64,000 nt of DNA from the NCBI GenBank assembly GCA_016875875.1, contig VGOP01000007.1, positions 62,001 through 126,000 of the forward strand. The letters are read 5' to 3'. Source of the stretch: Chloroflexota bacterium. Its GTDB lineage: Bacteria; Chloroflexota; Dehalococcoidia; GIF9; UBA5629. The position numbers were made by a program, and so were the translations under genes. Positions 1 to 64,000 of the stretch are shown one piece after another. Under the pieces are notes generated by a model. It was not told where the DNA came from and made no database searches. It saw nothing but the letters and a program-made list of their open reading frames with translations. How positions within the stretch are numbered: position 1 is the stretch's first letter; each line of letters opens with the position of its first letter.

Positions 1-439
1 TAATGCCGTAAGTAACTTCAGGTATTGAGAAAACGGCGTTTTCAGAGGCAAGTCTGATATCACAGGCCAGTGCGATTTCCATGCCTCCACCTATACAGTG
101 CCCGTTTATTGCTGCTATCGCCGGCACAGGGAGGGACTCATACATACTGAAAACCCCTCTGAAATATTGTATCCCATCAAAGGCATCACGGAATGCCAGC
201 CCAGCAAACATTTCCTTGGGAGAAGCTAGTGCTTTTACGTCCAGTCCTGCACAAAAAGCACGTCCAGCTCCTGTGAGAATAGCAACCCTGACACTAGGTT
301 CGTGCACTATAGCTTTAGCTGCTTCCTCTAATCCCATCCATAACTCTCCGTCGAGGGCATTCAGCTTTTCCGGACGGTTCATTGTAACCGTCGCTATTGT
401 GTTTTCTATTTTCAGCAACACCTTTTCAGTCTTAAGCAT
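1..439 (-). CDS. Enoyl-CoA hydratase/isomerase (crotonase) family, 3' end cut by window edge
   Basis: The reverse strand gives an open frame starting at ATG 439, preceded by a strong ribosome site (GAGGAGGGAC) and running off the window. The visible 146 residues have the crotonase N-terminal pattern: MNRPEKLNALDG near residue 20, GAGRAFCAGLD (first oxyanion-hole segment) and NGHCIGGGMEIALACDIR (second oxyanion-hole segment and CoA pocket). Known family members hydrate or isomerise enoyl-CoA thioesters in beta-oxidation-like pathways; the exact substrate cannot be told. It lies 34 bp after the flavin oxidoreductase on the same strand, so it is probably the third gene of a leftward operon with that gene and the nitronate monooxygenase-like gene. 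Confidence 0.9.
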   Translation of the reverse strand, partial: MLKTEKVLLKIENTIATVTMNRPEKLNALDGELWMGLEEAAKAIVHEPSVRVAILTGAGRAFCAGLDVKALASPKEMFAGLAFRDAFDGIQYFRGVFSMYESLPVPAIAAINGHCIGGGMEIALACDIRLASENAVFSIPEVTYGI

Positions 440-473
440 TGTCCCTCCTCGGTAAGTATTCGTTGGTAATAGT

Positions 474-2396
474 CTAGAGTGTCTGTGCTACTTGAAACCC
501 GTTTTCGATGGCTTGAGCTATTTTGCCTGGCTTGGCGCTGTCTCCGACCATATGTAGTCTGGAAGCTCTTCCCTCTAATTCTTGCGCAAGCTTTCGGTTT
601 GATTCCATTCCCACTGCAAGTACTACGCTATCTCCCTCAAAAAACTCACTATTCCCATCTCGGCTGATTCTAACACCATTTTCTGTTATCTCCTCGACCT
701 TGGCATTCCGCTCCATTCTGACCCCAAGACTGCGTAGCCTTCTCATAATTACCCACCTGTTGGCTCGTTCTATATCAGCTCCTATCCGCTCCAACATCTC
801 GATGATGGTCACCTTCTTACCTTTTACCACCATGAATTCAGCGGTCTCGCAACCTACCATTCCACCACCAACTATGAGTACGTTCTGCCCAACCCTCCGG
901 TCACCCTTCAGGACATCTGTGGCTAGGACCACATTCTTTCCTTTTACCCCCGGGATGTCAGGAACTATCGGTTTTGCCCCAGTGGCTATTATCACCACGT
1001 CTGGCTTGGCATTTGTAATGGCCTTTCCGTTTACTTCTTCTCCTAGCCTGACATCCACTCCTAACTTATCCATCTGCTTCGATAGATACTTAGTGATATT
1101 GCCTAGTTCTTCTTTGTGAGGTGGTATAGTAGCTACCAAAAGTTGGCCGCCTAGCTGGTCTTTGCTATCAGCGAGCGTAACGTGATGATCTCTCAAGGCG
1201 GCTACTCTAGCTGCTTCCATGCCTGCTGGACCACCACCAATGATAAACACCTTCTTGGGCTCCTTAGTTGGTTCAATACTGTATTCTGCTTCTCTTCCCG
1301 CTCTTGCATTGATAGCGCATGTGATGCCACCTCGCTCGATCGCCTTATCAAAACAAGTACAGCAAGCGGTGCACTGTCTTATTTCATCAAATCGACCTTC
1401 CCTAGACTTGTTTAGCCACTCGGGGTCAGCAATAAGTGCCCGAGCGATGTATACTAAATCAACCTTGTTATCTGCTAGAATCTGCTCTGCCAAATGAGGG
1501 TCCGAGATCCTGGTGCCACCTATAATCGGGATGTTGACTGCTTTCTTAACTTCCTCTGCAAGGTAGATCCAGTTTGCTTGCGGAACGGACATTTGTATGA
1601 AGGGGACCGGTGATTCGTGCCACCCTGTGGATACGTTGATGGCGTGGATACCTGCTTTCTCTATCATCGGGGCAACTACTTTGGTGTCCTCCAGCGTATT
1701 GCCACCGTCTATGAAATCGGCTCCCGAAACCCGGCACAAAAGTGGATAGTCTCTGCCCACCCTTTGCTTGATGCTTTCTATACACTCGAAAAGTAATCGA
1801 GCCCGCTTTTCTATGTTGCCACCATAGGTATCAGTCCTCTTGTTAGTGTGATTAGACAGAAAGTGACTAATAAGGCTCGTACCCGCGATTGCGTTAACCT
1901 CGATTGCATCGAACCCTGCTTCTCGTGCACGTTGGGCGGCATCTCCGTAGCTTTTCACGACCTGTCTGATCTCGCCAATGGTTAACGGTCTTGGTCTAGG
2001 AGCATTGAGATGCCTCTCCACCGTAACATCCGAGGGGCCAACTAATTCTAGGTTGCCATTTTCCCCAGGCAGAATCCCGAGGGCAGATATTTGTATGGCT
2101 ATTTTTGTCCCACATTTATGCATTATGTCGGCGAACTCATGCAGACTGGGTATGAATTCATCTTTGTATATGGCGATACCGTTCTGGAAAAAAGGGCCAG
2201 GATACATAGTAGTTGCGAGGCCAATGACTATAAGGCCCACGCCGCCGCGCGCCCTCTCAGTGTAAAAATCCTTGAACCGGTTGCCCACCATGTCATTTTC
2301 GCCCAAGCCAAGCATCATGGCCGGCATTACTATTCTGTTCTTCAGATTCATTTTCCCTATGTTGATAGGTTCAAATAGCTTCTGAAGCTGGCTCAT
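474..2396 (-). CDS. NADH:flavin oxidoreductase / 2,4-dienoyl-CoA reductase-like Fe-S flavoenzyme
   Basis: 640 residues, the usual length for the bacterial 2,4-dienoyl-CoA reductase/trimethylamine dehydrogenase group. The N-terminal TIM barrel (about 1-370) has the old-yellow-enzyme signature (FLSNHTNKRTDTYGG). Cysteines 342, 345, 348 and 360 match the family's 4Fe-4S ligand spacing. The C-terminal half carries two dinucleotide-binding motifs, GGGPAGMEAARVA (FAD) and VGGGMVGCETAEF (NAD(P)H). Family members reduce conjugated C=C bonds by hydride relay through FAD, the cluster and FMN. ATG 2396 follows AGGAGGAACTTAA. With crotonase genes on both sides of the divergent promoter, reduction of an unsaturated CoA ester is the simplest inference; other ene-reductions are possible. 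Confidence 0.9.
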   Translation of the reverse strand: MSQLQKLFEPINIGKMNLKNRIVMPAMMLGLGENDMVGNRFKDFYTERARGGVGLIVIGLATTMYPGPFFQNGIAIYKDEFIPSLHEFADIMHKCGTKIAIQISALGILPGENGNLELVGPSDVTVERHLNAPRPRPLTIGEIRQVVKSYGDAAQRAREAGFDAIEVNAIAGTSLISHFLSNHTNKRTDTYGGNIEKRARLLFECIESIKQRVGRDYPLLCRVSGADFIDGGNTLEDTKVVAPMIEKAGIHAINVSTGWHESPVPFIQMSVPQANWIYLAEEVKKAVNIPIIGGTRISDPHLAEQILADNKVDLVYIARALIADPEWLNKSREGRFDEIRQCTACCTCFDKAIERGGITCAINARAGREAEYSIEPTKEPKKVFIIGGGPAGMEAARVAALRDHHVTLADSKDQLGGQLLVATIPPHKEELGNITKYLSKQMDKLGVDVRLGEEVNGKAITNAKPDVVIIATGAKPIVPDIPGVKGKNVVLATDVLKGDRRVGQNVLIVGGGMVGCETAEFMVVKGKKVTIIEMLERIGADIERANRWVIMRRLRSLGVRMERNAKVEEITENGVRISRDGNSEFFEGDSVVLAVGMESNRKLAQELEGRASRLHMVGDSAKPGKIAQAIENGFQVAQTL

Positions 2397-2439
2397 TTAA
2401 GTTCCTCCTTGGTGGGTATTATATCCGGATAAACCAAGT

Positions 2440-3582
2440 TTATGCTTTTATAGTAACCTTGCCGGGGAGAGTTTGACTCAGAAGTTTTATAGCTCCGACC
2501 ACCATTTCATCGAGTATCTCTTTGGCGGGCTTTGCCTCCTTAAGCATACCTACTATCTGTCCTGTTGGTGCACATAAAAGGTCATGCCTTTTCGCCTTTG
2601 CTAGGCTATTAATAAGATCAATCATGAGTAGCACCTGCACTACCATGGGCAGAGGACGCAATCCTGACTCATCAAAAGCCTCCTGTATTGGGTTCTTCAT
2701 CTGGCGTAAAGTTTTGCCTGTCCACACCCTGCTAATTCTGGTATCCTCTTCGGTGGCTTCTATCATCATCCTCCGATGGATATCCGTAACATTGGCCTCT
2801 TCGGCAAAGAGAAAGGCAGTGCCTACCCATACCCCCGCAGCCCCAAGTGCTAGAGTGGCGACAATCCCCCTACCATCACCTATTCCGCCAGCAGCTAAAA
2901 CAGGGGTGGGTGCCACTGCGTCCACCACTTGGGGAACTAAGGCCAGGGTACCCACTCTGCCAGTGTGGCCTCCCGCTTCATGTCCCTGAGCCACGATGAA
3001 GTCAGCGCCTGCTTTCTTATGACGTAGTGCTGCGCGTACGTTACCAGCCAACCCAAGTACTCTCATCCCACCTTCATGAGCCATAGGCACAAGCCATTCT
3101 GGGATCCCAAGGCCTGAACAATAGAGAGGGACGTTCTCTTCTAGCATCACGCCTATCTGTTTCTTGGAATGATCCACTGTGAAGACAAGCTCTTGCTCGG
3201 TCTCTGTAAGAGGCACACCGCATTCTGTTGCCACCTTCTCCACAAAATCAATGTATTCTTTCGGTACAAATTTCCTTTTCATCTCCGCTAATGACATATT
3301 CGGTGGCGGTGATGTAACAATATCCTCAGGAAGTAATACATCGACTCCGAAGGGTTTGTTGGTGAGGCTCTTAATTTCTCTAATCTGAGCACGCAGTTCG
3401 TCTAAGGACAGCCCAGTAGCTCCTAGAACACCCATGCCACCGGCGTTGGATACTGCAGCAACGAGCTTTGGCTGTGCTGCGTGTCCTTCACCAGCTATAC
3501 CTCCCATGCCGGCAAGCAAAATTGGGTACTCAATACCTAACATGTCGCAGAGTTCAGTGCGAAGTATCTTTCTTGCGCTCAA
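2440..3582 (-). CDS. Nitronate monooxygenase / enoyl reductase-like FMN TIM-barrel protein
   Basis: 380 residues related to the nitronate monooxygenase (2-nitropropane dioxygenase) family: N-terminal 'ILLAGMGGIAG' and 'VAAVSNAGGMGVLGA', then the flavin-loop motif QGHEAGGHTGR and the phosphate-binding AAGGIGDGRG. A TTG start at 3582 is chosen because AAAGGAG sits upstream at good spacing and no ATG fits better. The family includes true nitronate oxidases, FabK-type enoyl reductases and many enzymes of unknown substrate; in an anaerobic cluster oxidation by O2 is unlikely, so a CoA-linked or ene-reductase role is inferred but unproved. It is first in the leftward set with the dienoyl reductase-like gene (43 bp gap) and the crotonase. 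Confidence 0.85.
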   Translation of the reverse strand: MSARKILRTELCDMLGIEYPILLAGMGGIAGEGHAAQPKLVAAVSNAGGMGVLGATGLSLDELRAQIREIKSLTNKPFGVDVLLPEDIVTSPPPNMSLAEMKRKFVPKEYIDFVEKVATECGVPLTETEQELVFTVDHSKKQIGVMLEENVPLYCSGLGIPEWLVPMAHEGGMRVLGLAGNVRAALRHKKAGADFIVAQGHEAGGHTGRVGTLALVPQVVDAVAPTPVLAAGGIGDGRGIVATLALGAAGVWVGTAFLFAEEANVTDIHRRMMIEATEEDTRISRVWTGKTLRQMKNPIQEAFDESGLRPLPMVVQVLLMIDLINSLAKAKRHDLLCAPTGQIVGMLKEAKPAKEILDEMVVGAIKLLSQTLPGKVTIKA

Positions 3583-3762
3583 TTTTTCTCCTTTCTGTTT
3601 TTTAACATAAACTTGTTTTCTTAGTTATTCTTGTAGCTTATTCTAAGCACTCTAGGACAGAAGTCGGACCTACTATTTTGCTGCGCAAGTGTTCGCTATT
3701 GCCGGACGACACGAAAATACGTTGATATCTAAATGGAGTCCTTTAAATCTGTGAGCATGTTT

Positions 3763-4275
3763 CTAAGTTTCTGCCATGAGGCTCACCATGTGCCTCCTGA
3801 GTCGCTTTAGAATGGCACTTAGCTGCTTAGCCTCTGTTTCGTTCAATGGCGACATGATTCTGGAGCCGACCTCTTCCCTCACGGGAACCATTCTCCTCAC
3901 GAAATTTAGCCCTTTTGTGGTTATTGCAACCTTTCTGTTTCTGCGGTCCTTACCTATGCCTTCCCTTCTGACCAAGCCCTCCTTCTCAAGGGTATCAACA
4001 GCCCTAGTAATGGCATGCTTGGAGCGAAATACCCTCTTGCTTAACTCGGTTGGTGTTGCTCTACCGCCGAGCACTATCAAGTGATTTAAAAGGGATAAGT
4101 GTGTTCGATTTATCCCAACCTTCTGCATCTCAATATCTACATACCTCTCCACTATATCGGCCGTGTGGAGGAATGTGATGAAGTTGTCTATGGATAAGCG
4201 ATTGACTTGCTCTCTGATATCGTTAGCCAGGTTCTCTATCTTGTCCTCAAAGTCGCTTACCAATGTGTTCCTCAT
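3763..4275 (-). CDS. MarR-family transcriptional regulator
   Basis: About 170 residues with the MarR winged-helix layout: helical N terminus, 'LSLLNHLIVLGGRATPTELSKRVF' as helices leading into the recognition region, 'KHAITRAVDTLEKEGLVRRE' as recognition helix, and the wing 'GKDRRNRKVAITTKG'. ATG 4275 is preferred over the TTG six bases upstream; neither has a good ribosome site. It is transcribed away from the GRE gene across a 268-bp intergenic region holding a perfect palindrome that overlaps both promoters. Known MarR proteins are usually autoregulated repressors released by a small ligand, so this one probably senses the pathway substrate or an intermediate. Confidence 0.9.
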   Translation of the reverse strand: MRNTLVSDFEDKIENLANDIREQVNRLSIDNFITFLHTADIVERYVDIEMQKVGINRTHLSLLNHLIVLGGRATPTELSKRVFRSKHAITRAVDTLEKEGLVRREGIGKDRRNRKVAITTKGLNFVRRMVPVREEVGSRIMSPLNETEAKQLSAILKRLRRHMVSLMAET

Positions 4276-4315
4276 CGTCAACCAAAATGCACCGTATTAA
4301 AGCATAAGCAAAGAC

Positions 4316-4344
4316 TTGACTTTTCTACATTGCTAAAATATAAT
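4316..4344 (+). promoter_or_regulatory. Candidate sigma70-type promoter for the GRE operon
   Basis: TTGACT (4316-4321), a 17-bp spacer, then TATAAT (4339-4344). Transcription would start near 4351, giving a leader of about 190 nt before the GRE start at 4544. The palindrome at 4363-4375 lies just downstream of the predicted start, where a bound repressor would block elongation or clearance. Confidence 0.6.
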
Positions 4345-4367
4345 AGGTAAAATAGTTGCATATGTTA
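4340..4367 (-). promoter_or_regulatory. Candidate divergent promoter for the marR gene
   Basis: On the reverse strand TAACAT (4367-4362), a 16-bp spacer, then TATTAT (4345-4340). It is back to back with the GRE promoter, and its -35 element overlaps the palindrome, as expected for an autoregulated repressor. Weaker match than the rightward promoter. Confidence 0.4.
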
Positions 4368-4383
4368 CTGTAACACATGTTAC
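4360..4383. promoter_or_regulatory. Candidate MarR operator
   Basis: The 13-bp perfect palindrome TGTTACTGTAACA occupies 4363-4375, and a second ATGTTAC half-site follows at 4377-4383, 15 bp after the first (4362-4368). Perfect or near-perfect short palindromes between divergent marR and target genes are the usual MarR binding sites. Binding by this particular protein is inference. Confidence 0.55.
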
Positions 4384-4543
4384 CATATCATTTTATGACG
4401 GTATTGTCAAGCACTGGGCACAGTTTGACTGATGCGTGCTAGTTTTTCATGGCGACTGAACATATTAGAAAACGAGGACTGCAGTTTGACAATTGTTTCG
4501 GCTATTGCTGGCAGAGGCGAATAAAGATTTAAAGGAGGACACG

Positions 4544-6940
4544 ATGACCACTAGAACTCAGACACTTATGGTGAATACCCCCATAAAAGCTCAACAGATT
4601 GCACTGGTGGAGTTGAGCGAGGAAGCAAGAGCGACAAGGCCTGGCTTGAAATGGTCTTTAGACCTGGAAAGGGCGAGGTTGCTAACAGAATCATACAAGC
4701 AAACTGAAGGGGAGCCGATGGCTCTGAGAAGAGCGAAGGCGTTAGCACATATCCTGGAAAACATGACCGTTTATATTCGGCCAGGTGAGTCGATTGTAGG
4801 TAACTATGCATCCAATTCAGACTCTGTTTCTTTCTACCCTGAGTTTGCCTGGAAATGGATAATGAGAGAGACGGCGCCAGCGGCAGTTTACAGCAGTATG
4901 TTGACCGATAAAGGTCGAGAGGAGCTGAAAGAAATATGTAGCTATTGGGGAGATTTTTCAATACACCACAGACTAAGAAAATACCTCCCGGAAGATTTGG
5001 CTGAAATATTTTGGATTTTTAATTGGGAATGTGCCACGCCAAATTACGAGAAGATTCTCCGGATAGGTCTGAAAGCCGTTCTTGACGAAGCCAAGAAAAG
5101 AAAGAGAAGGCTTGATAAGGAGTACATGGCAGAGGCTATCAATGGAGTGGATTTTGTTAAGAAGAAGGATTTCTTGAACAGCACTATTATTGCTATAGGG
5201 GCTGTGATTAATTGGGCTAAGAGATATGCAAAGCTGGCGAGAGCTCTAGCTGAAGCCGAGGAAGACCTGATAAGAAAGCAAGAGCTGGAAACAATAGCCA
5301 GGACTTGCGAATGGGTGCCAGAAAACCCGGCACGGACTTTGCAGGAAGCGTTGCAGTGTTACTGGTTTGTTCACCTTGTGGTTAACTTTATCGAGCTACC
5401 TCAGGTGGGCAGTGGAATAAGGCTTGATCAATGCTTGAACCATTTCTATGAGAAAGATGTGAAAGAGAGCAGGCTAAATAGAGAGCAAGCCCAAGAGCTT
5501 GTTGAATTTTTATTCGTAAAGTTCCAGGAAACAGGATTCTTGCACGCGCCTATATGGTCAGGTTTCGGTGGTGGTGCTCTAGGTTTCCAAACGGTTACTA
5601 TCGGTGGGACTGATTCTGCGGGCCGGGATATTACTAACGAAATGAGCTACATAGTTCTGGATGCCTGCAAGAGTGTCAGGGCCATAGTTCCTCCGTTAGC
5701 ATTGAGATGGCATGATGAAATGCCTAAGAAGTTAGTTGATAAGGCTATTGAGGTAATGGCTTCAGGAATGCCCCAGCCGGCTATTTTCAATGACAAGGTG
5801 AATCTGTTGAGATTGGTGAGTCTTGGTTGTCCCATTGAAGATGCCAGAAACTATTCTATTAACAATTGTATGGTACCGACTGTTCCAGGGAAGAACTTCA
5901 ACCATATTTCAGCCTGGGCTGGTGGCATACCTGTTCCTTTGTGCTTGAATGCTGCCTTGGGTGTAGAACCTCTGGCCTTGTACAAAAGAACAGGCGATAA
6001 GATTATAGATCCAGCAAAACTAAGCTCGATGGAGGAATTGCTTGATGCCACGATTGATAATTACAGGTGGCTTGTGCATCGGCTAGTTCTCATAGGCAAT
6101 ATCACCGACGCTCTCTATAAAGAGTACGCACCGAGACCGTTCTTATCAGCAGTGATAGACGATTGCATTGAGAGGGCACAGGATGTTAGGGAATGGAACT
6201 ACATGCCGGATTACCGAGACATAACTCTCTTCGGCCTTAACACTGTTGCTGATTCTCTGGCGGCTGTAAAGCATTTGGTTTATGACGAGAAGAAGGTGTC
6301 TATGGAGAAATTAGTCGAGGCATTAAAGAACAACTGGCAGGGCTACGAAGAACTTCACCAAGCGTGCCTTAACGCTCCAAAGTTCGGCAATGATGATGAT
6401 GACGTTGATTTAATATCTCGGGAGGTAGCAAGACGAATCTCTGAGGAGACCAGGAAGTGTAAGACAAACTGGGGAACTCCTGTTTCAGTAGATGGCACAG
6501 CGGCAACAGCTTGGTGGAGCTTCGGGCGTGTCTGTGCGGCTACACCAGATGGTAGGCAGGCTGGGGACGCCTTTAATGACGGAACAATTTCACCGATGGC
6601 CGGTATGGACAAAAGAGGGCCTACTGCGGTGCTTAAGTCGGTTTCAAAGGTTGACCCACTGATAAGCTGGAATCATCTATTCAACCAGACTTTTATGCCC
6701 CAATACCTCACTGGACACAATGCCGAGTTGTTTGCCCAGTATCTGAAGACCTACGCTGACTTGGGAATTCACCATATCCAGTTTACCACAGTAGGCAGAG
6801 AGACCTTGGAGGATGCCCAAAAACATCCAGAGAAATATCCCAATTTGATGGTGCGGGTAGCTGGTTTTGCTGCCTACTTTATAGACCTGGACAAACGGAT
6901 ACAGGATTCAATTATTGCCAGAACACCCCAATGTCTCTAA
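4544..6940 (+). CDS. Glycyl radical enzyme (pyruvate formate-lyase-like superfamily), atypical active site
   Basis: 798 residues, normal for a glycyl radical enzyme. ATG 4544 follows AAAGGAGG; an upstream TTG would add 17 residues but lacks a ribosome site. The C-terminal glycyl radical motif RVAGFAAYF is present, with the radical glycine at 774. The thiyl cysteine loop is taken to be INNCMVPTVPG with Cys442. Eliminating and decarboxylating relatives (glycerol, diol and choline enzymes, hydroxyphenylacetate decarboxylase) have Gly-Cys-Val-Glu here; this protein lacks the Glu, and it also lacks the Cys-Cys pair of pyruvate formate-lyase. Reaction class is therefore open: C-C addition to fumarate, decarboxylation or elimination. 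The activase lies 18 bp downstream. The enzyme should be cytoplasmic, oxygen sensitive and the entry step of the pathway. Confidence 0.92.
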   Translation: MTTRTQTLMVNTPIKAQQIALVELSEEARATRPGLKWSLDLERARLLTESYKQTEGEPMALRRAKALAHILENMTVYIRPGESIVGNYASNSDSVSFYPEFAWKWIMRETAPAAVYSSMLTDKGREELKEICSYWGDFSIHHRLRKYLPEDLAEIFWIFNWECATPNYEKILRIGLKAVLDEAKKRKRRLDKEYMAEAINGVDFVKKKDFLNSTIIAIGAVINWAKRYAKLARALAEAEEDLIRKQELETIARTCEWVPENPARTLQEALQCYWFVHLVVNFIELPQVGSGIRLDQCLNHFYEKDVKESRLNREQAQELVEFLFVKFQETGFLHAPIWSGFGGGALGFQTVTIGGTDSAGRDITNEMSYIVLDACKSVRAIVPPLALRWHDEMPKKLVDKAIEVMASGMPQPAIFNDKVNLLRLVSLGCPIEDARNYSINNCMVPTVPGKNFNHISAWAGGIPVPLCLNAALGVEPLALYKRTGDKIIDPAKLSSMEELLDATIDNYRWLVHRLVLIGNITDALYKEYAPRPFLSAVIDDCIERAQDVREWNYMPDYRDITLFGLNTVADSLAAVKHLVYDEKKVSMEKLVEALKNNWQGYEELHQACLNAPKFGNDDDDVDLISREVARRISEETRKCKTNWGTPVSVDGTAATAWWSFGRVCAATPDGRQAGDAFNDGTISPMAGMDKRGPTAVLKSVSKVDPLISWNHLFNQTFMPQYLTGHNAELFAQYLKTYADLGIHHIQFTTVGRETLEDAQKHPEKYPNLMVRVAGFAAYFIDLDKRIQDSIIARTPQCL

Positions 6941-6958
6941 CCTCTTGAAAGGAAGAAT

Positions 6959-7897
6959 GTGACTCACTTGCGCACCGAAAAAGAGGCGAATGGCAGAAAG
7001 GGGCTGGTGTTCAGCATTCAGCGGTATAGCATCCACGATGGCCCCGGGATTAGAACAACGGTGTTCTTTAAAGGCTGCCCACTGAGGTGTAAGTGGTGCT
7101 CTAACCCAGAATCAATGAATCCATACCCTGAACTCATGGTCAGAGATGCCAGATGCAATGAGTGTGGTAAGTGTCTGGAAGTTTGTGTCCCTGGCGCCAT
7201 CACTCTGGATAAAACCAGTGTCCTGGTGGATAGGTCGAGATGTGATTTGTGCCTGAAATGTGTGGAGGTTTGTTTTCCTAGCGCAATAGAAATAACAGGT
7301 CAGTATATGAATGTGGAGGAGGTGGTAGAGGAGTGTGTTAAAGATGAGCTGTTTTATCGCAATTCAGGTGGTGGTGTGACATTGTCTGGCGGCGAACCTT
7401 TGTATCAGCCAGAATTTGCATTAGAACTGCTGAAGGCATGTAAAGAGAAAGGCCTCAGCACGGCCATTGATACCAGTGGTCATGCCAGTTGGGAAGTGCT
7501 AGATAAAGTCCTGCAATACACAGATTTTGTTCTCTATGATATTAAGCACATAGACTCGGAGATGCATAACAGCGGCACAGGTGTCAAAAATGGCCTTATT
7601 CTAAAAAACCTTAAGCGGGTTGTTGATACCAAACGAGCCAAGGTCTGGATAAGAATCCCAGTCATTCCCGACTTCACGGATTCGGAGCAATATATGGAGC
7701 GGTTGACTGTATTCCTGACCAACATGCCTGTGGAAAAGATTTCGCTATTAGGTTATCATGAGTGGGGTAGGCCAAAGTATGGGTTCGTGGGTAGGGAATA
7801 CCCGCTTGATGGCTCTGTCTCTCCGAGTCAAGAAAGGTTGCAGAGCTTGGGAGATATTATACAGTCGAAAGGGCTGGAAGTTACCGTTGGCTATTAG
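6959..7897 (+). CDS. Glycyl radical enzyme activating enzyme (radical SAM)
   Basis: 312 residues starting at GTG 6959 behind GAAAGGAAG. Cysteines 40, 44 and 47 form the CxxxCxxC radical-SAM cluster site after 'RYSIHDGPGIRT'. A ferredoxin-like insert carries two further 4Fe-4S sites (Cys 66/69/72/76 and 95/98/101/105), as in activases of the glycerol dehydratase, benzylsuccinate synthase and hydroxyphenylacetate decarboxylase groups and unlike short PFL activases. 'SGGGVTLSGGEP' is the SAM-binding stretch. It transfers a hydrogen from glycine 774 of its partner to 5'-deoxyadenosyl, making the glycyl radical. Adjacent placement to a single GRE makes the pairing secure. Confidence 0.95.
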   Translation: MTHLRTEKEANGRKGLVFSIQRYSIHDGPGIRTTVFFKGCPLRCKWCSNPESMNPYPELMVRDARCNECGKCLEVCVPGAITLDKTSVLVDRSRCDLCLKCVEVCFPSAIEITGQYMNVEEVVEECVKDELFYRNSGGGVTLSGGEPLYQPEFALELLKACKEKGLSTAIDTSGHASWEVLDKVLQYTDFVLYDIKHIDSEMHNSGTGVKNGLILKNLKRVVDTKRAKVWIRIPVIPDFTDSEQYMERLTVFLTNMPVEKISLLGYHEWGRPKYGFVGREYPLDGSVSPSQERLQSLGDIIQSKGLEVTVGY

Positions 7898-8049
7898 CCT
7901 TGCAAGTGTAAAGATAAAAATTGACTTCCGGTGGTGCGTTAACGCATAACAAACAGATTTTGCAGGAGGTGAAAGAGCGAGAATCGAAAAAACTACTGGC
8001 GACATTGAAGGACTGAAACAAGAAACTATAAGGAGGTGAAAGGTCAATA

Positions 8050-9291
8050 ATGAAGATGACAAGGTATTTATTATTTGCAGTTGTTGCGGCGACGGTTTTA
8101 ATCATATTGCCTTTAGCAGGGTGTGCTCCAAGCGCAGCGCCAAAAGAGAAATACGTCACCTTTTTGAGCTTGAGCGATTTAACTGGACCTGGAGCTGGGC
8201 TTGTTTTCCCTGTTGTTGAGGCTATGAACTTAGGATTTGAGGACATAAATGCAAAGGGCGGTGTTGATGGCGTAAAGTTAAACGTGATTACTGTAGATAC
8301 ACGCTATGATACAGCTCGAACGACATCAGCCTACAAGAGATATCGAACTGAACACAAGGTTGTTTATGCTTTTATTCCGCTCACTCCTGGCGTAAAAGCG
8401 TTAGAACCACTGATGAAAGTGGATAAAGTGCCTTCAATGACCCCTGCTGATGGCGAGTTTCAGGCCAAAATCGGCTGGGTTTTTCTTGCTGCTTTACCTT
8501 ACCAGGATGGCTTCGCTGCCTCTCTGGATTGGATGCTGAATGACTGGGAGGCGAAGGGGAATCCAGGGGTGCCTGTGGTGGGTTACATGTCCTGGGATAG
8601 CGCATATGGCAGAGAAGCTCTGCGTGGTGGCAAGGAGTATGCCGAGAAAATGGGGATAAAGTTGCTGAATCCAGAGTTTTTCCCCACTGGCTCTGCTGAC
8701 CACACTGTTTGGCTCAGCAGGATTAAGGATTCCGGTGCCAATTATTGCTTCATAGGTGGTGTTGACCCAACACAGAGCCTGATTTTACGGGATGCCTATA
8801 AGTTAGGGCTGACCAAGAAAATCCAGTTTGTTAGCGATTTCTGGGGACTGGATGAGAATGTTGGCCTTAAAGTCCATCCTGAGGCTACGGAAGGTGCCGT
8901 GGTTGTTAGCCCATTCGTTCGTGGGGATGAAGCCCGTAAGATTCCCTACGTTGTTGAGACGTGGAACAGATATATGAAGGCTCCGATAAGTGAGATGAAA
9001 GCTTTATTCCCGGGTGGGCTACTAATGTCCAAGCATGTCGAGCAAGCTTTGAAGATCGCCCTTAAAGATGTCGGCTATGACAAGATGGACGGTGAGGCGA
9101 TGTATGAGGCTTATCAGAAGCTGACAGGATTCGATTCCGAAGGCGTAATGGGTCCAGGGTGTGCCTACAGCCCAACAAGTCGTAAATCAAACGATTTTGT
9201 CAGATTCTACCGGGTGCAGAGCGGGAAAACCGTTCCGATAACTGACTGGATAAAAGCACCCGACGCTGTATCTCTTTATCCCAACTGGTAG
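8050..9291 (+). CDS. Solute-binding lipoprotein, branched-chain amino acid ABC-type (Peripla_BP_6)
   Basis: 413 residues with a lipoprotein signal ending in LAGC (Cys about residue 25), so it is anchored outside the membrane. The mature part has the type I periplasmic-binding layout seen in Leu/Ile/Val-type receptors: 'VTFLSLSDLTGPGAG' at the start, 'INAKGGVDGVKLNVITVDT', and later 'FIGGVDPTQSLILRDAYKLG'. The start follows AAGGAGGTG. No permease or ATPase gene is nearby, so it either uses a distant transporter or acts as a surface binding protein. Such receptors beside catabolic genes often bind aromatic acids or other organic acids, so the pathway substrate is the likely ligand (inference). 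Confidence 0.88.
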   Translation: MKMTRYLLFAVVAATVLIILPLAGCAPSAAPKEKYVTFLSLSDLTGPGAGLVFPVVEAMNLGFEDINAKGGVDGVKLNVITVDTRYDTARTTSAYKRYRTEHKVVYAFIPLTPGVKALEPLMKVDKVPSMTPADGEFQAKIGWVFLAALPYQDGFAASLDWMLNDWEAKGNPGVPVVGYMSWDSAYGREALRGGKEYAEKMGIKLLNPEFFPTGSADHTVWLSRIKDSGANYCFIGGVDPTQSLILRDAYKLGLTKKIQFVSDFWGLDENVGLKVHPEATEGAVVVSPFVRGDEARKIPYVVETWNRYMKAPISEMKALFPGGLLMSKHVEQALKIALKDVGYDKMDGEAMYEAYQKLTGFDSEGVMGPGCAYSPTSRKSNDFVRFYRVQSGKTVPITDWIKAPDAVSLYPNW

Positions 9292-9323
9292 ATGACAATG
9301 AGTAAAGTGAGAGGAGGAAAAGT

Positions 9324-10397
9324 ATGAGACGGTTTAAATTAAGCAAAGTAATTGTTGTGACTTTAGCTGTGTTTCTGTTAGTAGTGCCATTGGCTGGTTG
9401 TGCCGGGAAGCCACCGCCTGCACCTTCGCCGACACTTCCCGCTGGGACTATCAGTGTACAGCCTGTTAAGATTGACCAGGCCATGCTGAAACCACTATTG
9501 CCGATGGTCGCCAAGGCTGCCGGTCTCCCTGAGGCGGCAGCAGCAGCGCTCCCACCTTGCTTAAGCATACTGGCCATCCCTGTCAAGTTCAGTGGCTCGG
9601 GCTGGCCAGCAAATGAGTTGGTCTTTATAGACCTGGTTATACCTCCCGGTGTTGAGGTAAAAGGACTGACTCCCGGTGAAGATAGTGTCGGTATTGCCGT
9701 CGCTACAGCAGATGATGCCGGTAAGTTTGAAGTGACCGTGGAGGCCACAGCGAAGCTTAACTGGCTGCTGAATACCGATTGGTTGCCCACTGTAAAACCA
9801 GACTTGAGCAAAATCAAGCCGCTACCGAATGGTGTCTACGATATAAGGGCTACAGGCGCCAATGTTGCAACAGCTGCTACTACGACGTGGGAACTGGCAC
9901 TGATCGCACCACCGACACCGCCGGCACCACCAGCACCGCCAGCACCACCAGTGGAGCCAGGAAAGCTCTCCTTTGAAGCTGCTGAATATACCAATGCCGA
10001 GCTTGGTTTCTCGGTTAAATATCCCAAAGATTGGGCACAGCAGCCGTCTGATGTCCTTGTGTTCTATGCGGCATCACCATCTCAGGTTCCAGTTCTGTTT
10101 GTTGATGCTAAGGAGGGAGCCACTTTTGCCGAGACGCTCAAAAATTCACTGGAGGCAGCTGGCGGCTCAGGCTTCAAAGTTGTCTCTGAGAAAGAGACTA
10201 CTTTAGCTGATGGCACTAAAGCCACCGAGGCAGCGATTGAAGTAACACTGAGAGGGTTTGGAGCCAAAGGTTTTGCCCTGGGTGCGAAGAAGGATAACAA
10301 GTGGATATTGGTCACAGTGGGCACCGTAGAGCTACTGGCTAAGTACGACGAAGCTAAGTTTTCAGAGATCGTTCATACCTTACAATTCAAGAAATAG
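9324..10397 (+). CDS. Lipoprotein with C-terminal PsbP/DcrB-like domain
   Basis: 357 residues. The N terminus has a hydrophobic stretch and lipobox LAGC at about residue 28, so it is membrane anchored. A poorly recognised middle domain (about 35-195) is followed by a proline/alanine-rich linker (residues about 195-215, repeats of PPAPPAP) and a C-terminal domain beginning 'AEYTNAELGFSVKYPKDW', typical of the PsbP/DcrB-like fold. It is 32 bp downstream of the solute-binding lipoprotein and likely co-transcribed. Function is unknown; an extracytoplasmic binding or scaffold role is possible. A decayed copy of its last domain lies directly after it. Confidence 0.75.
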   Translation: MRRFKLSKVIVVTLAVFLLVVPLAGCAGKPPPAPSPTLPAGTISVQPVKIDQAMLKPLLPMVAKAAGLPEAAAAALPPCLSILAIPVKFSGSGWPANELVFIDLVIPPGVEVKGLTPGEDSVGIAVATADDAGKFEVTVEATAKLNWLLNTDWLPTVKPDLSKIKPLPNGVYDIRATGANVATAATTTWELALIAPPTPPAPPAPPAPPVEPGKLSFEAAEYTNAELGFSVKYPKDWAQQPSDVLVFYAASPSQVPVLFVDAKEGATFAETLKNSLEAAGGSGFKVVSEKETTLADGTKATEAAIEVTLRGFGAKGFALGAKKDNKWILVTVGTVELLAKYDEAKFSEIVHTLQFKK

Positions 10398-10494
10398 GAG
10401 TGTGTTTAGCAAAGGCCTAATGTCATCATGAGCACAGCGAAAGTCCTTACAGCGAAGAGACAGGCCCTTAACTTCAAGGAGTTTGGACATTAAA

Positions 10495-10715
10495 ATCAAG
10501 TCTGAGAAGGAGACTGTCCTGGCAGATGGCACTAAAGCCTTCCAGGCTGTGCACATTTGGTAATCCGATAGCCCCGATGGCAGTTTATGCACTCTCTCTT
10601 GGCACTATGAAAGATAAAGAGGGTGGTGGTTACAGTAGCTACCGTGTGACTACTGGCAAAGTTCAATTGAATGCTGTTCTCGGAGATAGGTAACACACTG
10701 CAATTCAAGAAGTAA
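10495..10715 (+). pseudogene. Decayed duplicate of the PsbP-like lipoprotein C terminus
   Basis: At 10501 a frame reads SEKETVLADGTKAFQA, matching SEKETTLADGTKATEA in the intact gene, then stops at 10561. The family's C terminus TLQFKK plus stop reappears at 10695-10715. The order and spacing match the preceding gene, so this is a relic of a tandem duplication. The rest of the 472-bp gap (10398-10869) has no gene that I can see. Confidence 0.65.
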
Positions 10716-10755
10716 GCGTACTTCTAGCTGATAGTGACAATTTGACAACGGTGAT

Positions 10756-10798
10756 GGAGGGAGAAGCCTTGTGACTGAGGCTGGGGGCTTCTCCTTCC
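10756..10798 (+). terminator. Hairpin, possible attenuator or terminator
   Basis: GGAGGGAGAAGCC (10756-10768) pairs with GGCTTCTCCTTCC (10786-10798), 13 bp with one G-T pair and a 17-nt loop. No U-tract follows, so it may be a processing or attenuation hairpin separating the lipoprotein genes from the downstream enzymes. Confidence 0.4.
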
Positions 10799-10869
10799 AG
10801 CAAAATTCGCTTGCCAATCGCTAGACAAGCTGGTTTTGCGATTCCATTCTGGAGAGAAGGAGGTTACCT

Positions 10870-11664
10870 GTGAAATATGAAGGACTTAAATTAGAGAAAT
10901 CAGAAGGCATTGCCATTCTAACTTTCAACCGTCCAGAGAAACTGAACGCTATAACTGTGGAAATGGGTGCAATGGGGTTGTCCAGGCTCCTCAGTGAAAT
11001 TCAAGAGGATGATGATATCAGGGTGTTGATTATCACCGGTGCGGGCCGAGGGTTTTGCGCCGGGGCTGATGTCAGTACTTTGGCTTCACTTACTGAACTC
11101 GCCTCGAAATTGAAAAGACAAGAAAAACTTCAGGCTGTTGGTGCTTTTGCGAGGCAGCTATATGACTTGGATAAGCCAGTTATTGCAGCAATCAACGGTG
11201 TGGCTGCAGGAGCCGGGGTGTCCATCGCTCTGCTTTCGGATATCAGAATTGCTTCTGAGAATGCCAGGTTCGGTATGGTTTTTGTGTCTAGGGGCTTAAT
11301 TCCAGACTGTGGGGCTACGTTCTTGATGCCCAGAATGCTCGGTACCGGCAAGTCATTTGAGTTGATGTATACAGGTGACCTTATTGATGCTGAAGAGGCA
11401 GAGCGTATAGGTCTGGTCAATAAGGTTGTTCCACATAACAGACTAATGGATGAGGCCATGATTTGGGCCAAGCGGCTGGCCAAAGCACCGCCGTTGACGC
11501 TGGCGCAGATTAGGCGTGCTGTTCATAGCGGGTTGTTGAACAACCTTGAGCAGCAGTTATACTTTGAAACATATGCCCAGAATTTCCTCTTTGGGACAGA
11601 AGATTTCTTGGAGGGCGTTAACTCGTTCCTGGAAAAGCGTGAACCGCAATTCAAGGGTCGGTGA
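10870..11664 (+). CDS. Enoyl-CoA hydratase/isomerase family protein
   Basis: 264 residues, full crotonase length, GTG start at 10870 after AAGGAGG. Motifs: 'LTFNRPEKLNAI' near residue 20, first oxyanion segment 'GAGRGFCAGADV', second 'NGVAAGAGVSIALLSDIR', then 'SRGLIPDCGATFLMPRMLG' where the catalytic Glu of true hydratases would lie; Asp is seen in this position, as in isomerase-type members. The C-terminal oligomerisation helices are present. It probably hydrates or isomerises an unsaturated acyl-CoA of the pathway. It is followed after 47 bp by the large flavoprotein fusion. Confidence 0.9.
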   Translation: MKYEGLKLEKSEGIAILTFNRPEKLNAITVEMGAMGLSRLLSEIQEDDDIRVLIITGAGRGFCAGADVSTLASLTELASKLKRQEKLQAVGAFARQLYDLDKPVIAAINGVAAGAGVSIALLSDIRIASENARFGMVFVSRGLIPDCGATFLMPRMLGTGKSFELMYTGDLIDAEEAERIGLVNKVVPHNRLMDEAMIWAKRLAKAPPLTLAQIRRAVHSGLLNNLEQQLYFETYAQNFLFGTEDFLEGVNSFLEKREPQFKGR

Positions 11665-11711
11665 TAGAAGTCGTTGAAGGCGATTAGCATGAACGAAGCA
11701 AGGAGACAAAA

Positions 11712-14363
11712 GTGAAAGATTATGATGTCGTAGTCATTGGCGCCGGTCTGGGAGGTCTGTCCTCGGCAACCTTTTTGGCCAAGACAGGGAAAAAGGTATT
11801 GCTTCTAGAAAAGCATAATGTTCCCGGAGGATATGCCTCATCATTCATCCGCGGGCGGTTCGAGTTCGAGATTGCGCTCCATGAGCTCTCTGGGCTGGGG
11901 AATGAGAGCAATAAAGGGCCTGTTTGGCGAATATTGAAAGAATGTGGGGTTATTCCGAGGGTGGAATTCATCCCCATTCCAGATTTTTATCGTGCTGTTG
12001 TCCTGCCCGATGTGGACATCGTCGTGCCTATCGGGCGTCAAAATTTCGAGGAAACCCTCTGCAACCAGTTTCCTAAAGACGCTGAAGGAATCAAGCAGTT
12101 CAGTGCTACGATGTTCGATTTTGCCGAAGAGGCATTGAGGGCAAATCGAGTGGGAATGAAGGCAGTCATGGAAGAGCCCTCAAAATTTTCTACCCTACTT
12201 GCTAATTACGGTCGTACATTGACTGAAGTGCTCAATCCGCTGGTATCCGATGATAGGGCACGCACTGTGCTAAGTGAAACTTGTGGATACTATTGCCAAC
12301 CTCCATCAAAGTGCTCGTTTCTCATCTACGCTTTAGGCACGGTGAGCTATCTCAAATTTGGGCCAGCACATATAAAAGGGAAATCACAGGCCTTGTCTCA
12401 GGCCTTCGTTGACACCATTGAGGAGTATGGTGGAGATGTGTGGCTAAATAATGGTGCAGAACGTATTCTCACCTCTGGTGATAAAGTCAGGGGTGTGGTG
12501 GCCGAAGATGGCACTGAGATCGCTTGCAAATACGTAGTATGCAATGCCAACCCGTTGATTACATGCCTTGGACTAATCGGTAAGGAGAATGTTCCCGACT
12601 GGTACCTGAGGCGCCTGGGGGCATGGTCTGGAGGTGCATCTACGTTTAATATTTATCTGGGTCTGGATTGCACTTGTGCAAAACTGGGCCTTACAACGCA
12701 TGAAAACTTCGTCAATATTGGAACTGACTTGGACAAACAGCACGAGAGCATGAGGCACAGCATCACCCTTGAACCCTACGGGACAGCGGTTACAGCTTAT
12801 AACGTGGTGGATGCGGAATTTTCTCCACCCGGTACCGCCTCAGTGGTTCTCACTATGATAGCCTATGCGGAACCATGGCTAAAGCTCTCTCCATCTGAGT
12901 ATGTGAAGACGAAGAATCTGCTAGCAGACAAGTTCATTGGTTTTGCAGAGAAGATAGCGCCCGGCCTGAGAGACCATATTGAAGTGATGGAAATCGCTAC
13001 ACCACTGACTAATGTGAGGTACACCGGAAATCCAGGTGGTAGCATCATCGGATTTGATGAAAACTATCAGGGCACAGGGCAAGTGCATTTGCCTAACCGT
13101 GGGCCACTGGAGGGTCTCTATTTTGCTGGTGCCTGGGTGAACATAGGTGGTGGCTTTGAGACATGCATTGTCTCTGGATATCTGGCGGCAAGGGAAGCGC
13201 TAGATGACATGGAGCGGGGAGGGCGTGATGTAGCTGTAATGGAGAAGTTGCAGAGCCAGCTCGCAAAGCAGGCAGAAGGTGCACCTCAATTGAAAGGCAC
13301 CCTGCTGGCTCAGGCTGAAAGAACTATGACTAAACTACATCCCAACCGTGTTTCTCTAAAAGTCAAGGAGATTATAGAGGAGACTCAAAGCACCAAGACC
13401 CTGCGGATGGGACGAGTAGACGGAACGTTACCATATTTTAGGCCAGGCCAGTATATCAATCTATTTGTCAATATTGATGGGGTCTTAACCTCTCGTCCCT
13501 ACAGCATCTCATCCGTTCCTGGAAAACCGTATTATGATATCACCGTACGACGAATGGAGCCGGGCTTTGTCTCTCATTATCTGCTGGACAAGGTAAAGCC
13601 AGGGGATGCCTTCGAATCCACCTCACCAAACGGAAAATTCTATTGCGAGCCGTTGATTGACCCTTCCGACTTAGTCTTTCTCGCTGGCGGCAGTGGCATA
13701 ACCCCCTTCGTGTCCATCATTAGGGAAGTGACACGACAGAGCTTGCCTGTAAATATCCATCTGCTCTATGGCAGCCGAAGCCCAGCAGATATAATCTTTG
13801 GAGACGAGCTAAAAGAGATTGCCAAGAAGCACCCAAATGTAAAGGTGAACTTTGTTATCAGCGAGCCTCCAAAAGGATGGTCGGGGCTTTGTGGTCTACT
13901 GGATGCGAAGATGATATCCTCTCTAGTTGGCTCAGTCGACGGCAAGAAGTTTTTCCTGTGCGGCCCAGCTCAGATGCACATTTTATGCGAGGGAGCACTT
14001 AAAGCGTTAGGGGTGCCTTTAAGGTGTATAAAGAAGGAAGCTTACGGTCCGCCGGCGGATATTACATCAGAACCTGGCTGGCCAGGAATCTCACTGAAGA
14101 CGGAATTTGAAGTTTTTGAGGAAAGGTCTGGTCGGACTATTAAAGCCAGGGCGGGTGAGCCGTTGATGATATCGCTCGAGCGTGCTGGGCTGGTGGTTCC
14201 AGCCATCTGTCGTTCTGGAGAATGCACCGCCTGCAGAACTCGGCTTGTTACCGGCAAGGTTTTCGCTCCGGCAAGAGTACAGCGGCGTTGGGTGGATGAA
14301 AAATCAAGCTATATCCATCCCTGCATGAGCTATCCGTTGGACAACCTGCGTATCAGATTGTAA
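11712..14363 (+). CDS. Fusion: CrtI-like FAD oxidoreductase + ferredoxin reductase + 2Fe-2S ferredoxin
   Basis: 883 residues read without interruption from GTG 11712 (AGGAGACAAAA upstream). Residues 1 to about 505 are phytoene desaturase/retinol saturase-like: 'VVVIGAGLGGLSSATFL' plus 'EKHNVPGGYASSF', and a C-terminal FAD segment 'GLYFAGAWVNIGGGFE'. Residues about 550-785 form a ferredoxin-NADP reductase module with the FAD motif RPYSISS, NAD pocket 'LAGGSGITPF' and 'FLCGPAQMH'. Residues about 795-883 are a plant-type 2Fe-2S ferredoxin with Cys 833, 838, 841 and 871. The three parts make a self-contained electron chain between NAD(P)H and a desaturase/saturase-like flavin site. Reduction or dehydrogenation of a hydrophobic polyene-like substrate is inferred. 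Confidence 0.88.
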   Translation: MKDYDVVVIGAGLGGLSSATFLAKTGKKVLLLEKHNVPGGYASSFIRGRFEFEIALHELSGLGNESNKGPVWRILKECGVIPRVEFIPIPDFYRAVVLPDVDIVVPIGRQNFEETLCNQFPKDAEGIKQFSATMFDFAEEALRANRVGMKAVMEEPSKFSTLLANYGRTLTEVLNPLVSDDRARTVLSETCGYYCQPPSKCSFLIYALGTVSYLKFGPAHIKGKSQALSQAFVDTIEEYGGDVWLNNGAERILTSGDKVRGVVAEDGTEIACKYVVCNANPLITCLGLIGKENVPDWYLRRLGAWSGGASTFNIYLGLDCTCAKLGLTTHENFVNIGTDLDKQHESMRHSITLEPYGTAVTAYNVVDAEFSPPGTASVVLTMIAYAEPWLKLSPSEYVKTKNLLADKFIGFAEKIAPGLRDHIEVMEIATPLTNVRYTGNPGGSIIGFDENYQGTGQVHLPNRGPLEGLYFAGAWVNIGGGFETCIVSGYLAAREALDDMERGGRDVAVMEKLQSQLAKQAEGAPQLKGTLLAQAERTMTKLHPNRVSLKVKEIIEETQSTKTLRMGRVDGTLPYFRPGQYINLFVNIDGVLTSRPYSISSVPGKPYYDITVRRMEPGFVSHYLLDKVKPGDAFESTSPNGKFYCEPLIDPSDLVFLAGGSGITPFVSIIREVTRQSLPVNIHLLYGSRSPADIIFGDELKEIAKKHPNVKVNFVISEPPKGWSGLCGLLDAKMISSLVGSVDGKKFFLCGPAQMHILCEGALKALGVPLRCIKKEAYGPPADITSEPGWPGISLKTEFEVFEERSGRTIKARAGEPLMISLERAGLVVPAICRSGECTACRTRLVTGKVFAPARVQRRWVDEKSSYIHPCMSYPLDNLRIRL

Positions 14364-14405
14364 CTCTATGCTATAAGACATTTTAACAACGTAAGGAGGT
14401 GGCAA

Positions 14406-14774
14406 ATGGCAAAAGTGAAGGTAAAAAAGGGGGAGGAGCTCAATGGGCTTGGTGAGATGCTCAAGGAGACTATGGACACAAACCTCAAGGACCCCAAGAA
14501 ATATAAGAGCATTGAGAAGCTGAAAGGAAGCGTAGTCATCAAGGAGTCCACGTCAGGTGTGGCCGTTACCCTCCATCTCAATCAAGGCAACCTGGAGCTG
14601 CATAATGATGCCATAGATAAGCCAACTGCATACATGGAAGCCAGATTTGAGAACCTAGCCTATATCAGTTGTGGCAAACTCAGCCCCATAGTGGCTATGC
14701 TCACCGGAAAGCTGAAAGCGGGGGGTAATCCTTTATTATTGCTCAAGATTTCAAACATAACGGTACTGAAATAG
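14406..14774 (+). CDS. SCP2 sterol-binding domain protein (first of two)
   Basis: 122 residues, about one SCP2 domain. After a charged N terminus, 'KLKGSVVIKES', 'AVTLHLNQGNLELH', 'KPTAYMEARFENLAYISCGKLSPI' and 'MLTGKLKAGGNPLLLLKI' follow the SCP2 order of strands and the final helix, including the typical '(M)xTGKLKxxG' turn. SCP2 domains bind lipids, sterols or fatty acyl-CoA in a hydrophobic tunnel. It starts 42 bp after the flavoprotein fusion with AAGGAGG in front, so it is co-transcribed. It may shield or deliver the hydrophobic pathway substrate (inference). Confidence 0.8.
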   Translation: MAKVKVKKGEELNGLGEMLKETMDTNLKDPKKYKSIEKLKGSVVIKESTSGVAVTLHLNQGNLELHNDAIDKPTAYMEARFENLAYISCGKLSPIVAMLTGKLKAGGNPLLLLKISNITVLK

Positions 14775-14913
14775 GGTAGTTTGCGTCATCACAGACTCTT
14801 AGATGTAGATCACAGGTTTTCAGCAAGGGGGTGAGAATGGCTGTGTATTACTTCTCGACGAACTGAGATAAGTGTTATAATGGAGAGCCGAAATTTATCA
14901 GAGGAGGTTTAGA

Positions 14914-15324
14914 ATGGCTATTTTGTTCGGGTCACAAGAATGGGCAGATGCTATGAAACAAGCAATTGCCAAGAGCCAGCCGTACAAAGAGGCGGCTAAG
15001 AACTGGGAAGGAGACATGTACATTATCGTGGAGCCTGATACAGCGTACAAACATAGAAATATTATGTATGTTGACCTGTGGCATGGTGAGTGTCGCGAGG
15101 CCCTGGCAGTCAAGGACGAAGGTGCGAAGAATCCCAAATACCGTATATTTGGCCCATTCACCGCAATGAAGGCGATACTGGACAAAAAAGTCGATCCTGT
15201 CCAGTCCATGATGACCGGCAAGATTAAGGTCAAAGGTGACATGGCCCAAATCATGAGGATGCCCAGAGCAGCCGTGGAACTGGTCAGCTGTATGACCGCA
15301 TTCGAGACCGTGTTCCCTGATTAG
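14914..15324 (+). CDS. SCP2 sterol-binding domain protein (second of two)
   Basis: 136 residues with a strong AGAGGAGG ribosome site. The SCP2 signature is clear: 'GDMYIIVEPD', 'MYVDLWHGECREAL', 'YRIFGPFTAMKAILDKKVDP' and 'MMTGKIKVKGDMAQIMRM'. It is divergent from its neighbour at 14406, so the pair is not a recent duplication. The 139-bp gap between them holds no other gene. As a lipid/acyl-CoA binding protein in the same operon it supports a water-insoluble substrate or intermediate. Cytoplasmic; no signal peptide. Confidence 0.85.
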   Translation: MAILFGSQEWADAMKQAIAKSQPYKEAAKNWEGDMYIIVEPDTAYKHRNIMYVDLWHGECREALAVKDEGAKNPKYRIFGPFTAMKAILDKKVDPVQSMMTGKIKVKGDMAQIMRMPRAAVELVSCMTAFETVFPD

Positions 15325-15375
15325 GCAATTATCCTACAGTGAAGCTAAACCTGGACGGGTTATAACTATTGGCTG

Positions 15376-15404
15376 TTGACATAATGTAATATGTTAACGT
15401 AATT
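15376..15404 (+). promoter_or_regulatory. TTGACA element and possible second MarR-type operator before the Fe-ADH
   Basis: TTGACA lies at 15376-15381. At 15389-15404 the sequence ATATGTTAACGTAATT matches the operator region at 4360-4375 in 12 of 16 positions, including the ATATGTTA half. A convincing -10 box at 16-18 bp is not seen. It could be an internal operator letting the same regulator control the second half of the cluster. Confidence 0.35.
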
Positions 15405-15426
15405 AATTTATGGAGAGGAGGTAGCT

Positions 15427-16593
15427 ATGTGGTACTTTGTAACTCCAGAGGTTGTTTTTGGGCAAGATGCGCTGAGTCGCCTGGCTGAAATGAAGGGAAA
15501 GTCGGCTTTCATCGTTACGGATAAGAACATAGTAAGCTTGGGCTTAATTGATAGGGTCAAGGAACAGCTTTCTCAGGCGGGGATAAAGGCCACTGTCTTT
15601 GATGAGGTTGAGCCTGACCCATCACTGCAGACGGTAAGGAAAGGTGTGGCCTTGATGAACCAGTCTGGACCGGACTTAGTGGTAGCGGTGGGTGGAGGCT
15701 CAGTTATGGATGCAGCCAAGGCCATGCGGGTGGAATATGAAAGGCCAGATATAAAGCCAGAGGAGATAAATCCATTTATTTCAGATTTGGGTCTAGGCGC
15801 AAAATGCAAGCTTGTTTGTGTTGCCACAACTTCAGGCACAGGTGCCGAGGCAACCTTTGCGGTAGTGTTGACCGACACGGCTGACCAGAGGAAGCTAAGC
15901 CTTATCAATCGTGAGATTGTCCCTGATATCGCTATCGTAGACCCAGAACTTGCGCGGGGTATGCCCCCTGGGATTACTGCGAATACAGGCATGGATGCGC
16001 TGACCCATGCCGTCGAGGGATTTACCTGTACCTGGAACAACGACTTCACCGATGGCCTCTGCATAAAATCTATACAGCTTATTTTCCAGTATCTCCCCAG
16101 AGCCGTTAAAGATGGCAATGACATGGAAGCCAGGGAAAAGATGCACAATGCTGCCTGTATCGCTGGTATCGGGTTCATCAATTCACTTGCATCCTTGGCA
16201 CATGCTACAGGCCATTCTCTGGGCGCTGTTTTCCATACACCTCATGGCAGAGCGGTGGGTCTGTTTTTGCCCTACACCATTGAGTTCATCGGGGATGCTC
16301 GCGAGGAACTCTGGGCGGAGATAGCTTATTCTCTGAGATTGACGGTGCCTAAAGGGAAAAAGGCAGCATCGGTTCTGGCTCAGGCAATACGTGACCTGGC
16401 ACGAACTATCAAGGAGCCGCTGAGCCTTAAGGAGCTAGGCATACCATGGGACAAGGTTAATAATTCTATGCAGAAGCTGATAGACAACACCATGGCCGAT
16501 GGTTCACTAATTGTCTCTGCCAGAGTACCTAACGAGGCAGAAACTGAGAAGCTCTTTCACTATGCTTATGAAGGAAAATCCATAGATTTTTGA
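15427..16593 (+). CDS. Iron-containing alcohol dehydrogenase
   Basis: 388 residues, standard length for the group III (iron) alcohol dehydrogenases. The NAD(P)-binding stretch 'VAVGGGSVMDAAKAM' and the metal-binding region 'MDALTHAVEGF' followed by 'LAHATGHSLGAVFHTPHG' are intact, supplying the Asp and His ligands. ATG 15427 follows GAGAGGAGG. It interconverts a primary alcohol and aldehyde with NAD(P). The next gene is an aldehyde:ferredoxin oxidoreductase, so the pair probably oxidises a pathway alcohol through aldehyde to acid. Confidence 0.93.
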   Translation: MWYFVTPEVVFGQDALSRLAEMKGKSAFIVTDKNIVSLGLIDRVKEQLSQAGIKATVFDEVEPDPSLQTVRKGVALMNQSGPDLVVAVGGGSVMDAAKAMRVEYERPDIKPEEINPFISDLGLGAKCKLVCVATTSGTGAEATFAVVLTDTADQRKLSLINREIVPDIAIVDPELARGMPPGITANTGMDALTHAVEGFTCTWNNDFTDGLCIKSIQLIFQYLPRAVKDGNDMEAREKMHNAACIAGIGFINSLASLAHATGHSLGAVFHTPHGRAVGLFLPYTIEFIGDAREELWAEIAYSLRLTVPKGKKAASVLAQAIRDLARTIKEPLSLKELGIPWDKVNNSMQKLIDNTMADGSLIVSARVPNEAETEKLFHYAYEGKSIDF

Positions 16594-16610
16594 GGCGAGT
16601 AGAGATTGCC

Positions 16611-16652
16611 ACGGCTGTTCCCTCGTTTACACGGGACGCCTGGCAATGACAG
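16611..16652. repeat. Short palindromic repeat, GAGATTGCCAC...GGCAATGACAG family
   Basis: AGAGATTGCCACGG and CCTGGCAATGACAG flank a short loop. The same ends recur at 18616, 23353, 31842, 31947, 32707 and 41081. Intergenic, between the Fe-ADH and AOR genes. Confidence 0.7.
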
Positions 16653-16705
16653 AATAAGAGATATTTCTGGCAATGAGGAAGCAACAAAAATAAGGAGGCA
16701 GGAAA

Positions 16706-18562
16706 ATGTTCGGTTACATGGGTAAAATTTTGAGGGTTGACTTATCTAGTTCCAAAATATCGGAAGAAGGCCTGAAAGAGGACGACTGTAAGATGTTCCT
16801 GGGTGGCAGCGGCTTGGCAACTAAATACCTTTTCGAAGAAGTGCCAAAGGGCGTTGACCCGTTAGGCCCAGATAATGAGCTCATATTTATGACCGGGCCG
16901 TTAACTGGTACGGAATCTCCCAGCGCTGGAAGATATTGTGTAGTCTCTAAATCTCCTCTCACCGGCTTTTGGGGGGAGGCGAACTCGGGCGGCAATTGGG
17001 GGGTGCATTTCAAGAGTACGGGCTTTGATGGGATTATCTTCAAGGGTATTTCGCCAAAGCCGGTCTATCTGATAATCGATGATGGGAAAGCCGAACTTAG
17101 AGATGCTAACAAGCTGTGGGGCAAAGATGTTGCCGAAACTAACAGATTAATCAAAGAAGAACTGGGTGAGGACTTCCAAGTTGCTTGCATTGGCATAGCT
17201 GGAGAGAATCTGGTTAGGTATGCTTGCGTTATCAACGACCTTCACCGGGCACCGGGAAGATGCGGCATGGGGACTGTTATGGGCTCGAAACGCCTGAAGG
17301 CCATCGCGGTAAGAGGGACAAAGGAAATCAAGGTGGCCAATAAAGATGTTTTCAGCAACATCTCTAAAACAAATTATGACCTGGTTAACGAAAGCATGCT
17401 GAAGATCACCCTGGAGACCTATGGTACAGCTATGGCCACAGACCTGATAAATGTCAGGGGCGGATTTCCCACCAGGAACTGGCAAACTGGAGTCTTCCCA
17501 GACATAGAGAAAATAAGCGGAATAACACTGGAAAGCACGCTTCTTGTGGATAGAAAGCACTGCTATGCCTGCCCGATTAGCTGCTGCAGGGTAAGCGTGG
17601 TCAAAAGCGGCCCCTATGCCTGCAAAGGAGAAGGGCCGGAGTACGAAAGCATAGGGGCTTTCGGTGGTATGTGCGCGCTTGAAAGCCTGGAGGCAGTAAC
17701 ACTGGCACATAATTTGTGTGATGACTACGGGCTCGATGTGATTACTACGGGGAGCACAATAGCTTTTGCTATAGAGTGCTATGAGAAAGGAATACTGACC
17801 AAAGCTGATACCGGCGGGCTTGAACTGAAATTCGGCGACCCTGACATTGTTATTCAGCTGATACACAAGATAGCCAAGAGAGAAGGCATAGGGAATTTGT
17901 TAGCTGAAGGGACAAAGAGGGTGGCAGAAAAGCTGGGCAAAGGCGCAGAAAGATTTGCCATGCATGTCAAAGGCCTGGAGATGCCAGCATATGACCCCAG
18001 GGCGGCTAAGATATGCGGCCTGGCATTTGCCACAGCGAACCGTGGCGGCGACCATATCACGGCTTATGTTGAAGGCCCGGCCTTCATAGATATCCCATTC
18101 CTTTGCGTTGAGGACAGTAAAATCGAGGATCCTATGATAGAAGACCCCAGAGAGACCCTGATCGTCAAAAACCTGGAGGACGCCAACACGGTTTTTGATG
18201 CCATGGGGACATGCAAATTTATGGGAATGGCATTGGCTACGGAAGACTGGGTTAGCATGATAGCCAACTGTGTCGGCTGGAAATTCGATGTTAGCGATTT
18301 CAGGAAGCTTGGCGAGAGGATTTACAATCTAGCCAGAGCTTTCAGCGTAAGGGAAGGCTTGACCAGAGCTGATGATACGCTACCCAAGCGATTATTAGAG
18401 GAGCCGTTGCCTGAAGGTGCCGCTGAGGGACAAAAAGTAGAGAAGCTTGATGAGATGTTAGACGCCTACTATGAATTCAGGGGCTGGGATAAAAAGAGCG
18501 GCAGACCAACTCCAGAAAAGCTCAAGGAGCTGGGATTGGATTACGCTATAGATAAAATCTGA
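16706..18562 (+). CDS. Aldehyde:ferredoxin oxidoreductase (tungsten/molybdenum bis-pterin)
   Basis: 618 residues, full AOR length. The N-terminal domain starts 'MFGYMGKILRVDLSS' and contains 'GKSPLTGFWGEANSGG'-like cofactor-binding sequence ('SPLTGFWGEAN'). The 4Fe-4S ligands fit Cys286, Cys289, Cys293 and the distal Cys503 in 'MGTCKFMG'. The enzyme oxidises aldehydes to acids with ferredoxin as acceptor, using a tungsten or molybdenum pterin in the cytoplasm. AAGGAGG precedes ATG 16706. With the alcohol dehydrogenase before it and the CoA ligase after it, the order alcohol, aldehyde, acid, acyl-CoA is written in the gene order. It could also run in reverse to make aldehydes under reducing conditions. 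Confidence 0.93.
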   Translation: MFGYMGKILRVDLSSSKISEEGLKEDDCKMFLGGSGLATKYLFEEVPKGVDPLGPDNELIFMTGPLTGTESPSAGRYCVVSKSPLTGFWGEANSGGNWGVHFKSTGFDGIIFKGISPKPVYLIIDDGKAELRDANKLWGKDVAETNRLIKEELGEDFQVACIGIAGENLVRYACVINDLHRAPGRCGMGTVMGSKRLKAIAVRGTKEIKVANKDVFSNISKTNYDLVNESMLKITLETYGTAMATDLINVRGGFPTRNWQTGVFPDIEKISGITLESTLLVDRKHCYACPISCCRVSVVKSGPYACKGEGPEYESIGAFGGMCALESLEAVTLAHNLCDDYGLDVITTGSTIAFAIECYEKGILTKADTGGLELKFGDPDIVIQLIHKIAKREGIGNLLAEGTKRVAEKLGKGAERFAMHVKGLEMPAYDPRAAKICGLAFATANRGGDHITAYVEGPAFIDIPFLCVEDSKIEDPMIEDPRETLIVKNLEDANTVFDAMGTCKFMGMALATEDWVSMIANCVGWKFDVSDFRKLGERIYNLARAFSVREGLTRADDTLPKRLLEEPLPEGAAEGQKVEKLDEMLDAYYEFRGWDKKSGRPTPEKLKELGLDYAIDKI

Positions 18563-18615
18563 ATGGAGTGAGAGTGTTTGTTAACCTCCGGCTGTCATTG
18601 TGAGCCTCTCTTTTT

Positions 18616-18706
18616 TGTCATTGCGAGCGAAGCGTGGCAATCTCCGTATGGCACCGGCGTCTGCCTCAGCCGAGATCGCCACGGGACTTCGTCCCTCGCG
18701 ATGACA
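18616..18706. repeat. Palindromic repeat element, GTCATTGCGAG family (91 bp)
   Basis: Left end TGTCATTGCGAGCGAAGCG and right end CTTCGTCCCTCGCGATGACA are near-perfect inverted copies, each followed inward by a GCCAC/GTGGC(A)ATCTC-type block. It would fold into one long hairpin. No coding frame inside. Confidence 0.8.
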
Positions 18707-18770
18707 GAATGGGGTACTGTGCCTCGTAATGGTGAAGGGGGAATTGCTCGATAATCTCTAAGGGGGTAAC

Positions 18771-20462
18771 ATGATAGTTTCTGTGGCTGATAAACCCTGG
18801 TTCAAGAGTTACAAGTTAGGACCATACAAGCTTCCGCAGACAAAACAACCTTATCCCAGGATGACTGTCCAAAGCCTTTTGGAAGCTACAGCAGCCGAGT
18901 ATCCTGATAAAGCTGCCTGTTTCTATCTAGGGTATGAGATGAGCTATAAAGATTTGAAGCAGGAGGCAGACAGATTCGCCACCGCGCTTGTTGGTTTGGG
19001 CATCAAGAAAGGCGGTAAAGTAGCCACCATCCTGCCCAATTGCCCGCAGTATCTCATCAGCGATTTCGGAATACTGAAAGCCGGGGCGGTGCATGTTCCA
19101 TGCAGCGTGTTGCATAAAGAGGCTGATTTGATATACGAGATAGGTGATTCTGGGGCTGAGACAGTAATTTGTTCCGAGATGTCTCTGGAACTGGTTAATT
19201 CAATAAAGGACAAGACCAAAATCAAGAACATAATTCTAACCTCGCTTATGGATTATTCTTTGGAGAAGCCGGAATTAAAGAAGGTACCTAGCATATATCA
19301 ATTTCGCGATTTAATAGCCAGCCACGAGCCAAAGCCTCCACAGGTTGAAATTGACCCGATAGATGACTTGGCAGTCCTCGTCTTTACAGGTGGAGCCACG
19401 GGATTGCCCAAAGGTGTAATGTTAACGCATTACACCCGGTCGGTGGCCATGACCCATATTGCTTGGTATATGGAGCCCATAAGGGTAGGGGTTAGAGGGA
19501 AAACGTCTATAATGATGCCGATCCCGCTTTTTCACCAGTACGGACATATGATGATGCACTTTGCCGTTTATTGGGGGCTAAAGATATATTTGATTCCAGA
19601 CCCCAGAGATATTGACATGCTTTTTCAGATGCTGACAAAATATCGTCCTTTTTTGTGTGCCTGTGTACCTACTCAATACTCAAGGTTGGTTGCGAAGGGA
19701 CTGGGAAGGATAACCACAATGTTTATGTCTGGTGCGGCAGCCTTGGCTCCGGAAATTGCTCACAAATTCAAGCAGCAAACTGGTATGCCGATAACGGAGG
19801 CTTATGGGCTGACGGAGACGGGTGGGGGCACACATATTAACCTCTCGTCCTTTTCGAAACTCACCGGCTTCATGTCTGCTGAAAAGCTTGGTTCTATAGG
19901 GGTGCCAATGCCGGATACAGAAGTCAAGATAGTAGACCTGGAGACAAACGAGGAGGCTGCTCCAGCTAAGGAGGGAGAGCTATGGGTGCGCGGGCCACAG
20001 ATTATGAAGGGTTACTGGCCTGAACCGGGCAAAGGTTTGACTGATGGCTGGTTGCCTACCGGCGACGTGGTGAGAATGGACGAAGATGGCTATTTCTACA
20101 TTACTGACCGCATTAAAGATATGGCCAATGTTTCCGGACTAAAGGTCTATACCAGGCTGGTTGATGATGTACTTTATGGGCACCCTGGGGTCGCTGATGC
20201 GGTGGCAATTGGAATTCCGGACCCGGAACGTCCCGGTAGTGATAGAATAAAAGCCTTCGTTAGATTGAAGCCGGACTACGAGGGGAAAGTAACCGCCGAG
20301 GACATAATCGGTCACTGCAAAGAGAAGCTTCCAGCTTATGCTGTGCCCAAGTTTGTAGAGTTCAGGAAAGAGTTACCTCTCACCGTCACTGAGAAGATTT
20401 TCAAGAGGCAATTGAGGGAGGAGGAGGTAGCCAAGATGAAGGCTAAGGGTGAATTAGCGTAA
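18771..20462 (+). CDS. Acyl-CoA synthetase (AMP-binding, ANL superfamily)
   Basis: 563 residues. The adenylation core has 'VFTGGATGLPKGV' (phosphate-binding loop; the first Thr-Ser-Gly of the consensus is replaced by Thr-Gly-Gly), 'EAYGLTETGGG' and 'LPTGDVVRMDEDGYFYITDRIKDM' with the hinge Asp. The C-terminal lysine motif 'TVTEKIFKRQLRE' is present, so it should be a complete two-step ligase forming acyl-AMP then acyl-CoA. Medium/long-chain or aromatic acids cannot be distinguished. AAGGGGGT precedes ATG 18771. It likely activates the acid produced by the AOR and feeds the crotonase and dienoyl-reductase steps. Confidence 0.92.
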   Translation: MIVSVADKPWFKSYKLGPYKLPQTKQPYPRMTVQSLLEATAAEYPDKAACFYLGYEMSYKDLKQEADRFATALVGLGIKKGGKVATILPNCPQYLISDFGILKAGAVHVPCSVLHKEADLIYEIGDSGAETVICSEMSLELVNSIKDKTKIKNIILTSLMDYSLEKPELKKVPSIYQFRDLIASHEPKPPQVEIDPIDDLAVLVFTGGATGLPKGVMLTHYTRSVAMTHIAWYMEPIRVGVRGKTSIMMPIPLFHQYGHMMMHFAVYWGLKIYLIPDPRDIDMLFQMLTKYRPFLCACVPTQYSRLVAKGLGRITTMFMSGAAALAPEIAHKFKQQTGMPITEAYGLTETGGGTHINLSSFSKLTGFMSAEKLGSIGVPMPDTEVKIVDLETNEEAAPAKEGELWVRGPQIMKGYWPEPGKGLTDGWLPTGDVVRMDEDGYFYITDRIKDMANVSGLKVYTRLVDDVLYGHPGVADAVAIGIPDPERPGSDRIKAFVRLKPDYEGKVTAEDIIGHCKEKLPAYAVPKFVEFRKELPLTVTEKIFKRQLREEEVAKMKAKGELA

Positions 20463-20558
20463 CAGCGTTTAGTAATCACTTGTTGTCATTGTGCACTCTT
20501 TCCCTGCTGCCGTTGTGGGCCCTTATAAAAAGGCGAAGGTCAAAACTCAAAGTTTACG

Positions 20559-20616
20559 TAGGGACAGGTCTTTAGACCTGTCCGAGGTAACGGACAGACC
20601 TGAAGGTCTGTCCCTA
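20559..20616. repeat. Palindromic repeat, TAGGGACAG...CTGTCCCTA family
   Basis: TAGGGACAGGTC / GACCTG and GGACAGACC / GGTCTGTCCCTA form two nested inverted arms. Related copies lie at 23398, 28597 and 31746. The remaining 20463-20712 spacer holds further short hairpin-forming sequence and no gene. Confidence 0.8.
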
Positions 20617-20712
20617 CATATTCTCTGTTGTCGTATAGGCGAGGCTAAAGCCTCGCTGCTACATTTGTAATCAACCTCATAGGTTTAGTTTCTTAGGCAG
20701 GTGCTTAAATAA

Positions 20713-21819
20713 ATGCCAAGTTACGAGGATTTAGAAGCTAAGGTAATAGACGCCGGAATATGTACAGTCTGTGGGGCATGTATGTTAGCCTGCCCTAACT
20801 CACATATTAAATACCTTGAGGGGAAGCCGAAACGTCCCAAGAAGACACTAGACTGCGTCAGCTGCAATACATGTTTTGATGCATGCTATAGGGTGAGGCA
20901 GGGTGTGATGCCTGAAATCGAGGCCATCGTTCTGGGTTCAGGGGAAAAAGAGGGTGTAGGTGTACACAGGCGTATTTTGGCAGCTCGAGTGAAGGGGCAG
21001 AAAATAAGCGCCTGCCAGGATGGCGGTATCGTAACCGCTTTGTTAATTTACGGGTTAGACCAAGGCATCATAGACGGGGCTTTGGTTGTGGGAAAGGATG
21101 GATGGACACCAGTAGCCTCGATAGCCAAGACCAGAGACGAGATTATAGCCTCGGCTGGCACCAAATACGGTGTGGTTCCGGTGCTAAATGGACTCAGAGC
21201 GGCTGTCGTGGAACATGGTTTGAGCAAAATCTGCGTTGTCGGCTCGCCGTGTCACATTCAATCCATCAGGTATCTCAAGCATAGAGGCCTGCCGCTTGCC
21301 TCATCGGTGAAACTAACTGTAGGCTTGTTTTGCCGTGAGAACTACTACTACGGCTGCATCGCAGAGAAGGTCAGCGGGAAAGGATTGAATATTAACCAGA
21401 TAGAAAAGTTCAATGTCGCCGATGAGTTCAACATACACTCCGGTGGAAAGAAATTGTCTTTTCCTATAACCGAGGTAAAGAGCTGTGTCCCCAAGCATTG
21501 CCTGGTTTGCGAGGACTTTGCCAGCGAACTGGCTGACATCTCGGTCGGCAGCGATGGCTCTGCGGATGGATGGTCCACCATCATTCTCAGGACAGAGGAG
21601 GGTGAGAAGGTGTTCTGCGGCATGGAGAAAGAAGGACTTATAGAAACGGCGGCAGGGGAGTTAGTTGACATAAGGGAAATAGCGGAGCGGAAGAGGGAGA
21701 AGGGGAAACAGACGCAAGACATATACAGGTTGACAGAAGAAGGGCTGGAAAAGAAGGAAATTGCGGCCAAACTGGGGATAACCGAATCCAGGGTATCCCA
21801 CAGGCTTGAAGGGCTCTAG
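20713..21819 (+). CDS. FrhB-like iron-sulfur flavoprotein (coenzyme F420 hydrogenase/dehydrogenase beta family) with C-terminal HTH-like tail
   Basis: 368 residues. Two N-terminal cysteine groups, CTVCGACMLACPNS and CVSCNTCFDACY, form ferredoxin-like 4Fe-4S sites. The FrhB/FdhB core follows: 'ACQDGGIVTALLIYGLDQGIIDGALVV', 'GTKYGVVPVLNGLRAAV', 'KICVVGSPCHIQSIRYL' and 'CLVCEDFASELADISVGSDG' with more Fe-S cysteines. Family members pass electrons between a flavin site and ferredoxin or F420. The last 35 residues, 'LTEEGLEKKEIAAKLGI' plus 'TESRVSHRLEGL', look like a helix-turn-helix, which is not usual for FrhB. A role in recycling reduced ferredoxin from the AOR is inferred from position; the ribosome site is weak. 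Confidence 0.8.
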   Translation: MPSYEDLEAKVIDAGICTVCGACMLACPNSHIKYLEGKPKRPKKTLDCVSCNTCFDACYRVRQGVMPEIEAIVLGSGEKEGVGVHRRILAARVKGQKISACQDGGIVTALLIYGLDQGIIDGALVVGKDGWTPVASIAKTRDEIIASAGTKYGVVPVLNGLRAAVVEHGLSKICVVGSPCHIQSIRYLKHRGLPLASSVKLTVGLFCRENYYYGCIAEKVSGKGLNINQIEKFNVADEFNIHSGGKKLSFPITEVKSCVPKHCLVCEDFASELADISVGSDGSADGWSTIILRTEEGEKVFCGMEKEGLIETAAGELVDIREIAERKREKGKQTQDIYRLTEEGLEKKEIAAKLGITESRVSHRLEGL

Positions 21820-21824
21820 TAATA

Positions 21825-21950
21825 AATCCTAAATTCTAAAATCCAAATCCTAAACAATATCGAAGTTCCAATTTCCAAATCCAAAACCCGTAGTGTTTTG
21901 GTCATTGGTGCTTGCGATTTTGAATTTGTTTGAAATTTGTGATTTCAGCA
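21825..21950. repeat. A+T-rich dispersed repeat (copy 1)
   Basis: A 126-bp A+T-rich stretch. Its reverse complement matches the copy at 29815-29945 (shared blocks include CAATGACCAAAACACT and CTTCGATATTGTTT). Shorter relatives occur near 26170, 27035, 32630, 41030 and 41190. Non-coding. Confidence 0.7.
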
Positions 21951-21959
21951 ACCATGTGG

Positions 21960-22003
21960 CCACGAGGCTTTAGCCTCGTGGCCCCGACCTTAAAAGGTCG
22001 GGG
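21960..22003. repeat. Two adjacent short hairpins
   Basis: CCACGAGGC TTTA GCCTCGTGG-type hairpin (21960-21981) followed by CCCCGACCTT AA AAGGTCGGGG (21982-22003). The same two hairpin units occur in the same order at 26987-27024, and the second alone near 29958 and 31917. The rest of 22004-22139 carries another dispersed unit (CCCTCTCCCGTCAAGGGAG at 22040) that recurs near 41244. No gene. Confidence 0.7.
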
Positions 22004-22139
22004 GCTTGAAAGGCTGTAACATGGGTTCACTCTCACCCTAACCCTCTCCCGTCAAGGGAGAAGACAGGGTCGAGTTCTCGAGGTTAAAACCTCAGGGCTA
22101 CACGTTAAATGTAATGTGAGGCTAAAGCCTGGCACTGCA

Positions 22140-23342
22140 TCAGGAGTGCTGTATAACGATTTTGATTGCTTTGGTCTTCTCTTTTGACAGGAATGTGTCT
22201 ATCGCTTCCCGGTATCTCTCCAACGGGAATCTGTGGGTAATCATCTCTTTTGTGTTTATCTTTTTTGTCCCGAGCAGCTTGGCGGCTATGTCAAAGGACG
22301 TCTTCCCGTCGTATTCGGTGGCGTGGCAGTTTATACCGGTTACCTTTATCTCCTGATGCCAGATAGGCGTATAGTCTATCTTGCCCGGCTGGAAGTTTAT
22401 GCCCAGGATGACTACCGTGCCCTTGCCTGTAACCAAGCGAAGTGCGTTCTGTATAGTCCTGTCATTTCCAACCGCATCGTAGATGATGTCAAATCCTCCG
22501 AGCAAAATGCGATTCTTAAAATAGCCTTCAAAATATCTGGCTCCGGTGATGTCTGCTGCATGCTTGTAAGCGCCTTCATTGTCCAATATCACACCTTTTG
22601 CCCCGAATTTTGTTGCTATCTCCGCCTGAAATGGGTACCGTGCCAGGCAGTAGATTTCCGCATCAGGTTGGATTGCCTTTGCCACGGCTATGGTTAGTAA
22701 ACCTATGGTGCCACCGCCTATTACCAGCACCTTGTTGCCCGGGTTCGGTGTTTGTTTCATCACCCCATGTACAGCAACAGCAGTGGGCTCAAGGAGAACG
22801 GCTTCGTCGTCAGTTAGGGGATTTGGCACTTTGTAGGGTTGAGAGCGGTGCATTATCATATAAGGTGAGAATCCGCCTCCTGTATCTACAGTCGGCAGTT
22901 GTTTCTCCCCTAGGTTTTCGCAGAGCATGTAGTTTCCTGCAGCACACTGTCTGCAAGGGGGGTCGATTTCCATCTGAAAACAGGATGGCCAGTCTATGCG
23001 AAGGCTTACCCGGTCACCCACTGCGAGACCATCTGCTTCCGACCCCAGTTCAACCACCTCACCGACCATCTCATGGCCGAGATATTTTCTGGATATGCCA
23101 GGCGTCGCTGCCGGAAAGCATTTTGTGTCCATGTCCATAAAGATAAAATGTATGTCCGAACCACAGATACCGCAAGCCTTGTTTTTGACTTTAAGCCAGC
23201 GTGGATTGGGTATCTCGGGCTCTTTTACCTCGGCATATTTGAAATGGGAAAACGGTGCGAAGGCGGCACTCTTGGTAAAGTTGGAGGCAATCTTCAAGGC
23301 GACTATATTGGCTAGCTTGTTTTCAAAATATAGAGCTTTCAT
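22140..23342 (-). CDS. Zinc-dependent alcohol dehydrogenase (MDR superfamily)
   Basis: 400 residues from ATG 23342 (GGGAGGAC upstream). Catalytic zinc motif 'ACGICGSDIHF', then 'GHEMVGEVVELG', structural-zinc cysteines in 'CRQCAAGNYMLCENLG', and the NAD(P)-binding 'VLVIGGGTIGLLTIAVA'. It is a threonine/sorbitol dehydrogenase-like medium-chain reductase acting on a secondary or primary alcohol. It is convergent with the GRE operon end, separated by repeats, so it may be independently regulated. A different MDR dehydrogenase begins at the right edge of the window. Confidence 0.9.
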   Translation of the reverse strand: MKALYFENKLANIVALKIASNFTKSAAFAPFSHFKYAEVKEPEIPNPRWLKVKNKACGICGSDIHFIFMDMDTKCFPAATPGISRKYLGHEMVGEVVELGSEADGLAVGDRVSLRIDWPSCFQMEIDPPCRQCAAGNYMLCENLGEKQLPTVDTGGGFSPYMIMHRSQPYKVPNPLTDDEAVLLEPTAVAVHGVMKQTPNPGNKVLVIGGGTIGLLTIAVAKAIQPDAEIYCLARYPFQAEIATKFGAKGVILDNEGAYKHAADITGARYFEGYFKNRILLGGFDIIYDAVGNDRTIQNALRLVTGKGTVVILGINFQPGKIDYTPIWHQEIKVTGINCHATEYDGKTSFDIAAKLLGTKKINTKEMITHRFPLERYREAIDTFLSKEKTKAIKIVIQHS

Positions 23343-23352
23343 AAGTCCTCCC

Positions 23353-23505
23353 TGTCATGGCGAGCATTGTGTGGCAATCTCGGTGGGGGGTAACATGTAG
23401 GGACAGGGCTTTAGCCCTGTCCGAGACAGACAGGCGGACAGACCTGAAGGTCTGTCCCTACAGCCACCCCGAGATTGCCACGTCGCTCCGCTCCTTGCAA
23501 TGACA
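23353..23505. repeat. Nested palindromic repeat: one element inserted in another
   Basis: The outer ends TGTCATGGCGAG...GGCAATCTCGG (23353 on) and CCGAGATTGCCAC...TTGCAATGACA (to 23505) belong to the GTCATTGCGAG family. Inside lies a complete TAGGGACAG...CTGTCCCTA family element at 23398-23460. A further partial end continues to about 23550. Confidence 0.75.
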
Positions 23506-23602
23506 GATAAAAATGATACGCCCCTTGCAATGACAATTCTCCCCTGTCATGACAGCCTTGCCCAAGCGATTTCAAAGGGTCGCGGTTACCTTTGCTATTT
23601 CC

Positions 23603-26092
23603 TCATTCTGAGTCAAGTACAAATTTGTCTAGTGCCGGAAGCAACGCATCACGTTGTGGGCTTTGCATAAGCTTGGCTCGCCATTCAGTAGCTATGCCGG
23701 GGAGTAGTTTTTTGAAATCGGGACTCATGCTGGAGAGCTGTAAAATGGTAAGGAAAAGGTCGCTGACATTTTCACCTGGCACCAACAGCATAGCACTGTT
23801 GCATTCATCGAGGCTCTTATCGGGGCTAGCCATAAACAAGCTGGTGACCCCGAGCATAGCATGAGGGATCCATTCGCTGGGTACCGTCTGTGCGTAGAGC
23901 TGCAGGGCATCATGCAGCGGGGGCACCATGTCGTATTGTGCCAGGTCGTAGCACAATTTGATGAAGCGATTGAGATTGGCTGAATTATCCTGTATTGGGG
24001 CAATAATCTTGGGAGCAGCTTTGTCATATTCCCCTTCCTTGGCTAGGAGAAGGCCGGATAGGAATGAGGTTTCCGGCCAGTCAGGGTCAATGGATGCTGC
24101 ATGGTCAAGTTTTTTTCGAGCTTCGTCCAGATCTCCTTTGGTGATTAGTGCCAGTGACCATTTGTTCAATATGACCGCATTGTTGGGAAACAATTGTGAT
24201 GCTTCGTCATAGAGCGATAAGGCTTCAGTCCATTTATCAGTAGCTCCTTTATCTGTCCAGTATGTGTAGACATCGGCCAGGTAATAGTGTTCGTAGGCAA
24301 TATAAGGGTTCAACTCCAACGCCTTATTGAAAGACTTCGTGGCCAAGGATAAAATTTCCGTCTTGAGAGGTTCTTTTTTGACCCGCCGGGCTACAGAATC
24401 GCTGTAGGCTCCGAGAAAATGCCAATACGTGGCTTCTTCAGGTTGTATCTTGGTTGCCTTGTCAAAAGCGTAGATGGCTTGCTCATTGAGTGCTCTTTGT
24501 AGCTTTAGCCCTTTCTTCAAGTACGTATCGGCCAGGAGTGGCCTACTAGCCATGCCGATGCCGACAATTATCAAGGCTACAGCGCAGCCAAGAGATAAAA
24601 AGGCTCTGGTTCTGGTGGCGTAAGAGGCTGCGCTGCTTTTCGGTTGGGCTATTCCTTCAAACTCAGCTCTGGCTGGCCCTTTGATCCGGATGAATCCGCC
24701 GATTACAGGCGTCATGGCCAGTATCAACCAGAACACAAGCTCAGGTGATATTGTAGACAGGTTGAAAAAGATGTCGGCCATATATTGGGCTATTCCAGCC
24801 GCCATGGCTATTAAGAGCAGTTTATCGCTGTCTGCTGTTGCCCTGCGGAGATAGCGAAAACAAAGGTAGAAGAAGACAGCCAGAATGGACAGAAAGCTAA
24901 TTAGCCCCAGTAGCCCCATTGTGGCTGCCAGGTATAGATAGTCGTTATGAGGACGGTCTACCAGCTGTGAAATGTAAGTATCCTCGCTTATCAATTTTTT
25001 GGGGAAAAAGAGCTGGAAGGTAACGATGAACGTCTCCGGGCCATAACCGATAACCTTTCGCAGAAAATGCAACCTGTCGTTGGAAAACGGAACTTCAGGG
25101 GATTCAAGTATTATATTTAGGGCGCTGTGCCAGTACTGTGCTCTCACATCAAGGGTTTTAAGTCCCATGTCTTCAGCAGTTATGTCGAATTTCGAACCTT
25201 GGGCTTCTGGTGTTTCGGCGCCATTGCCTGGTAGTAGCATCGGAGACAGAAGTATGGCTGCTATTATCCCTAAGGCGAGTAATGACGCAGCACCAAGGCC
25301 GAGCAGGAGCCTTTTTCGCTTAGTCCACCCCAGCAGTATTATAAAGATAATGGGAGCTATAATGTACAAGAGGATAGTGACGGAGTATTGGGCTAGCCAG
25401 AGACACCAGAACTGCATGGCTAGCAGAATGGCCAGGCCGATTAGTATTCTAGTATTGTTTCCCTCCTTTCTCTTGTTCCACGAATGCACTATGAGAGCCA
25501 GGTTAAATGGGATGACCATGGCCAGGAAGCTGCTGAGGAAAAGCGGGTTGCCGATGGTGGAGAATACCCTGCCGTTGAATGTATGGGGGATTTGGAACAC
25601 TTTTAACATTACGTCCGGGAAGAAATATTGCAGTATGCCCACGAGGGAGACTATACCTGATGAAAGCAGCAATGTATAAACAGCTCTGAGTAGCTGTGCT
25701 CTATTGCGGATTTGCTGTGCCAGTATCAGGAAGAATAGTATCCAGCAGGTTAGGGTGAGCAATCCCGCCTTTCTATGATAGCTTCCCCAGAAGCTTATAG
25801 CCGGGGTTATGGAGGCAGCGGTGGCCAGGGCTGCTACCAAACCAAAGACCAATATAGCCAGGTGTAGCGGGGAGGTGAAGACATTTTGCCATTTTAGCCT
25901 CTTATGGTTGGCTTGGCTGAGCATCCAGTCAGCCACCCAGAAAGCCAGCATAGCCAGAACCAGAAACTGGAGCAGCGGGGCTTTAGCTGAAACCCAAACC
26001 TTGTTGCTTTGAGGGTTGAAAAAGAGGGGAATGAGGAAGATAACACAGAGCCAGGATATCTCAAGGGCTCGCTTGTAAATACTGGTTCGCAT
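23603..26092 (-). CDS. O-antigen ligase/polymerase-like membrane protein with C-terminal TPR region
   Basis: 829 residues. The first 480 or so form about 11-13 hydrophobic segments with a long extracytoplasmic loop (about 270-380) that includes 'IGYGPETFIVTFQLFFPKK' and 'DRPHNDYLYLAATMGLLG'; this HN region is the Wzy_C (O-antigen ligase) hallmark. After 'SRPLLADTYLKKGLKLQ' the chain becomes TPR repeats (about 540-760) on a soluble C terminus. Family members transfer lipid-linked glycans; PglL/PilO-type relatives glycosylate pilins. It faces away from the pilin gene 430 bp distant, so a pilin or S-layer glycosylation role is a reasonable inference, not shown. Confidence 0.8.
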   Translation of the reverse strand: MRTSIYKRALEISWLCVIFLIPLFFNPQSNKVWVSAKAPLLQFLVLAMLAFWVADWMLSQANHKRLKWQNVFTSPLHLAILVFGLVAALATAASITPAISFWGSYHRKAGLLTLTCWILFFLILAQQIRNRAQLLRAVYTLLLSSGIVSLVGILQYFFPDVMLKVFQIPHTFNGRVFSTIGNPLFLSSFLAMVIPFNLALIVHSWNKRKEGNNTRILIGLAILLAMQFWCLWLAQYSVTILLYIIAPIIFIILLGWTKRKRLLLGLGAASLLALGIIAAILLSPMLLPGNGAETPEAQGSKFDITAEDMGLKTLDVRAQYWHSALNIILESPEVPFSNDRLHFLRKVIGYGPETFIVTFQLFFPKKLISEDTYISQLVDRPHNDYLYLAATMGLLGLISFLSILAVFFYLCFRYLRRATADSDKLLLIAMAAGIAQYMADIFFNLSTISPELVFWLILAMTPVIGGFIRIKGPARAEFEGIAQPKSSAASYATRTRAFLSLGCAVALIIVGIGMASRPLLADTYLKKGLKLQRALNEQAIYAFDKATKIQPEEATYWHFLGAYSDSVARRVKKEPLKTEILSLATKSFNKALELNPYIAYEHYYLADVYTYWTDKGATDKWTEALSLYDEASQLFPNNAVILNKWSLALITKGDLDEARKKLDHAASIDPDWPETSFLSGLLLAKEGEYDKAAPKIIAPIQDNSANLNRFIKLCYDLAQYDMVPPLHDALQLYAQTVPSEWIPHAMLGVTSLFMASPDKSLDECNSAMLLVPGENVSDLFLTILQLSSMSPDFKKLLPGIATEWRAKLMQSPQRDALLPALDKFVLDSE

Positions 26093-26169
26093 TTCTGGCC
26101 TTTCTGTAGCGCTATCATTATAGACGTTCTTGGGACTGATGTCAGCCGTGCAGGAGAAGACTAAGGCAA

Positions 26170-26357
26170 AAGTTAAAAGTCAAAAATCAGAATGACAGTT
26201 CTTTGTATGTTTTGGTCGTTGGTATTTGTGGTTTTGAATTTGTTTAGAGTTTAGAAATTCGGATTTAGGATTTCCTGACATGCAGCTGTAGGGCTTTAGC
26301 CCTGAATCTGTCTCTACAATGGGGGAGTCCAAGAGGGGCGAAGCCCCTGTTACTCCC
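26170..26357. repeat. Dispersed-repeat patch upstream of the pilin
   Basis: Holds an A+T-rich repeat copy (26170-26277), a CTGTAGGGCTTTAGCCCT hairpin (26286-26303) and the hairpin GGGAGT...ACTCCC enclosing GGGCGAAGCCCC (26323-26357). Part of the 432-bp gap between the ligase-like gene and the pilin; no gene seen. Confidence 0.55.
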
Positions 26358-26362
26358 GTCAC

Positions 26363-26433
26363 CTAGTACTAATTTCCTATGCGCCGGGCATACCAACTAG
26401 GACTAAATTCCCATTTGCGGTGCAGACTAAAGG
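26363..26433 (+). promoter_or_regulatory. TAGTACTAA-type boxes upstream of the pilin
   Basis: CTAGTACTAATTT at 26363-26375 and CTAGGACTAAATT at 26397-26409, start to start 34 bp, then GACTAAAGG at 26425-26433. The same pair CTAGGACTAA + GACTAAAGG at 27-bp spacing lies before the zinc-ribbon gene (41016-40981, reverse strand). Probably a binding site for a shared activator. Confidence 0.5.
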
Positions 26434-26447
26434 GCTATGTATTTACA

Positions 26448-26476
26448 TTGACATCTTGGTGCTGCTGATATAACAT
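26448..26476 (+). promoter_or_regulatory. Candidate pilin promoter
   Basis: TTGACA at 26448-26453 and, after 17 bp, TAACAT at 26471-26476 (a TATAAC option lies two bases earlier). The pilin start at 26525 is about 42 nt from the expected transcription start and has GAAAGGAGG in front. Confidence 0.45.
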
Positions 26477-26524
26477 ACAATTGCTATAACCAGAGAATAT
26501 AGCAAAGAAAGGAGGTAGACGATA

Positions 26525-26884
26525 ATGCGAAAGCTAATTAGAAGCCAGAAAGGCTTCACTCTCATCGAGCTCTTGGTGGTCATTGGCATCCTGGCAACTC
26601 TGGCAGGTGTGGTTACCATAGGTGTAACCCAGTTCGTGAACCGAGGCGGCACTGAAGCAAACTGCACTGAGTTGCACAATGTACAGACCGCGGCTACAGC
26701 CTGTATCGTGGAGGTGGCGACTGGCAATCTCGCGCCAGGTACAGACTGTACGGACACAGCTGTGCTGCGGACTAACAATCTGCTACTGACAGACACTAGA
26801 TGTACTACCTACGCCATCAGTTCAGACGGGATAGTTACTGCCCAGAGTGGTTGCGTCACTGGCGTGTCGTGTACGTCACCATAG
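26525..26884 (+). CDS. Type IV pilin-like protein (major pilin candidate)
   Basis: 119 residues. A short charged leader ends at the prepilin peptidase site SQKG/FTLIELLVV, with Glu5 of the mature protein and a hydrophobic helix continuing 'IGILATLAGVVTIGVTQF'. The C-terminal domain is small (about 80 residues) with four or more cysteines (for example 'TEANCTEL', 'CIVEV', 'GTDCTD', 'DTRCTTY'), suggesting disulfides. It has its own promoter, strong ribosome site and an immediate rho-independent terminator, so it is a single-gene high-output transcript, as expected for the main pilin of the locus on the other strand. Confidence 0.88.
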   Translation: MRKLIRSQKGFTLIELLVVIGILATLAGVVTIGVTQFVNRGGTEANCTELHNVQTAATACIVEVATGNLAPGTDCTDTAVLRTNNLLLTDTRCTTYAISSDGIVTAQSGCVTGVSCTSP

Positions 26885-26936
26885 AAAGCTGACTTGGTGA
26901 CTCGTATCTGCTGATTGAGCATTTACTAAGAGCAAT

Positions 26937-26967
26937 AATAGGGCAGAAGTAAAACTTCTGCCCTATT
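26937..26967 (+). terminator. Rho-independent terminator of the pilin gene
   Basis: Perfect 13-bp stem AATAGGGCAGAAG (26937-26949) with CTTCTGCCCTATT (26955-26967), 5-nt loop TAAAA, followed by TGTTT. It could act in both directions. Confidence 0.85.
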
Positions 26968-26986
26968 TGTTTAATGAGCATAACGG

Positions 26987-27145
26987 CGAGGCTTAAGCCT
27001 CGGGAGCACGACCTTAAAAGGTCGGGGCTACATCAAAACTCAAAAGTTAAAAATCAAAATGACATATAAAAATGCAAAAGTTATAGTTCCCATCTTTGGA
27101 TTTTGACTTGGCATTTTACATTTTGATGTTTGATTTTTGCATTTT
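26987..27145. repeat. Hairpin pair and A+T-rich repeat copy
   Basis: CGAGGCTTAAGCCTCG (26987-27002) and CGACCTTAAAAGGTCG (27009-27024), the same ordered pair as at 21960-22003, followed by an A+T-rich stretch (27035-27145) with inverted arms (AAAATGCAAAAGTT / GCATTTTACATTTTGA). Fills the gap between the pilin terminator and the PilMN gene. Confidence 0.6.
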
Positions 27146-27162
27146 ACCACGTGTGCCTTAGG

Positions 27163-28560
27163 CTATTTCAATGTCAGGGTGAACTGCCACTGGTTGTATT
27201 GTGTTTCAATCATGTTCGATATCAGCACCTGGGAGAACTGACCGGAGTTACTCAGGGCTCGGACATAGTCCACGATTGTTGTCTCATCGGGGGATGTGCC
27301 GATTATGGCGAGGCTGGTGCTAGTATAGCTGATTGACTTCACTTCGATGATGCCAGGCAGTAGGCTGGTTACCTTGCTTAAATCACTATTTACCTTGGCT
27401 CGTTGTGTTTTGGCGTCATCCAGCGGCTGCTTGATGGCATCGCTGGCCTTTTTGGCTGCGGCAATTTGTGTCTGCAGTGTCTTGATTGCTGCCTCGGTTC
27501 CTTGTATAACCTGGGCCTGTGTTTGGGCATTGTTAACCTGAGTCTGCAAGGCCGTGGTCTCCCTGTATTGCTGCAGCGTTGATGTGCCAAAGAAGAAGAG
27601 CACGGCGATGGCTATAAGGATAAATGTCCAGGAAACGATTTGGATGGCGGGTAATGGCTTGGGCAGATAAGCTTCAGGCGTGACATTTATGTTTACCCTG
27701 GCTTGGCTGAAATCACCTCGTGCCTGCCTGAGAGCCAGGCCGATATTAGCCGCATATTCACTTGTAATTAGACTATCAGTATATGATAACAATTGGGGCA
27801 ATGGCTTAACTCGATACTCCAGTGTCCCTGCCAGCATATCACCTAGCTCACCGGTGACAAAAGCTGCCACGTTGCGGCTGATTTCACCTCCCTTGTGGCT
27901 TGAGTTATAGAAGGCAACTGTCTTTTCCAGCTCTTCTTTCACCTCGTCCACCTTATCATGTGGCGAAGTCGCGTCAGCCGGGAAGGGCAGACTGCGGAGC
28001 AATTCGGATATGCCGTCAACCATGACCACGATGTCAAAGCCATATGACTGGGCGTTTATTATTATGGAGTCTCTTTCGTCGGCAACCCTGGCCAGGGCCA
28101 GAGGTCTAGCCTCCATGGCTTCAGATTGAAGTCCCGCCTGGCGCAACGTGGCTAACATGGCATCAACCGTATTGCGGGGTAGGCCGATGAGACACAGGGT
28201 GGTCTCTATGTCCGACATGGATATTGCCTGCCAGGATGTATAAAGCTCGCTTAGGGACACCGGCATTAGTCTTTCCATTTCTCGCTTGGCGGCCTCAGCT
28301 AGCAAGGCTTTGGGCAGCCGAGGCAGATTGACTATGTGGTATATAGAGTGGATGCCGCTGATGCTGACCACAACCTTCCTTTCGGCAATGCCATGGGCTG
28401 CCATGAGCTCGCTGATACGCCGGCCAACGATGGCAGGATCGGTGATGACACCATCATGGACCAGGCCTGGCTCCAGCGGCAAGGTTGCTGCCGCTTCCAT
28501 CCGCTTTCCCTTGACCACCATCATTTTTATGGAGGTATCTTCAATGTCTAGTGTAACCAT
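27163..28560 (-). CDS. PilM-PilN fusion, type IV pilus inner-membrane platform
   Basis: 465 residues. The N-terminal 290 or so are PilM-like (actin-like ATPase fold): 'MVTLDIEDTSIKMMVVKG' (phosphate-1), 'KVVVSISG', 'KREMERLMPVSLSELYTSW', 'SIIINAQSYGFDIVVMVDG' (phosphate-2 region). A single membrane segment at about 308-332 ('IVSWTFILIAIAVLFFFG') and a coiled-coil rich in Gln/Ala follow, then a PilN-like periplasmic domain ending 'NQWQFTLTLK'. In most bacteria PilM and PilN are separate partners bound through the PilN cytoplasmic tail; here they are one chain. The PilO gene lies directly upstream. Confidence 0.8.
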   Translation of the reverse strand: MVTLDIEDTSIKMMVVKGKRMEAAATLPLEPGLVHDGVITDPAIVGRRISELMAAHGIAERKVVVSISGIHSIYHIVNLPRLPKALLAEAAKREMERLMPVSLSELYTSWQAISMSDIETTLCLIGLPRNTVDAMLATLRQAGLQSEAMEARPLALARVADERDSIIINAQSYGFDIVVMVDGISELLRSLPFPADATSPHDKVDEVKEELEKTVAFYNSSHKGGEISRNVAAFVTGELGDMLAGTLEYRVKPLPQLLSYTDSLITSEYAANIGLALRQARGDFSQARVNINVTPEAYLPKPLPAIQIVSWTFILIAIAVLFFFGTSTLQQYRETTALQTQVNNAQTQAQVIQGTEAAIKTLQTQIAAAKKASDAIKQPLDDAKTQRAKVNSDLSKVTSLLPGIIEVKSISYTSTSLAIIGTSPDETTIVDYVRALSNSGQFSQVLISNMIETQYNQWQFTLTLK

Positions 28561-28596
28561 AGCTGCTTATCCCTTTTCCCATTCCCTCTTGCCGTG

Positions 28597-28664
28597 TAGG
28601 GACAGACCTTTAGGTCTGTCCGCCAAATCGGACCCCCACGGACAGGTCTGAAGACCTGTCCCTA
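28597..28664. repeat. Palindromic repeat, TAGGGACAG...CTGTCCCTA family
   Basis: TAGGGACAGACC / GGTCTGTCC and GGACAGGTC / GACCTGTCCCTA, between pilO and pilMN inside the putative operon. A hairpin here could lower or separate expression of the two genes. Confidence 0.8.
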
Positions 28665-28689
28665 CGGAATTTTAGAGTAATCATGGCTA

Positions 28690-29256
28690 TTACTTACTGC
28701 TTTCATGACAGAGTACGTTAATTGTGACTGTGGCTCTATCTTCTACCCCTTCCTCTCCGGCGGATGTGAAAGTGAAGTGCTGGATCTGGGATGTTGGCAG
28801 CTTGTCATCCAGAGCCAGCAGGAAGTTCTGGAAATGAGGCATCTGTCCTTTGAGGCCCAGTTGAACGGTTAATGTTGCAGTTTTCGAAGTTGACACCTGG
28901 GTCTGCGTGACGTATATGGCGTTAAGCTCAGCCAGTTCCAGCAGGCTGTCGACTATTTCGGATGTCTGGGTGGTAGTGGGGAAAACGGCTTTAGCCGCCT
29001 CCATCTCTGCCGTAATTTGCGCTAGCTGGGCCTCAAACTTGTCTTTCGGTGTTTGCTCTACGGCTAGTATTTTCTGTAGGTTGGCTAGGGTGGCCTTCAA
29101 CTCAGTTTGCCTTTGTGGCTGTTGCTGATTTACCAACCATAGGGGGATGAGGATAATCAGGAAAATGCCGACAATCAGCACCAGCTGGCTTACTCGGCCC
29201 ACTTTGGGCAGCCTATCAAGGCCGCCTTTTTTCTTTTCTGGTTCAGGTTGAATCAT
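28690..29256 (-). CDS. PilO-like type IV pilus assembly protein
   Basis: 188 residues. Short cytoplasmic head, one membrane helix ('LVLIVGIFLIILIPLWLV', about 27-45), a coiled coil (about 48-100) and a ferredoxin-fold-like C-terminal domain ('LTVQLGLKGQMPHFQNFLLALDD'), the PilO layout. It should pair with the PilN half of the downstream fusion to form the platform around PilC. ATG 29256 has no clear ribosome site and lies only 6 bp after the stop of the toxin gene, suggesting translational coupling to the toxin-antitoxin pair. Confidence 0.75.
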   Translation of the reverse strand: MIQPEPEKKKGGLDRLPKVGRVSQLVLIVGIFLIILIPLWLVNQQQPQRQTELKATLANLQKILAVEQTPKDKFEAQLAQITAEMEAAKAVFPTTTQTSEIVDSLLELAELNAIYVTQTQVSTSKTATLTVQLGLKGQMPHFQNFLLALDDKLPTSQIQHFTFTSAGEEGVEDRATVTINVLCHESSK

Positions 29257-29262
29257 TACTAA

Positions 29263-29520
29263 CTACTTAGTTCTGTAGATTTCTCCTCTGTGACCGATGA
29301 ATTGAATCACGATGGTTTTGCCTTCCACCGAATAAACAGCTCTCCAATCTCCTATACGTAGTTTAAGCATTCCTTTAAACTCACCGCCAAGAGGCTCCGC
29401 GCTAACTTTCTCGAAATTACTGGCTAGCCAAGCAATCCGCCTCAAAATCCTTCTGGCTGTTAGCTTATCAATCTTTTCAAGGTCTTTTATTGCACCTTCA
29501 GTCCAGACAATCTTAACCAA
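29263..29520 (-). CDS. RelE/ParE-family toxin
   Basis: 85 residues, usual RelE size. 'TEGAIKDLEKIDKLTARRILRRI', 'PLGGEFKGMLKLRIGDWRAVYSV' and 'IQFIGHRGEIYRTK' match the conserved core of the superfamily (KLR-GDWR and HR-YR segments). The likely TTG start overlaps the end of the antitoxin frame by 8 bp. Family members are ribosome-dependent mRNA interferases or gyrase inhibitors. Its place within a pilus gene set is odd. Confidence 0.88.
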   Translation of the reverse strand: MVKIVWTEGAIKDLEKIDKLTARRILRRIAWLASNFEKVSAEPLGGEFKGMLKLRIGDWRAVYSVEGKTIVIQFIGHRGEIYRTK

Positions 29521-29701
29521 GTCTTTTGACTACCTCTTCATGAGCAATTCTCTTGGAGGTAGTTTTCAGGCGTTTCTCCAGTTTCTCTCCAAATTCGTGC
29601 TTGAGCTCTAAACCGGAATCAGGGTCTCCAAGGAACTCTAAGATTTTCTGTTCTATGAGAAGCTCCAGCTCGTCAATGCTCAGGTCTTTGACTTTTGCCA
29701 T
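29513..29701 (-). CDS. Antitoxin of the RelE-type pair
   Basis: 62 residues, mostly helical and charged ('MAKVKDLSIDELELLIEQKILEFLG' split by a turn at GDPDSG, then a basic helix). ATG 29701 follows CCGAGGAGATAAAC. The antitoxin-first, overlapping order is typical. No DNA-binding motif is evident, so autoregulation is uncertain. Named by position next to the toxin more than by sequence. Confidence 0.75.
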   Translation of the reverse strand: MAKVKDLSIDELELLIEQKILEFLGDPDSGLELKHEFGEKLEKRLKTTSKRIAHEEVVKRLG

Positions 29702-29810
29702 GTTTATCTCCTCGGGTTCCTTAAATTTGTTGGTGCATTCGTCAATCTAATCTAGTGTAACATTTTTGCTTTGAAAAAAACAGAGGTGTAAAGCCCGGCA
29801 CTACATGGTT

Positions 29811-29945
29811 GATTAAATCACAAATTTCAAATTCCAAGCTCCAAACAAATTCAAAATCGCAAACATCAATGACCAAAACACTCGGGGTTTTGAATTTGGA
29901 GCTTCGATATTGTTTGTGATTTGTGATTTAGTATTTGGGATTTCC
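29811..29945. repeat. A+T-rich dispersed repeat (copy 2)
   Basis: AAATCACAAATTTCAAATTCC... to ...GTATTTGGGATTT; imperfect inverted arms and clear similarity to the reverse complement of 21825-21950. The rest of the 318-bp spacer (29702-30019) contains only a GGCCTTTTAAGGTCG hairpin near 29958. Confidence 0.7.
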
Positions 29946-30019
29946 TATTCTGTAGCCGCGGCCTTTTAAGGTCGCCAGCAAACAAAGCGCCATTGGCAGA
30001 TATTTCCCACCCCAGAGAG

Positions 30020-31684
30020 CTACTTTATTATGTTGTACTTGAGCAGTGGCGGGCTATTGCCACCCTCGCCGGAGCCGCCGCCGCTACCGCTATCACCTGG
30101 AAAGTCAAGCCCCTCCTCAGGTACCCCTACCAGGTTGAGGGTACAGCCCGGCTGCAGGTTGACGTTGGCACTGCCGGCTATGGAGCCATAGAAGTTGGCA
30201 CTGGGCTGTAGATTAGTGGTGCACTTCACGGACATGAGAAAGATGAACTCCTGGCCGCCGGTGAAGCCCCGGAGCATGTACTGATTTGCGGTCTGGTCTG
30301 TAAACCCGGTTCCTGCAGGATTGGGAAAGGTAAAACCGGTAAAATCAGCAACCTCATATTTATTAGTCGATGTCAGTGTTTTGGTGGAGATAATGTCAGC
30401 ATCGGATATGGCTGCCAGCCAGTAGTTGGTTTTGGTAATGGCGATTTCCGGGACGCTGACCGGCTTCCAGCTGGATACGGTGATATTATCAGCGCAATCG
30501 ACTGAGCCGAGCAGGGTTCCGGGCGACCCATTATTATCAGCATAGAGCGCCACCTTGACATGGGCTGGTGGCGCTTCGGGGTCGGCGATATAGCACTTCA
30601 CCTGGATGCTGCTTAGCTTATCAATATTTTTGGATTCGAATTTAGACAGAAGGAATCTATCCTGATAGTCTGTAGTAGTCCCTGTATCCACGTCATCAGC
30701 GCCGAGCAAATAATTACCCTGTCCCAGTTTGGGCTGGAATTCGACATGTCCTACTCCAATAACGCAGCCCGGTCCGTGTAGCTCACAATCAGGGCCAAAA
30801 TAGACTGCACTGTTACTTGCATTCGGGGTTGTTGGGCATGGGTCTTGGTAGTATGTGGCGTAGATAGTCTGCCCGTCAAGGAGTAAAATAACGTCCTTGT
30901 CTGAGAAGTTGAACTTTCCATTGACATATATTGTCCCGCTCAGTTGGGCGTAGCCGCTGCCGTTAATGCTCAGGTCACCGGTGCAGTATAACCAGGGAAT
31001 AATTACAGGATTGGATGACGTGCCCCCGGAGACGGTGTAAGTGCTGGAGGAATATGGGTTGTCAGGGCAATAGTTCGCGGGGTCAGCACACACGTTGTCA
31101 CTAAAATTACTCAAGTAGTAGGCTGAAAGCTGCGCCTCTGTAGGAAAGGTTACTGTTCCTTGCCTAACCTCACCGGTTCTTACATCGGCGTTGTTGTCAT
31201 ATGTCCCTTGGTAGAGAATACCGCCATAGATTACATCGCTGGATTTGGTGGTTATGCTTCCCGAGCTGGTAATGGCGTGTTCGAACAGCCAGGAAAAATC
31301 GGAGCCGGCGACCGCCTGGGCTTCGATGACACTCTTGATTTCGCCGTTGAGCCTGGCGGTGGACCTGATGGTGTACAAGTCAACCTCCAGGTTCTGTAGC
31401 TCCACGGTTACTGTCATCCCATTCACCTCTTCAGTCAGGTCATACGAATTGTCACTGGCGAACAGGGCAATGCCATTTCCCACTTTCCAAAAGGCATCCA
31501 TTATGCCGGCATCAGCAGCATAAATCCCCAAGGTGTTCTCTACAATCTCACGGTTGGCAGTGAGATTGGTGGTCATAAGGCTGAGGACGGGTACCACGAG
31601 CAAACCTCCTAGCACCATCAAAACCAGCGCCATGGGCAATACCTGGCCGGACTCTTTTTTCAATATTCGTTTCAGCAATTTCAT
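30020..31684 (-). CDS. PilX-like large minor pilin / pilus-associated surface protein
   Basis: 554 residues from ATG 31684 (AAAGGAGGGG upstream). N terminus 'KKESGQVLPMALVLMVLGGLLVVPVLSLMTTN' resembles the PilX N-terminal class (a G-Q-V-L-P-M cleavage/membrane segment rather than G-F-T-L-I-E). The large exported region includes a polymer-forming, beta-helix-like stretch ('ITSSGSITTKSSDVIYGGILYQG', 'GDLSINGSGYAQLSGTIYVNGKF') and a Gly/Ser-rich tail ('GDSGSGGGSGEGG'). It probably sits at the pilus tip or surface. Co-oriented with PilB, PilC and the other minor pilins. Confidence 0.75.
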   Translation of the reverse strand: MKLLKRILKKESGQVLPMALVLMVLGGLLVVPVLSLMTTNLTANREIVENTLGIYAADAGIMDAFWKVGNGIALFASDNSYDLTEEVNGMTVTVELQNLEVDLYTIRSTARLNGEIKSVIEAQAVAGSDFSWLFEHAITSSGSITTKSSDVIYGGILYQGTYDNNADVRTGEVRQGTVTFPTEAQLSAYYLSNFSDNVCADPANYCPDNPYSSSTYTVSGGTSSNPVIIPWLYCTGDLSINGSGYAQLSGTIYVNGKFNFSDKDVILLLDGQTIYATYYQDPCPTTPNASNSAVYFGPDCELHGPGCVIGVGHVEFQPKLGQGNYLLGADDVDTGTTTDYQDRFLLSKFESKNIDKLSSIQVKCYIADPEAPPAHVKVALYADNNGSPGTLLGSVDCADNITVSSWKPVSVPEIAITKTNYWLAAISDADIISTKTLTSTNKYEVADFTGFTFPNPAGTGFTDQTANQYMLRGFTGGQEFIFLMSVKCTTNLQPSANFYGSIAGSANVNLQPGCTLNLVGVPEEGLDFPGDSGSGGGSGEGGNSPPLLKYNIIK

Positions 31685-31745
31685 CTTGCCCCTCCTTTAC
31701 TCGCATAGCGCTCTGTCCTATCGAGGGAGAGTGAAAAATGGGTTG

Positions 31746-32065
31746 CGGACAGACCTGAAGGTCTGTCCCTACATGTCTTCATTATTATTCTCTTCAGTAA
31801 TTTCATGATTTACCTCCTTAGAATCTCAGGTGGGGGTAACACAATGAGATTGCCACGTCCTTCTAAGGAAGGACTGGCAATGACAGGGAGGGAGTTTTTC
31901 ACCCACCAATGTAGCCCCGACCTTTTAAGGTCGCCCATTTCTCTTCTGTCATGGTGAGGGGCGTTAGCCCCGTGGCGATCTCGGCACAAGGCCAACGTCG
32001 GTGCCAGGCAGAGATTACCACGCTGCCTGCCACGCCTTTGGCTCGCAGCTTCGGCTGGCAATGAC
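31746..32065. repeat. Mosaic of palindromic repeats in a minor-pilin gap
   Basis: In order: GGACAGACCTGAAGGTCTGTCC (31747 on), a GAGATTGCCAC...GGCAATGACAG unit (31842-31886), a GACCTTTTAAGGTC hairpin (about 31919) and a full GTCATGGTGAG...GGCAATGAC element (31947-32065). The 427-bp spacer between the PilX-like and PilW-like genes has no gene. Confidence 0.75.
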
Positions 32066-32111
32066 TGTCGGTTATTACCAAACATCTTATCCCTCATCTC
32101 CTTCATGCTAG

Positions 32112-32624
32112 CTACGGGGGGACTCTCTGCATGGTTTCATATGTTCTTTCGACTGCTGCCTCGCCGTAAGTGGCTTCTATGGTAAGGATCAGCGTGCCGT
32201 TGTCGGAGTAATATTCCGCGCTGGCCACAGAAAGATATTGGGCTATCATGACTGGCTGCCCGCCAGTGTCATCCCGCATAAGCCTTTGCCCGCCGTCAGG
32301 CATATCTTGTAACTGGTAGACTATAGTCTTGTCGGGGGGTGTGATCTGCGGCTGTGTCAGTGTCAGGAATGTGGGGGTTCCCGGGTCTGAGTCGACCACT
32401 ATAGTCTGTGACATCAGGACATCGCGGGAGATCAAGTGGCCGGCGTTCTGCACCTGGCGTAAGGCGATAGCCCATTCGGTGCTCTTGGGGCTCAGTCTCA
32501 TCATGGTGATAATGGTCATTGAGGCAGCGCTGACGACTAAAGCGGCTATGGACATGGCGACCAAAAGTTCGATCAGGGTAAAGCCCTTCTCGGTTATTTT
32601 CAGTTTAATGTTTGTGCCCCACAT
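32112..32624 (-). CDS. Type IV pilus minor pilin, PilW/GspJ-like
   Basis: 170 residues with a class III signal 'ITEKG/FTLIELLVAMSIAALVVSAASM' and a C-terminal domain of PilW/GspJ type ('WAIALRQVQNAGHLISRDVLMSQTI'). The ATG at 32624 abuts a dispersed repeat beginning at about 32629 and no ribosome site is visible, so the repeat may have replaced the original leader; an internal start is not likely because the prepilin signal is intact. Probably part of a minor-pilin priming complex with the next two genes. Confidence 0.85.
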   Translation of the reverse strand: MWGTNIKLKITEKGFTLIELLVAMSIAALVVSAASMTIITMMRLSPKSTEWAIALRQVQNAGHLISRDVLMSQTIVVDSDPGTPTFLTLTQPQITPPDKTIVYQLQDMPDGGQRLMRDDTGGQPVMIAQYLSVASAEYYSDNGTLILTIEATYGEAAVERTYETMQRVPP

Positions 32625-32628
32625 ATTA

Positions 32629-32791
32629 GGAAATCCTAAATCCGAATTTCTAAACTCTAAACAAATTCAAAACTTCAAGTACCAATAACCAAAACATACA
32701 AAAAGCTGTCATGGCGAGGGGCGTCAGCCCCGTGGCGATCTTGGGGTGGCTGGAAAAGGCAATGAGATTGCCACGCTTGGCTCGCAATGAC
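32629..32791. repeat. A+T-rich repeat end plus palindromic element
   Basis: 32629-32700 is an A+T-rich repeat copy (AAATCCTAAATCCGAATTTC) and 32707-32791 is a TGTCATGGCGAG...CTCGCAATGACA element. Sits between two minor pilin genes of one operon. Confidence 0.7.
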
Positions 32792-32828
32792 AGGGAGGAA
32801 ACTCGCAATGACAGGGATGGGTATGTGT

Positions 32829-33266
32829 TCATTGTTTCGCCTTGTAGCCAACCATGATGAATGCTGTTTCTGTGTCATGGGTAACGGTGACTGTTATCTG
32901 CTGAAGTCCATCGTCGTTGGTAGGGTCATCACCTTTGGGATTTAGGCGTATAGCGGCGATGTCGATGTCATAGCCATCGGGGATGTCGGTCAGTTTTGCG
33001 GTCTGGTAATCCGGCGGGTTATTGGCATCATCATAGGGCCATCTCTTGATAGTTTCTAGCTGTGACTTAGCCAGGCTCTCAGCCGTTACGCTTTGATGGG
33101 TGACCATTACTCCTTTGGAGGAAATGGACATACCAAGGAGGAAAACGGCGGCCACGGCAGCTAAAATACCGAGAGCTACCAGGACCTCTAGTAAAGTTAG
33201 CCCTGGCACGCCGTTCTTAGCAGAGCAAAAGCCTGGCAAGGCCACCCGCTGCTGACTTCTGGTCAT
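32829..33266 (-). CDS. Type IV pilus minor pilin, PilV/GspI-like
   Basis: 145 residues. Long leader (about 19 residues) then 'GVPG/LTLLEVLVALGILAAVAAVFLLGM', a prepilin signal with Glu at position 5 of the mature form, as in PilV/GspI. 'VTAESLAKSQLETIKRWPYDD' is the typical early C-terminal segment of this group. ATG 33266 follows TTAGGAGGCAGG and starts 8 bp after the PilC stop, so it is translated with PilC. Confidence 0.87.
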   Translation of the reverse strand: MTRSQQRVALPGFCSAKNGVPGLTLLEVLVALGILAAVAAVFLLGMSISSKGVMVTHQSVTAESLAKSQLETIKRWPYDDANNPPDYQTAKLTDIPDGYDIDIAAIRLNPKGDDPTNDDGLQQITVTVTHDTETAFIMVGYKAKQ

Positions 33267-33274
33267 CCTGCCTC

Positions 33275-34480
33275 CTAACCCACCAGGTTCAGGGCGCCGT
33301 AGATGGGCATGAATACAGCTAAGGCGAGAAAGCCAACCATAATCCCCATGGCTATGGTCATCACCGGCTCGATCATGCTAATCATGGTCTGGGTCCGTCT
33401 TTCGGCTTCAATTTCAAAATTTTCAGCTACTATAATCAGTGAGTCATCCAGATTACCGGTTTCCTCGCCTACCTTGGTCATTTCCACCATTAGAGGCAGG
33501 AAAATCCGTTCACTGCTCATAGGTTTAGCTAGGCCCTGGCCTCTGAGCATGCCATGTTCTACTACACCCAAAGCTCTAGCTAACACTCTATTGCTGGTGG
33601 CTGAAGTGGTTAAGGTCATAACTTCAGGCAGTGGCAAACCAGCACGAAATAGCAGTGATAGGCTGCGACAAACACGTCCTAGCTCACTTACCTGAAGTAT
33701 GCGTCCGATTACGGGTATTTTCAGTAAAAGCCTGTCCCGCGTATAGCGCCCATTTGGTGTTCGAGCATATAAGAAGCCGACTATGAGCAGAGCGATGATA
33801 CCCACCAGTAGAAACAGGCCGTAGCTTCCAATGAAGGTCATTCCACCTACAAGCATCTTTGTGGGCAACGGTAAATCGCCGCCTAATGTTTCAAACATGG
33901 CGATCACTGGTTTCAGGAGGAAGCCAACCAGGAGAACGCCCACGACTATAGCTAGTGCCAAGACAACTGCGGGATACATTAATGCCTGCTTTATTTTACC
34001 GGCGGACGTGGCCTGACGCTCGGCATAATCGGCCAGGCTTCTGAGCACGGTTTCGAGCGAACCGGTTTGTTCGCCAACGTTAATCAGCTTGCAATAAAGG
34101 GAAGGAAAGACATTAGGATGCTGAGCTAGAGCCATTGATAATGATTTGCCACCACGAAGGTCGTTGATTACTGTTAGAAGCACCCCCTTAAGGCTTTTGT
34201 CTGTTGTTTGAGCTTCGAGGAGTTCCAGAGCCTGGATGATGCCAACTCCTGATTCCAAAAGCAGTGCCAGTTGCCGGCAGAAGGTAACCAGCTCGGACGG
34301 CTTGACTTTTGCCTGGAAAAGTCTCAATTGCTTGGGGACAAAGGTGGAGATAGGCTTAATGCTGACCACGCGGTAGCCGATGTTAGCCAGCATGTCTACA
34401 GCTGCTCTCTCATCCGCGGCTGAGACCTTTCCCTTGACTATTTGTCTGTCCCCGGTATAGCCGAGATAGGCATAGTCCAT
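33275..34480 (-). CDS. pilC: PilC/GspF-like type IV pilus platform protein
   Basis: 401 residues, normal size. Two tandem GspF domains (about 67-190 and 270-392) each ending in hydrophobic segments; motifs 'FCRQLALLLESGVGIIQALELLE' and 'VCRSLSLLFRAGLPLPEVMTL', plus 'GEETGNLDDSL'. N-terminal short domain 'YLGYTGDRQIVKGKVSAADERAA' as in archetypal PilC. It anchors the PilB motor at the membrane. GTAAAGGGTG precedes ATG 34480. It has its own promoter and box, so it begins a transcript running into the minor pilins. Confidence 0.93.
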   Translation of the reverse strand: MDYAYLGYTGDRQIVKGKVSAADERAAVDMLANIGYRVVSIKPISTFVPKQLRLFQAKVKPSELVTFCRQLALLLESGVGIIQALELLEAQTTDKSLKGVLLTVINDLRGGKSLSMALAQHPNVFPSLYCKLINVGEQTGSLETVLRSLADYAERQATSAGKIKQALMYPAVVLALAIVVGVLLVGFLLKPVIAMFETLGGDLPLPTKMLVGGMTFIGSYGLFLLVGIIALLIVGFLYARTPNGRYTRDRLLLKIPVIGRILQVSELGRVCRSLSLLFRAGLPLPEVMTLTTSATSNRVLARALGVVEHGMLRGQGLAKPMSSERIFLPLMVEMTKVGEETGNLDDSLIIVAENFEIEAERRTQTMISMIEPVMTIAMGIMVGFLALAVFMPIYGALNLVG

Positions 34481-34545
34481 GTTACTTCACCCTTTACATT
34501 ATCTGACGAGGCTAAAAGCTCGCCACTAATTTATTAGCTATCTTC

Positions 34546-34624
34546 ATCATATATTATCGATAGTGCAATGTCCACCGAGAGATAGCTAATTTGCCACTTT
34601 TCGGGTAGTAAATTAGTACTAGGT
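34546..34624 (-). promoter_or_regulatory. Promoter of the pilC transcript with upstream TAGTACTAA box
   Basis: Reverse strand: TGGACA (34574-34569), 17-bp spacer, TATGAT (34551-34546). The box ACCTAGTACTAATTTAC lies upstream (34624-34608), its core starting 47 bp from the -35. The rest of the 307-bp gap between pilC and pilB shows no gene. Confidence 0.55.
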
Positions 34625-34787
34625 GGGCAGACAACAGCCTCATCCCCTTAATCCCCGTCTTTTTCCCATACCCCAGCCAGGGGTGAATCTTGTGCTGAAT
34701 GCCTGCCTACTATATCCCCCTTTACATTATCTACGAGGCTAAAGGCTGGCAACTGCATGTTTAGGCCCGTCAGTATATTTAAAGGCC

Positions 34788-37181
34788 TTAGTCACCTATG
34801 GAATAGGCATTGCGCAGCACTTCGTAAGGCGTGGTGATACCGGCTCTAGCCTTAAGCATGCCGTCTTTGGCTAGAGTTAGCATTCCTTCTTCGATTGCCT
34901 TGGCCCGAATTTCAGCGGCGGGGGCCCCGGTAACAATTGCCCGTTTGATTTCATCGCTCACTGTCAGGATTTCGAAAATGCCTGTCCTGCCCAGATAGCC
35001 GGTGTAAGTGCACATTTTGCAGCCAGCGCCAGAAGCAAATTCGCTGCGTTCCTCACCTGTTTCGCGGTGATAAGCTGCTTGCTCCACTATAGGCACGTTG
35101 GTCTTGCGGGCGCAATTAGGACAAACACGCCGAACCATTCTTTGTGCCACAATGCAGATGACTGCTGAGCATATCAGGAAGGGTTCAACACCAAGGTCAA
35201 TAAGTCGAAAGAGGACGCCTACAGTGTCGTTAGCGTGAACTGAAGATAGCACTAGATGCCCGGTGAGAGCAGATTGAGTGGCTATATCAGCCGTCTCGCT
35301 ATCCCGGATTTCACCGACTAGGATAACGTCAGGGTCAAGGCGGACGATAGCCCGCAGCCCACTGGCAAAGGTTACACCGGCCTTGGGATTTATTTGTATT
35401 TGGTTTACGCCTCGGAAACGGTACTCCACAGGGTCTTCAATGGTGATGATATTGCGGCCCACCTTATCCAAGGAGTTGACTGCGGCGTAAAGGGTGGTGG
35501 TTTTGCCGGCACCGGTAGGGCCGCTGAGTAAGACCATGCCATAAGGTGCCATGAGCATGCGCTCGAATCTTTCCTGGCTCTCAGGCAGGAAACCGAGCTG
35601 AGATAAAGACATGACTGCCATTGATTTGTCCAGAAGGCGAAGCACCGCCGTTTCACCGTGTACAGTGCTGATAGTGGCTACCCGGATATCAATATCTCTT
35701 CCTGTGGTGACAACTGAGAACTGGCCATCCTGGGGACGGCGTGGGTCAGCGATATTCATACCGGCGAGGATCTTAATACGGGAAATAAGTGGACCATGAG
35801 CGCCAACGGGCAAGGAGGTAACCTCATGAAGAATGCCATCAATGCGATAGCGGACACGGAGCCTGTCTATTTCAGGCTCGATATGGATGTCAGAAGATCG
35901 GGACTTCACGCCCTCTTCGACCAGCAGACTTAGAGCCTTGGCTACCGGGGAATCGTCAGCTACTACTTCGGCGGACCTATCTATAGGTATTACTTCGATG
36001 GATGGTGCCACCATGCCGAACTGTTTGGCTATTTCGCTAAAGGCTTTGTAGTTGAAATCAATGGCCTCCTGTATATCTATAGGTGTGGCTAACACCGCCT
36101 CAATTCTTCTCTTGGTCTTAGCGGCTAGGGCTTGTATAGCTAAAACATCGTCAGGGTTGGCCATGGCCACACGTAAGGTGTTGTCATCAACTGCGAGTGG
36201 TACTACATTATACTTTCTAGCCAGTTTTTCAGGGATTAAATTAAGTGCTTCTGGCGTTGGAGCTTGCGTCAGTACATTAAGTCGGGCGACGCCGGAAGGT
36301 GGTCCGGTAACCACTGGTTCAATGGGTATTGGTTTGGTCACTGGGGCCGGTGCTGGTTCGGTTACTTTGACTGTCGTCGGTTCTGTGCTTGACTGTGCAG
36401 GTGCGTTTTTGGCCATGTGGGGTTCATGGGTTGGTTTCTGTGGAGTTGCTTTGGCAACTTCGAAGACTGTTATCTGCTGTCTTTCAGCTAATTGCTTGGC
36501 TTCATGGCTGAGCTTAGGTGATGCCACGAGCACGCTGCGGATGATGCCAGTGTCCTGAGCTCTAGCGTCAAGCAAAGACACAGGCTCCATGTCTACCTCA
36601 TCGTTTGCAGACAGGAAATCTATGCTCACTGGATGTGTGATAAGGCCATCGTCAATGTAAGCCAATACATCAAAGGTATGCTCAATTCCTGATATACCTT
36701 TTACTTTGGCGTTTTCCTCGAGTCTATAACCATGCTCAGTTAAAGATTTAAGGAGTTGGGCTCTGCTGCTGAATTCAACTGGCTTATGGTGTTTAGCTGA
36801 TTGTGGTGGCGCTGTATTCAGGAAAGCGTCCAATCTATTGTTGTCAAAGACCTTTATCCGCTGTTGCTGGGCGAAATTGACGGCCATGGCGCCGAGTTTG
36901 GGTATAGCAATGAAGATTTTGTCAGGGATGTTGACATCATTAGCCTTTTCATCGAAATTGAATATAGCACCTAAGCCCACCTCTTCACGCTGGCTGACAG
37001 ATAAGCCAATGACAATATCATAGCTGAAAAAGCCAGCGTCCTTATGAGCCAGCATGGCAAAGGTATGCTCAGTTCCCGAGCTCCCTTTGATTTTGGCATC
37101 TGTGGTTATTTCGTAACCATAGTGCTTCAAGTGTTGTGCTAGCTGGCTCTCAAGTGCCTGCTCAGAATCCGCCTTTGCCAT
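34788..37181 (-). CDS. pilB: PilB-type assembly ATPase with two extra N-terminal Mrr-like domains
   Basis: 797 residues, about 230 longer than ordinary PilB. Residues about 8-115 and 135-240 are two copies of a domain starting 'LxxHGYxxxxxAKIKGSSGTEHTF' and ending 'PKLxxxAxxxAxxQxIxVF'; the pattern recalls PD-(D/E)XK (Mrr-like) folds without a full catalytic set. A Pro/Thr linker leads to an MshEN-like domain (about 295-385, 'LNLIPEKLARKYNVVPL'). The ATPase has Walker A GPTGAGKTTT (from residue 554), 'TIEDPVEYRF', Walker B 'DPDVILVGEIRD' and the zinc tetra-cysteine CPNC...CKMC. It powers pilus extension. Downstream of the first roadblock gene by 106 bp. Confidence 0.93.
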   Translation of the reverse strand: MAKADSEQALESQLAQHLKHYGYEITTDAKIKGSSGTEHTFAMLAHKDAGFFSYDIVIGLSVSQREEVGLGAIFNFDEKANDVNIPDKIFIAIPKLGAMAVNFAQQQRIKVFDNNRLDAFLNTAPPQSAKHHKPVEFSSRAQLLKSLTEHGYRLEENAKVKGISGIEHTFDVLAYIDDGLITHPVSIDFLSANDEVDMEPVSLLDARAQDTGIIRSVLVASPKLSHEAKQLAERQQITVFEVAKATPQKPTHEPHMAKNAPAQSSTEPTTVKVTEPAPAPVTKPIPIEPVVTGPPSGVARLNVLTQAPTPEALNLIPEKLARKYNVVPLAVDDNTLRVAMANPDDVLAIQALAAKTKRRIEAVLATPIDIQEAIDFNYKAFSEIAKQFGMVAPSIEVIPIDRSAEVVADDSPVAKALSLLVEEGVKSRSSDIHIEPEIDRLRVRYRIDGILHEVTSLPVGAHGPLISRIKILAGMNIADPRRPQDGQFSVVTTGRDIDIRVATISTVHGETAVLRLLDKSMAVMSLSQLGFLPESQERFERMLMAPYGMVLLSGPTGAGKTTTLYAAVNSLDKVGRNIITIEDPVEYRFRGVNQIQINPKAGVTFASGLRAIVRLDPDVILVGEIRDSETADIATQSALTGHLVLSSVHANDTVGVLFRLIDLGVEPFLICSAVICIVAQRMVRRVCPNCARKTNVPIVEQAAYHRETGEERSEFASGAGCKMCTYTGYLGRTGIFEILTVSDEIKRAIVTGAPAAEIRAKAIEEGMLTLAKDGMLKARAGITTPYEVLRNAYSIGD

Positions 37182-37287
37182 CTTTAATTTCGCCTCATCT
37201 TGAGTACAAGGGAATTTCAGACATGTAACCCCATGAACCCCAAGGTATGGGTTTCACAGGGTTTATCTTTTTGGTGACTATTTGGTT

Positions 37288-37713
37288 TCAGGGCACGGTT
37301 GTTCCCAAGCCATCCCTTCGGGGTAATGGCTCCACGCCTGGTAGAGCCTGCTCCAGTCTGGGGGCATAGTTATTGCTGGCCATGCGTGTCATACCCAGGG
37401 GAACAGTCTTTGGGGCATTCACTACCATGAAGCAGGCACCATCGGCTATCGGCTTAATCACCTGATAGCTGAAGGCGGTAGTGAATATGATATCATCGAG
37501 CTTGCCAAATCCGGAAGTCGACTGTTTGAATGCATCAATTGCCATATGAATCGTTTGGATGAATTGGCCATACGTTTCAGGAGGAATTTTATTCTCGGGT
37601 GACTCCCAGGATGAAAGCACCATCCCATCATTATCTGCTACCATCATCACCCAGGTTCCGGCCAGTCCACTTGCCATCTGGGACAATATTTCCTTCATCC
37701 TAATATCTGGCAT
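37288..37713 (-). CDS. Roadblock/LC7-like protein, copy 1
   Basis: 141 residues. 'GTWVMMVADNDGMVLSSWESPEN' followed by an amphipathic helix, 'LDDIIFTTAFSYQVIKPIADGACFMVVNAPKTVPLG' and a final helix fit the roadblock/LC7 (MglB-like) alpha/beta layout. Such proteins are small dimers that regulate Ras-like GTPases; in myxobacteria MglB-MglA sets pilus polarity. No MglA-like GTPase lies in this window. The C-terminal tail 'LPRRDGLGTTVP' is shared by all three copies. It has its own promoter and is directly upstream of pilB, so a role in regulating the motor is inferred. Confidence 0.7.
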   Translation of the reverse strand: MPDIRMKEILSQMASGLAGTWVMMVADNDGMVLSSWESPENKIPPETYGQFIQTIHMAIDAFKQSTSGFGKLDDIIFTTAFSYQVIKPIADGACFMVVNAPKTVPLGMTRMASNNYAPRLEQALPGVEPLPRRDGLGTTVP

Positions 37714-37734
37714 TAGACTTTACCTCTTAGTTCC

Positions 37735-37842
37735 AGTGTAAGCAAGTCAAAGTACGTTTGTCAAGCTCATCAATGAATTCTGCATAGCACTTTAGTACTA
37801 TATGGCACTTTTGTAAGGAATCATGAGCGGCGAATTAGTGCT
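37735..37842 (-). promoter_or_regulatory. Promoter and TAGTACTAA box of roadblock copy 1 and pilB
   Basis: Reverse strand TTGACA (37764-37759), 18-bp spacer, TACACT (37740-37735), only 21 bp from the start codon. TAGTACTAA at 37800-37792 lies 36 bp upstream of the -35. A degenerate CACTAATTCGCCGCTCATGA block follows upstream (about 37838-37819). The whole arrangement is repeated at 39299-39400. Confidence 0.6.
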
Positions 37843-37979
37843 GTAAATGTGGGATAGCGAAAAGATGATAATGCCAATAGTCAATAAGAGAAAATACTGA
37901 GAAAGGACAAAATACACGAGGTACTTCTGGCTCAACCCGACCGATGCCTAGGCTTGTTTTGCTGCTGTTTTGTCTGGTT

Positions 37980-38420
37980 TCAGGGCACGATTGTTCCCAG
38001 GCCATCACTTCGTGGCGATGGTGCGTGGCCCGGTAGAGCCTGTTCCACTCTAGGAGCATAAATGTTGCACTGCGTACGTATTTCACCCAGAGGCATGTTC
38101 CTTGGGGCACTTACTACTATAAAGCAAGTTGCGTCAGCTATCGGTTTAATCAACTGATAAATAAGGGTGGTGCTGAATATTATATCATCGAACCTGGTGA
38201 AACCGACAGGTGACTGTTTGAATACATTCATTGTGGCGTTAAATATTTGGATGAACCCGCCCAGTCCTTCAGGGGAAACTTTATTATCGGGCGACTGCCA
38301 AGATGCAAGCACCATGCCATCGGTATCTACCACTGTTATCATCCAGATTCCCCCCAGTCCCCTTGATGTCAGTACCCTTGCCATTTCGGACAATATGTCT
38401 TTCATGTTGGCATCTGGCAC
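37980..38420 (-). CDS. Roadblock/LC7-like protein, copy 2
   Basis: 146 residues, GTG start at 38420 after CGGAGGTAACC. Same fold and order as copies 1 and 3 ('GGIWMITVVDTDGMVLASWQSPDN', 'FDDIIFSTTLIYQLIKPIADATCFIVVSAPRNMPLG', tail 'SPRSDGLGTIVP'). It has a small insertion near residue 15 ('VLTSRGLG') and is the most divergent of the three. It likely shares a transcript with copy 3, which is upstream. Confidence 0.7.
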   Translation of the reverse strand: MPDANMKDILSEMARVLTSRGLGGIWMITVVDTDGMVLASWQSPDNKVSPEGLGGFIQIFNATMNVFKQSPVGFTRFDDIIFSTTLIYQLIKPIADATCFIVVSAPRNMPLGEIRTQCNIYAPRVEQALPGHAPSPRSDGLGTIVP

Positions 38421-38477
38421 TACGGGTTACCTCCGTTCTGTCTGTTTCTGATGTTGGATTTTTCTCAGGCGTTACGT

Positions 38478-38519
38478 GAACTGACTGTCAACTGTTTGCT
38501 CGGAATCCGCCTTCGCCGT
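38478..38519 (-). pseudogene. Fossil of the pilB start, duplicated with a roadblock gene
   Basis: The reverse strand reads TAKADSEQTVDSQF, against MAKADSEQALESQL at the pilB start; the ATG is changed to ACG. Similarity continues into the upstream leader, where CTCAAAATGAGGCGAAA (about 38540) matches CTCAAGATGAGGCGAAA before pilB. It stops being recognisable after 14 codons. Confidence 0.75.
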
Positions 38520-38624
38520 TCTTGTTTCGCCTCATTTTGAGCACAAGACTATTTCAGGACGCATACTATATAAACCCTGATGTATAGGTTGCACAGATTT
38601 TGTCTTGTTGCTGCTTGTTTGGCT

Positions 38625-39050
38625 TCAGGGCACTACTGTTCCTAAGCCATCGCTTCGGGGCAACGGTTCCCGGCCTGGTAGAGCCTGCTCCAACCTAGGA
38701 GCAAAATTGGTGCACGCCATGCGTATCATACCTAGAGGCACGCTCCTGGGGGCACTCACAAATAGAAAGCAAGCCCCCTCAGCTATTGGCTTAGCCAGCA
38801 TATAGCTGAATTGCGTGGTGTATGTGACATCATCGAGCTTGGTGAATCCGACAGTCGACGCCTTGAATGCATTGATAGACGCGTTAATTATTTGAATGAA
38901 CCCACCGAAGGCTTCAGGGGAAACTCTATTTTCGGGTGACTCCCAGGATGAAAGCACCATGCCATCGCTGTCGGCTACCATTACCACCCAGGTTCCTCCC
39001 AGCCCCCTTGCCATTTCGGACACTAAGTCCTTCAATGAAGTACCTGCCAC
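38625..39050 (-). CDS. Roadblock/LC7-like protein, copy 3
   Basis: 141 residues, GTG start at 39050 behind GAAAGGAGATAAG. Very similar to copy 1 ('GTWVVMVADSDGMVLSSWESPEN', 'LDDVTYTTQFSYMLAKPIAEGACFLFVSAPRSVPLG', tail 'LPRSDGLGTVVP'). Its promoter and box also match copy 1, and a relic of the pilB start lies just downstream of it, so it belongs to a duplicated [pilB start - roadblock - promoter] unit. Confidence 0.7.
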   Translation of the reverse strand: MAGTSLKDLVSEMARGLGGTWVVMVADSDGMVLSSWESPENRVSPEAFGGFIQIINASINAFKASTVGFTKLDDVTYTTQFSYMLAKPIAEGACFLFVSAPRSVPLGMIRMACTNFAPRLEQALPGREPLPRSDGLGTVVP

Positions 39051-39298
39051 TACGACTTATCTCCTTTCTCTCTATTCCTGATGTGGGAAAAGAGTCTATG
39101 GTCAATGTCTTGCTTTTTATTAGGTTCTATGTGGTTCCCTATTTCCTCACCTCCTTATTGTGCCGGAAGTCTTGCGTTGCTGATAAGAGCCTATATCAGA
39201 TAGTCTCCGACACCTACGGCTCCTCTTTCACCTCTTATGCGAACTCGATATTTTCAGCCATCCTCTCTTTATGGAACGCAATTATATTACTTGACTCA

Positions 39299-39400
39299 AG
39301 TGTAAGCATGTCGCCGTACATTTGTCAAGTTCACCGATACGTGCCATATAGGACTTTAGTACTATATGGCAATTTTGTAGCAATCGTGAGCGGTGAATTA
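39299..39400 (-). promoter_or_regulatory. Promoter and TAGTACTAA box upstream of roadblock copy 3
   Basis: Reverse strand TTGACA (39328-39323), 18-bp spacer, TACACT (39304-39299); TAGTACTAA at 39364-39356, again 36 bp above the -35, followed upstream by GCGCTAATTCACCGCTCACG. The leader to the gene at 39050 is about 240 nt and contains no gene that I can see. Confidence 0.6.
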
Positions 39401-39532
39401 GCGCTATGAAAGTCAGATAGTTAAACAGGCAACGATATTATAAAGATGGCATAGAGTTGCGCTATTTATACTGGCGAAGGTCTTGATTTGGAAAATGAGC
39501 GGGCCACGAGCACTGGTTGATATAGGCATATT

Positions 39533-40894
39533 CTATGCTAGTTTGGCTGGGTTGTTAACTTCAATAACTTTGATTCTTTGATATTGGGCAAACTGTTTGG
39601 CTGCATGGCTGAGCTTGGGGCAGGCGAGCAAAAGTTTATCGTGGATGCCTACATCGTAGGCTTTGGTATCAAATGAAGACGCGGCATCAAAGCTGACCTC
39701 ATCTTTGGCTACTAGAATACTTATGCCTAAGGTGTGGTTTATGATGCCATCGTTGTGGAAAGCCAGCATATCAAAGGTATGCTCGATTCCAGACCTGCCT
39801 AAAATCTTGGCTTTTTCCTCGAATTTGTAGCCGGAGTTTTTTAAGTGTTGTAAAAGCTGGGCTCTGGTTTCGAAGATGAAAGGCTTGCCGCTTGATTTCT
39901 TTTGGGTTGATGTGGGAGGCGAATCAAGGAGGGTTTCCAGGTCTTTTTCCTCAATGACTTTAATCCTTTGCTGCCGGGCAAATTGTCCAGCTTCAGAGCT
40001 GAGTTTGGGCATAACCAGCAAAACCTTGTCGTGTATACCCAAATCATATACCTTGTTATCGAAAGCGAAAACCTCAGCTAAGCTTACTTCCTGTCCCTGG
40101 CTATCAACTAGTATGCCGATGCCGAGCGTGTAAGTTATTAAACCATCGTTTCGTTGTGCCAGGATGTCTATTAAATGTTTAGCTCCTGATTTAGTTGTAC
40201 CGTTGACCTGGGCACTTTCAACCACCTCATAGCCCTGGTTCTTAAGAAAGTCTACGAATAGTGGTCTTTCGCTAAGCTCAAATACAAGCCGGCGTTTCAT
40301 CTTCTCATTGAGGCGATAGGAATAGAGGTTGGTCTCTTTTGCCTCATCCCCAGAGAAGAAGAATGAGCATTGGAGGCACTCCCAGCTGGGTGTAGCTTCT
40401 TTTGATATACCACCGCATTCACGGCATTTGTAATTGATGCCTAGACTCTGATAGTCAGTGCCGAGGAATCTAAGTTCCAGTTTGCATTTAGGGCAGATGT
40501 ATTTACCACTATCCACATAGTCATCTTCTAGGCTGTTGTTGCAGCAGGTGAAGTGTTCCAGGACTCGTCCCTTGGCTATGTTTCCGGAGCCACACTTGGG
40601 ACACCCAAGCACGGGTTTCAAACTCGGAGACTGGCACCGGGGACAAAAGGAAATATTTTGATGGGACTGCCTCTCAAGAATAGCTTCATTAGCCAGGAAT
40701 TCTAAAGTTGTTACAGCTTCCCGAGTTGTCGACCCTAGGAGGCTTTCTGCTTGGGGGTAGGCGAAACCGTCCTTGGTGGCTAAGTTAATGGTCGGACTAA
40801 TCTCGCTGATATTGCCTACCAGAATCTCTTTGACCAACTCCATGGCCTTAGAGCCCTGTTTTGTTATTCCGATTACGTCAATGACCTCGACCAT
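39533..40894 (-). CDS. Zinc-ribbon protein with two PilB-type Mrr-like domains
   Basis: 453 residues. Residues 1-75 look like a winged helix. Residues about 83-205 hold six or more Cys pairs (CPRC, CPKC, CC, CPKC, CREC, CLQC), a multi-ribbon region perhaps related to the TackOD1 output domain (low certainty). Two copies of the domain found at the PilB N terminus follow: about 212-320 ('LKNQGYEVVESAQVNG', 'PKLSSEAGQFARQQRIKVIE') and about 345-450 ('LKNSGYKFEEKAKILG', 'GIEHTFDMLAF', 'PKLSHAAKQFAQYQRIKVIE'). Own promoter with CTAGGACTAA box. Probably a DNA- or partner-binding regulator communicating with PilB. Confidence 0.7.
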   Translation of the reverse strand: MVEVIDVIGITKQGSKAMELVKEILVGNISEISPTINLATKDGFAYPQAESLLGSTTREAVTTLEFLANEAILERQSHQNISFCPRCQSPSLKPVLGCPKCGSGNIAKGRVLEHFTCCNNSLEDDYVDSGKYICPKCKLELRFLGTDYQSLGINYKCRECGGISKEATPSWECLQCSFFFSGDEAKETNLYSYRLNEKMKRRLVFELSERPLFVDFLKNQGYEVVESAQVNGTTKSGAKHLIDILAQRNDGLITYTLGIGILVDSQGQEVSLAEVFAFDNKVYDLGIHDKVLLVMPKLSSEAGQFARQQRIKVIEEKDLETLLDSPPTSTQKKSSGKPFIFETRAQLLQHLKNSGYKFEEKAKILGRSGIEHTFDMLAFHNDGIINHTLGISILVAKDEVSFDAASSFDTKAYDVGIHDKLLLACPKLSHAAKQFAQYQRIKVIEVNNPAKLA

Positions 40895-40927
40895 TGCCTT
40901 CTCCTGCTATTTGATTCCGATTGAAAC

Positions 40928-41016
40928 AGTTTAAACCAAATGTTGGCAAGTTGCAATATATCCACCTAGCTTCAGACGGACCTTTAGTCGCATCGGAGGT
41001 AGTACATTAGTCCTAG
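40928..41016 (-). promoter_or_regulatory. Promoter and CTAGGACTAA/GACTAAAGG boxes of the zinc-ribbon gene
   Basis: Reverse strand TTGCAA (40956-40951), 17-bp spacer, TAAACT (40933-40928). Upstream CTAGGACTAATGTAC (41016-41002) and GACTAAAGG (40989-40981), the same two words and near-same spacing as before the pilin. Confidence 0.5.
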
Positions 41017-41080
41017 GGGGTATGGGCAAAAATCTAAAATCAAAATGACAGATGAAAATGCAAAAATTATTTCCCTTGGC

Positions 41081-41174
41081 TGTCATTGCGAGCGAAGCGT
41101 GGCAATCTTTGCCTGTCACCGACGTTGGCTTTGTGCCGAGATCGCCACGGGGCTGACGCCCCTCGCGATGACAG
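41081..41174. repeat. Palindromic repeat, GTCATTGCGAG family
   Basis: TGTCATTGCGAGCGAAGCG to CCCCTCGCGATGACAG; close to the copy at 18616-18706. A+T-rich repeat fragments flank it (41030-41060, 41190-41225), and a CCCTCTCCTGTCAAGGGAGAGG hairpin is at about 41244. No gene in 40895-41277. Confidence 0.8.
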
Positions 41175-41277
41175 TCAAACGGTGTTTCGGTCATTGGAAT
41201 TTGGTGCTTAGGATTTAGGATTGAAATTCATCCTCACCCTGACCCTCTCCTGTCAAGGGAGAGGGAGGTACTTTTAT

Positions 41278-41306
41278 TTGACAAAGGCAGGGCGTTAGGA
41301 TACAAT
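41278..41306 (+). promoter_or_regulatory. Near-consensus promoter for the HTH gene
   Basis: TTGACA (41278-41283), exactly 17 bp, TACAAT (41301-41306). The expected start is near 41313, giving a short leader before ATG 41330. Confidence 0.7.
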
Positions 41307-41329
41307 TGTAGTTGTTTAAAGCAACAACA

Positions 41330-41533
41330 ATGATTGATTTACAGAATTATGTGAATGTACGTGAAGCAGCCCGGCAGATAGGCATACATGAGGAATCATT
41401 GCGGCGGCTTCTCAGGCTGGGTAGTCCGCCTGGGATGAAAATAGGTGGTCAGTGGTTCATTCGTAAAGAGCAGTTGGCTCTATTCACAACTACCTATGAT
41501 GCCAAGACTGGTAAGAGAAGGCACCTTATCTAA
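41330..41533 (+). CDS. Small helix-turn-helix (excisionase/MerR-like) protein
   Basis: 67 residues from ATG 41330 with no clear ribosome site. 'YVNVREAARQIGIHEESLRRLLRLG' and 'GMKIGGQWFIRKEQLALF' are the HTH_17 pattern of excisionase-like DNA-binding proteins, where the helix is followed by a wing and a Trp-Phe core. No integrase is next to it, so it is more likely a small regulator. It ends 27 bp before the large exported protein. Confidence 0.8.
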   Translation: MIDLQNYVNVREAARQIGIHEESLRRLLRLGSPPGMKIGGQWFIRKEQLALFTTTYDAKTGKRRHLI

Positions 41534-41560
41534 GGGTTTGTTCTTTATAGTGGTGTATTT

Positions 41561-44500
41561 ATGCGAAAATCAAAGAACATCGCTAGCCTGAGTATATTGC
41601 TAATTGCAGCGTTGCTCTTAAGCTTAATGCCTTTGGTTAGTGTTAAGCTGGTTTCGGCTGTTGAGCCTAGTATACTGAGTTGGTCTATCGTTGATACACC
41701 AAGGCCAGGCTTAGACAATAACGTCATAGCTAGCCCTTCGGAGATAAATGTCATCGCCATCGGTTCTGATGACAGGACCTTTTATGCGGTGGATATACCT
41801 GGCGATCCACCAGGAGGCACATATCCCGATGGCAAACTCCGTAAGTCGACCGATGGTGGCGTTACCTGGCTAGATGACTTAACCCGTTATCTAACTGCAG
41901 CTGGTGCCAATTTGCCTGTGTGGAATATTGCTGTAGCACCGGATGATGTGAACTTTTTGGTTGCTGTTACTGATGTACCAGGGGGTCCTCTTGGGCCACA
42001 GAGGGTGTTTGTCTCCAAGAATGGAGGGGCTACCTGGGATATGGCTATCACCGGGCTTGCTCTGGGTGTCGGCGAGTATATTAGCTGTGTTGATATTTCC
42101 ATGGACTACGGCGGCCAGCGTGATATTGCCATCGGTACTCGTGATGGCACTGGTGCTGCCAATGGCAGGGTGTGGGTGATGAAGGTGGCAGTGGGGGTCC
42201 CTAGTTGGGTGGACCAGAATTTGCCGCCGTCTGATGTGGTGGCGCTGAAGTTCTCGCCTACCTATGTTGGTGATAGCAGCCTGGTGGTTGTCTCATCGAC
42301 GGCTGCTGGCACCCATCTCAATCTGGGCATTCATGATACAGTTGGCAACACTACGACTTGGAATACCACTGTTGGTTATCCGGCTGGTGGTTTGCTGATT
42401 ACTGTCACCAATGCTGGGCAAGTTATAACCGGTGACTTGGAGTTGCCATCCGATTTCTCAGGGCAAACTCCTAGTCTGCGCCGCTATTATGTGAGCCTTG
42501 ACGCCTTTAATATTACTTACATTGGCGACATTTATCGGATTGACGATACCGTTGTTTCCTCGGTAAGAGATCCGAACACGGGCAGGATTTCCAGCATTGC
42601 CTATCGCGGTACCTATGGCGAGGGTGTGCTTCTGGCGGGCGAAGTTGCCCAATCTACCATCTCCCCTGGCAAAGTCCGTATCTGGCGAACCTCGAACCCC
42701 AACGCTACTGTGGGTATGCCAACCTGGTACCAGTCAAATGACCTTAAGTCGCCGACTGGCGGTGCTAATTCCAACTTTGCCAATGCCCAATTAGCCTGGA
42801 GTCCTGATGGCACAAGGGCGTACTGCGGCACCAGCTCGGCAAATCCGACGGCAGGGGGTACTGCTTGGGCCGTAACCCAGTGGCCGCGGGCATGGTTAAA
42901 TAGTGTTGCGCTTGATGAATCTGCATTCTCAGTCAGCCCTTATGCGCCCGCTTATGGACAGCTCCTCAGTCTGTTTGATATGACGGTAGATACCGACATC
43001 GGCAATATCTGGAACCAGCTCAGCCTTATAGATACCCAACTCAGCCTGCCTATTCCTTTTAACACCTCTTTCTTTTCCGATGTTGCCGTGCTAGAAGTTC
43101 CCGTGGTTACTGAGGAGGGAATTGCTGAAGATTACAATGTACTATATCTGGCTTCCATAAATCCTGATGTGGGTGGCTGGTTTGATAGTATCTGGCGGAG
43201 CACCAGTGACCCGCTGGGCAGAACCTGGGAGCGGATACTGTGCATCAACACTACAAATAATGACCTGATTCTTCGTGTTAAATCAACGGCTTATGATGAA
43301 GAAGTTAGGAGCAGGGTCATTGTCGGTGCCGACGTTGGCACTGACTGGGTGGTTTCTTCTGAGGACGAGAGGCAAGCATGGCTTGTCAGCCATTTAACAA
43401 ACGTGACTGACTTGGCACTGGCTAGCGATGAATTTATGTACATCCTGAACAACGCGGTGGTTTACCGGTACAATTGGATAGGTAATAGCTGGTCAAAAAC
43501 GCATGATGTGGATACCTTTATGGGTTCTGGGCATACCATCGCCGTGCCGCTGAAGAATCCTGCGAATGTCGGTGTAGGAACCGCAGACTGGGTGATAGTG
43601 GGTGAGGCTGGTCCACCTGCTGGCTCTGGCAGGGTGGCTTATGCCGATTTCTCCGCGCTGGCGTTGGTGAAGTTTGAACCGCCATTGGACAAGCGGGTTG
43701 ATGTGCCTATAGTCGGAAATGCCCATGTCATTGCAGATGACAGGTTTGAGCAGAACAAGATTGTGTATACTGCTACCCATGACATCACAGGTAACAGCGG
43801 CAAAATCTATCGATGGACAATTGATGAAAGCACCGACTGGGATGTGCTGGGGCCGCCAAATAGCGCTTTCTACGGGCTGGCCATGCGGAACGGTGTCCTT
43901 TATGGCGCATGGAATATTCCCACGGCTCCCCCACCGACTCCTAGTCCTCCTGGCGTTGACCGTACTCTCTTCTCTAGAGCTCATGTGCCGCCGCTTCTGG
44001 AATGGGATTACCTGACTGCGGGTCTGCCCCCACCACCAAATAGCGTTCTTTTCACTCGTGAACCCAGTGCCCTCAAAGTCTCGAGCAATGACTATAACGG
44101 CCTATGGGCAATCGATGACACTCAATACGACTGGACGAGTAGAGCAGGTTGCCTGTGGACATATGTTGATATGGTAGCTGTGCTTGGTCCTTGGACAACC
44201 ACGCCACCGAGCGGTGACTTTATTCCTGTTGACCCGGTGAGCGGTCGTGCCAATGAGGTAAACTTTGGGTGGCGGCAGCTCAGCTACGCCTCGGTATATG
44301 AGCTGCAGCTAGCCAAAGACAGCGATTTCAACATGGTAGTGCTGCTAAATGACGATATCATTCCGGCTGACCAGTTGGCGCCGGCATGCTACTTTTCGGC
44401 TGGTGGATTAGTTCCACTAGCAGCGTCAGCCTCTAGCATCGCCAGTTGGGGCAATCTCGAGAGTGGACATACCTACTACTGGAGGGTGAGAGCCAGAGCT

Positions 44501-45112
44501 GCCGCTACTGGTGAGATTGTCCGTAGTCCGTGGTCAGCAACAATGTATTTCACGGTAATGGCTGGCCTGCCGGTAAGGACGAAATATCCGACGCTTACAT
44601 TGTTTAGCCCGCCTTATGGTGTAAGAGGTGCTCCTCGTTCTCCAGGTTTCTCTTGGTCTTCAATGCCAGGGACCACAAAGTATGAATTCGTGCTGGCTAA
44701 GGATGCTGCGATGACACAGGTGGTTGTTAAAGATACCGTGTCGACAACGTCTTATGATTATGGTGACAAACTCGACTGGAATACCACCTATTTTTGGCAG
44801 GTGAAGGCAATGGAACCTGCGGTCAGCGATGCGAGCCCAATAGGCATCTTCACGGTGATAGCTGAAGAGAAGCCTGCAGAAACAGGACCGACAAAACCAT
44901 TGCCGGTTCCTTCCTGGGTTTGGGCAGTGATTGCGGTATGTTTTGCCCTGGTTGCTGCCATCATTGCATTTGCGATGGTAAGGCCTCGCTATGCCATCAG
45001 GCCAAGTGCTACAAGTGCTACTGCTGATGGTAAACTGGAGCCCATTGTTGGCAAGCAGCAGAATCCTATTGCCAGGTTAATCGGGCGGTGGCGGTACTTG
45101 AGAAAGCGTTGA
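41561..45112 (+). CDS. Large exported surface protein with BNR-like and fibronectin-like modules, C-terminal membrane anchor
   Basis: 1183 residues. Signal peptide 'ASLSILLIAALLLSLMPLVS' near residues 8-28. The long middle has sialidase/BNR-type Asp-box-like turns ('KSTDGGVTW', 'VSKNGGATWD') consistent with beta-propeller modules. Two fibronectin-III-like modules near the C terminus ('GHTYYWRVRARAA', 'NTTYFWQVKAMEP') precede a membrane helix 'VWAVIAVCFALVAAIIAFAMV' (about 1127-1147) and a basic tail, so it is anchored with the bulk outside. S-layer or cell-surface binding function is possible. No recognisable catalytic site was found. Confidence 0.75.
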   Translation: MRKSKNIASLSILLIAALLLSLMPLVSVKLVSAVEPSILSWSIVDTPRPGLDNNVIASPSEINVIAIGSDDRTFYAVDIPGDPPGGTYPDGKLRKSTDGGVTWLDDLTRYLTAAGANLPVWNIAVAPDDVNFLVAVTDVPGGPLGPQRVFVSKNGGATWDMAITGLALGVGEYISCVDISMDYGGQRDIAIGTRDGTGAANGRVWVMKVAVGVPSWVDQNLPPSDVVALKFSPTYVGDSSLVVVSSTAAGTHLNLGIHDTVGNTTTWNTTVGYPAGGLLITVTNAGQVITGDLELPSDFSGQTPSLRRYYVSLDAFNITYIGDIYRIDDTVVSSVRDPNTGRISSIAYRGTYGEGVLLAGEVAQSTISPGKVRIWRTSNPNATVGMPTWYQSNDLKSPTGGANSNFANAQLAWSPDGTRAYCGTSSANPTAGGTAWAVTQWPRAWLNSVALDESAFSVSPYAPAYGQLLSLFDMTVDTDIGNIWNQLSLIDTQLSLPIPFNTSFFSDVAVLEVPVVTEEGIAEDYNVLYLASINPDVGGWFDSIWRSTSDPLGRTWERILCINTTNNDLILRVKSTAYDEEVRSRVIVGADVGTDWVVSSEDERQAWLVSHLTNVTDLALASDEFMYILNNAVVYRYNWIGNSWSKTHDVDTFMGSGHTIAVPLKNPANVGVGTADWVIVGEAGPPAGSGRVAYADFSALALVKFEPPLDKRVDVPIVGNAHVIADDRFEQNKIVYTATHDITGNSGKIYRWTIDESTDWDVLGPPNSAFYGLAMRNGVLYGAWNIPTAPPPTPSPPGVDRTLFSRAHVPPLLEWDYLTAGLPPPPNSVLFTREPSALKVSSNDYNGLWAIDDTQYDWTSRAGCLWTYVDMVAVLGPWTTTPPSGDFIPVDPVSGRANEVNFGWRQLSYASVYELQLAKDSDFNMVVLLNDDIIPADQLAPACYFSAGGLVPLAASASSIASWGNLESGHTYYWRVRARAAATGEIVRSPWSATMYFTVMAGLPVRTKYPTLTLFSPPYGVRGAPRSPGFSWSSMPGTTKYEFVLAKDAAMTQVVVKDTVSTTSYDYGDKLDWNTTYFWQVKAMEPAVSDASPIGIFTVIAEEKPAETGPTKPLPVPSWVWAVIAVCFALVAAIIAFAMVRPRYAIRPSATSATADGKLEPIVGKQQNPIARLIGRWRYLRKR

Positions 45113-45349
45113 GGTGGCAACTTTGGCGGTAACCTGGAGTGGGTGCAATAATAAGTTGTGTTTTTACATTCCTATAGTTGCGGAGCGTTAATCTCACAAC
45201 TACATTAGAAAACGAGGTGGGGCTTTAGGGTGGACAAGTAATTACCGCTAATGTAAGATTGTAGTTGGATAAGCGAAGCAAATTATATCTTGCCTGGGAT
45301 ATCCGGAAGTAGCGAATCTTGATTTAGAAAAGTTGAAGGAGGTACTGCT

Positions 45350-46810
45350 GTGAAGTTGAACATGAGCTATCGCGCAATAGTCTTATTAATACTTGTTGTT
45401 TTTGTGGGTTGTATTCCCCCGCAACCGGCACCGGCGGTTACATTAGAGACACCAGCAGATAGCAGCATAGTTCCTTCCTTGACGCCTATGCTAGCGTGGA
45501 GCTGTACTGGGACTGCCAGTTCATATCACTTGCAGGTTGCAACTGATAGTAACTTTCAGGGCATAGTTATTGACGTAACACGTCTGACAGAGCTAAGCTA
45601 TGCCGTACCTTCGGGCAATTTAGTTTATGACCAGACCTATTATTGGCGGGTCAGTGCCAGCAGGGATAGTCAAACCTCAGGCTGGTCTCCATTCTGGTCC
45701 TTCAAGACCCGAGCTACTGTGGGCGGCGTAGCGGTAAATGCTTTGGTTGATGGTTCACCCTGGTCAGGGACAGTCAACTATGGTATAAGCGGACAAAAGG
45801 CATTTTCTGGCTTCTCTGTGCCCCAGACTTTTGGTGAGTCACCTGCCGGGACTTATACTTTGACCTATAATTATGGCGGTCCTCCTGGGGCAACGTTAGT
45901 CAGCATCACGCCATCGCCGACACAGACCGTCTCATCCGGTGGTGCTGTTACCTTCACTTTAAACTTTCATAAGGACCTCGCTGGCACCATAATCGTCAAT
46001 GCTGTGATGGACGGTGTGGCTTGGTCTGGACCAGTTAACTACACCATAACTGGGCCGATTGTAGATTCTAGCTCTTCTGTGTCCCAGGGCTTCAGCAACC
46101 AACCTGCCGGTACTTACACTTTGACCTATAATTATGGTGGTCCCACTGGTGCAACGTTAATCAGTATTACACCATCACCGGTTCAGCCTTTGGCTACTGG
46201 TGGTGCCATAACCTTCACCTTGAACTTCCACAGACAGCAAGTGGCTGGGGTTGTAATGGTAAATGCCACGCTTGATGGTGCACCATGGCGAACAGCTATT
46301 GGTTCAGGACCAATAAACTATTCCATAACCGGGTCAAAGTCAGATGCTAGTTCCACCATGCCTGATACCTTTGCCAATTGCCCTCCTGGACTCTATACAC
46401 TCGTTTATAACTCTGGTGGCCCAATAGGAGCGACTTTAGCCAGCATTACACCTTCTCCATCACAGAACCTGCCTTCTGGCGGTACCATAGTCTTCACCAT
46501 GAATTTCTATGGACAGGCTAAGGGTATTGTAACAGTTGTGGCGGCTATTGATGGTGAGCCATGGTCAGGGTCTGTCAGTTATACTGTAGTCGGACCATAT
46601 GTGGATTCTAGCTATTCGGTACCTGAGACTTTTAGCAATTGTCCTCAAGGAATTTATACTGTGAGCTATACTTCAGGCGGCCCGCCGTCGACGGTGTTAG
46701 ACGGAATCACACCAGTACCAACGCAGAGTTTACCGCCAGGTGGTTCCTTGACTTTCACTTTGAATTTTCGTTTTGTAGGTGTACCAGAACCGCCGTTGCT
46801 AGGCGAGTAG
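45350..46810 (+). CDS. Exported lipoprotein with one fibronectin-like module and four tandem ~88-residue repeats
   Basis: 486 residues, GTG start with AAGGAGGT. A lipobox-like 'VFVGCIPP' places the lipid Cys near residue 21. A fibronectin-like module ('YDQTYYWRVSASRD') is followed by four repeats beginning at 'GVAVNALVDGSPWSG', 'GTIIVNAVMDGVAWSG', 'GVVMVNATLDGAPWRT' and 'GIVTVVAAIDGEPWSG', each ending in a 'TPSPxQxxxxGGxxxFTLNF' segment. The repeats look like stacked beta sandwiches projecting from the surface. It shares the fibronectin module with the preceding gene. The 237-bp gap between them and the 295 bp after it (46811-47105) show no gene. Confidence 0.75.
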   Translation: MKLNMSYRAIVLLILVVFVGCIPPQPAPAVTLETPADSSIVPSLTPMLAWSCTGTASSYHLQVATDSNFQGIVIDVTRLTELSYAVPSGNLVYDQTYYWRVSASRDSQTSGWSPFWSFKTRATVGGVAVNALVDGSPWSGTVNYGISGQKAFSGFSVPQTFGESPAGTYTLTYNYGGPPGATLVSITPSPTQTVSSGGAVTFTLNFHKDLAGTIIVNAVMDGVAWSGPVNYTITGPIVDSSSSVSQGFSNQPAGTYTLTYNYGGPTGATLISITPSPVQPLATGGAITFTLNFHRQQVAGVVMVNATLDGAPWRTAIGSGPINYSITGSKSDASSTMPDTFANCPPGLYTLVYNSGGPIGATLASITPSPSQNLPSGGTIVFTMNFYGQAKGIVTVVAAIDGEPWSGSVSYTVVGPYVDSSYSVPETFSNCPQGIYTVSYTSGGPPSTVLDGITPVPTQSLPPGGSLTFTLNFRFVGVPEPPLLGE

Positions 46811-47105
46811 CCTTGGGTTGGCATCGGAGGGTATGGAAGGCTAATTAAATATATAACAGCTCATTCCAAAAGGTCACTGAATAGCCACTTTTTATCAACT
46901 TGGTAGCCCACATTGGAAGGATTCCGAACTCTTATTTGGGAAGAAACAACTCGTTCCAGCCTTGCAGCAGTTGCTTTTAACGTATATGTCGGATTCGTTA
47001 CCACAGTGCTAAACACGGCAATATTGTCTTGTGGTTCGTAGCTAGTTCGTAGCTGGTGGGCTGGTAGTTCGGCGTCTAGCTAATAAACCCAAATACAGAA
47101 AGTTT

Positions 47106-47912
47106 CTAATTTTCCTTTCCGCTTCTTGGCTCTGTGAATCTGAGGAATCTGAAGCCTGCGTCGAAGTACTTTCGACGTCTTAAATGACCGTACTTGCTGT
47201 CCCATTGTCCAGATTGTAAGTCGTGTTGAAGTCGTTTCAATCCGCGTTCGACGGCGGCGGGAGAGGCCAAGGCAAAACCTGATGTGTTCTGCCTCATTTG
47301 AGCATCAAAATACATTTCCGGCTTTGCCCACGCTGAACACATATTCCTGTCGGCCAAATCCGGTGGTAGAGGGAACTTCTTGATTAGTGTTTGCCATTTA
47401 CCGGTCCCAGAAATAATACCAGCGACTTCATCGATTGGTGGGAACACCTTAAAAACATGCTGGGCAATTTCTGGAAAGTAATCATCAAACCAGAATTGCT
47501 CGCTTTTTCGAGGGTCCATGGTAAATATCACAATAGGCCCGTTAGGGCAAATGCGATACATTTCCCTTGCGGCACGTGGAATATCGGGGAAATGATGAAG
47601 AGCCAGGATTATGATAATTCCATCTACTGAATTGTTCTTAAGTGGGATTGCTTCCGCTGAACCGGACAGCCAGTGTACTCGCGGGTTGGGAATTGCTTGC
47701 CTACGCATTTTCCCCGATGGTTCGACAGCTTCGAGTTTGTAGCCAAGGTCTGCGAGGGCATTGCTGTAGTTTCCCGTCCCTGCACCGACATCGGCGATTG
47801 CTGAGCCTAATGGAAGCTCAAGCAACTCTTTGATGACCGCTAGAACGCGATGATCAGCAGTCCGGTTTTGGTTATAGTTTCTACCGATTGAGTCGTAAGT
47901 AGTCGAGTTCAC
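47106..47912 (-). CDS. Class I SAM-dependent methyltransferase
   Basis: 268 residues from GTG 47912 (TTGAGGAGGAAG upstream). The SAM motif I 'IADVGAGTGNYSNAL' at about residue 40, motif II 'LEAVEPSGKMRRQA' and 'NNSVDGIIIILALHHFPD' follow the UbiE/Methyltransf_11 pattern. Substrate unknown; small-molecule or lipid methylation is likely. It stands alone between spacers and does not seem linked to neighbours. Confidence 0.85.
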   Translation of the reverse strand: MNSTTYDSIGRNYNQNRTADHRVLAVIKELLELPLGSAIADVGAGTGNYSNALADLGYKLEAVEPSGKMRRQAIPNPRVHWLSGSAEAIPLKNNSVDGIIIILALHHFPDIPRAAREMYRICPNGPIVIFTMDPRKSEQFWFDDYFPEIAQHVFKVFPPIDEVAGIISGTGKWQTLIKKFPLPPDLADRNMCSAWAKPEMYFDAQMRQNTSGFALASPAAVERGLKRLQHDLQSGQWDSKYGHLRRRKYFDAGFRFLRFTEPRSGKEN

Positions 47913-48280
47913 ATCTTCCTCCTCAAGTACTGCTGGTACCTAAAGAGCACTACTCAATCCCTTTAGTCCTGCTAACAGAGTCTACCATCCGCTGGTGTAG
48001 GGTTCAAAATCGCTAGGGCAAACTAGTCCCCGTCATATTAAGTCTTCTCCGCCGAGTGGTGAAATTCTCCTAGGACAAGAGAGTTTTTCACATTCTTATT
48101 TCTTCGCTCTGTCTCTGGACGGGGTGATAATTTAGCTAGTTCTTGAAATTTTACCTTATGGCTTCTTGTTGAACGGAGCTAGATTGCACAACATTCAGAA
48201 TTATTTAGCACAGCTGAAAACGCTGTCAATTTGAGTGGTGAGTAGTAGTTACAAACGATTTGTAAACTTTTGCAAGCAGT
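47913..48280. other. Spacer without a recognised feature
   Basis: 368 bp between the methyltransferase start and the tRNA-Glu gene. I see no gene, repeat-family copy or convincing terminator. Confidence 0.5.
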
Positions 48281-48357
48281 TGGTAGCGCATACCGGATTC
48301 GAACCGGTGATCTCCGCCTTGAGAGGGCGGCGTCCTAAACCCCTAGACGAATGCGCC
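48281..48357 (-). tRNA. tRNA-Glu (CTC)
   Basis: Full cloverleaf on the reverse strand including encoded CCA. Acceptor GGCGCAT pairs with ATGCGCT (one G-T), anticodon loop CTCTCAA gives CTC, T arm has the GGTTCGAATCC core. Confidence 0.93.
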
Positions 48358-48379
48358 GTATAACCCTGATTTATTAGCT

Positions 48380-48453
48380 TGGCTGGGGATCCAGGATTCG
48401 AACCTGGCCTTACGGATCCAGAGTCCGCTGTCCTACCGCTAGACGAATCCCCA
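48380..48453 (-). tRNA. tRNA-Gln (CTG)
   Basis: Full cloverleaf on the reverse strand with encoded CCA. Acceptor TGGGGAT pairs with ATCCCCA, anticodon loop CTCTGGA gives CTG, T-loop GGTTCGAATCC. Located 22 bp upstream of tRNA-Glu, likely one transcript. Confidence 0.93.
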
Positions 48454-48532
48454 AACCTGTTTGGGATTATAGCAAAGGGTTGCCAGCAAGACAAGCTGAC
48501 TGCTATACTCAGCTAAAAGGTGTTGAGCGACT

Positions 48533-49225
48533 TTGTTTGATTGGCAGGCTCTGCAACAGGATATCGGGATGACCTTTCGGGATACATCTCTACTTCAACA
48601 GGCTTTTGTCCATTCCTCTTATATCAATGAAAATCCAGGTTTTCATCTCCCCGACAACGAGCGCCTTGAGTTCCTCGGCGATGCTCTATTGAGCTTCATT
48701 GTTGCGGAGAAGCTATATCACGAGTTTCCACATTTTGGCGAAGGTGAACTGACTGAAATACGCATTTTGTTGATTCGGCAGGAGACTTTGGCTCAGCTTG
48801 CTTTAACGCTTAACCTTGGTGATTACCTCCATCTAGGAAAAGGGGAAGAAGCAACAGGTGGGCGAGAAAGGCAAACCAACCTCGCCGATGCCTTTGAAGC
48901 CTTGATTGGCGCTATATTTCTCGACCAGGGGCTGGATACTGCTAGGGATTTCGTTGTGGGTAAGCTTGGTAGTCATCTTGAACGGGTAAGGGCCGAGGGA
49001 ATAGGTCGAAACTACAAAGCTCTGTTACAGGAGTTCACGCAAGCTAAATTTAAGCAGCTTCCGACTTATCGAATTGTGGAGGCTTCGGGCCCAGACCATG
49101 ATAAAGGCTTCATTGTTGAGGTGGTGCTTGGGGATAGAGTGTTGGCGGCAGGCTCAGGGAAAAGCAAAAGAGCTGCTGAGATGGAAGCTGCGCGTCTAGC
49201 CTGGGGGCAATTAGCGACTGACTGA
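48533..49225 (+). CDS. rnc: Ribonuclease III
   Basis: 230 residues. The catalytic signature 'NERLEFLGDALLSFIVAE' carries the metal-binding Glu and Asp, with the second acidic group at 'DAFEALIGAIFLDQG'. A double-stranded-RNA binding domain occupies the C terminus ('NYKALLQEFTQAKFKQLPTYRIVEASG' region to 'KSKRAAEMEAARLAW'). Cuts structured rRNA and mRNA precursors in the cytoplasm. A TTG start at 48533 is the only in-frame start close to the usual N terminus, with AAAAGGTG upstream. Confidence 0.95.
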   Translation: MFDWQALQQDIGMTFRDTSLLQQAFVHSSYINENPGFHLPDNERLEFLGDALLSFIVAEKLYHEFPHFGEGELTEIRILLIRQETLAQLALTLNLGDYLHLGKGEEATGGRERQTNLADAFEALIGAIFLDQGLDTARDFVVGKLGSHLERVRAEGIGRNYKALLQEFTQAKFKQLPTYRIVEASGPDHDKGFIVEVVLGDRVLAAGSGKSKRAAEMEAARLAWGQLATD

Positions 49226-49253
49226 GTCCTTCAAATTCGTGTAAAGCGCCGCA

Positions 49254-49901
49254 TTATAGTGCCGGCTGCAATACTATAATTTCAGTCGCCTCTGGCAGCT
49301 CGCCTACCTTAAATTCTATCTCGCTGGAATTAAGCTTCTTTACGTTTTTCTTATCAGCCAGAAAGTCCTCAATTGTGTTTAGCGGCCAGTCACATTTAGG
49401 TGTCTTGCAGTGCATGGGTATGACGACCTTGGACTTCAGGTCATCACTCACTGTGCTTGCCATCTTGGCATCAATGGTGAAAACACCGCCAATTGGGATG
49501 AACAATATGTCTACATCACCGATCTCATCGATTTGTTCCTTGCTGAGTCTATGTCCTAGGTCACCTAGATGGCAGAGTTTTATCCCATCCACGGAAAAGC
49601 AGAATATCGTGTTGCCCCCACGTTCTTTTCCTTGGGATTCGTCGTGGTGGCTAGCGATATTCTTGAATTGAATTCCTTTGACATTCTTTACTCCGCTCCC
49701 TGTGATGACTTCGGGTTTGCCTGGCACCGATGAGATGTTGTTGTGGTCAAAGTGGTCATGACTCATTGTAACAATGTCGGCAGTTTCGCTGACCGGAGCA
49801 TAACTGAGTCCACTACCTTGAGGATAAGGGTCGGTAATAATCTTGAGGCCAGTCTCAGAGCTAATCAGGAAAGAAGCATGTCCAAGCCATTTTACCTTCA
49901 C
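49254..49901 (-). CDS. MBL-fold metal-dependent hydrolase (UlaG-like)
   Basis: 215 residues from GTG 49901, chosen because AAGGAGGTG lies just upstream; a longer frame has no ribosome site. 'VKWLGHASFLIS' opens the beta-lactamase fold, 'TMSHDHFDHNN' is the metal motif (H-x-H/D-H variant SHDHFDH), with 'LCHLGDLGH' and 'IPMHCKTPKCDWP' giving later metal ligands. Family members hydrolyse phosphodiesters or lactones; substrate unknown. Convergent with rnc and near pepA. Confidence 0.88.
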   Translation of the reverse strand: MKVKWLGHASFLISSETGLKIITDPYPQGSGLSYAPVSETADIVTMSHDHFDHNNISSVPGKPEVITGSGVKNVKGIQFKNIASHHDESQGKERGGNTIFCFSVDGIKLCHLGDLGHRLSKEQIDEIGDVDILFIPIGGVFTIDAKMASTVSDDLKSKVVIPMHCKTPKCDWPLNTIEDFLADKKNVKKLNSSEIEFKVGELPEATEIIVLQPAL

Positions 49902-49970
49902 AGTACACCTCCTTGTACTTGATTCAAAAACCAATATGTAGGTAGATATTCGAGTTTACTTATTTCTATT

Positions 49971-51470
49971 CTATTTTGCCGAAGCCAGTGCAAAATTGAC
50001 CAGTGTTCGCACGCCGACACCCGTGGCTCCTTTTACCAAATAGCCCCGTTCTTTATCGGTCATGTAAGTACCCGCAATATCGATATGTACCCAAGGTGTG
50101 TCACCGACGAATTCAGCTAGAAATTGGGCTGCAGTAATGGCGCCTCCCCATCGGCCGCCGCTATTTTTGATATCAGCTACATCGCTTTTGTTCTGCTCCT
50201 TGTATTCTTCATACATTGGCATTTGCCACAGACGTTCTCCGGCTTCAGTCCCGGCCTTAACTACCTTGTCTATAAGCTCCTGGGAATTGCCGAATATTCC
50301 GCTACAAACATCTCCCAGGGCTACATGGCAGGCGCCGGTCAGCGTGGCTACATCGACCAAAGACGAAAACTTTTTTTTCACAGCATAGCCCAGTGCATCG
50401 GCCAAAATTAGCCTTCCTTCAGCATCGGTGTTCACCACCTCTATAGTCTTGCCGTTTATGGCTTTCAAAATGTCTCCCGGCTTTAGAGCATTACCACCCG
50501 GAAGGTTTTCGGTAGCTGGAATAATTGCAGTGACATTGACCTTTGGCCTCAGTTGTGCGATGGCACTAACGGATGCCATAGCAGCAGCTGCTCCAGCCAT
50601 ATCGCCTTTCATCTCCCACATACTCTCGGATGGCTTGATAGATATACCCCCAGAATCGAAGGTTATACCTTTACCAACAAAGCCCAAGGTATCAGAGGAC
50701 GTCTTATTACCTCTGTAACTTAATATTATCAGCTTTGGCGGCTGGAGGCTTCCTCGAGCTACTCCCAAAAGTGACCCCATTCCTTCTTTTTCCATCTGTT
50801 CGCGGTCTAATATAGTTAACTCAAGGCCATAGGCTTTCGCCAATTTTTTTGCCACCTTTGCCATATCGCTCGGTGTCATGTAATTGGCCGGCTCATTTAT
50901 CAGATCTCGAGCCAAATTGGTAGCTTCCGCAATCATCCTTCCCTTTTTGCAGCCCTGTTCCAGGGCTGGTAATTTGGTCGCATCTCTTTCTACAATTAGA
51001 AGTTCTGCTACATTTTGATTTTCAGGCTCTTTAGTTATGTGCTCGCGGAATCTGTATAGTCCGAGGAGACTACCCTCGGTTATGGCTTGAGAGCTTGCCT
51101 CAGTCTTGCTTCCACCCGCGCCAGCACCGTGGACGACGGTGGCTATTCGTCGGCAATTTAGTCTTCTTAAAGAGCGGCAGAATTCCGCAGCTAAAGCACG
51201 AATCTTATCGAGTGACAACTCGGACTGTTTGCCCAGTCCAATAACAGCCACAATTCGCGCTGGAATCTTGCCGAGGCTGTGGATAATGCTGATTTCAGTA
51301 AGTTTTCCCTTGATCTCACCTTGCTCAATAAGTTTAGTGATAGCCCCATCCAGAGCCTTATCCACAGCACTTGTTGCCCCCCCAGGATGTTCTACGCCTT
51401 CAAAAAGATTTACCACAATGGCATCAGCTTCAACACTTGTGATATCGCCGGTGATTACCTTTACTTCCAA
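49971..51470 (-). CDS. pepA: Leucyl aminopeptidase (M17)
   Basis: 499 residues with start at TTG 51470 (AGGAGGCAAAG directly upstream); a TTG 21 bases earlier would overlap the ribosome site. N-terminal macro-like domain, then the M17 catalytic domain with 'VGKGITFDSGGISIKPS' (metal-binding Lys and Asp), 'MKGDMAGAAA' and the signature NTDAEGRLILADAL. It releases N-terminal residues from peptides in the cytoplasm as a two-metal hexamer; some homologues also bind DNA at recombination sites, not shown here. Confidence 0.95.
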   Translation of the reverse strand: MEVKVITGDITSVEADAIVVNLFEGVEHPGGATSAVDKALDGAITKLIEQGEIKGKLTEISIIHSLGKIPARIVAVIGLGKQSELSLDKIRALAAEFCRSLRRLNCRRIATVVHGAGAGGSKTEASSQAITEGSLLGLYRFREHITKEPENQNVAELLIVERDATKLPALEQGCKKGRMIAEATNLARDLINEPANYMTPSDMAKVAKKLAKAYGLELTILDREQMEKEGMGSLLGVARGSLQPPKLIILSYRGNKTSSDTLGFVGKGITFDSGGISIKPSESMWEMKGDMAGAAAAMASVSAIAQLRPKVNVTAIIPATENLPGGNALKPGDILKAINGKTIEVVNTDAEGRLILADALGYAVKKKFSSLVDVATLTGACHVALGDVCSGIFGNSQELIDKVVKAGTEAGERLWQMPMYEEYKEQNKSDVADIKNSGGRWGGAITAAQFLAEFVGDTPWVHIDIAGTYMTDKERGYLVKGATGVGVRTLVNFALASAK

Positions 51471-51603
51471 CTTTGCCTCCTGAGTATTCAAAACTCTGCT
51501 TAATTCTGGACTTTTAGACTTTCACGGGCTCGGCTGCCATCTATTTTATCCCATCCTACCGTTGAAAGGAATACCTGCCTTTGATTCATCCGTCTCTGCG
51601 ATT

Positions 51604-52191
51604 TCAACGATTTATCGTGTGTATTATTTTGTCAATCACAGGGGTGATATCCCGTGAGGTATCAACTGCAAAGTGGTTGCGCAGTATTTTTTCCGTTCTC
51701 AACTTCATCCTCCTGTATACCTCCCAGTCAGCGTCGGATTTATCCTCTGGAATAGCTCCGTTTTTTCGTGCTTGGAGACGCTGGTAGGCTACCGCTGGCG
51801 GCGCTTCAACACGTATCAAAACCAGCCTAGCTCTAGTTCTGTCACCAATGCGATAAAGATGCTCGCGGTCGCGTTCCGATAGGTTGGTAGCATCGAAGAT
51901 GACAGGTATCCCATTTTTTAGCAGCCATTCGATAAGGCTATGACATACAGCGAAGAGGCGAGCACTTTCGGCAATGCTGTAATCAGGAGAGGGGAATAAA
52001 GCTTTACGTATTGCATCGCTCTCGAGGATACAGAAAGGTTGTTTCTCAGCCAGTTTGCGGCAGAAGAAGGTTTTGCCTGTTCCCGGTAAACCGCTAACAA
52101 CTACGAAACCAGGATTAGTCACCGCTTCGGGAAGCTGACCTAAACTTTCTATGAGTTTTGCCAAATCCTGGTTAAGTTGGTTTTGCTCCAT
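51604..52191 (-). CDS. P-loop kinase-like ATPase (AAA_33 / zeta-toxin-like)
   Basis: 195 residues. Walker A 'VVSGLPGTGKTFFCRKLAE' at about residue 29, 'DAIRKALFPSPDYS' as in small-molecule kinases of the AAA_33 group, 'VIFDATNLSERDREHLYRIG' as Walker B-like, and a lid with Arg residues ('YQRLQARKNG'). Similar proteins phosphorylate nucleosides, amino sugars or RNA ends. No antitoxin partner is next to it, so a toxin role is not favoured. Confidence 0.8.
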   Translation of the reverse strand: MEQNQLNQDLAKLIESLGQLPEAVTNPGFVVVSGLPGTGKTFFCRKLAEKQPFCILESDAIRKALFPSPDYSIAESARLFAVCHSLIEWLLKNGIPVIFDATNLSERDREHLYRIGDRTRARLVLIRVEAPPAVAYQRLQARKNGAIPEDKSDADWEVYRRMKLRTEKILRNHFAVDTSRDITPVIDKIIHTINR

Positions 52192-52377
52192 GTAGCTTCA
52201 GGAATTATATGATATTTCTTGAATTCGTGCTATTGTGTGGTTCTCTTAGTTTCCAATCAATCTTTATACCTGCTTGTATTGGAAATGCCGAGCAAGAGAG
52301 AGCTATAATTGCCTGTGTACCCATGCAGGCAAACCGCTTAGGTTCACGAAACTGTTTGGTTTAAGTGGAGATTAGCT

Positions 52378-52905
52378 ATGAGAACAATGAAAAGCATTAA
52401 AAAAGAGGAAATACGAGACCTACTTGGTAAGGGATGGCTGACACACGATGGAATGTGGTTCTATCAAACCGCAAAAGAATTCGGCATTGACAAAGCCAAT
52501 GAACTAAATCGGGCTGCTATAAAATCTATGTCTGTGTTTGAAGTGGAAAGGCTGATAAAAATTCTAGGGATAGAGCAACCGGTAAAAAACCTGGACGAAA
52601 TCAAGAAGTTGATGCTTAACGGCATGGAAATGACCTTGCCGGTTTCAGTTTTCAGTAAATTTAGTTTAACTGTCCATCCGAGAAGTGTCTTACGGTGGGA
52701 GTGGGAAAACGAAGAGTGTTTTGCCTACAAAGGCATGAAGCGAATGGAACTTTTAGATGGCTATGAGTGTGGTGTAATTTATAGAATTGAATGCTGGTTT
52801 GAGCATTTGGGAATTAAATTCAACACTTATCCGACGATTTGGAAGTGTATGATGCACGAAAAGGGTTATTGTCGCGGAGCGTTCGAGTTCCTTTTCAGCG
52901 ACTAG
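52378..52905 (+). CDS. Conserved protein, possibly DUF6125 / L-2-amino-thiazoline-4-carboxylate hydrolase-like
   Basis: 175 residues. 'LTHDGMWFYQTAKEFGIDKANELN' near the N terminus, a Trp/Glu-rich beta segment 'LRWEWENEECFAYKGMKRM' and cysteines in 'GYECGVIYRIECWFEHLGI' and 'CMMHEKGYCRGAFEF' suggest a DUF6125-type protein; this assignment is from memory of the pattern and is uncertain. No signal peptide. Stand-alone, behind a GTGGAGATTAGCT leader. Confidence 0.55.
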   Translation: MRTMKSIKKEEIRDLLGKGWLTHDGMWFYQTAKEFGIDKANELNRAAIKSMSVFEVERLIKILGIEQPVKNLDEIKKLMLNGMEMTLPVSVFSKFSLTVHPRSVLRWEWENEECFAYKGMKRMELLDGYECGVIYRIECWFEHLGIKFNTYPTIWKCMMHEKGYCRGAFEFLFSD

Positions 52906-53075
52906 ATGTATATGCATTGAGGATGTGCGTTTGATGAGGAACCCCATCACCACACATAATACTTCTGGCTCTCTCATCGTCCTGGCGATTGCTGTTCTGC
53001 TTAGACCTTGTTGACTTGGGAGTGTGTCTGTTCTAAAATATATGTTACGGAAGTATAATATGTTTTCGTAACGAA

Positions 53076-54077
53076 ATGCATAGCGGGCATGGAATCTCCT
53101 TAAGAGATGTAAGAATCGCGGCGTACACATCCGTGTTAAGCGTATGCCAAGATGGCTATTCCGTGAGCGGGACCCCGGTACCAGGCTTTGACAGCAGTGA
53201 GGTTCTCGCCAGGGTAAATGAGTGTCACCCGCTTACTTCTGTCGACGGTAATTTCAAAAGTGACATACTAAAGACCGTATTTAATATTGGCCTGAAAAAA
53301 ACTGATGAGAAACCTTTGTGGATAGTTCCCAATTCGATACGCCATCGTAAGTATGGACTATTGAAGAAATGGGGCGAGGAATGTATAACTCCAGAGTTAG
53401 AATCTTCTAAAAGCACCATGCATCGCCAATTCGCCAGTCTTATAAAAAAAGATGAGAAGGAGATACTGAAATTCGCAAACAAATATGGCTTATTGAAGCG
53501 TCATTCAGTGCACAACCTGGTATTTAGGAACCGGAACAGTGGCCAACATCACCAACTGGGGGAGTCCTTGCTTTGGTGGAAGGAAGAGATTGGCGATTTG
53601 GCTGCGTGCTTAGAATTATGGGATATGGTCTTGACAGACGATGAAGGGCTGAGGGATATTGTCTTATGGCATCGAGGCGGCATAACAATAAGACTCGACA
53701 ACAGGCATGTACAACTGGTGAGTAGGGCAAATATGAATCTGTTGGGTGGATGGAGCAAGGGGGATACCAAGGGGCCAGCATTATATTATCTTTATCTTGA
53801 GGCGGGCCAGCGCTTACTTAACGCGTTAACCCCGAAACTGCTACCTCTCCAGAACTCTGAGATTTATTTGCTGCCTGACAATCTGTTGGCCACGATTTGG
53901 TTGATGTTCCTCTGGGAGATTAACGGCAGAACAAGGCTCTTGCGGTGTGCCAGTTGTGGTGAGTATTTTGATTCGCAAGATCCAAGGGCGAGATTCTGCT
54001 CTGCCCGTTGCCGGATGCGAAACTACAGAAAGCATAGTGCACGGAAATCAAAAGGGCGAAAGAAGGTAAAAAAATAA
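53076..54077 (+). CDS. CGNR-like zinc-finger protein
   Basis: 333 residues. The C terminus has 'CASCGEYFDSQDPRARFCSARC' spread over about 22 residues (two CxxC-type pairs) followed by a very basic tail (RKHSARKSKGRKKVKK), the CGNR/plant-type zinc-ribbon pattern. The N-terminal 280 residues are mostly helical and not recognised. It could bind nucleic acid. It ends 13 bp before the left tRNA-Arg repeat and so may border the integrated segment on the chromosomal side. Confidence 0.6.
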   Translation: MHSGHGISLRDVRIAAYTSVLSVCQDGYSVSGTPVPGFDSSEVLARVNECHPLTSVDGNFKSDILKTVFNIGLKKTDEKPLWIVPNSIRHRKYGLLKKWGEECITPELESSKSTMHRQFASLIKKDEKEILKFANKYGLLKRHSVHNLVFRNRNSGQHHQLGESLLWWKEEIGDLAACLELWDMVLTDDEGLRDIVLWHRGGITIRLDNRHVQLVSRANMNLLGGWSKGDTKGPALYYLYLEAGQRLLNALTPKLLPLQNSEIYLLPDNLLATIWLMFLWEINGRTRLLRCASCGEYFDSQDPRARFCSARCRMRNYRKHSARKSKGRKKVKK

Positions 54078-54089
54078 AGAACTTTGAAT

Positions 54090-54142
54090 GCGTCCCTGGA
54101 GGGATTCGAACCCACGACCCGCTGCTTAGAAGGCAGCCGCTC
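54090..54142 (-). repeat. Left copy of the 53-bp tRNA-Arg repeat (attachment-like, partial tRNA)
   Basis: Identical to 61316-61368. It contains the anticodon arm, variable region, T arm and 3' acceptor strand but no matching 5' acceptor or D arm, so it is not a working tRNA. The CCA complement of the real gene is replaced by ATG. Confidence 0.85.
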
Positions 54143-54278
54143 CCTAGCCTGCTCCGCCAGCTTTGAAGTGACCGCGTCGGAGCTTTGATCAAGAGTAGTC
54201 GAATTTGTTAAAGCAGTTGCTCTATGTTTCATCTCCTCATTTGCCGTTCCTTTCTCCAAGTTTTATTTACCCGTAGGC

Positions 54279-54309
54279 ATTATACTCTGGTGCGGCCCCG
54301 GTTTGTCAA
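54279..54309 (-). promoter_or_regulatory. Consensus-like promoter pointing at the tRNA fragment
   Basis: Reverse strand TTGACA (54309-54304) and TATAAT (54284-54279), both perfect, but with a 19-bp spacer. It would transcribe toward the partial tRNA. The rest of 54143-54458 shows only a short open frame on the reverse strand (54259 into the tRNA fragment) that I cannot identify. Confidence 0.4.
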
Positions 54310-54458
54310 CATAAAGCGACCATCGAACTTGATGGACTACTCAATGGTCCTTTGACTTATCTGTGAGATTAGAAATTGCACTTTTCAGGCAAATGTTCAG
54401 ACTATGAACATTTTGGTCAATTATTAAGATGTTGCTAAAAGTCAACCATACCGAAGGC

Positions 54459-55166
54459 TCACGACCCAAGGTGTAATGATTTTGAGGCAGCCGGGTCATC
54501 AACCTCCATGACTTTCATTATATCCTGGTGCAGCACATTCTTTATTTTAGTAACTATCGGTCTTTCCTTATTCAGTCCCTTGGCAAAGGATATCGCTTCA
54601 CCCATCAGTTCATCCATAGTGCAGGCTTTCCTTATGATGTGACGCGCTTCGCACTCGTCAGCAGTAACTCTCCTTGCAGTGAGTAGCATATCTTCCACCA
54701 AATCCATCGGTATAGCTTTTTTGACCATGGCGGTCATGCTAGGGAGTAATGGTATGCCCAGGTTGACCCCGGGAAAGCAAAGGTATCCGCGATCTTTCCT
54801 CATAAAGCGGAAATCGAAACAACATGCCAGTACAGCCCCAGCGGCAAAGGCGTGGCCTGTAATCGCAGCAACAGTAATCATAGGATAGAAAAGAATCCTT
54901 TTAAAGAGTTCGTTCAGTTTAGCAGCGAAAACATCGGTGACACTTCTCTTGCCTTTCTGAACAAGCGGCAATAGCCATTCAAGGTCTAGACCGTTGGACC
55001 ATATCTTCTCGTCGCTTGACCTGACTATCAGTGCCTTAGCATCGGTGTCCTTTTCTATTTGGTTCAGCACTGATAGAAATTCGGTAACGGAATTTATATT
55101 AAATTTGTTTTCATTCATGGTAAGCAAAGCCACCTGTTCATCCAGTGTATATTCATACATCCCCAT
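54459..55166 (-). CDS. Enoyl-CoA hydratase/isomerase family, isomerase-like
   Basis: 235 residues; ATG 55166 is chosen because AGGAGGTG lies 8 bases upstream. Crotonase features are looser than in the other copies: 'KIWSNGLDLEWLL' replaces the AG-D oxyanion motif and 'GHAFAAGAVLACCFDFRFM' the second. Such SNG-L motifs are seen in delta3-delta2-enoyl-CoA isomerases of the PECI/ECI type. 'FPGVNLGIPLLPSM' lies where catalytic acids differ between hydratases and isomerases. Probably shifts a double bond in an acyl-CoA. First recognised gene at the left end of the island. Confidence 0.8.
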   Translation of the reverse strand: MGMYEYTLDEQVALLTMNENKFNINSVTEFLSVLNQIEKDTDAKALIVRSSDEKIWSNGLDLEWLLPLVQKGKRSVTDVFAAKLNELFKRILFYPMITVAAITGHAFAAGAVLACCFDFRFMRKDRGYLCFPGVNLGIPLLPSMTAMVKKAIPMDLVEDMLLTARRVTADECEARHIIRKACTMDELMGEAISFAKGLNKERPIVTKIKNVLHQDIMKVMEVDDPAASKSLHLGS

Positions 55167-55350
55167 TATTGACACCTCCTATACGAATAGCGTTGCCGCT
55201 ATTGTACAACAGCACTAGCCCCGTCAACAATATGACGTAAGTGTATTGGAGTGGTTTGTGATATTAGCTAAGTTAAAAGTAACAAAACGCCCAATTGTTC
55301 ACTGTTGGCTTGCCTACCTAATAGTAGTCTCCCTGTTGGAGGGGCCAGAC

Positions 55351-55923
55351 CTAGCCCGATTTTGGAATTCCTATCCATCTTGGCGTCCTATTCATGTATT
55401 CTGGGTAGTCTTTGTTATACCTCTCGAGGCAATACCTTTCCTCGATGACTGCCTCGGTTCGTATCCAAAAGATGTTGGCTATGCCCAGCAAGATGAATAC
55501 CCAGGAAGCGCTGGCGACACCGGTGCCGATGTAGATTACAATCATTGATAGGTAAAGCGGATGTCGTGAAAAATAGTACACTCCTTTGGTGGCCGGTTTT
55601 TCAGTGGGGGCAGTGGTAAAGTTGGCGGTGGCTACCGTCAGTATCACCAGCCCCACCAGAAAAATAGGTAGGCCGATGTAGAACCAGAACGTCCCCAGCC
55701 GGAGGGGGAGAAAGATAGAGTAAATTGTAGCCAGAAACCAGACTGAGTTGCCGATAAAGGGTGCAAATTTTTCCAGCTTGCTCCGCTTAATACCAGAGGG
55801 AAGCGAGCTTCTGGCCCACACCCCCCTGCCCAGTAGCAGGACCGCCAGCATTTGCAGGATGAAGCTGCTCATGAAAATCCAGGCGTTCCAGACGTCTATT
55901 TCAAAAGCCGGTACAAGCGACAT
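55351..55923 (-). CDS. Membrane methyltransferase, isoprenylcysteine carboxyl methyltransferase/PEMT-like
   Basis: 190 residues with four or five membrane segments ('WIFMSSFILQMLAVLLLG', 'LATIYSIFLPL', 'FYIGLPIFLVGLVILTVA', 'YLSMIVIYIGTGVASASWVFI'). The C-terminal 'GVYYFSRHPLYLSM' and 'EERYCLERYNKDYPEYMNRTPRW' are the SAM-site signature of the ICMT/PEMT group (RHP and E-R-Y-Y). Targets can be lipids, isoprenoid groups or small molecules. Other lipid-type genes in the island agree with a lipid or isoprenoid target, but this is inference. Confidence 0.82.
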   Translation of the reverse strand: MSLVPAFEIDVWNAWIFMSSFILQMLAVLLLGRGVWARSSLPSGIKRSKLEKFAPFIGNSVWFLATIYSIFLPLRLGTFWFYIGLPIFLVGLVILTVATANFTTAPTEKPATKGVYYFSRHPLYLSMIVIYIGTGVASASWVFILLGIANIFWIRTEAVIEERYCLERYNKDYPEYMNRTPRWIGIPKSG

Positions 55924-56171
55924 GATGTTTTACTTCTTTTTCTCCATCTTCCGAATAGAAATATGCGCGTTGTTACCTAACTGTAGCCATTACTGGTTAC
56001 GATGTCAATGAGGCGATGTATTCAGAACTCTAGGGAGAAAAGGCGCTTTTGGCAAGGTAGGGCAACTCGCGGTACAAATCGCTAATTTGTTGAATCACAG
56101 GGTGGTAGAGGTTGTCAGCACTATCCAGCTCTGCGAAATCGGCATTGACTGAGAAAGGCCGATAAGGCCAG

Positions 56172-57038
56172 TCAAACTCCGTACTTCTCATCCAGCCCGT
56201 ATTTTTCCTCAAGTCCTACTACTGATGAAAACTCGTCAAACTGCATCATCTTGTCCAGTATAGCGAGGCTGTTTCCTTCTTTGAGCAAGTGGGCAAAAGC
56301 TTCGGCTATTGCCCTTGCTGCGCTGTATATGCCGGTTAATGGATAGCCCACGCTGACAAACCCAAGTTCTTTAAGCTCCTCAAGCGGCAGAAGCGGCGTT
56401 CTCCCACCTTCGATCATGTTGACCACTAGTGGAGCTTTGATACCAGATGCTATGTGTCTCAGTTCCTCTTTGCTATTCGGAGCATCGACAAAGATCAAAT
56501 CAGCGCCGGCTTCTTTATATAGATTTCCCCGTCTGATGGCTTCCTCAACACCGTGCGTGGCAAGGGAATCAGTTCTCGCAATTATCATAATATGCTTGTT
56601 GCCTCTTGCTTCCACTGCTGATTTTACCTTCTGGAGATGCTCTTCTGCCTCTACCACAGATTTGCCACGCATGTGGCCGCAACGCTTCGGCCATGTCTGA
56701 TCCTCAAAGATTACCCCAGAAGCCCCCATTCCTGTTAGTTCTTTGACCATCCGTATCACATTAAGCGCTCCTCCGTAGCCAGTGTCACCATCGACAATAA
56801 CAGGGATATTAACCGCATTGATAATCTGCCTCGAAACATCCAGAATCTCTGTCTGAGTTAGAAGACCTATATCAGGCTCGCCGATAAGCGATGCCGCTAC
56901 TGCATAGCCGGACACAACAACAGCCTTAAATCCCGCCCTCTCTGCGAGCTTCGCGCTGAGCGTGTCGTACACTCCCGCGGTAAAAAAAATCTCGCCCTTC
57001 TCAATCAACGGATGAATCCTATTCTTTGTCACTTTCAT
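56172..57038 (-). CDS. Isocitrate lyase/PEP mutase family enzyme (PrpB-like)
   Basis: 288 residues from ATG 57038 (AGGGGGTT upstream). 'ADGDTGYGG'-type metal site ('VDGDTGYGGALNV'), 'GVIFEDQTWPKRCGHM' with the KRCGH catalytic loop that marks C-C lyases rather than phosphonate mutases, and 'ARTDSLATHGVEEAIRRG'. Likely cleaves a 2-methylisocitrate- or related malate-type substrate, or decarboxylates oxaloacetate. It overlaps the upstream gene by 20 bp, suggesting coupling. Confidence 0.88.
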   Translation of the reverse strand: MKVTKNRIHPLIEKGEIFFTAGVYDTLSAKLAERAGFKAVVVSGYAVAASLIGEPDIGLLTQTEILDVSRQIINAVNIPVIVDGDTGYGGALNVIRMVKELTGMGASGVIFEDQTWPKRCGHMRGKSVVEAEEHLQKVKSAVEARGNKHIMIIARTDSLATHGVEEAIRRGNLYKEAGADLIFVDAPNSKEELRHIASGIKAPLVVNMIEGGRTPLLPLEELKELGFVSVGYPLTGIYSAARAIAEAFAHLLKEGNSLAILDKMMQFDEFSSVVGLEEKYGLDEKYGV

Positions 57039-57591
57039 AACCCCCTAACGCTACATATTTTCTGATATCATCTGGAATAAGAAGCCTTTCCAGAATCCTT
57101 CTGATAATCGCAGGCTTTCCTTGAATATACCTTACGAGAGACTCATTTTTCCTTTCATATGTGATGTGATTCGCATATAAATATGCTGCGTCTTCATTAA
57201 CCTTTTTCAAAGGCAGGGTATAAGCAAAATAGCCTATCCATGGAATAGCCGATACTATCAGCACAGTAACTGAGTGAACCTTCTTCTTTTCGTCGTCCCT
57301 CTTAACCTCGCTGTAAATCCTGTTCCCCGCAACCCACAGAACCCTGGATATTGTTCCGAGCGGCAGAGGTACGATATCAAAGGAGAAAATTGCCCCAATT
57401 GCCATGTGTGCCCCGAGGTTCAAAAGGATGTATCTTGACTGCCTGATGGTATCAGGCAAATTCCGCTTCAGGAGATCACCCTTATCAGGTGTCAAGAGTT
57501 TGTCATCTACCAGCCTGTTTACAGTTGATTCGATGCTGTCCCTATCTGTAAACAGGTGCCTGAAATCCTCAAATTTCTCTCTAATCGTCAT
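57019..57591 (-). CDS. Membrane-associated protein of unknown family
   Basis: 190 residues from ATG 57591. Amphipathic N terminus ('FEDFRHLFTDRDSIESTVNRLVDDK'), a hydrophobic segment 'YILLNLGAHMAIGAIFSFDIVPLPLG' and a second 'VTVLIVSAIPWIGYFAYTLPL', with basic stretches between, suggest a two-pass membrane protein. I do not recognise a family. Its end overlaps the start of the isocitrate lyase-like gene, so the two are probably expressed together. Confidence 0.65.
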   Translation of the reverse strand: MTIREKFEDFRHLFTDRDSIESTVNRLVDDKLLTPDKGDLLKRNLPDTIRQSRYILLNLGAHMAIGAIFSFDIVPLPLGTISRVLWVAGNRIYSEVKRDDEKKKVHSVTVLIVSAIPWIGYFAYTLPLKKVNEDAAYLYANHITYERKNESLVRYIQGKPAIIRRILERLLIPDDIRKYVALGGYESDKE

Positions 57592-57891
57592 AGCTTCTGA
57601 AATAACCGAATTGTCTGCTAATAGCAAAAGTGGTCATTCTCCCGGAAACAGGTTCTTAAACTATACTTGTTAAACATCAGATAATCGTGGGAGGTTGTTT
57701 AGCTTTGGTTAGACTAATCCATAGTCTTAATAGAATACTCAGTTCTTATCAGGGTTTCAAATCAATGGGAGACTCAACAGCACATCTTTGCGTTAACAAT
57801 GTAAGTAAAAGTCACCCAGCAAGAATCCCCTTAATACTCGCCATCAGAAACATCCTCAACAATAGCCACGCCTCGGCGCATTTCATCCTCG

Positions 57892-58653
57892 TCATTTTTC
57901 AGCTATGACCAACATTTCAAAATCTTCGGTGGTTAGCTTATCGTTTCTTGAAAAAGCACCGAGTTTTGCGCCAAATATTTCAATTTTGATATATCCCAAC
58001 GTTTTCAACAGCCAGGAGATTTCACTTGGTACATAGTATCTTTCGTTACAGTGTAATTCCTTTTTATTGCCATCGTCGTCTTCAACCTCCGTTATGTTGT
58101 AATCACGAAATGTCATTAAATCAAATGTATTGCTCTTGTAAGTAGCATTGCCTTTTTCTGAGGTAGAGGTATGAAATTCTTCAATGGAATGATACAAAGG
58201 AAAGAGGCCGTTGAGAGTCGTAAAAATAAACTCCCCATGTTCTTTTAGTGATTTTGTCGCATTCTTGAGTATCTCATAATTCATTTCGTCTGTTTCCATT
58301 AATGGGAAGGCGCCTTCGCAAAGCATTATCACAAGGTCGAACCCATTATTGAAAGGTAAGTCTCTTGCATCGTATTTCAAGAAATCAATTTTGAGCCCCT
58401 GTTTCTCAGCTTTCTCTCTTGCTCTTGCTAGAAGCGAGTCAGACAAATCTATTCCTGTAACGTTGTAACCTCGTCTTGATAATTCAATTGAGTGCCGTCC
58501 TGTCCCACATCCAATATCCAGAATTCTTATAGATTTGTTAAATCCGATCTCCTGCTCAATAAAATCACATTCTCCAACTGTTCCTTGAGCAAAACTCTCT
58601 CTGTCATATTGTTGCCCATAGTTCTCAAATAATTCTTCATACCACTGCTTCAT
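57892..58653 (-). CDS. Class I SAM-dependent methyltransferase
   Basis: 253 residues, ATG 58653 behind GGAGGTAACC. SAM motif I 'RILDIGCGTGRHSIELSRRG', motif II 'VTGIDLSDSLLARARE', and 'FDLVIMLCEGAFPLM' as motif IV. C-terminal beta strands close the Rossmann fold. The Methyltransf_25/11 group acts on small molecules; substrate unknown. Within the island and co-oriented with its neighbours. Confidence 0.87.
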   Translation of the reverse strand: MKQWYEELFENYGQQYDRESFAQGTVGECDFIEQEIGFNKSIRILDIGCGTGRHSIELSRRGYNVTGIDLSDSLLARAREKAEKQGLKIDFLKYDARDLPFNNGFDLVIMLCEGAFPLMETDEMNYEILKNATKSLKEHGEFIFTTLNGLFPLYHSIEEFHTSTSEKGNATYKSNTFDLMTFRDYNITEVEDDDGNKKELHCNERYYVPSEISWLLKTLGYIKIEIFGAKLGAFSRNDKLTTEDFEMLVIAEK

Positions 58654-58835
58654 GGTTACCTCCAGTATTGGGTACTGCTATGCACATCATGAAGGTTGTA
58701 TAGTTCATCCTGAAGGAATATATTAGCCCTTCACTTGTGGCTTCCATGATAGTAATATACAAGATTTTCAAAACGGTTACGAGCTCGGTAAAAATGAATC
58801 TGTGCCATTATTAATGTAGCAATACCGAGATTCGT

Positions 58836-60341
58836 TTAGCCTGTGGTACTTGAAAATGGTTTCCTATCACGCTTACATAGGATCTGGATTACGTGGCGGC
58901 CTGAATAGAGGCATGGCGGAACACCACCGCCCGGGAGTACCCACTGGCCGGCCATGTAGAAATTTGCCAAGCCAGGCAGCGTTCTGGGTATCGTGGTCAT
59001 GAGCGCTTTTGGCGTCGGCAGCCATCCCATATAGGCCCCTTTGTGGTTCAAGGTGTAGCGCCAGGTGGTGTAAGGTGTGACGACATCGGTCACCTCCACC
59101 AGCGACGAGATGCCGTGATAATGCGCCTCAAGTCGCGCGAAGACTTCTTTTGCCACCCTCTGTTTTTCAGCATCATATCGCTGCCGGTCCTCTTGTAAAT
59201 CGTTCCAAAAATCCCACTCCGTCTCCAGCATAACCTGGACCACTGTTTTGCCTCGCGGCGCAAATCCGGTGCCATAGTTGAAAATACGCAACGAGAAGCC
59301 GACAATTTCTTGAGTGCCTACGGTAATAGCATCCTTCAGCATTATAGAACTCATGTGAGGATCATCAGGAAACTCCCGTGCCACACCAAAGCTGACTATG
59401 AGCACAGGGCGGATCAACTTCCAATTGCAATACCGCTCTCTGGTTTTCTTGTTCACATAGCGCCCGCCCAGCATCTTAAAGATGGTACTGTGCCCATCGG
59501 CGGCGGAAATTATCACATCAGCCCGATGAGTGTTGCCATCGATCAGACTCACACCCACAGCCCGGTCGTCTTCCACAATGATTTCCTTCACAGTCGCTTC
59601 GTAGGTCATTGTGCCTCCGAGAGCCTTGTAGCGCTCCTCGATGGGCATGACGAAGCCCCGGCATCCTGTAGGGAGTAACCCTATTTGCCTGTCCGCTAGA
59701 AGTGCCATGAGCATGAACACGAACCAGACTGGAACCTCCGGCAGAAACAGATTCTCCAGGATCTGCCGCAGCAACTGGCTATGTGCAGCCAGCACATAGT
59801 TCGCTAGGGGTTTGGCGTACTTGCCCGTGAAATACTTGAAGGTCCTACGCATGCTCCAGAACTGTCTAAGCAGGTCAAGGGGATTCATCAGCTCAGGCGG
59901 TTTGCCCATGCCCGCCTCGAAAAATATGGTGGAACCCTGCATAGCGCAGGCGCCAGCGACCAGATCGTCGATGAGCCCGGCATCTGCTGGTGCGATAGCC
60001 TTCAAATCGTGCCTCAGGCGCTCCAAGTCACTCGTGATGTCTAGGCTAACCCCACTAGCTTCGTCAATGAAGCGGCCATATGTAATCAGAGTGGGGAAAT
60101 CATCGGTCTGGATTCCCAACTCGCGGTACAGCTTAAAAATAGGTTGGCCCGGCCTGTGTCCCATGAGAAAATGTATGCCACCATCGATCAAATAACCCTC
60201 GCGTTTCCAGGCAGTGGCTACCCCACCCGGTTTGGAATGATGCTCGAAGATATGGCAGCGGTAGCCATTCATCTGCGCGTAGCAGCCAGCAGACAGGCCG
60301 GCAAGCCCAGCTCCGATGACAATTATTGACTTCTCAGTCAT
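58836..60341 (-). CDS. CrtI-like NAD(P)/FAD-dependent oxidoreductase (phytoene desaturase/retinol saturase type)
   Basis: 501 residues from ATG 60341. 'IIVIGAGLAGLSAGCYAQMNG' FAD motif, 'HHSKPGGVATAWKREGY', 'IDGGIHFLMG', and C-terminal 'NFYMAGQWVLPGGGVPPCLYSGRHV' FAD contact. It resembles the N-terminal part of the large fusion at 11712 but has no reductase or ferredoxin part, so it needs outside electron partners. It may desaturate or saturate isoprenoid-like chains. Largest gene of the island. Confidence 0.88.
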   Translation of the reverse strand: MTEKSIIVIGAGLAGLSAGCYAQMNGYRCHIFEHHSKPGGVATAWKREGYLIDGGIHFLMGHRPGQPIFKLYRELGIQTDDFPTLITYGRFIDEASGVSLDITSDLERLRHDLKAIAPADAGLIDDLVAGACAMQGSTIFFEAGMGKPPELMNPLDLLRQFWSMRRTFKYFTGKYAKPLANYVLAAHSQLLRQILENLFLPEVPVWFVFMLMALLADRQIGLLPTGCRGFVMPIEERYKALGGTMTYEATVKEIIVEDDRAVGVSLIDGNTHRADVIISAADGHSTIFKMLGGRYVNKKTRERYCNWKLIRPVLIVSFGVAREFPDDPHMSSIMLKDAITVGTQEIVGFSLRIFNYGTGFAPRGKTVVQVMLETEWDFWNDLQEDRQRYDAEKQRVAKEVFARLEAHYHGISSLVEVTDVVTPYTTWRYTLNHKGAYMGWLPTPKALMTTIPRTLPGLANFYMAGQWVLPGGGVPPCLYSGRHVIQILCKRDRKPFSSTTG

Positions 60342-60658
60342 ATCTCTTCATTCACTAACAGAAGGCTTTCTAATATCCAGACGAAAAAGGGTACGAGTTT
60401 GTCTGATACACTATTGTAGATGGGATTGTAACACCCACGGGAATTGATGTCGAGGTTAATATGGTTGTCTACTGTACGTTAGGGGTATGGGTTTAGACGG
60501 GGCTAAGAAGAACAGCCCCAACATGAAGGTTTTCACATGGGTCCACCCCAGTAAACGTGCCTACACAACAGTCAGGAATGTGCAGCGATAATTAGGCATA
60601 TATTAGTGAGCCAGAAAATGCAATTGCAATAAGTAAGCCTGCAGACCCTTTGAAACCA
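60342..60658. other. Spacer in the island
   Basis: 317 bp with a weak hairpin GGGGCT...AGCCCC at 60499-60519. No gene or repeat-family copy seen. Confidence 0.4.
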
Positions 60659-61150
60659 TCAATCTATAGGATCATTCATTCCTACAAAGCTCAATAAGGG
60701 AACATCCGCCATTTTGCGTTGCAGGAATTTCCCTATCTCATTATCTGGCATATTGACTAATCCATGGTTGAATCCTACTTTCTCATGCAACACTTTCGCT
60801 ATCTCTTTTGGCCAATATGCCATACTCATTTGGATAATGGTACCCTCAATTTCTTTAGCTAGAGTTTCAATTCGGCTTCCTTTACCTATATGATCTACAA
60901 GGATTATGGTAGCCAAATACCATTTACCACGACCAAATTCAACTTCTCTTTCGAATCTGGAAACTTTGTCTAAAGATATCTCAGGATTGCCTCTACCTAT
61001 GAATCCTATATCAAACCGCACTCCTTTACCAGCTTTGTAAAGCAGTGTAGCATCGCTTTCGCGTTTTTCCCCCGAAGAGGTTAGCCAAAACACACGCTCC
61101 GGGTTAACTAGCTTTTCCATAGAAATAAACTTAAACCCTAGTGTGCTCAA
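60659..61150 (-). CDS. N-terminally truncated protein, perhaps a type II restriction enzyme fragment (CfrBI-like)
   Basis: 163 residues with only a TTG start; the frame is open for about 16 codons above it, so the N terminus seems lost. 'VRFDIGFIGRGNPEISLDKVSRFEREVEFG', 'WYLATIILVDHIGKGSRI' and 'GLVNMPDNEIGKFLQRKMAD' recall the C-terminal half of CfrBI-type restriction endonucleases, with a D-I...E(-V-E) possible PD-(D/E)XK core. The match is from memory and needs a search. No methyltransferase partner is present. It abuts the right end of the island. Confidence 0.45.
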   Translation of the reverse strand: MSTLGFKFISMEKLVNPERVFWLTSSGEKRESDATLLYKAGKGVRFDIGFIGRGNPEISLDKVSRFEREVEFGRGKWYLATIILVDHIGKGSRIETLAKEIEGTIIQMSMAYWPKEIAKVLHEKVGFNHGLVNMPDNEIGKFLQRKMADVPLLSFVGMNDPID

Positions 61151-61313
61151 TAATGAACCTAGTACTAAATACGATAAGCTGCCAGAGCATCAAAGAGAGT
61201 TGTCAATTCGAACTTCTTGCCCTGACAGCTTACAAGCTTGGTCGGTCTACTACTACAACTTTGTACTACATTGTGTGCATTTTCGGGAAAAGCAGTTGCC
61301 CCTGGTAGCTTTA

Positions 61314-61389
61314 TGGCGTCCCTGGAGGGATTCGAACCCACGACCCGCTGCTTAGAAGGCAGCCGCTCTGTCCACTGAGCTACAGGGAC
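61314..61389 (-). tRNA. tRNA-Arg (TCT)
   Basis: Intact cloverleaf on the reverse strand with encoded CCA. Acceptor GTCCCTG pairs with CAGGGAC, discriminator G, anticodon loop CTTCTAA gives TCT. Its 3' portion is the integration-like repeat. Confidence 0.95.
61316..61368 (-). repeat. Right copy of the 53-bp tRNA-Arg repeat
   Basis: Part of the intact tRNA-Arg gene (anticodon arm to 3' acceptor), identical to 54090-54142, which places the island on the 3' side of the tRNA. Confidence 0.85.
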
Positions 61390-61441
61390 CCAGTCTGAGT
61401 GTAGCACAGGAGAAATTAACTGGCAAGAGCGGTTATGCTGC

Positions 61442-61699
61442 CTACTGCTGTGCTTCCTTCTGTGTGCCTTTATCTTCTTTCTTGTCTACCTTGCTTTCCG
61501 TGCTGGCGCTTTCAGATCTACCTTTTCTATTGTCGGTGGAATAAAACCCCGGTCCTTTGAAGATTACAGGTACTGGAGAGAAAAGCCGCTTTGCCCCGTT
61601 CTGGCATTTGGGGCAAGCAACCATTGATTCATCAGAGAAACTCTGTTTCAATTCAAATTTCAAGTTACACTTTGGGCAATGGTACTGATAAATTGGCAT
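61442..61699 (-). CDS. FmdB-family zinc ribbon protein
   Basis: 85 residues from ATG 61699, with AGGAGG seven bases before it. 'MPIYQYHCPKCNLKFELKQSF' and 'ACPKCQNGAKRLFSPVPVIFKGPGFYSTD' are the FmdB-type zinc ribbon (two CxxC pairs) and the following conserved segment; the tail is Ser/Lys-rich and low complexity. Roles are poorly known; some members are linked to formamidase regulation, but this is not a safe guide here. Confidence 0.88.
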   Translation of the reverse strand: MPIYQYHCPKCNLKFELKQSFSDESMVACPKCQNGAKRLFSPVPVIFKGPGFYSTDNRKGRSESASTESKVDKKEDKGTQKEAQQ

Positions 61700-61958
61700 A
61701 GCCAAACCTCCTAATCAGCGGAGAGGGTAGAGCTAATCAACTGTATTTGGTTTTCGATAAACAAATTAGCAGTCTCATTTTCCAATTGCTAATTTTATAA
61801 TAAAGCTTGATATTTGGTCAAATCATATGCTGTTCATGGAGCTGAGATAAGCTTGTATATATTGGCTGAAGGTTGGTGCAGTTGATTTTAGAGCTATGAT
61901 ATACTATTGCCAATAGGGTAGGGGAAATCACTTTCCCGATAAGGTCTAATCTCTCCGT

Positions 61959-62033
61959 GGGCTCGTAGCTCAGTGGCAGAGCGGCCGGCTCATAACCGGT
62001 TGGTCGCAGGTTCGAACCCTGCCGAGCCCACCA
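61959..62033 (+). tRNA. tRNA with CAT anticodon (elongator Met, or Ile2)
   Basis: Full cloverleaf with encoded CCA: acceptor GGGCTCG / CGAGCCC, anticodon loop CTCATAA. Features differ from initiator tRNA (acceptor begins with a paired G). Met or lysidine-modified Ile cannot be separated by sequence reading alone. Confidence 0.92.
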
Positions 62034-62217
62034 TTTTGGGAAAGGAGAAGAAGTCAAGCGGGTTTTGGTGGCAGCCGAATAATTTAAGTTGTGACAGTTT
62101 GCCGCAAACCGAACGATATATGGTTTTAGCTTATCAGTAGCGTTCGATAGCTGGCTATCCGACAATGAGAGCGATTATAAGGTTTGGATTTTATGGTATT
62201 TGCGATCTGGCCTGTCA

Positions 62218-63033
62218 TTACGAAACATCAACCAGAGGAGATAGGCGGTCGATTGTCTTTTCTACGAAGTGTTCATCGTCGATTGAAATTTCAATGGCTC
62301 CCTGAGGGCAGGCATCAACACAGCGGCCACAACCTCGACACGTATCACTTCTGACAGCATGATTGTTGACCAGACGTATGGCATCAATAAAGCACACGCC
62401 TTGAGTACAAGTCCCGCAGCCTGTGCACCGCCCGTTAACTGTAACTGCAACGCCGGGCATTCCCGTTGTCTTGGCACCAATTTGAGGGGCAATATGAGGC
62501 AGTATCCGCCAGAGGCAACAGCAGGGGCAGCAGTTGCAGATGGTGAGAAGTTTGTTACCTGGACCAATGCCGAGCCAAACTGAATCTAGCTTGTTGCGAC
62601 CGATCAGATGGATCAGGCCGGCTTCACGGCAGTGCTGCACATGGTGATGTGCCTCCTCTTTTGTCACACGATGACCTAGTTTCGGATTGATACCTAATGC
62701 TGCCTCTCCAAGAAAAAGGCAACCTAAATCAATTGGGTAGTCTTTGCAGCCGGAGGCATCGCGGCAAATACAGGTATTCATGACCCAGTGATAATTAGCT
62801 TTCTCAATAAAGTGTTCCACAACCTCAGATGGCAATACCACTTGGTCAGGTGTAGCAACCGGCATATTTATTTGAATCACATGGTCTTTGGGCAGGTAAA
62901 TTAAGTCGTCGCCATCAAAGAGCCAGCGGTCAATGGCTTTGCCAATAAATGGCACCTTCGTTAATTTTGCAGCGAGGAAGCGGCCGGAGAAACCCTTCTT
63001 AATAAGTCCTACGAACCATAAAGGTCGTCCCAT
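62218..63033 (-). CDS. 4Fe-4S ferredoxin-domain protein of unknown role
   Basis: 271 residues. The C-terminal 75 residues have two 4Fe-4S sites, 'CTGCGTCTQGVCF' and 'CRGCGRCVDACPQGAI'. The first 190 residues contain further clustered cysteines ('NTCICRDASGCKD', 'CNCCPCCCLW') that may bind another cofactor. Hydrophobic patches at the N terminus ('PLWFVGLIKKGFSG') are short; no clear membrane helix. It is found in anaerobes as an orphan electron-transfer protein; I cannot name its partner. ATG 63033 has a weak ribosome site. Confidence 0.8.
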   Translation of the reverse strand: MGRPLWFVGLIKKGFSGRFLAAKLTKVPFIGKAIDRWLFDGDDLIYLPKDHVIQINMPVATPDQVVLPSEVVEHFIEKANYHWVMNTCICRDASGCKDYPIDLGCLFLGEAALGINPKLGHRVTKEEAHHHVQHCREAGLIHLIGRNKLDSVWLGIGPGNKLLTICNCCPCCCLWRILPHIAPQIGAKTTGMPGVAVTVNGRCTGCGTCTQGVCFIDAIRLVNNHAVRSDTCRGCGRCVDACPQGAIEISIDDEHFVEKTIDRLSPLVDVS

Positions 63034-63085
63034 AACTAGACCAACCTTGTAGCTAAGTAATCCATCAGAGGCTGAATTTGAAACT

Positions 63086-63126
63086 AAAGGGCTGGGTATT
63101 CACACCTAGTAGACACCCAGCCCTTT
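63086..63126. terminator. Inverted repeat, probable transcription terminator
   Basis: Perfect 12-bp stem AAAGGGCTGGGT (63086-63097) with ACCCAGCCCTTT (63115-63126), 17-nt loop, between the small zinc-ribbon gene and the ferredoxin gene. Confidence 0.6.
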
Positions 63127-63151
63127 AGAAGTCCTCCAACTAACTACAAAT

Positions 63152-63292
63152 TTAGCTCTTACCTATTCTGAACATCTTAGTCCCGCACACGGGGCATACT
63201 CCTTGGGTTGCCGGTTTGCCATTCTTCATTTTTATGTTTCTGGCATCCTTCATTTCCCTTTTGGTGCGGCACTTCATGCAGTATGCTTGCAT
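63152..63292 (-). CDS. DUF5679-like small zinc-ribbon protein
   Basis: 46 residues from ATG 63292 with GGAGGGAGAAA in front. 'MQAYCMKCRTKREMKDARN' and 'QGVCPVCGTKMFRIGKS' are two CxxC pairs in a compact ribbon, the pattern of DUF5679. Function unknown; common in Chloroflexota and some archaea in my recollection. Very short but with a strong ribosome site and intact motif, so I take it as real. Confidence 0.82.
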   Translation of the reverse strand: MQAYCMKCRTKREMKDARNIKMKNGKPATQGVCPVCGTKMFRIGKS

Positions 63293-63781
63293 TTTCTCCC
63301 TCCTTAGCAATACACAATAAACCATCACGAGTAAAATGTCAATAGTACTCAGGTCACAGCTAGGCAAAAAATTCATTTTTATGCTGTTTACGTCTGATTG
63401 TTCTTTATCTTCAATAGGCCTCAGTGGACGTAATAAAGAACTTTTATTCTGGCCTATTGGTGACAACCTCTACTGTTTAAAATCACCTCCAAATTCATTT
63501 AGTGTAAAAATTACAAGATTGTACCTACGGTCTAAGGGAAATGCGATACCTTGTTCTACTATGGACAGCCAATCCAAATTTCCTCCATTTTCCCTGGTGG
63601 TTTACACATAGGGCGGAATTGAGCGTGGTGTCAATGAGGTGGATTTAGGGTGTACAATTACCGATATTGTATAATTTACAAGAGAGGTAGTAATCACTAC
63701 TGCAATGTAATAAATAAAGGAACAATCCACGACCGGACAATATTTGTGGAAGCAAAAGGCAATTAACAAAGGAGAAAAGGA
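63293..63781. other. Spacer before the last gene
   Basis: 489 bp, A+T-rich. A TATAAT at 63670-63675 could be a -10 box for the downstream gene, but no matching -35 is seen. No gene recognised. Confidence 0.35.
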
Positions 63782-64000
63782 ATGAAGGCAGCGGTATTTT
63801 ATGGGGCAAAAGATATTAGAGTAGAGAACGTTGCAGACCCTAAGATAGAACCAACGGATGTTTTGGTTAGGGTTAAGGCTTGTGGTGTCTGTGGTTCTGA
63901 TGTTCATACATACAAAAAGGGTATTCTCAGCCGTCCGGGATTTGTGATGGGCCACGAATTATCCGGTGAGGTCATCGAGGTTGGCAAGAAAGTAAAAGAT
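63782..64000 (+). CDS. Zinc-dependent alcohol dehydrogenase (MDR), 3' end beyond window
   Basis: 73 residues visible from ATG 63782 (AAGGAGAAAAGG upstream). 'VFYGAKDIRVENVADP', the catalytic zinc motif 'ACGVCGSDVHTY' and 'FVMGHELSGEVIEVGKKV' are typical of the sorbitol/threonine dehydrogenase group. The NAD(P)-binding half is outside the window. It is distinct from the relative at 22140-23342. Confidence 0.9.
   Translation, partial: MKAAVFYGAKDIRVENVADPKIEPTDVLVRVKACGVCGSDVHTYKKGILSRPGFVMGHELSGEVIEVGKKVKD

Follow-up and report, generated by a model that had tools for sequence, protein, structure and literature searches.

Two genes on the reverse strand of the window, the whole 64,000-nucleotide stretch of DNA that was analysed, encode proteins with a tandem pair of Mrr-like domains (Mrr2). 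The pair lies at the N terminus of a PilB and at the C terminus of a zinc-ribbon protein, as listed in Table 1 with the neighbouring features. PilB was assigned as the extension ATPase on the basis of its T2SSE and MshEN domains and its position in a pil operon with PilC and PilM/N/O; its TIGR02538 score of 505.8 bits is under the equivalog cut-off of 675.65. No pilT was found in the pil operon of the window. The three small genes between the two carriers did not reach the cut-off of Roadblock/LC7 PF03259 (E 0.013–0.036 or no match), and a PDB sequence search with them gave no relative. Two of these genes show 60–67% identity to the first of the three. Besides the window, roadblock-like genes were seen near just one other carrier.

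Table 1 Features of the pil locus. Positions are those of the window; aa, residues of the encoded protein.
Feature	Position	Strand	Support
TackOD1-Mrr-Mrr protein, 453 aa	39533..40894	(-)	39 homologous proteins in retrieved loci
TackOD1 zinc-ribbon domain, aa 15-195, 5 CxxC + HxxC	40310..40852	(-)	PF18551 E 7e-37; ligands conserved
Mrr-like copy Z1, aa 207-323 of TackOD1 protein	39926..40276	(-)	alignment, model, fold match
Mrr-like copy Z2, aa 341-452 of TackOD1 protein	39539..39874	(-)	alignment, model, fold match
Three tandem roadblock/LC7-like genes between both carriers	37288..39050	(-)	sub-threshold Pfam matches
PilB with N-terminal Mrr pair, 797 aa, MshEN + T2SSE	34788..37181	(-)	ORF, Pfam, TIGR02538
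Mrr-like copy B1, aa 8-121 of PilB	36819..37160	(-)	alignment, model, fold match
Mrr-like copy B2, aa 137-246 of PilB	36444..36773	(-)	Mrr_cat PF04471 E 1.5e-6; alignment, model
Pro/Thr/Ala-rich flexible linker, Mrr pair to MshEN	36285..36443	(-)	translation; pLDDT about 30 over aa 250-300
MshEN (ND1) domain of PilB, without ND0 part	36048..36284	(-)	PF05157; TIGR02538 match from position 56
T2SSE ATPase core of PilB	34812..35960	(-)	PF00437 E 7e-124
PilC	33275..34480	(-)	PF00482
Remaining pil operon: prepilins, PilX-like, PilO-like, PilM-PilN fusion	27163..33266	(-)	domain matches, gene order

The initial annotation had described four copies of one domain, two in each protein, and these are indeed present in the two open reading frames, with a domain length of about 110 aa. 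In pairwise comparison, B1, B2, Z1, and Z2 shared 37–56 identical residues over about 101–106 aligned (37–55%), and the alignment scores lay 28–54 s.d. above those of shuffled sequences (500 shuffles per pair). Both motifs quoted for the copies are real: GxEHTF occurs near the start, as SGxEHTFD, and PKLxxxAxxFAxxQxIxV near the end. However, GxEHTF does not mark the domain start, which lies about 25–30 residues ahead of it; Z1 has a degenerate form, SGAKHLID. A further, previously unquoted motif, FDxKAYDxGI, is common to the copies. Genome-wide, the domain was found at E ≤ 0.01 in PilB and the TackOD1 protein only. Paired copies were the rule (two in 29 PilBs and four in one; two in 40 TackOD1 proteins), and odd copy numbers corresponded to frameshifted or contig-truncated genes.

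The zinc-ribbon protein was identified as TackOD1 (Thaumarchaeal output domain 1), with a PF18551 score of 127 bits against a cut-off of 32. All 11 Cys and one His of the ligand set (C84, C87, C98, C101, H114, C117, C134, C137, C157, C160, C173, and C176) are in place, in agreement with the metal-binding role anticipated for this protein. A PDB sequence search with it gave weak ribosomal zinc-ribbon matches only. Excerpts of two papers (PMC5847659, PMC4858521) describe TackOD1 (arCOG06883) in thaumarchaeal type IV pilus loci and archaeal REC-TackOD1 response regulators; the architectures given there are TackOD1, REC-TackOD1, and REC-wHTH-TackOD1, and the excerpt of PMC5847659 calls the role of the output domain obscure. 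The excerpts of both papers contain no description of TackOD1 fused to an Mrr pair, and in the literature collection searched, no paper linked PilB and Mrr in combination with the further terms of the query. Two homologues, L123 (699 aa) and L126 (785 aa), were REC-TackOD1-Mrr-Mrr proteins with Pfam matches above the cut-offs. L123 is encoded beside a KaiC-like ATPase, a GAF histidine kinase, and an OmpR-type regulator, and this arrangement supports the link to signalling that had been suggested. REC together with a nearby kinase was seen fully in L123 and partly in L126, and the TackOD1 protein of the window has no REC. The two REC-type proteins did not adjoin pil genes on their own contigs.

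The distribution of the carriers was examined in 197 Dehalococcoidia genomes and a wider sample of the phylum Chloroflexota, and named loci were retrieved with the full-length alignment as the query. A profile search, proposed with the initial annotation, revealed further carriers: the Mrr pair was present in 26 of the 197 class genomes and a full TackOD1 in 11, invariably as TackOD1-Mrr2. In the phylum sample beyond the class, we observed one marginal match to the pair (5.5e-4, G213) and no TackOD1 above the cut-off. All 52 named loci belonged to Dehalococcoidia or to unspecified Chloroflexi/Chloroflexota.

Five gene arrangements, (i) to (v), of TackOD1-Mrr2 and PilB were found: ARRANGEMENTS. 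In arrangement (i), or type I (nine named loci), TackOD1-Mrr2 lies directly 5' of a lean PilB of about 520 aa without the Mrr pair, at the head of pilB-pilC-prepilins-pilO-pilMN-pilT. The gap is 9–27 bp in seven of the nine and 167 bp in L096, and an apparent overlap in L095 is due to the start codon chosen. TackOD1-Mrr2 stands tail-to-tail with the pilT end of an Mrr2-PilB operon in arrangement (ii) (ten loci), and lies 0–108 bp 3' of pilT on the same strand in arrangement (iii) (four loci). Mrr2-PilB occurs alone in arrangement (iv), and arrangement (v) is that of the window, in which TackOD1-Mrr2 is followed by the three roadblock-like genes and then by Mrr2-PilB. Furthermore, TackOD1-Mrr2 was divergent from a prepilin peptidase in L116, and at least one copy, that of L104, had no pil genes within 9 kb.

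These arrangements bear on the idea of the initial annotation that the Mrr pairs of TackOD1 and PilB bind each other and thereby recruit the zinc protein to the motor. PD-(D/E)XK domains frequently dimerise, and both carriers were present in eight sampled genomes, the window included. However, homologues with one carrier only, named beforehand as evidence against this idea, are common. The nine type-I loci pair TackOD1-Mrr2 with an Mrr-less PilB. Family f16, which its 19–30 reductive dehalogenase matches per genome identify as the organohalide-respiring group, with Dehalococcoides/Dehalogenimonas as the probable genera, has Mrr2-PilB without any TackOD1 in its complete genomes. Many of the genomes are MAGs, in which a partner may be missing through a gap; this caveat applies neither to the f16 genomes that are complete nor to the nine type-I operons, which are intact. 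Mutual binding accounts only for the genomes with both proteins, and we consider it unlikely that the domain is shared for this purpose.

The N terminus of PilB was also compared. MshEN binds c-di-GMP, and the ND0/ND1 region is the site of c-di-GMP action in MshE (PMC5013675); in Xanthomonas citri, the N-terminal domain of PilB (ND0/ND1 region) binds the regulator PilZ (PMC8389850; review PMC11656802). In the PilB core tree, one clade (support 100) lacked the helical ND0 region seen in outgroup PilBs; the majority of PilBs in this clade carried the Mrr pair. PilB of this clade was present in 72 of the 197 genomes and in all 11 of those with TackOD1-Mrr2. The clade splits into Mrr2-PilBs and a lean-PilB subclade with adjacent TackOD1-Mrr2, inside which the PilB of the window is the sole bearer of the pair. 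The TIGR02538 alignment starts at position 56 in the window PilB and at position 51 in an f16 PilB, which is consistent with a missing ND0 (the first 55 or so positions). Some PilBs of the clade (in G178 and G101) were found with neither ND0, Mrr, nor TackOD1, indicating that the Mrr module is dispensable.

In the domain trees, which comprise few columns, one branch (97; supports are SH-aLRT values from short searches) divided all PilB pairs from all TackOD1 pairs. Copies at position 1 mostly grouped apart from those at position 2, and the data did not reject a single split (AU p 0.41). That the window PilB acquired its pair recently, by local copying from the gene next to it, is not favoured because all PilB pairs, that of the window too, share one side of the branch between PilB and TackOD1 pairs; the alternative was not rejected (AU p 0.196). 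On the simplest reading, the ancestor had both carriers, and the PilB pair was lost where TackOD1-Mrr2 stood directly upstream. The relaxed MshEN c-di-GMP motif (RLGxx...LxxxLxxQ, two 24-residue motifs) was found in none of the 34 Mrr-PilB rows, the window included. A simple trade of c-di-GMP control for Mrr control was not borne out, since Mrr2-PilB genomes still encode GGDEF proteins and the full motif is likewise missing from the majority of outgroup PilBs in the class; GGDEF counts did not show the difference expected between Mrr and non-Mrr genomes.

Structure prediction and a fold search, likewise proposed beforehand, indicated the same fold in both proteins. In AlphaFold models, for which the input alignments comprised 37 and 20 sequences, the Mrr pairs of both proteins showed the identical element order of helix, three strands, helix, strand, helix, and strand. 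The pair had pLDDT values of 63–88 in PilB and, for the most part, of close to 90 in the TackOD1 protein. Apart from the Mrr pair and MshEN, the PilB model was poor, the ATPase core included. Both models matched the structure of AF1548 (1Y88; E 2.9e-6 and 3.2e-5), with an rmsd of 1.9 Å over 106 columns for PilB, and AF1548 was also the best, though weak, sequence match. The curated cut-off of PF04471 (21 bits) was passed by the window PilB (28.7), L122 (41.8), L123 (48.0), and L065 (46.6); for the TackOD1 protein of the window, PF04471 was not listed at E ≤ 1. NA-iREase1 (inactive REase; PF22722) was a weaker match of PilB (0.024). Mrr_cat in PilB and the 1Y88 match of both models thus support the Mrr-like fold that had been supposed, which is of the PD-(D/E)XK type.

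The catalytic residues were mapped by aligning the sequences with that of AF1548. In all 142 copies, A, G, S, V, or I occupied the position of the catalytic Glu, with E, Q, or D in none, and the position of the catalytic Lys was K in a single copy. ExK is lost in every copy and mostly replaced by [AG]-x-[GD]; the first Asp was retained in 133. Because the catalytic residues are lost, the domain is an inactive nuclease fold, as the initial annotation had held. The motifs SGxEHxFD and FDxKAYDxGI are kept, and something is therefore still under selection.

The kept residues could form a sensor, in which the former active-site pocket (D, SGxEH, and FDxKAYDxGI) binds a small molecule, for example a nucleotide second messenger, and so substitutes for the c-di-GMP site at ND0. 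Retention of the Asp and of FDxKAYDxGI despite the lost catalysis fits this proposal, as does the absence of ND0, and the cyclic-oligoadenylate CRISPR nucleases Can2/Cdn1 were among the further fold matches. The ligand site of Can2/Cdn1 is a separate CARF domain, and the conserved residues may be structural; we regard such a sensor as quite unlikely. No match of the Mrr pair to a defence family was obtained with PADLOC. DNA handling by pili had also been proposed, and a pair that binds DNA, whether to take it up through pili or to control transcription of the pil genes, would suit the nuclease-derived fold and the zinc-ribbon-like TackOD1. This is very unlikely, however, because the active site is gone and the pairs are net acidic (mean pI about 5.5–6.1, group mean charge about -2 to -8); moreover, the pair is fused to a membrane-platform ATPase. 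Least probable is a functionless remnant of a duplicated nuclease gene caught by the pil genes: the pair is lost in some lineages (G101, G178, and the type-I PilBs), yet intact pairs occur in 13 genera of Dehalococcoidia with motif residues conserved at 80–99%, and they are kept in complete genomes of 1.4–1.9 Mb.

Taken together, these findings suggest that the extension motor of the type IV pilus is regulated through the tandem Mrr-like pair, which would act as a docking module without catalytic activity and be encoded either within pilB or by an adjacent gene; we assign this reading a probability of roughly 0.6. The domains and their fold, the lost catalytic residues, the architectures, the order of the genes, and the tree are observed, and binding by the pair, what it binds, the signal, and the direction in which the motor is regulated are inferred. 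In one clade of Dehalococcoidia PilBs, the helical ND0, where c-di-GMP binds in MshE-type ATPases, is absent, and the inactive pair, which would take its place, lies ahead of the MshEN ND1 on a flexible linker. The paralogous pair at the C terminus of TackOD1 is encoded at the start of the pil operon or next to pilT, or it belongs to the output part of a response regulator of the two-component type. The pair may tune motor activity by binding to the ND1 domain of PilB, to the platform, or to a small ligand at this place, and TackOD1-Mrr2 may deliver a metal-dependent or phosphorylation-dependent input to that site. PilB would accordingly carry its own module or be supplied with one by a protein encoded nearby; in the window, both would apply. 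More tentatively, and at somewhat less than even odds, the inactive pair may have replaced ND0 and be exchangeable between cis (PilB) and trans (TackOD1 and some response regulators), which would place pilus extension under direct phosphorelay or metal-responsive control.

If the pair is such a docking module, control of the pilus motor becomes a candidate function both for TackOD1 and for a nuclease-derived domain that does not cut. It would also tie together accessory genes of archaeal and bacterial type IV pili and give an example of a motor ATPase that swaps its regulatory N-domain.

Known systems resemble parts of this locus. The link of TackOD1 with pilus loci and response regulators is already known: in the published excerpts, the thaumarchaeal protein has the same domain with 5 CxxC and HxxC and is likewise encoded in type IV pilus loci; REC-TackOD1 response regulators exist there too. 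Here, TackOD1 is bacterial and bears a C-terminal inactive Mrr pair, a fusion that differs from the architectures listed in those excerpts. The regulatory N-domains of PilB and MshE (the c-di-GMP receptor MshEN, and ND0/ND1-PilZ-FimX of X. citri PilB) share with the window PilB an N-terminal extension in a position of regulatory input and a kept ND1 (PF05157), whereas the window PilB has an inactive nuclease-fold pair at the N terminus and neither ND0 nor the RLGxx...Q motifs. Mrr/AF1548-type domains and NA-iREase1 share the fold and the residual Asp, and several carriers score above the PF04471 cut-off; in contrast, ExK is replaced here, and the domains form a tandem pair on pilus rather than restriction or NACHT proteins. 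Finally, the RPB5 jaw of RNA polymerase, a weak fold match, is likewise a nuclease-like fold that is non-catalytic, although its context is unrelated.

The cysteine pairs 84/87 and 173/176 of TackOD1 (window numbering) were jointly missing from the REC-type proteins, which are response-regulator forms (L123 and L126), and also from L049. Because both pairs go missing together, the sequences suggest that they are common to one zinc site. In L123, a histidine kinase and the REC-TackOD1-Mrr2 gene were observed in the same gene row as a KaiC-like ATPase.

Among the PilB proteins, those of family f46 (L060, L062, L064, and L069) carry a low-complexity linker of 140-400 residues joining the Mrr pair to MshEN. 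In genome G113, the Mrr pair of PilB is split by an in-frame TAA, reflecting either a pseudogene or an assembly error. No PilT-like gene was found in the window pil operon; one was found elsewhere in the genome (G000:C1:167105).

Coordinates of the features
Feature	Locus	Position	Strand	Remark
PilM-PilN fusion	window	27163-28560	-	single protein, 465 aa
Three tandem roadblock/LC7-like paralogues	window	37288-39050	-	between TackOD1-Mrr2 and pilB
TackOD1	L049	2-1714		truncated by contig end
f46 PilB	L060	429-3839		long low-complexity linker
PilB	L065	1570-4866	-	four Mrr copies (two pairs) preceding MshEN
Roadblock/LC7-like	L065	4902-5324		adjoins four-copy PilB
Interrupted PilB (G113)	L070	10308-12617	-
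KaiC-like ATPase	L123	1186-2406		double zinc ribbons; first in row
REC-type TackOD1	L123	4638-6737
REC-type TackOD1	L126	3884-6241

The roadblock/LC7-like paralogues of the window share 60-67% identity, and L065 holds one distant counterpart. In archaea, proteins of the roadblock family have been described in the vicinity of T4P loci (PMC4858521).
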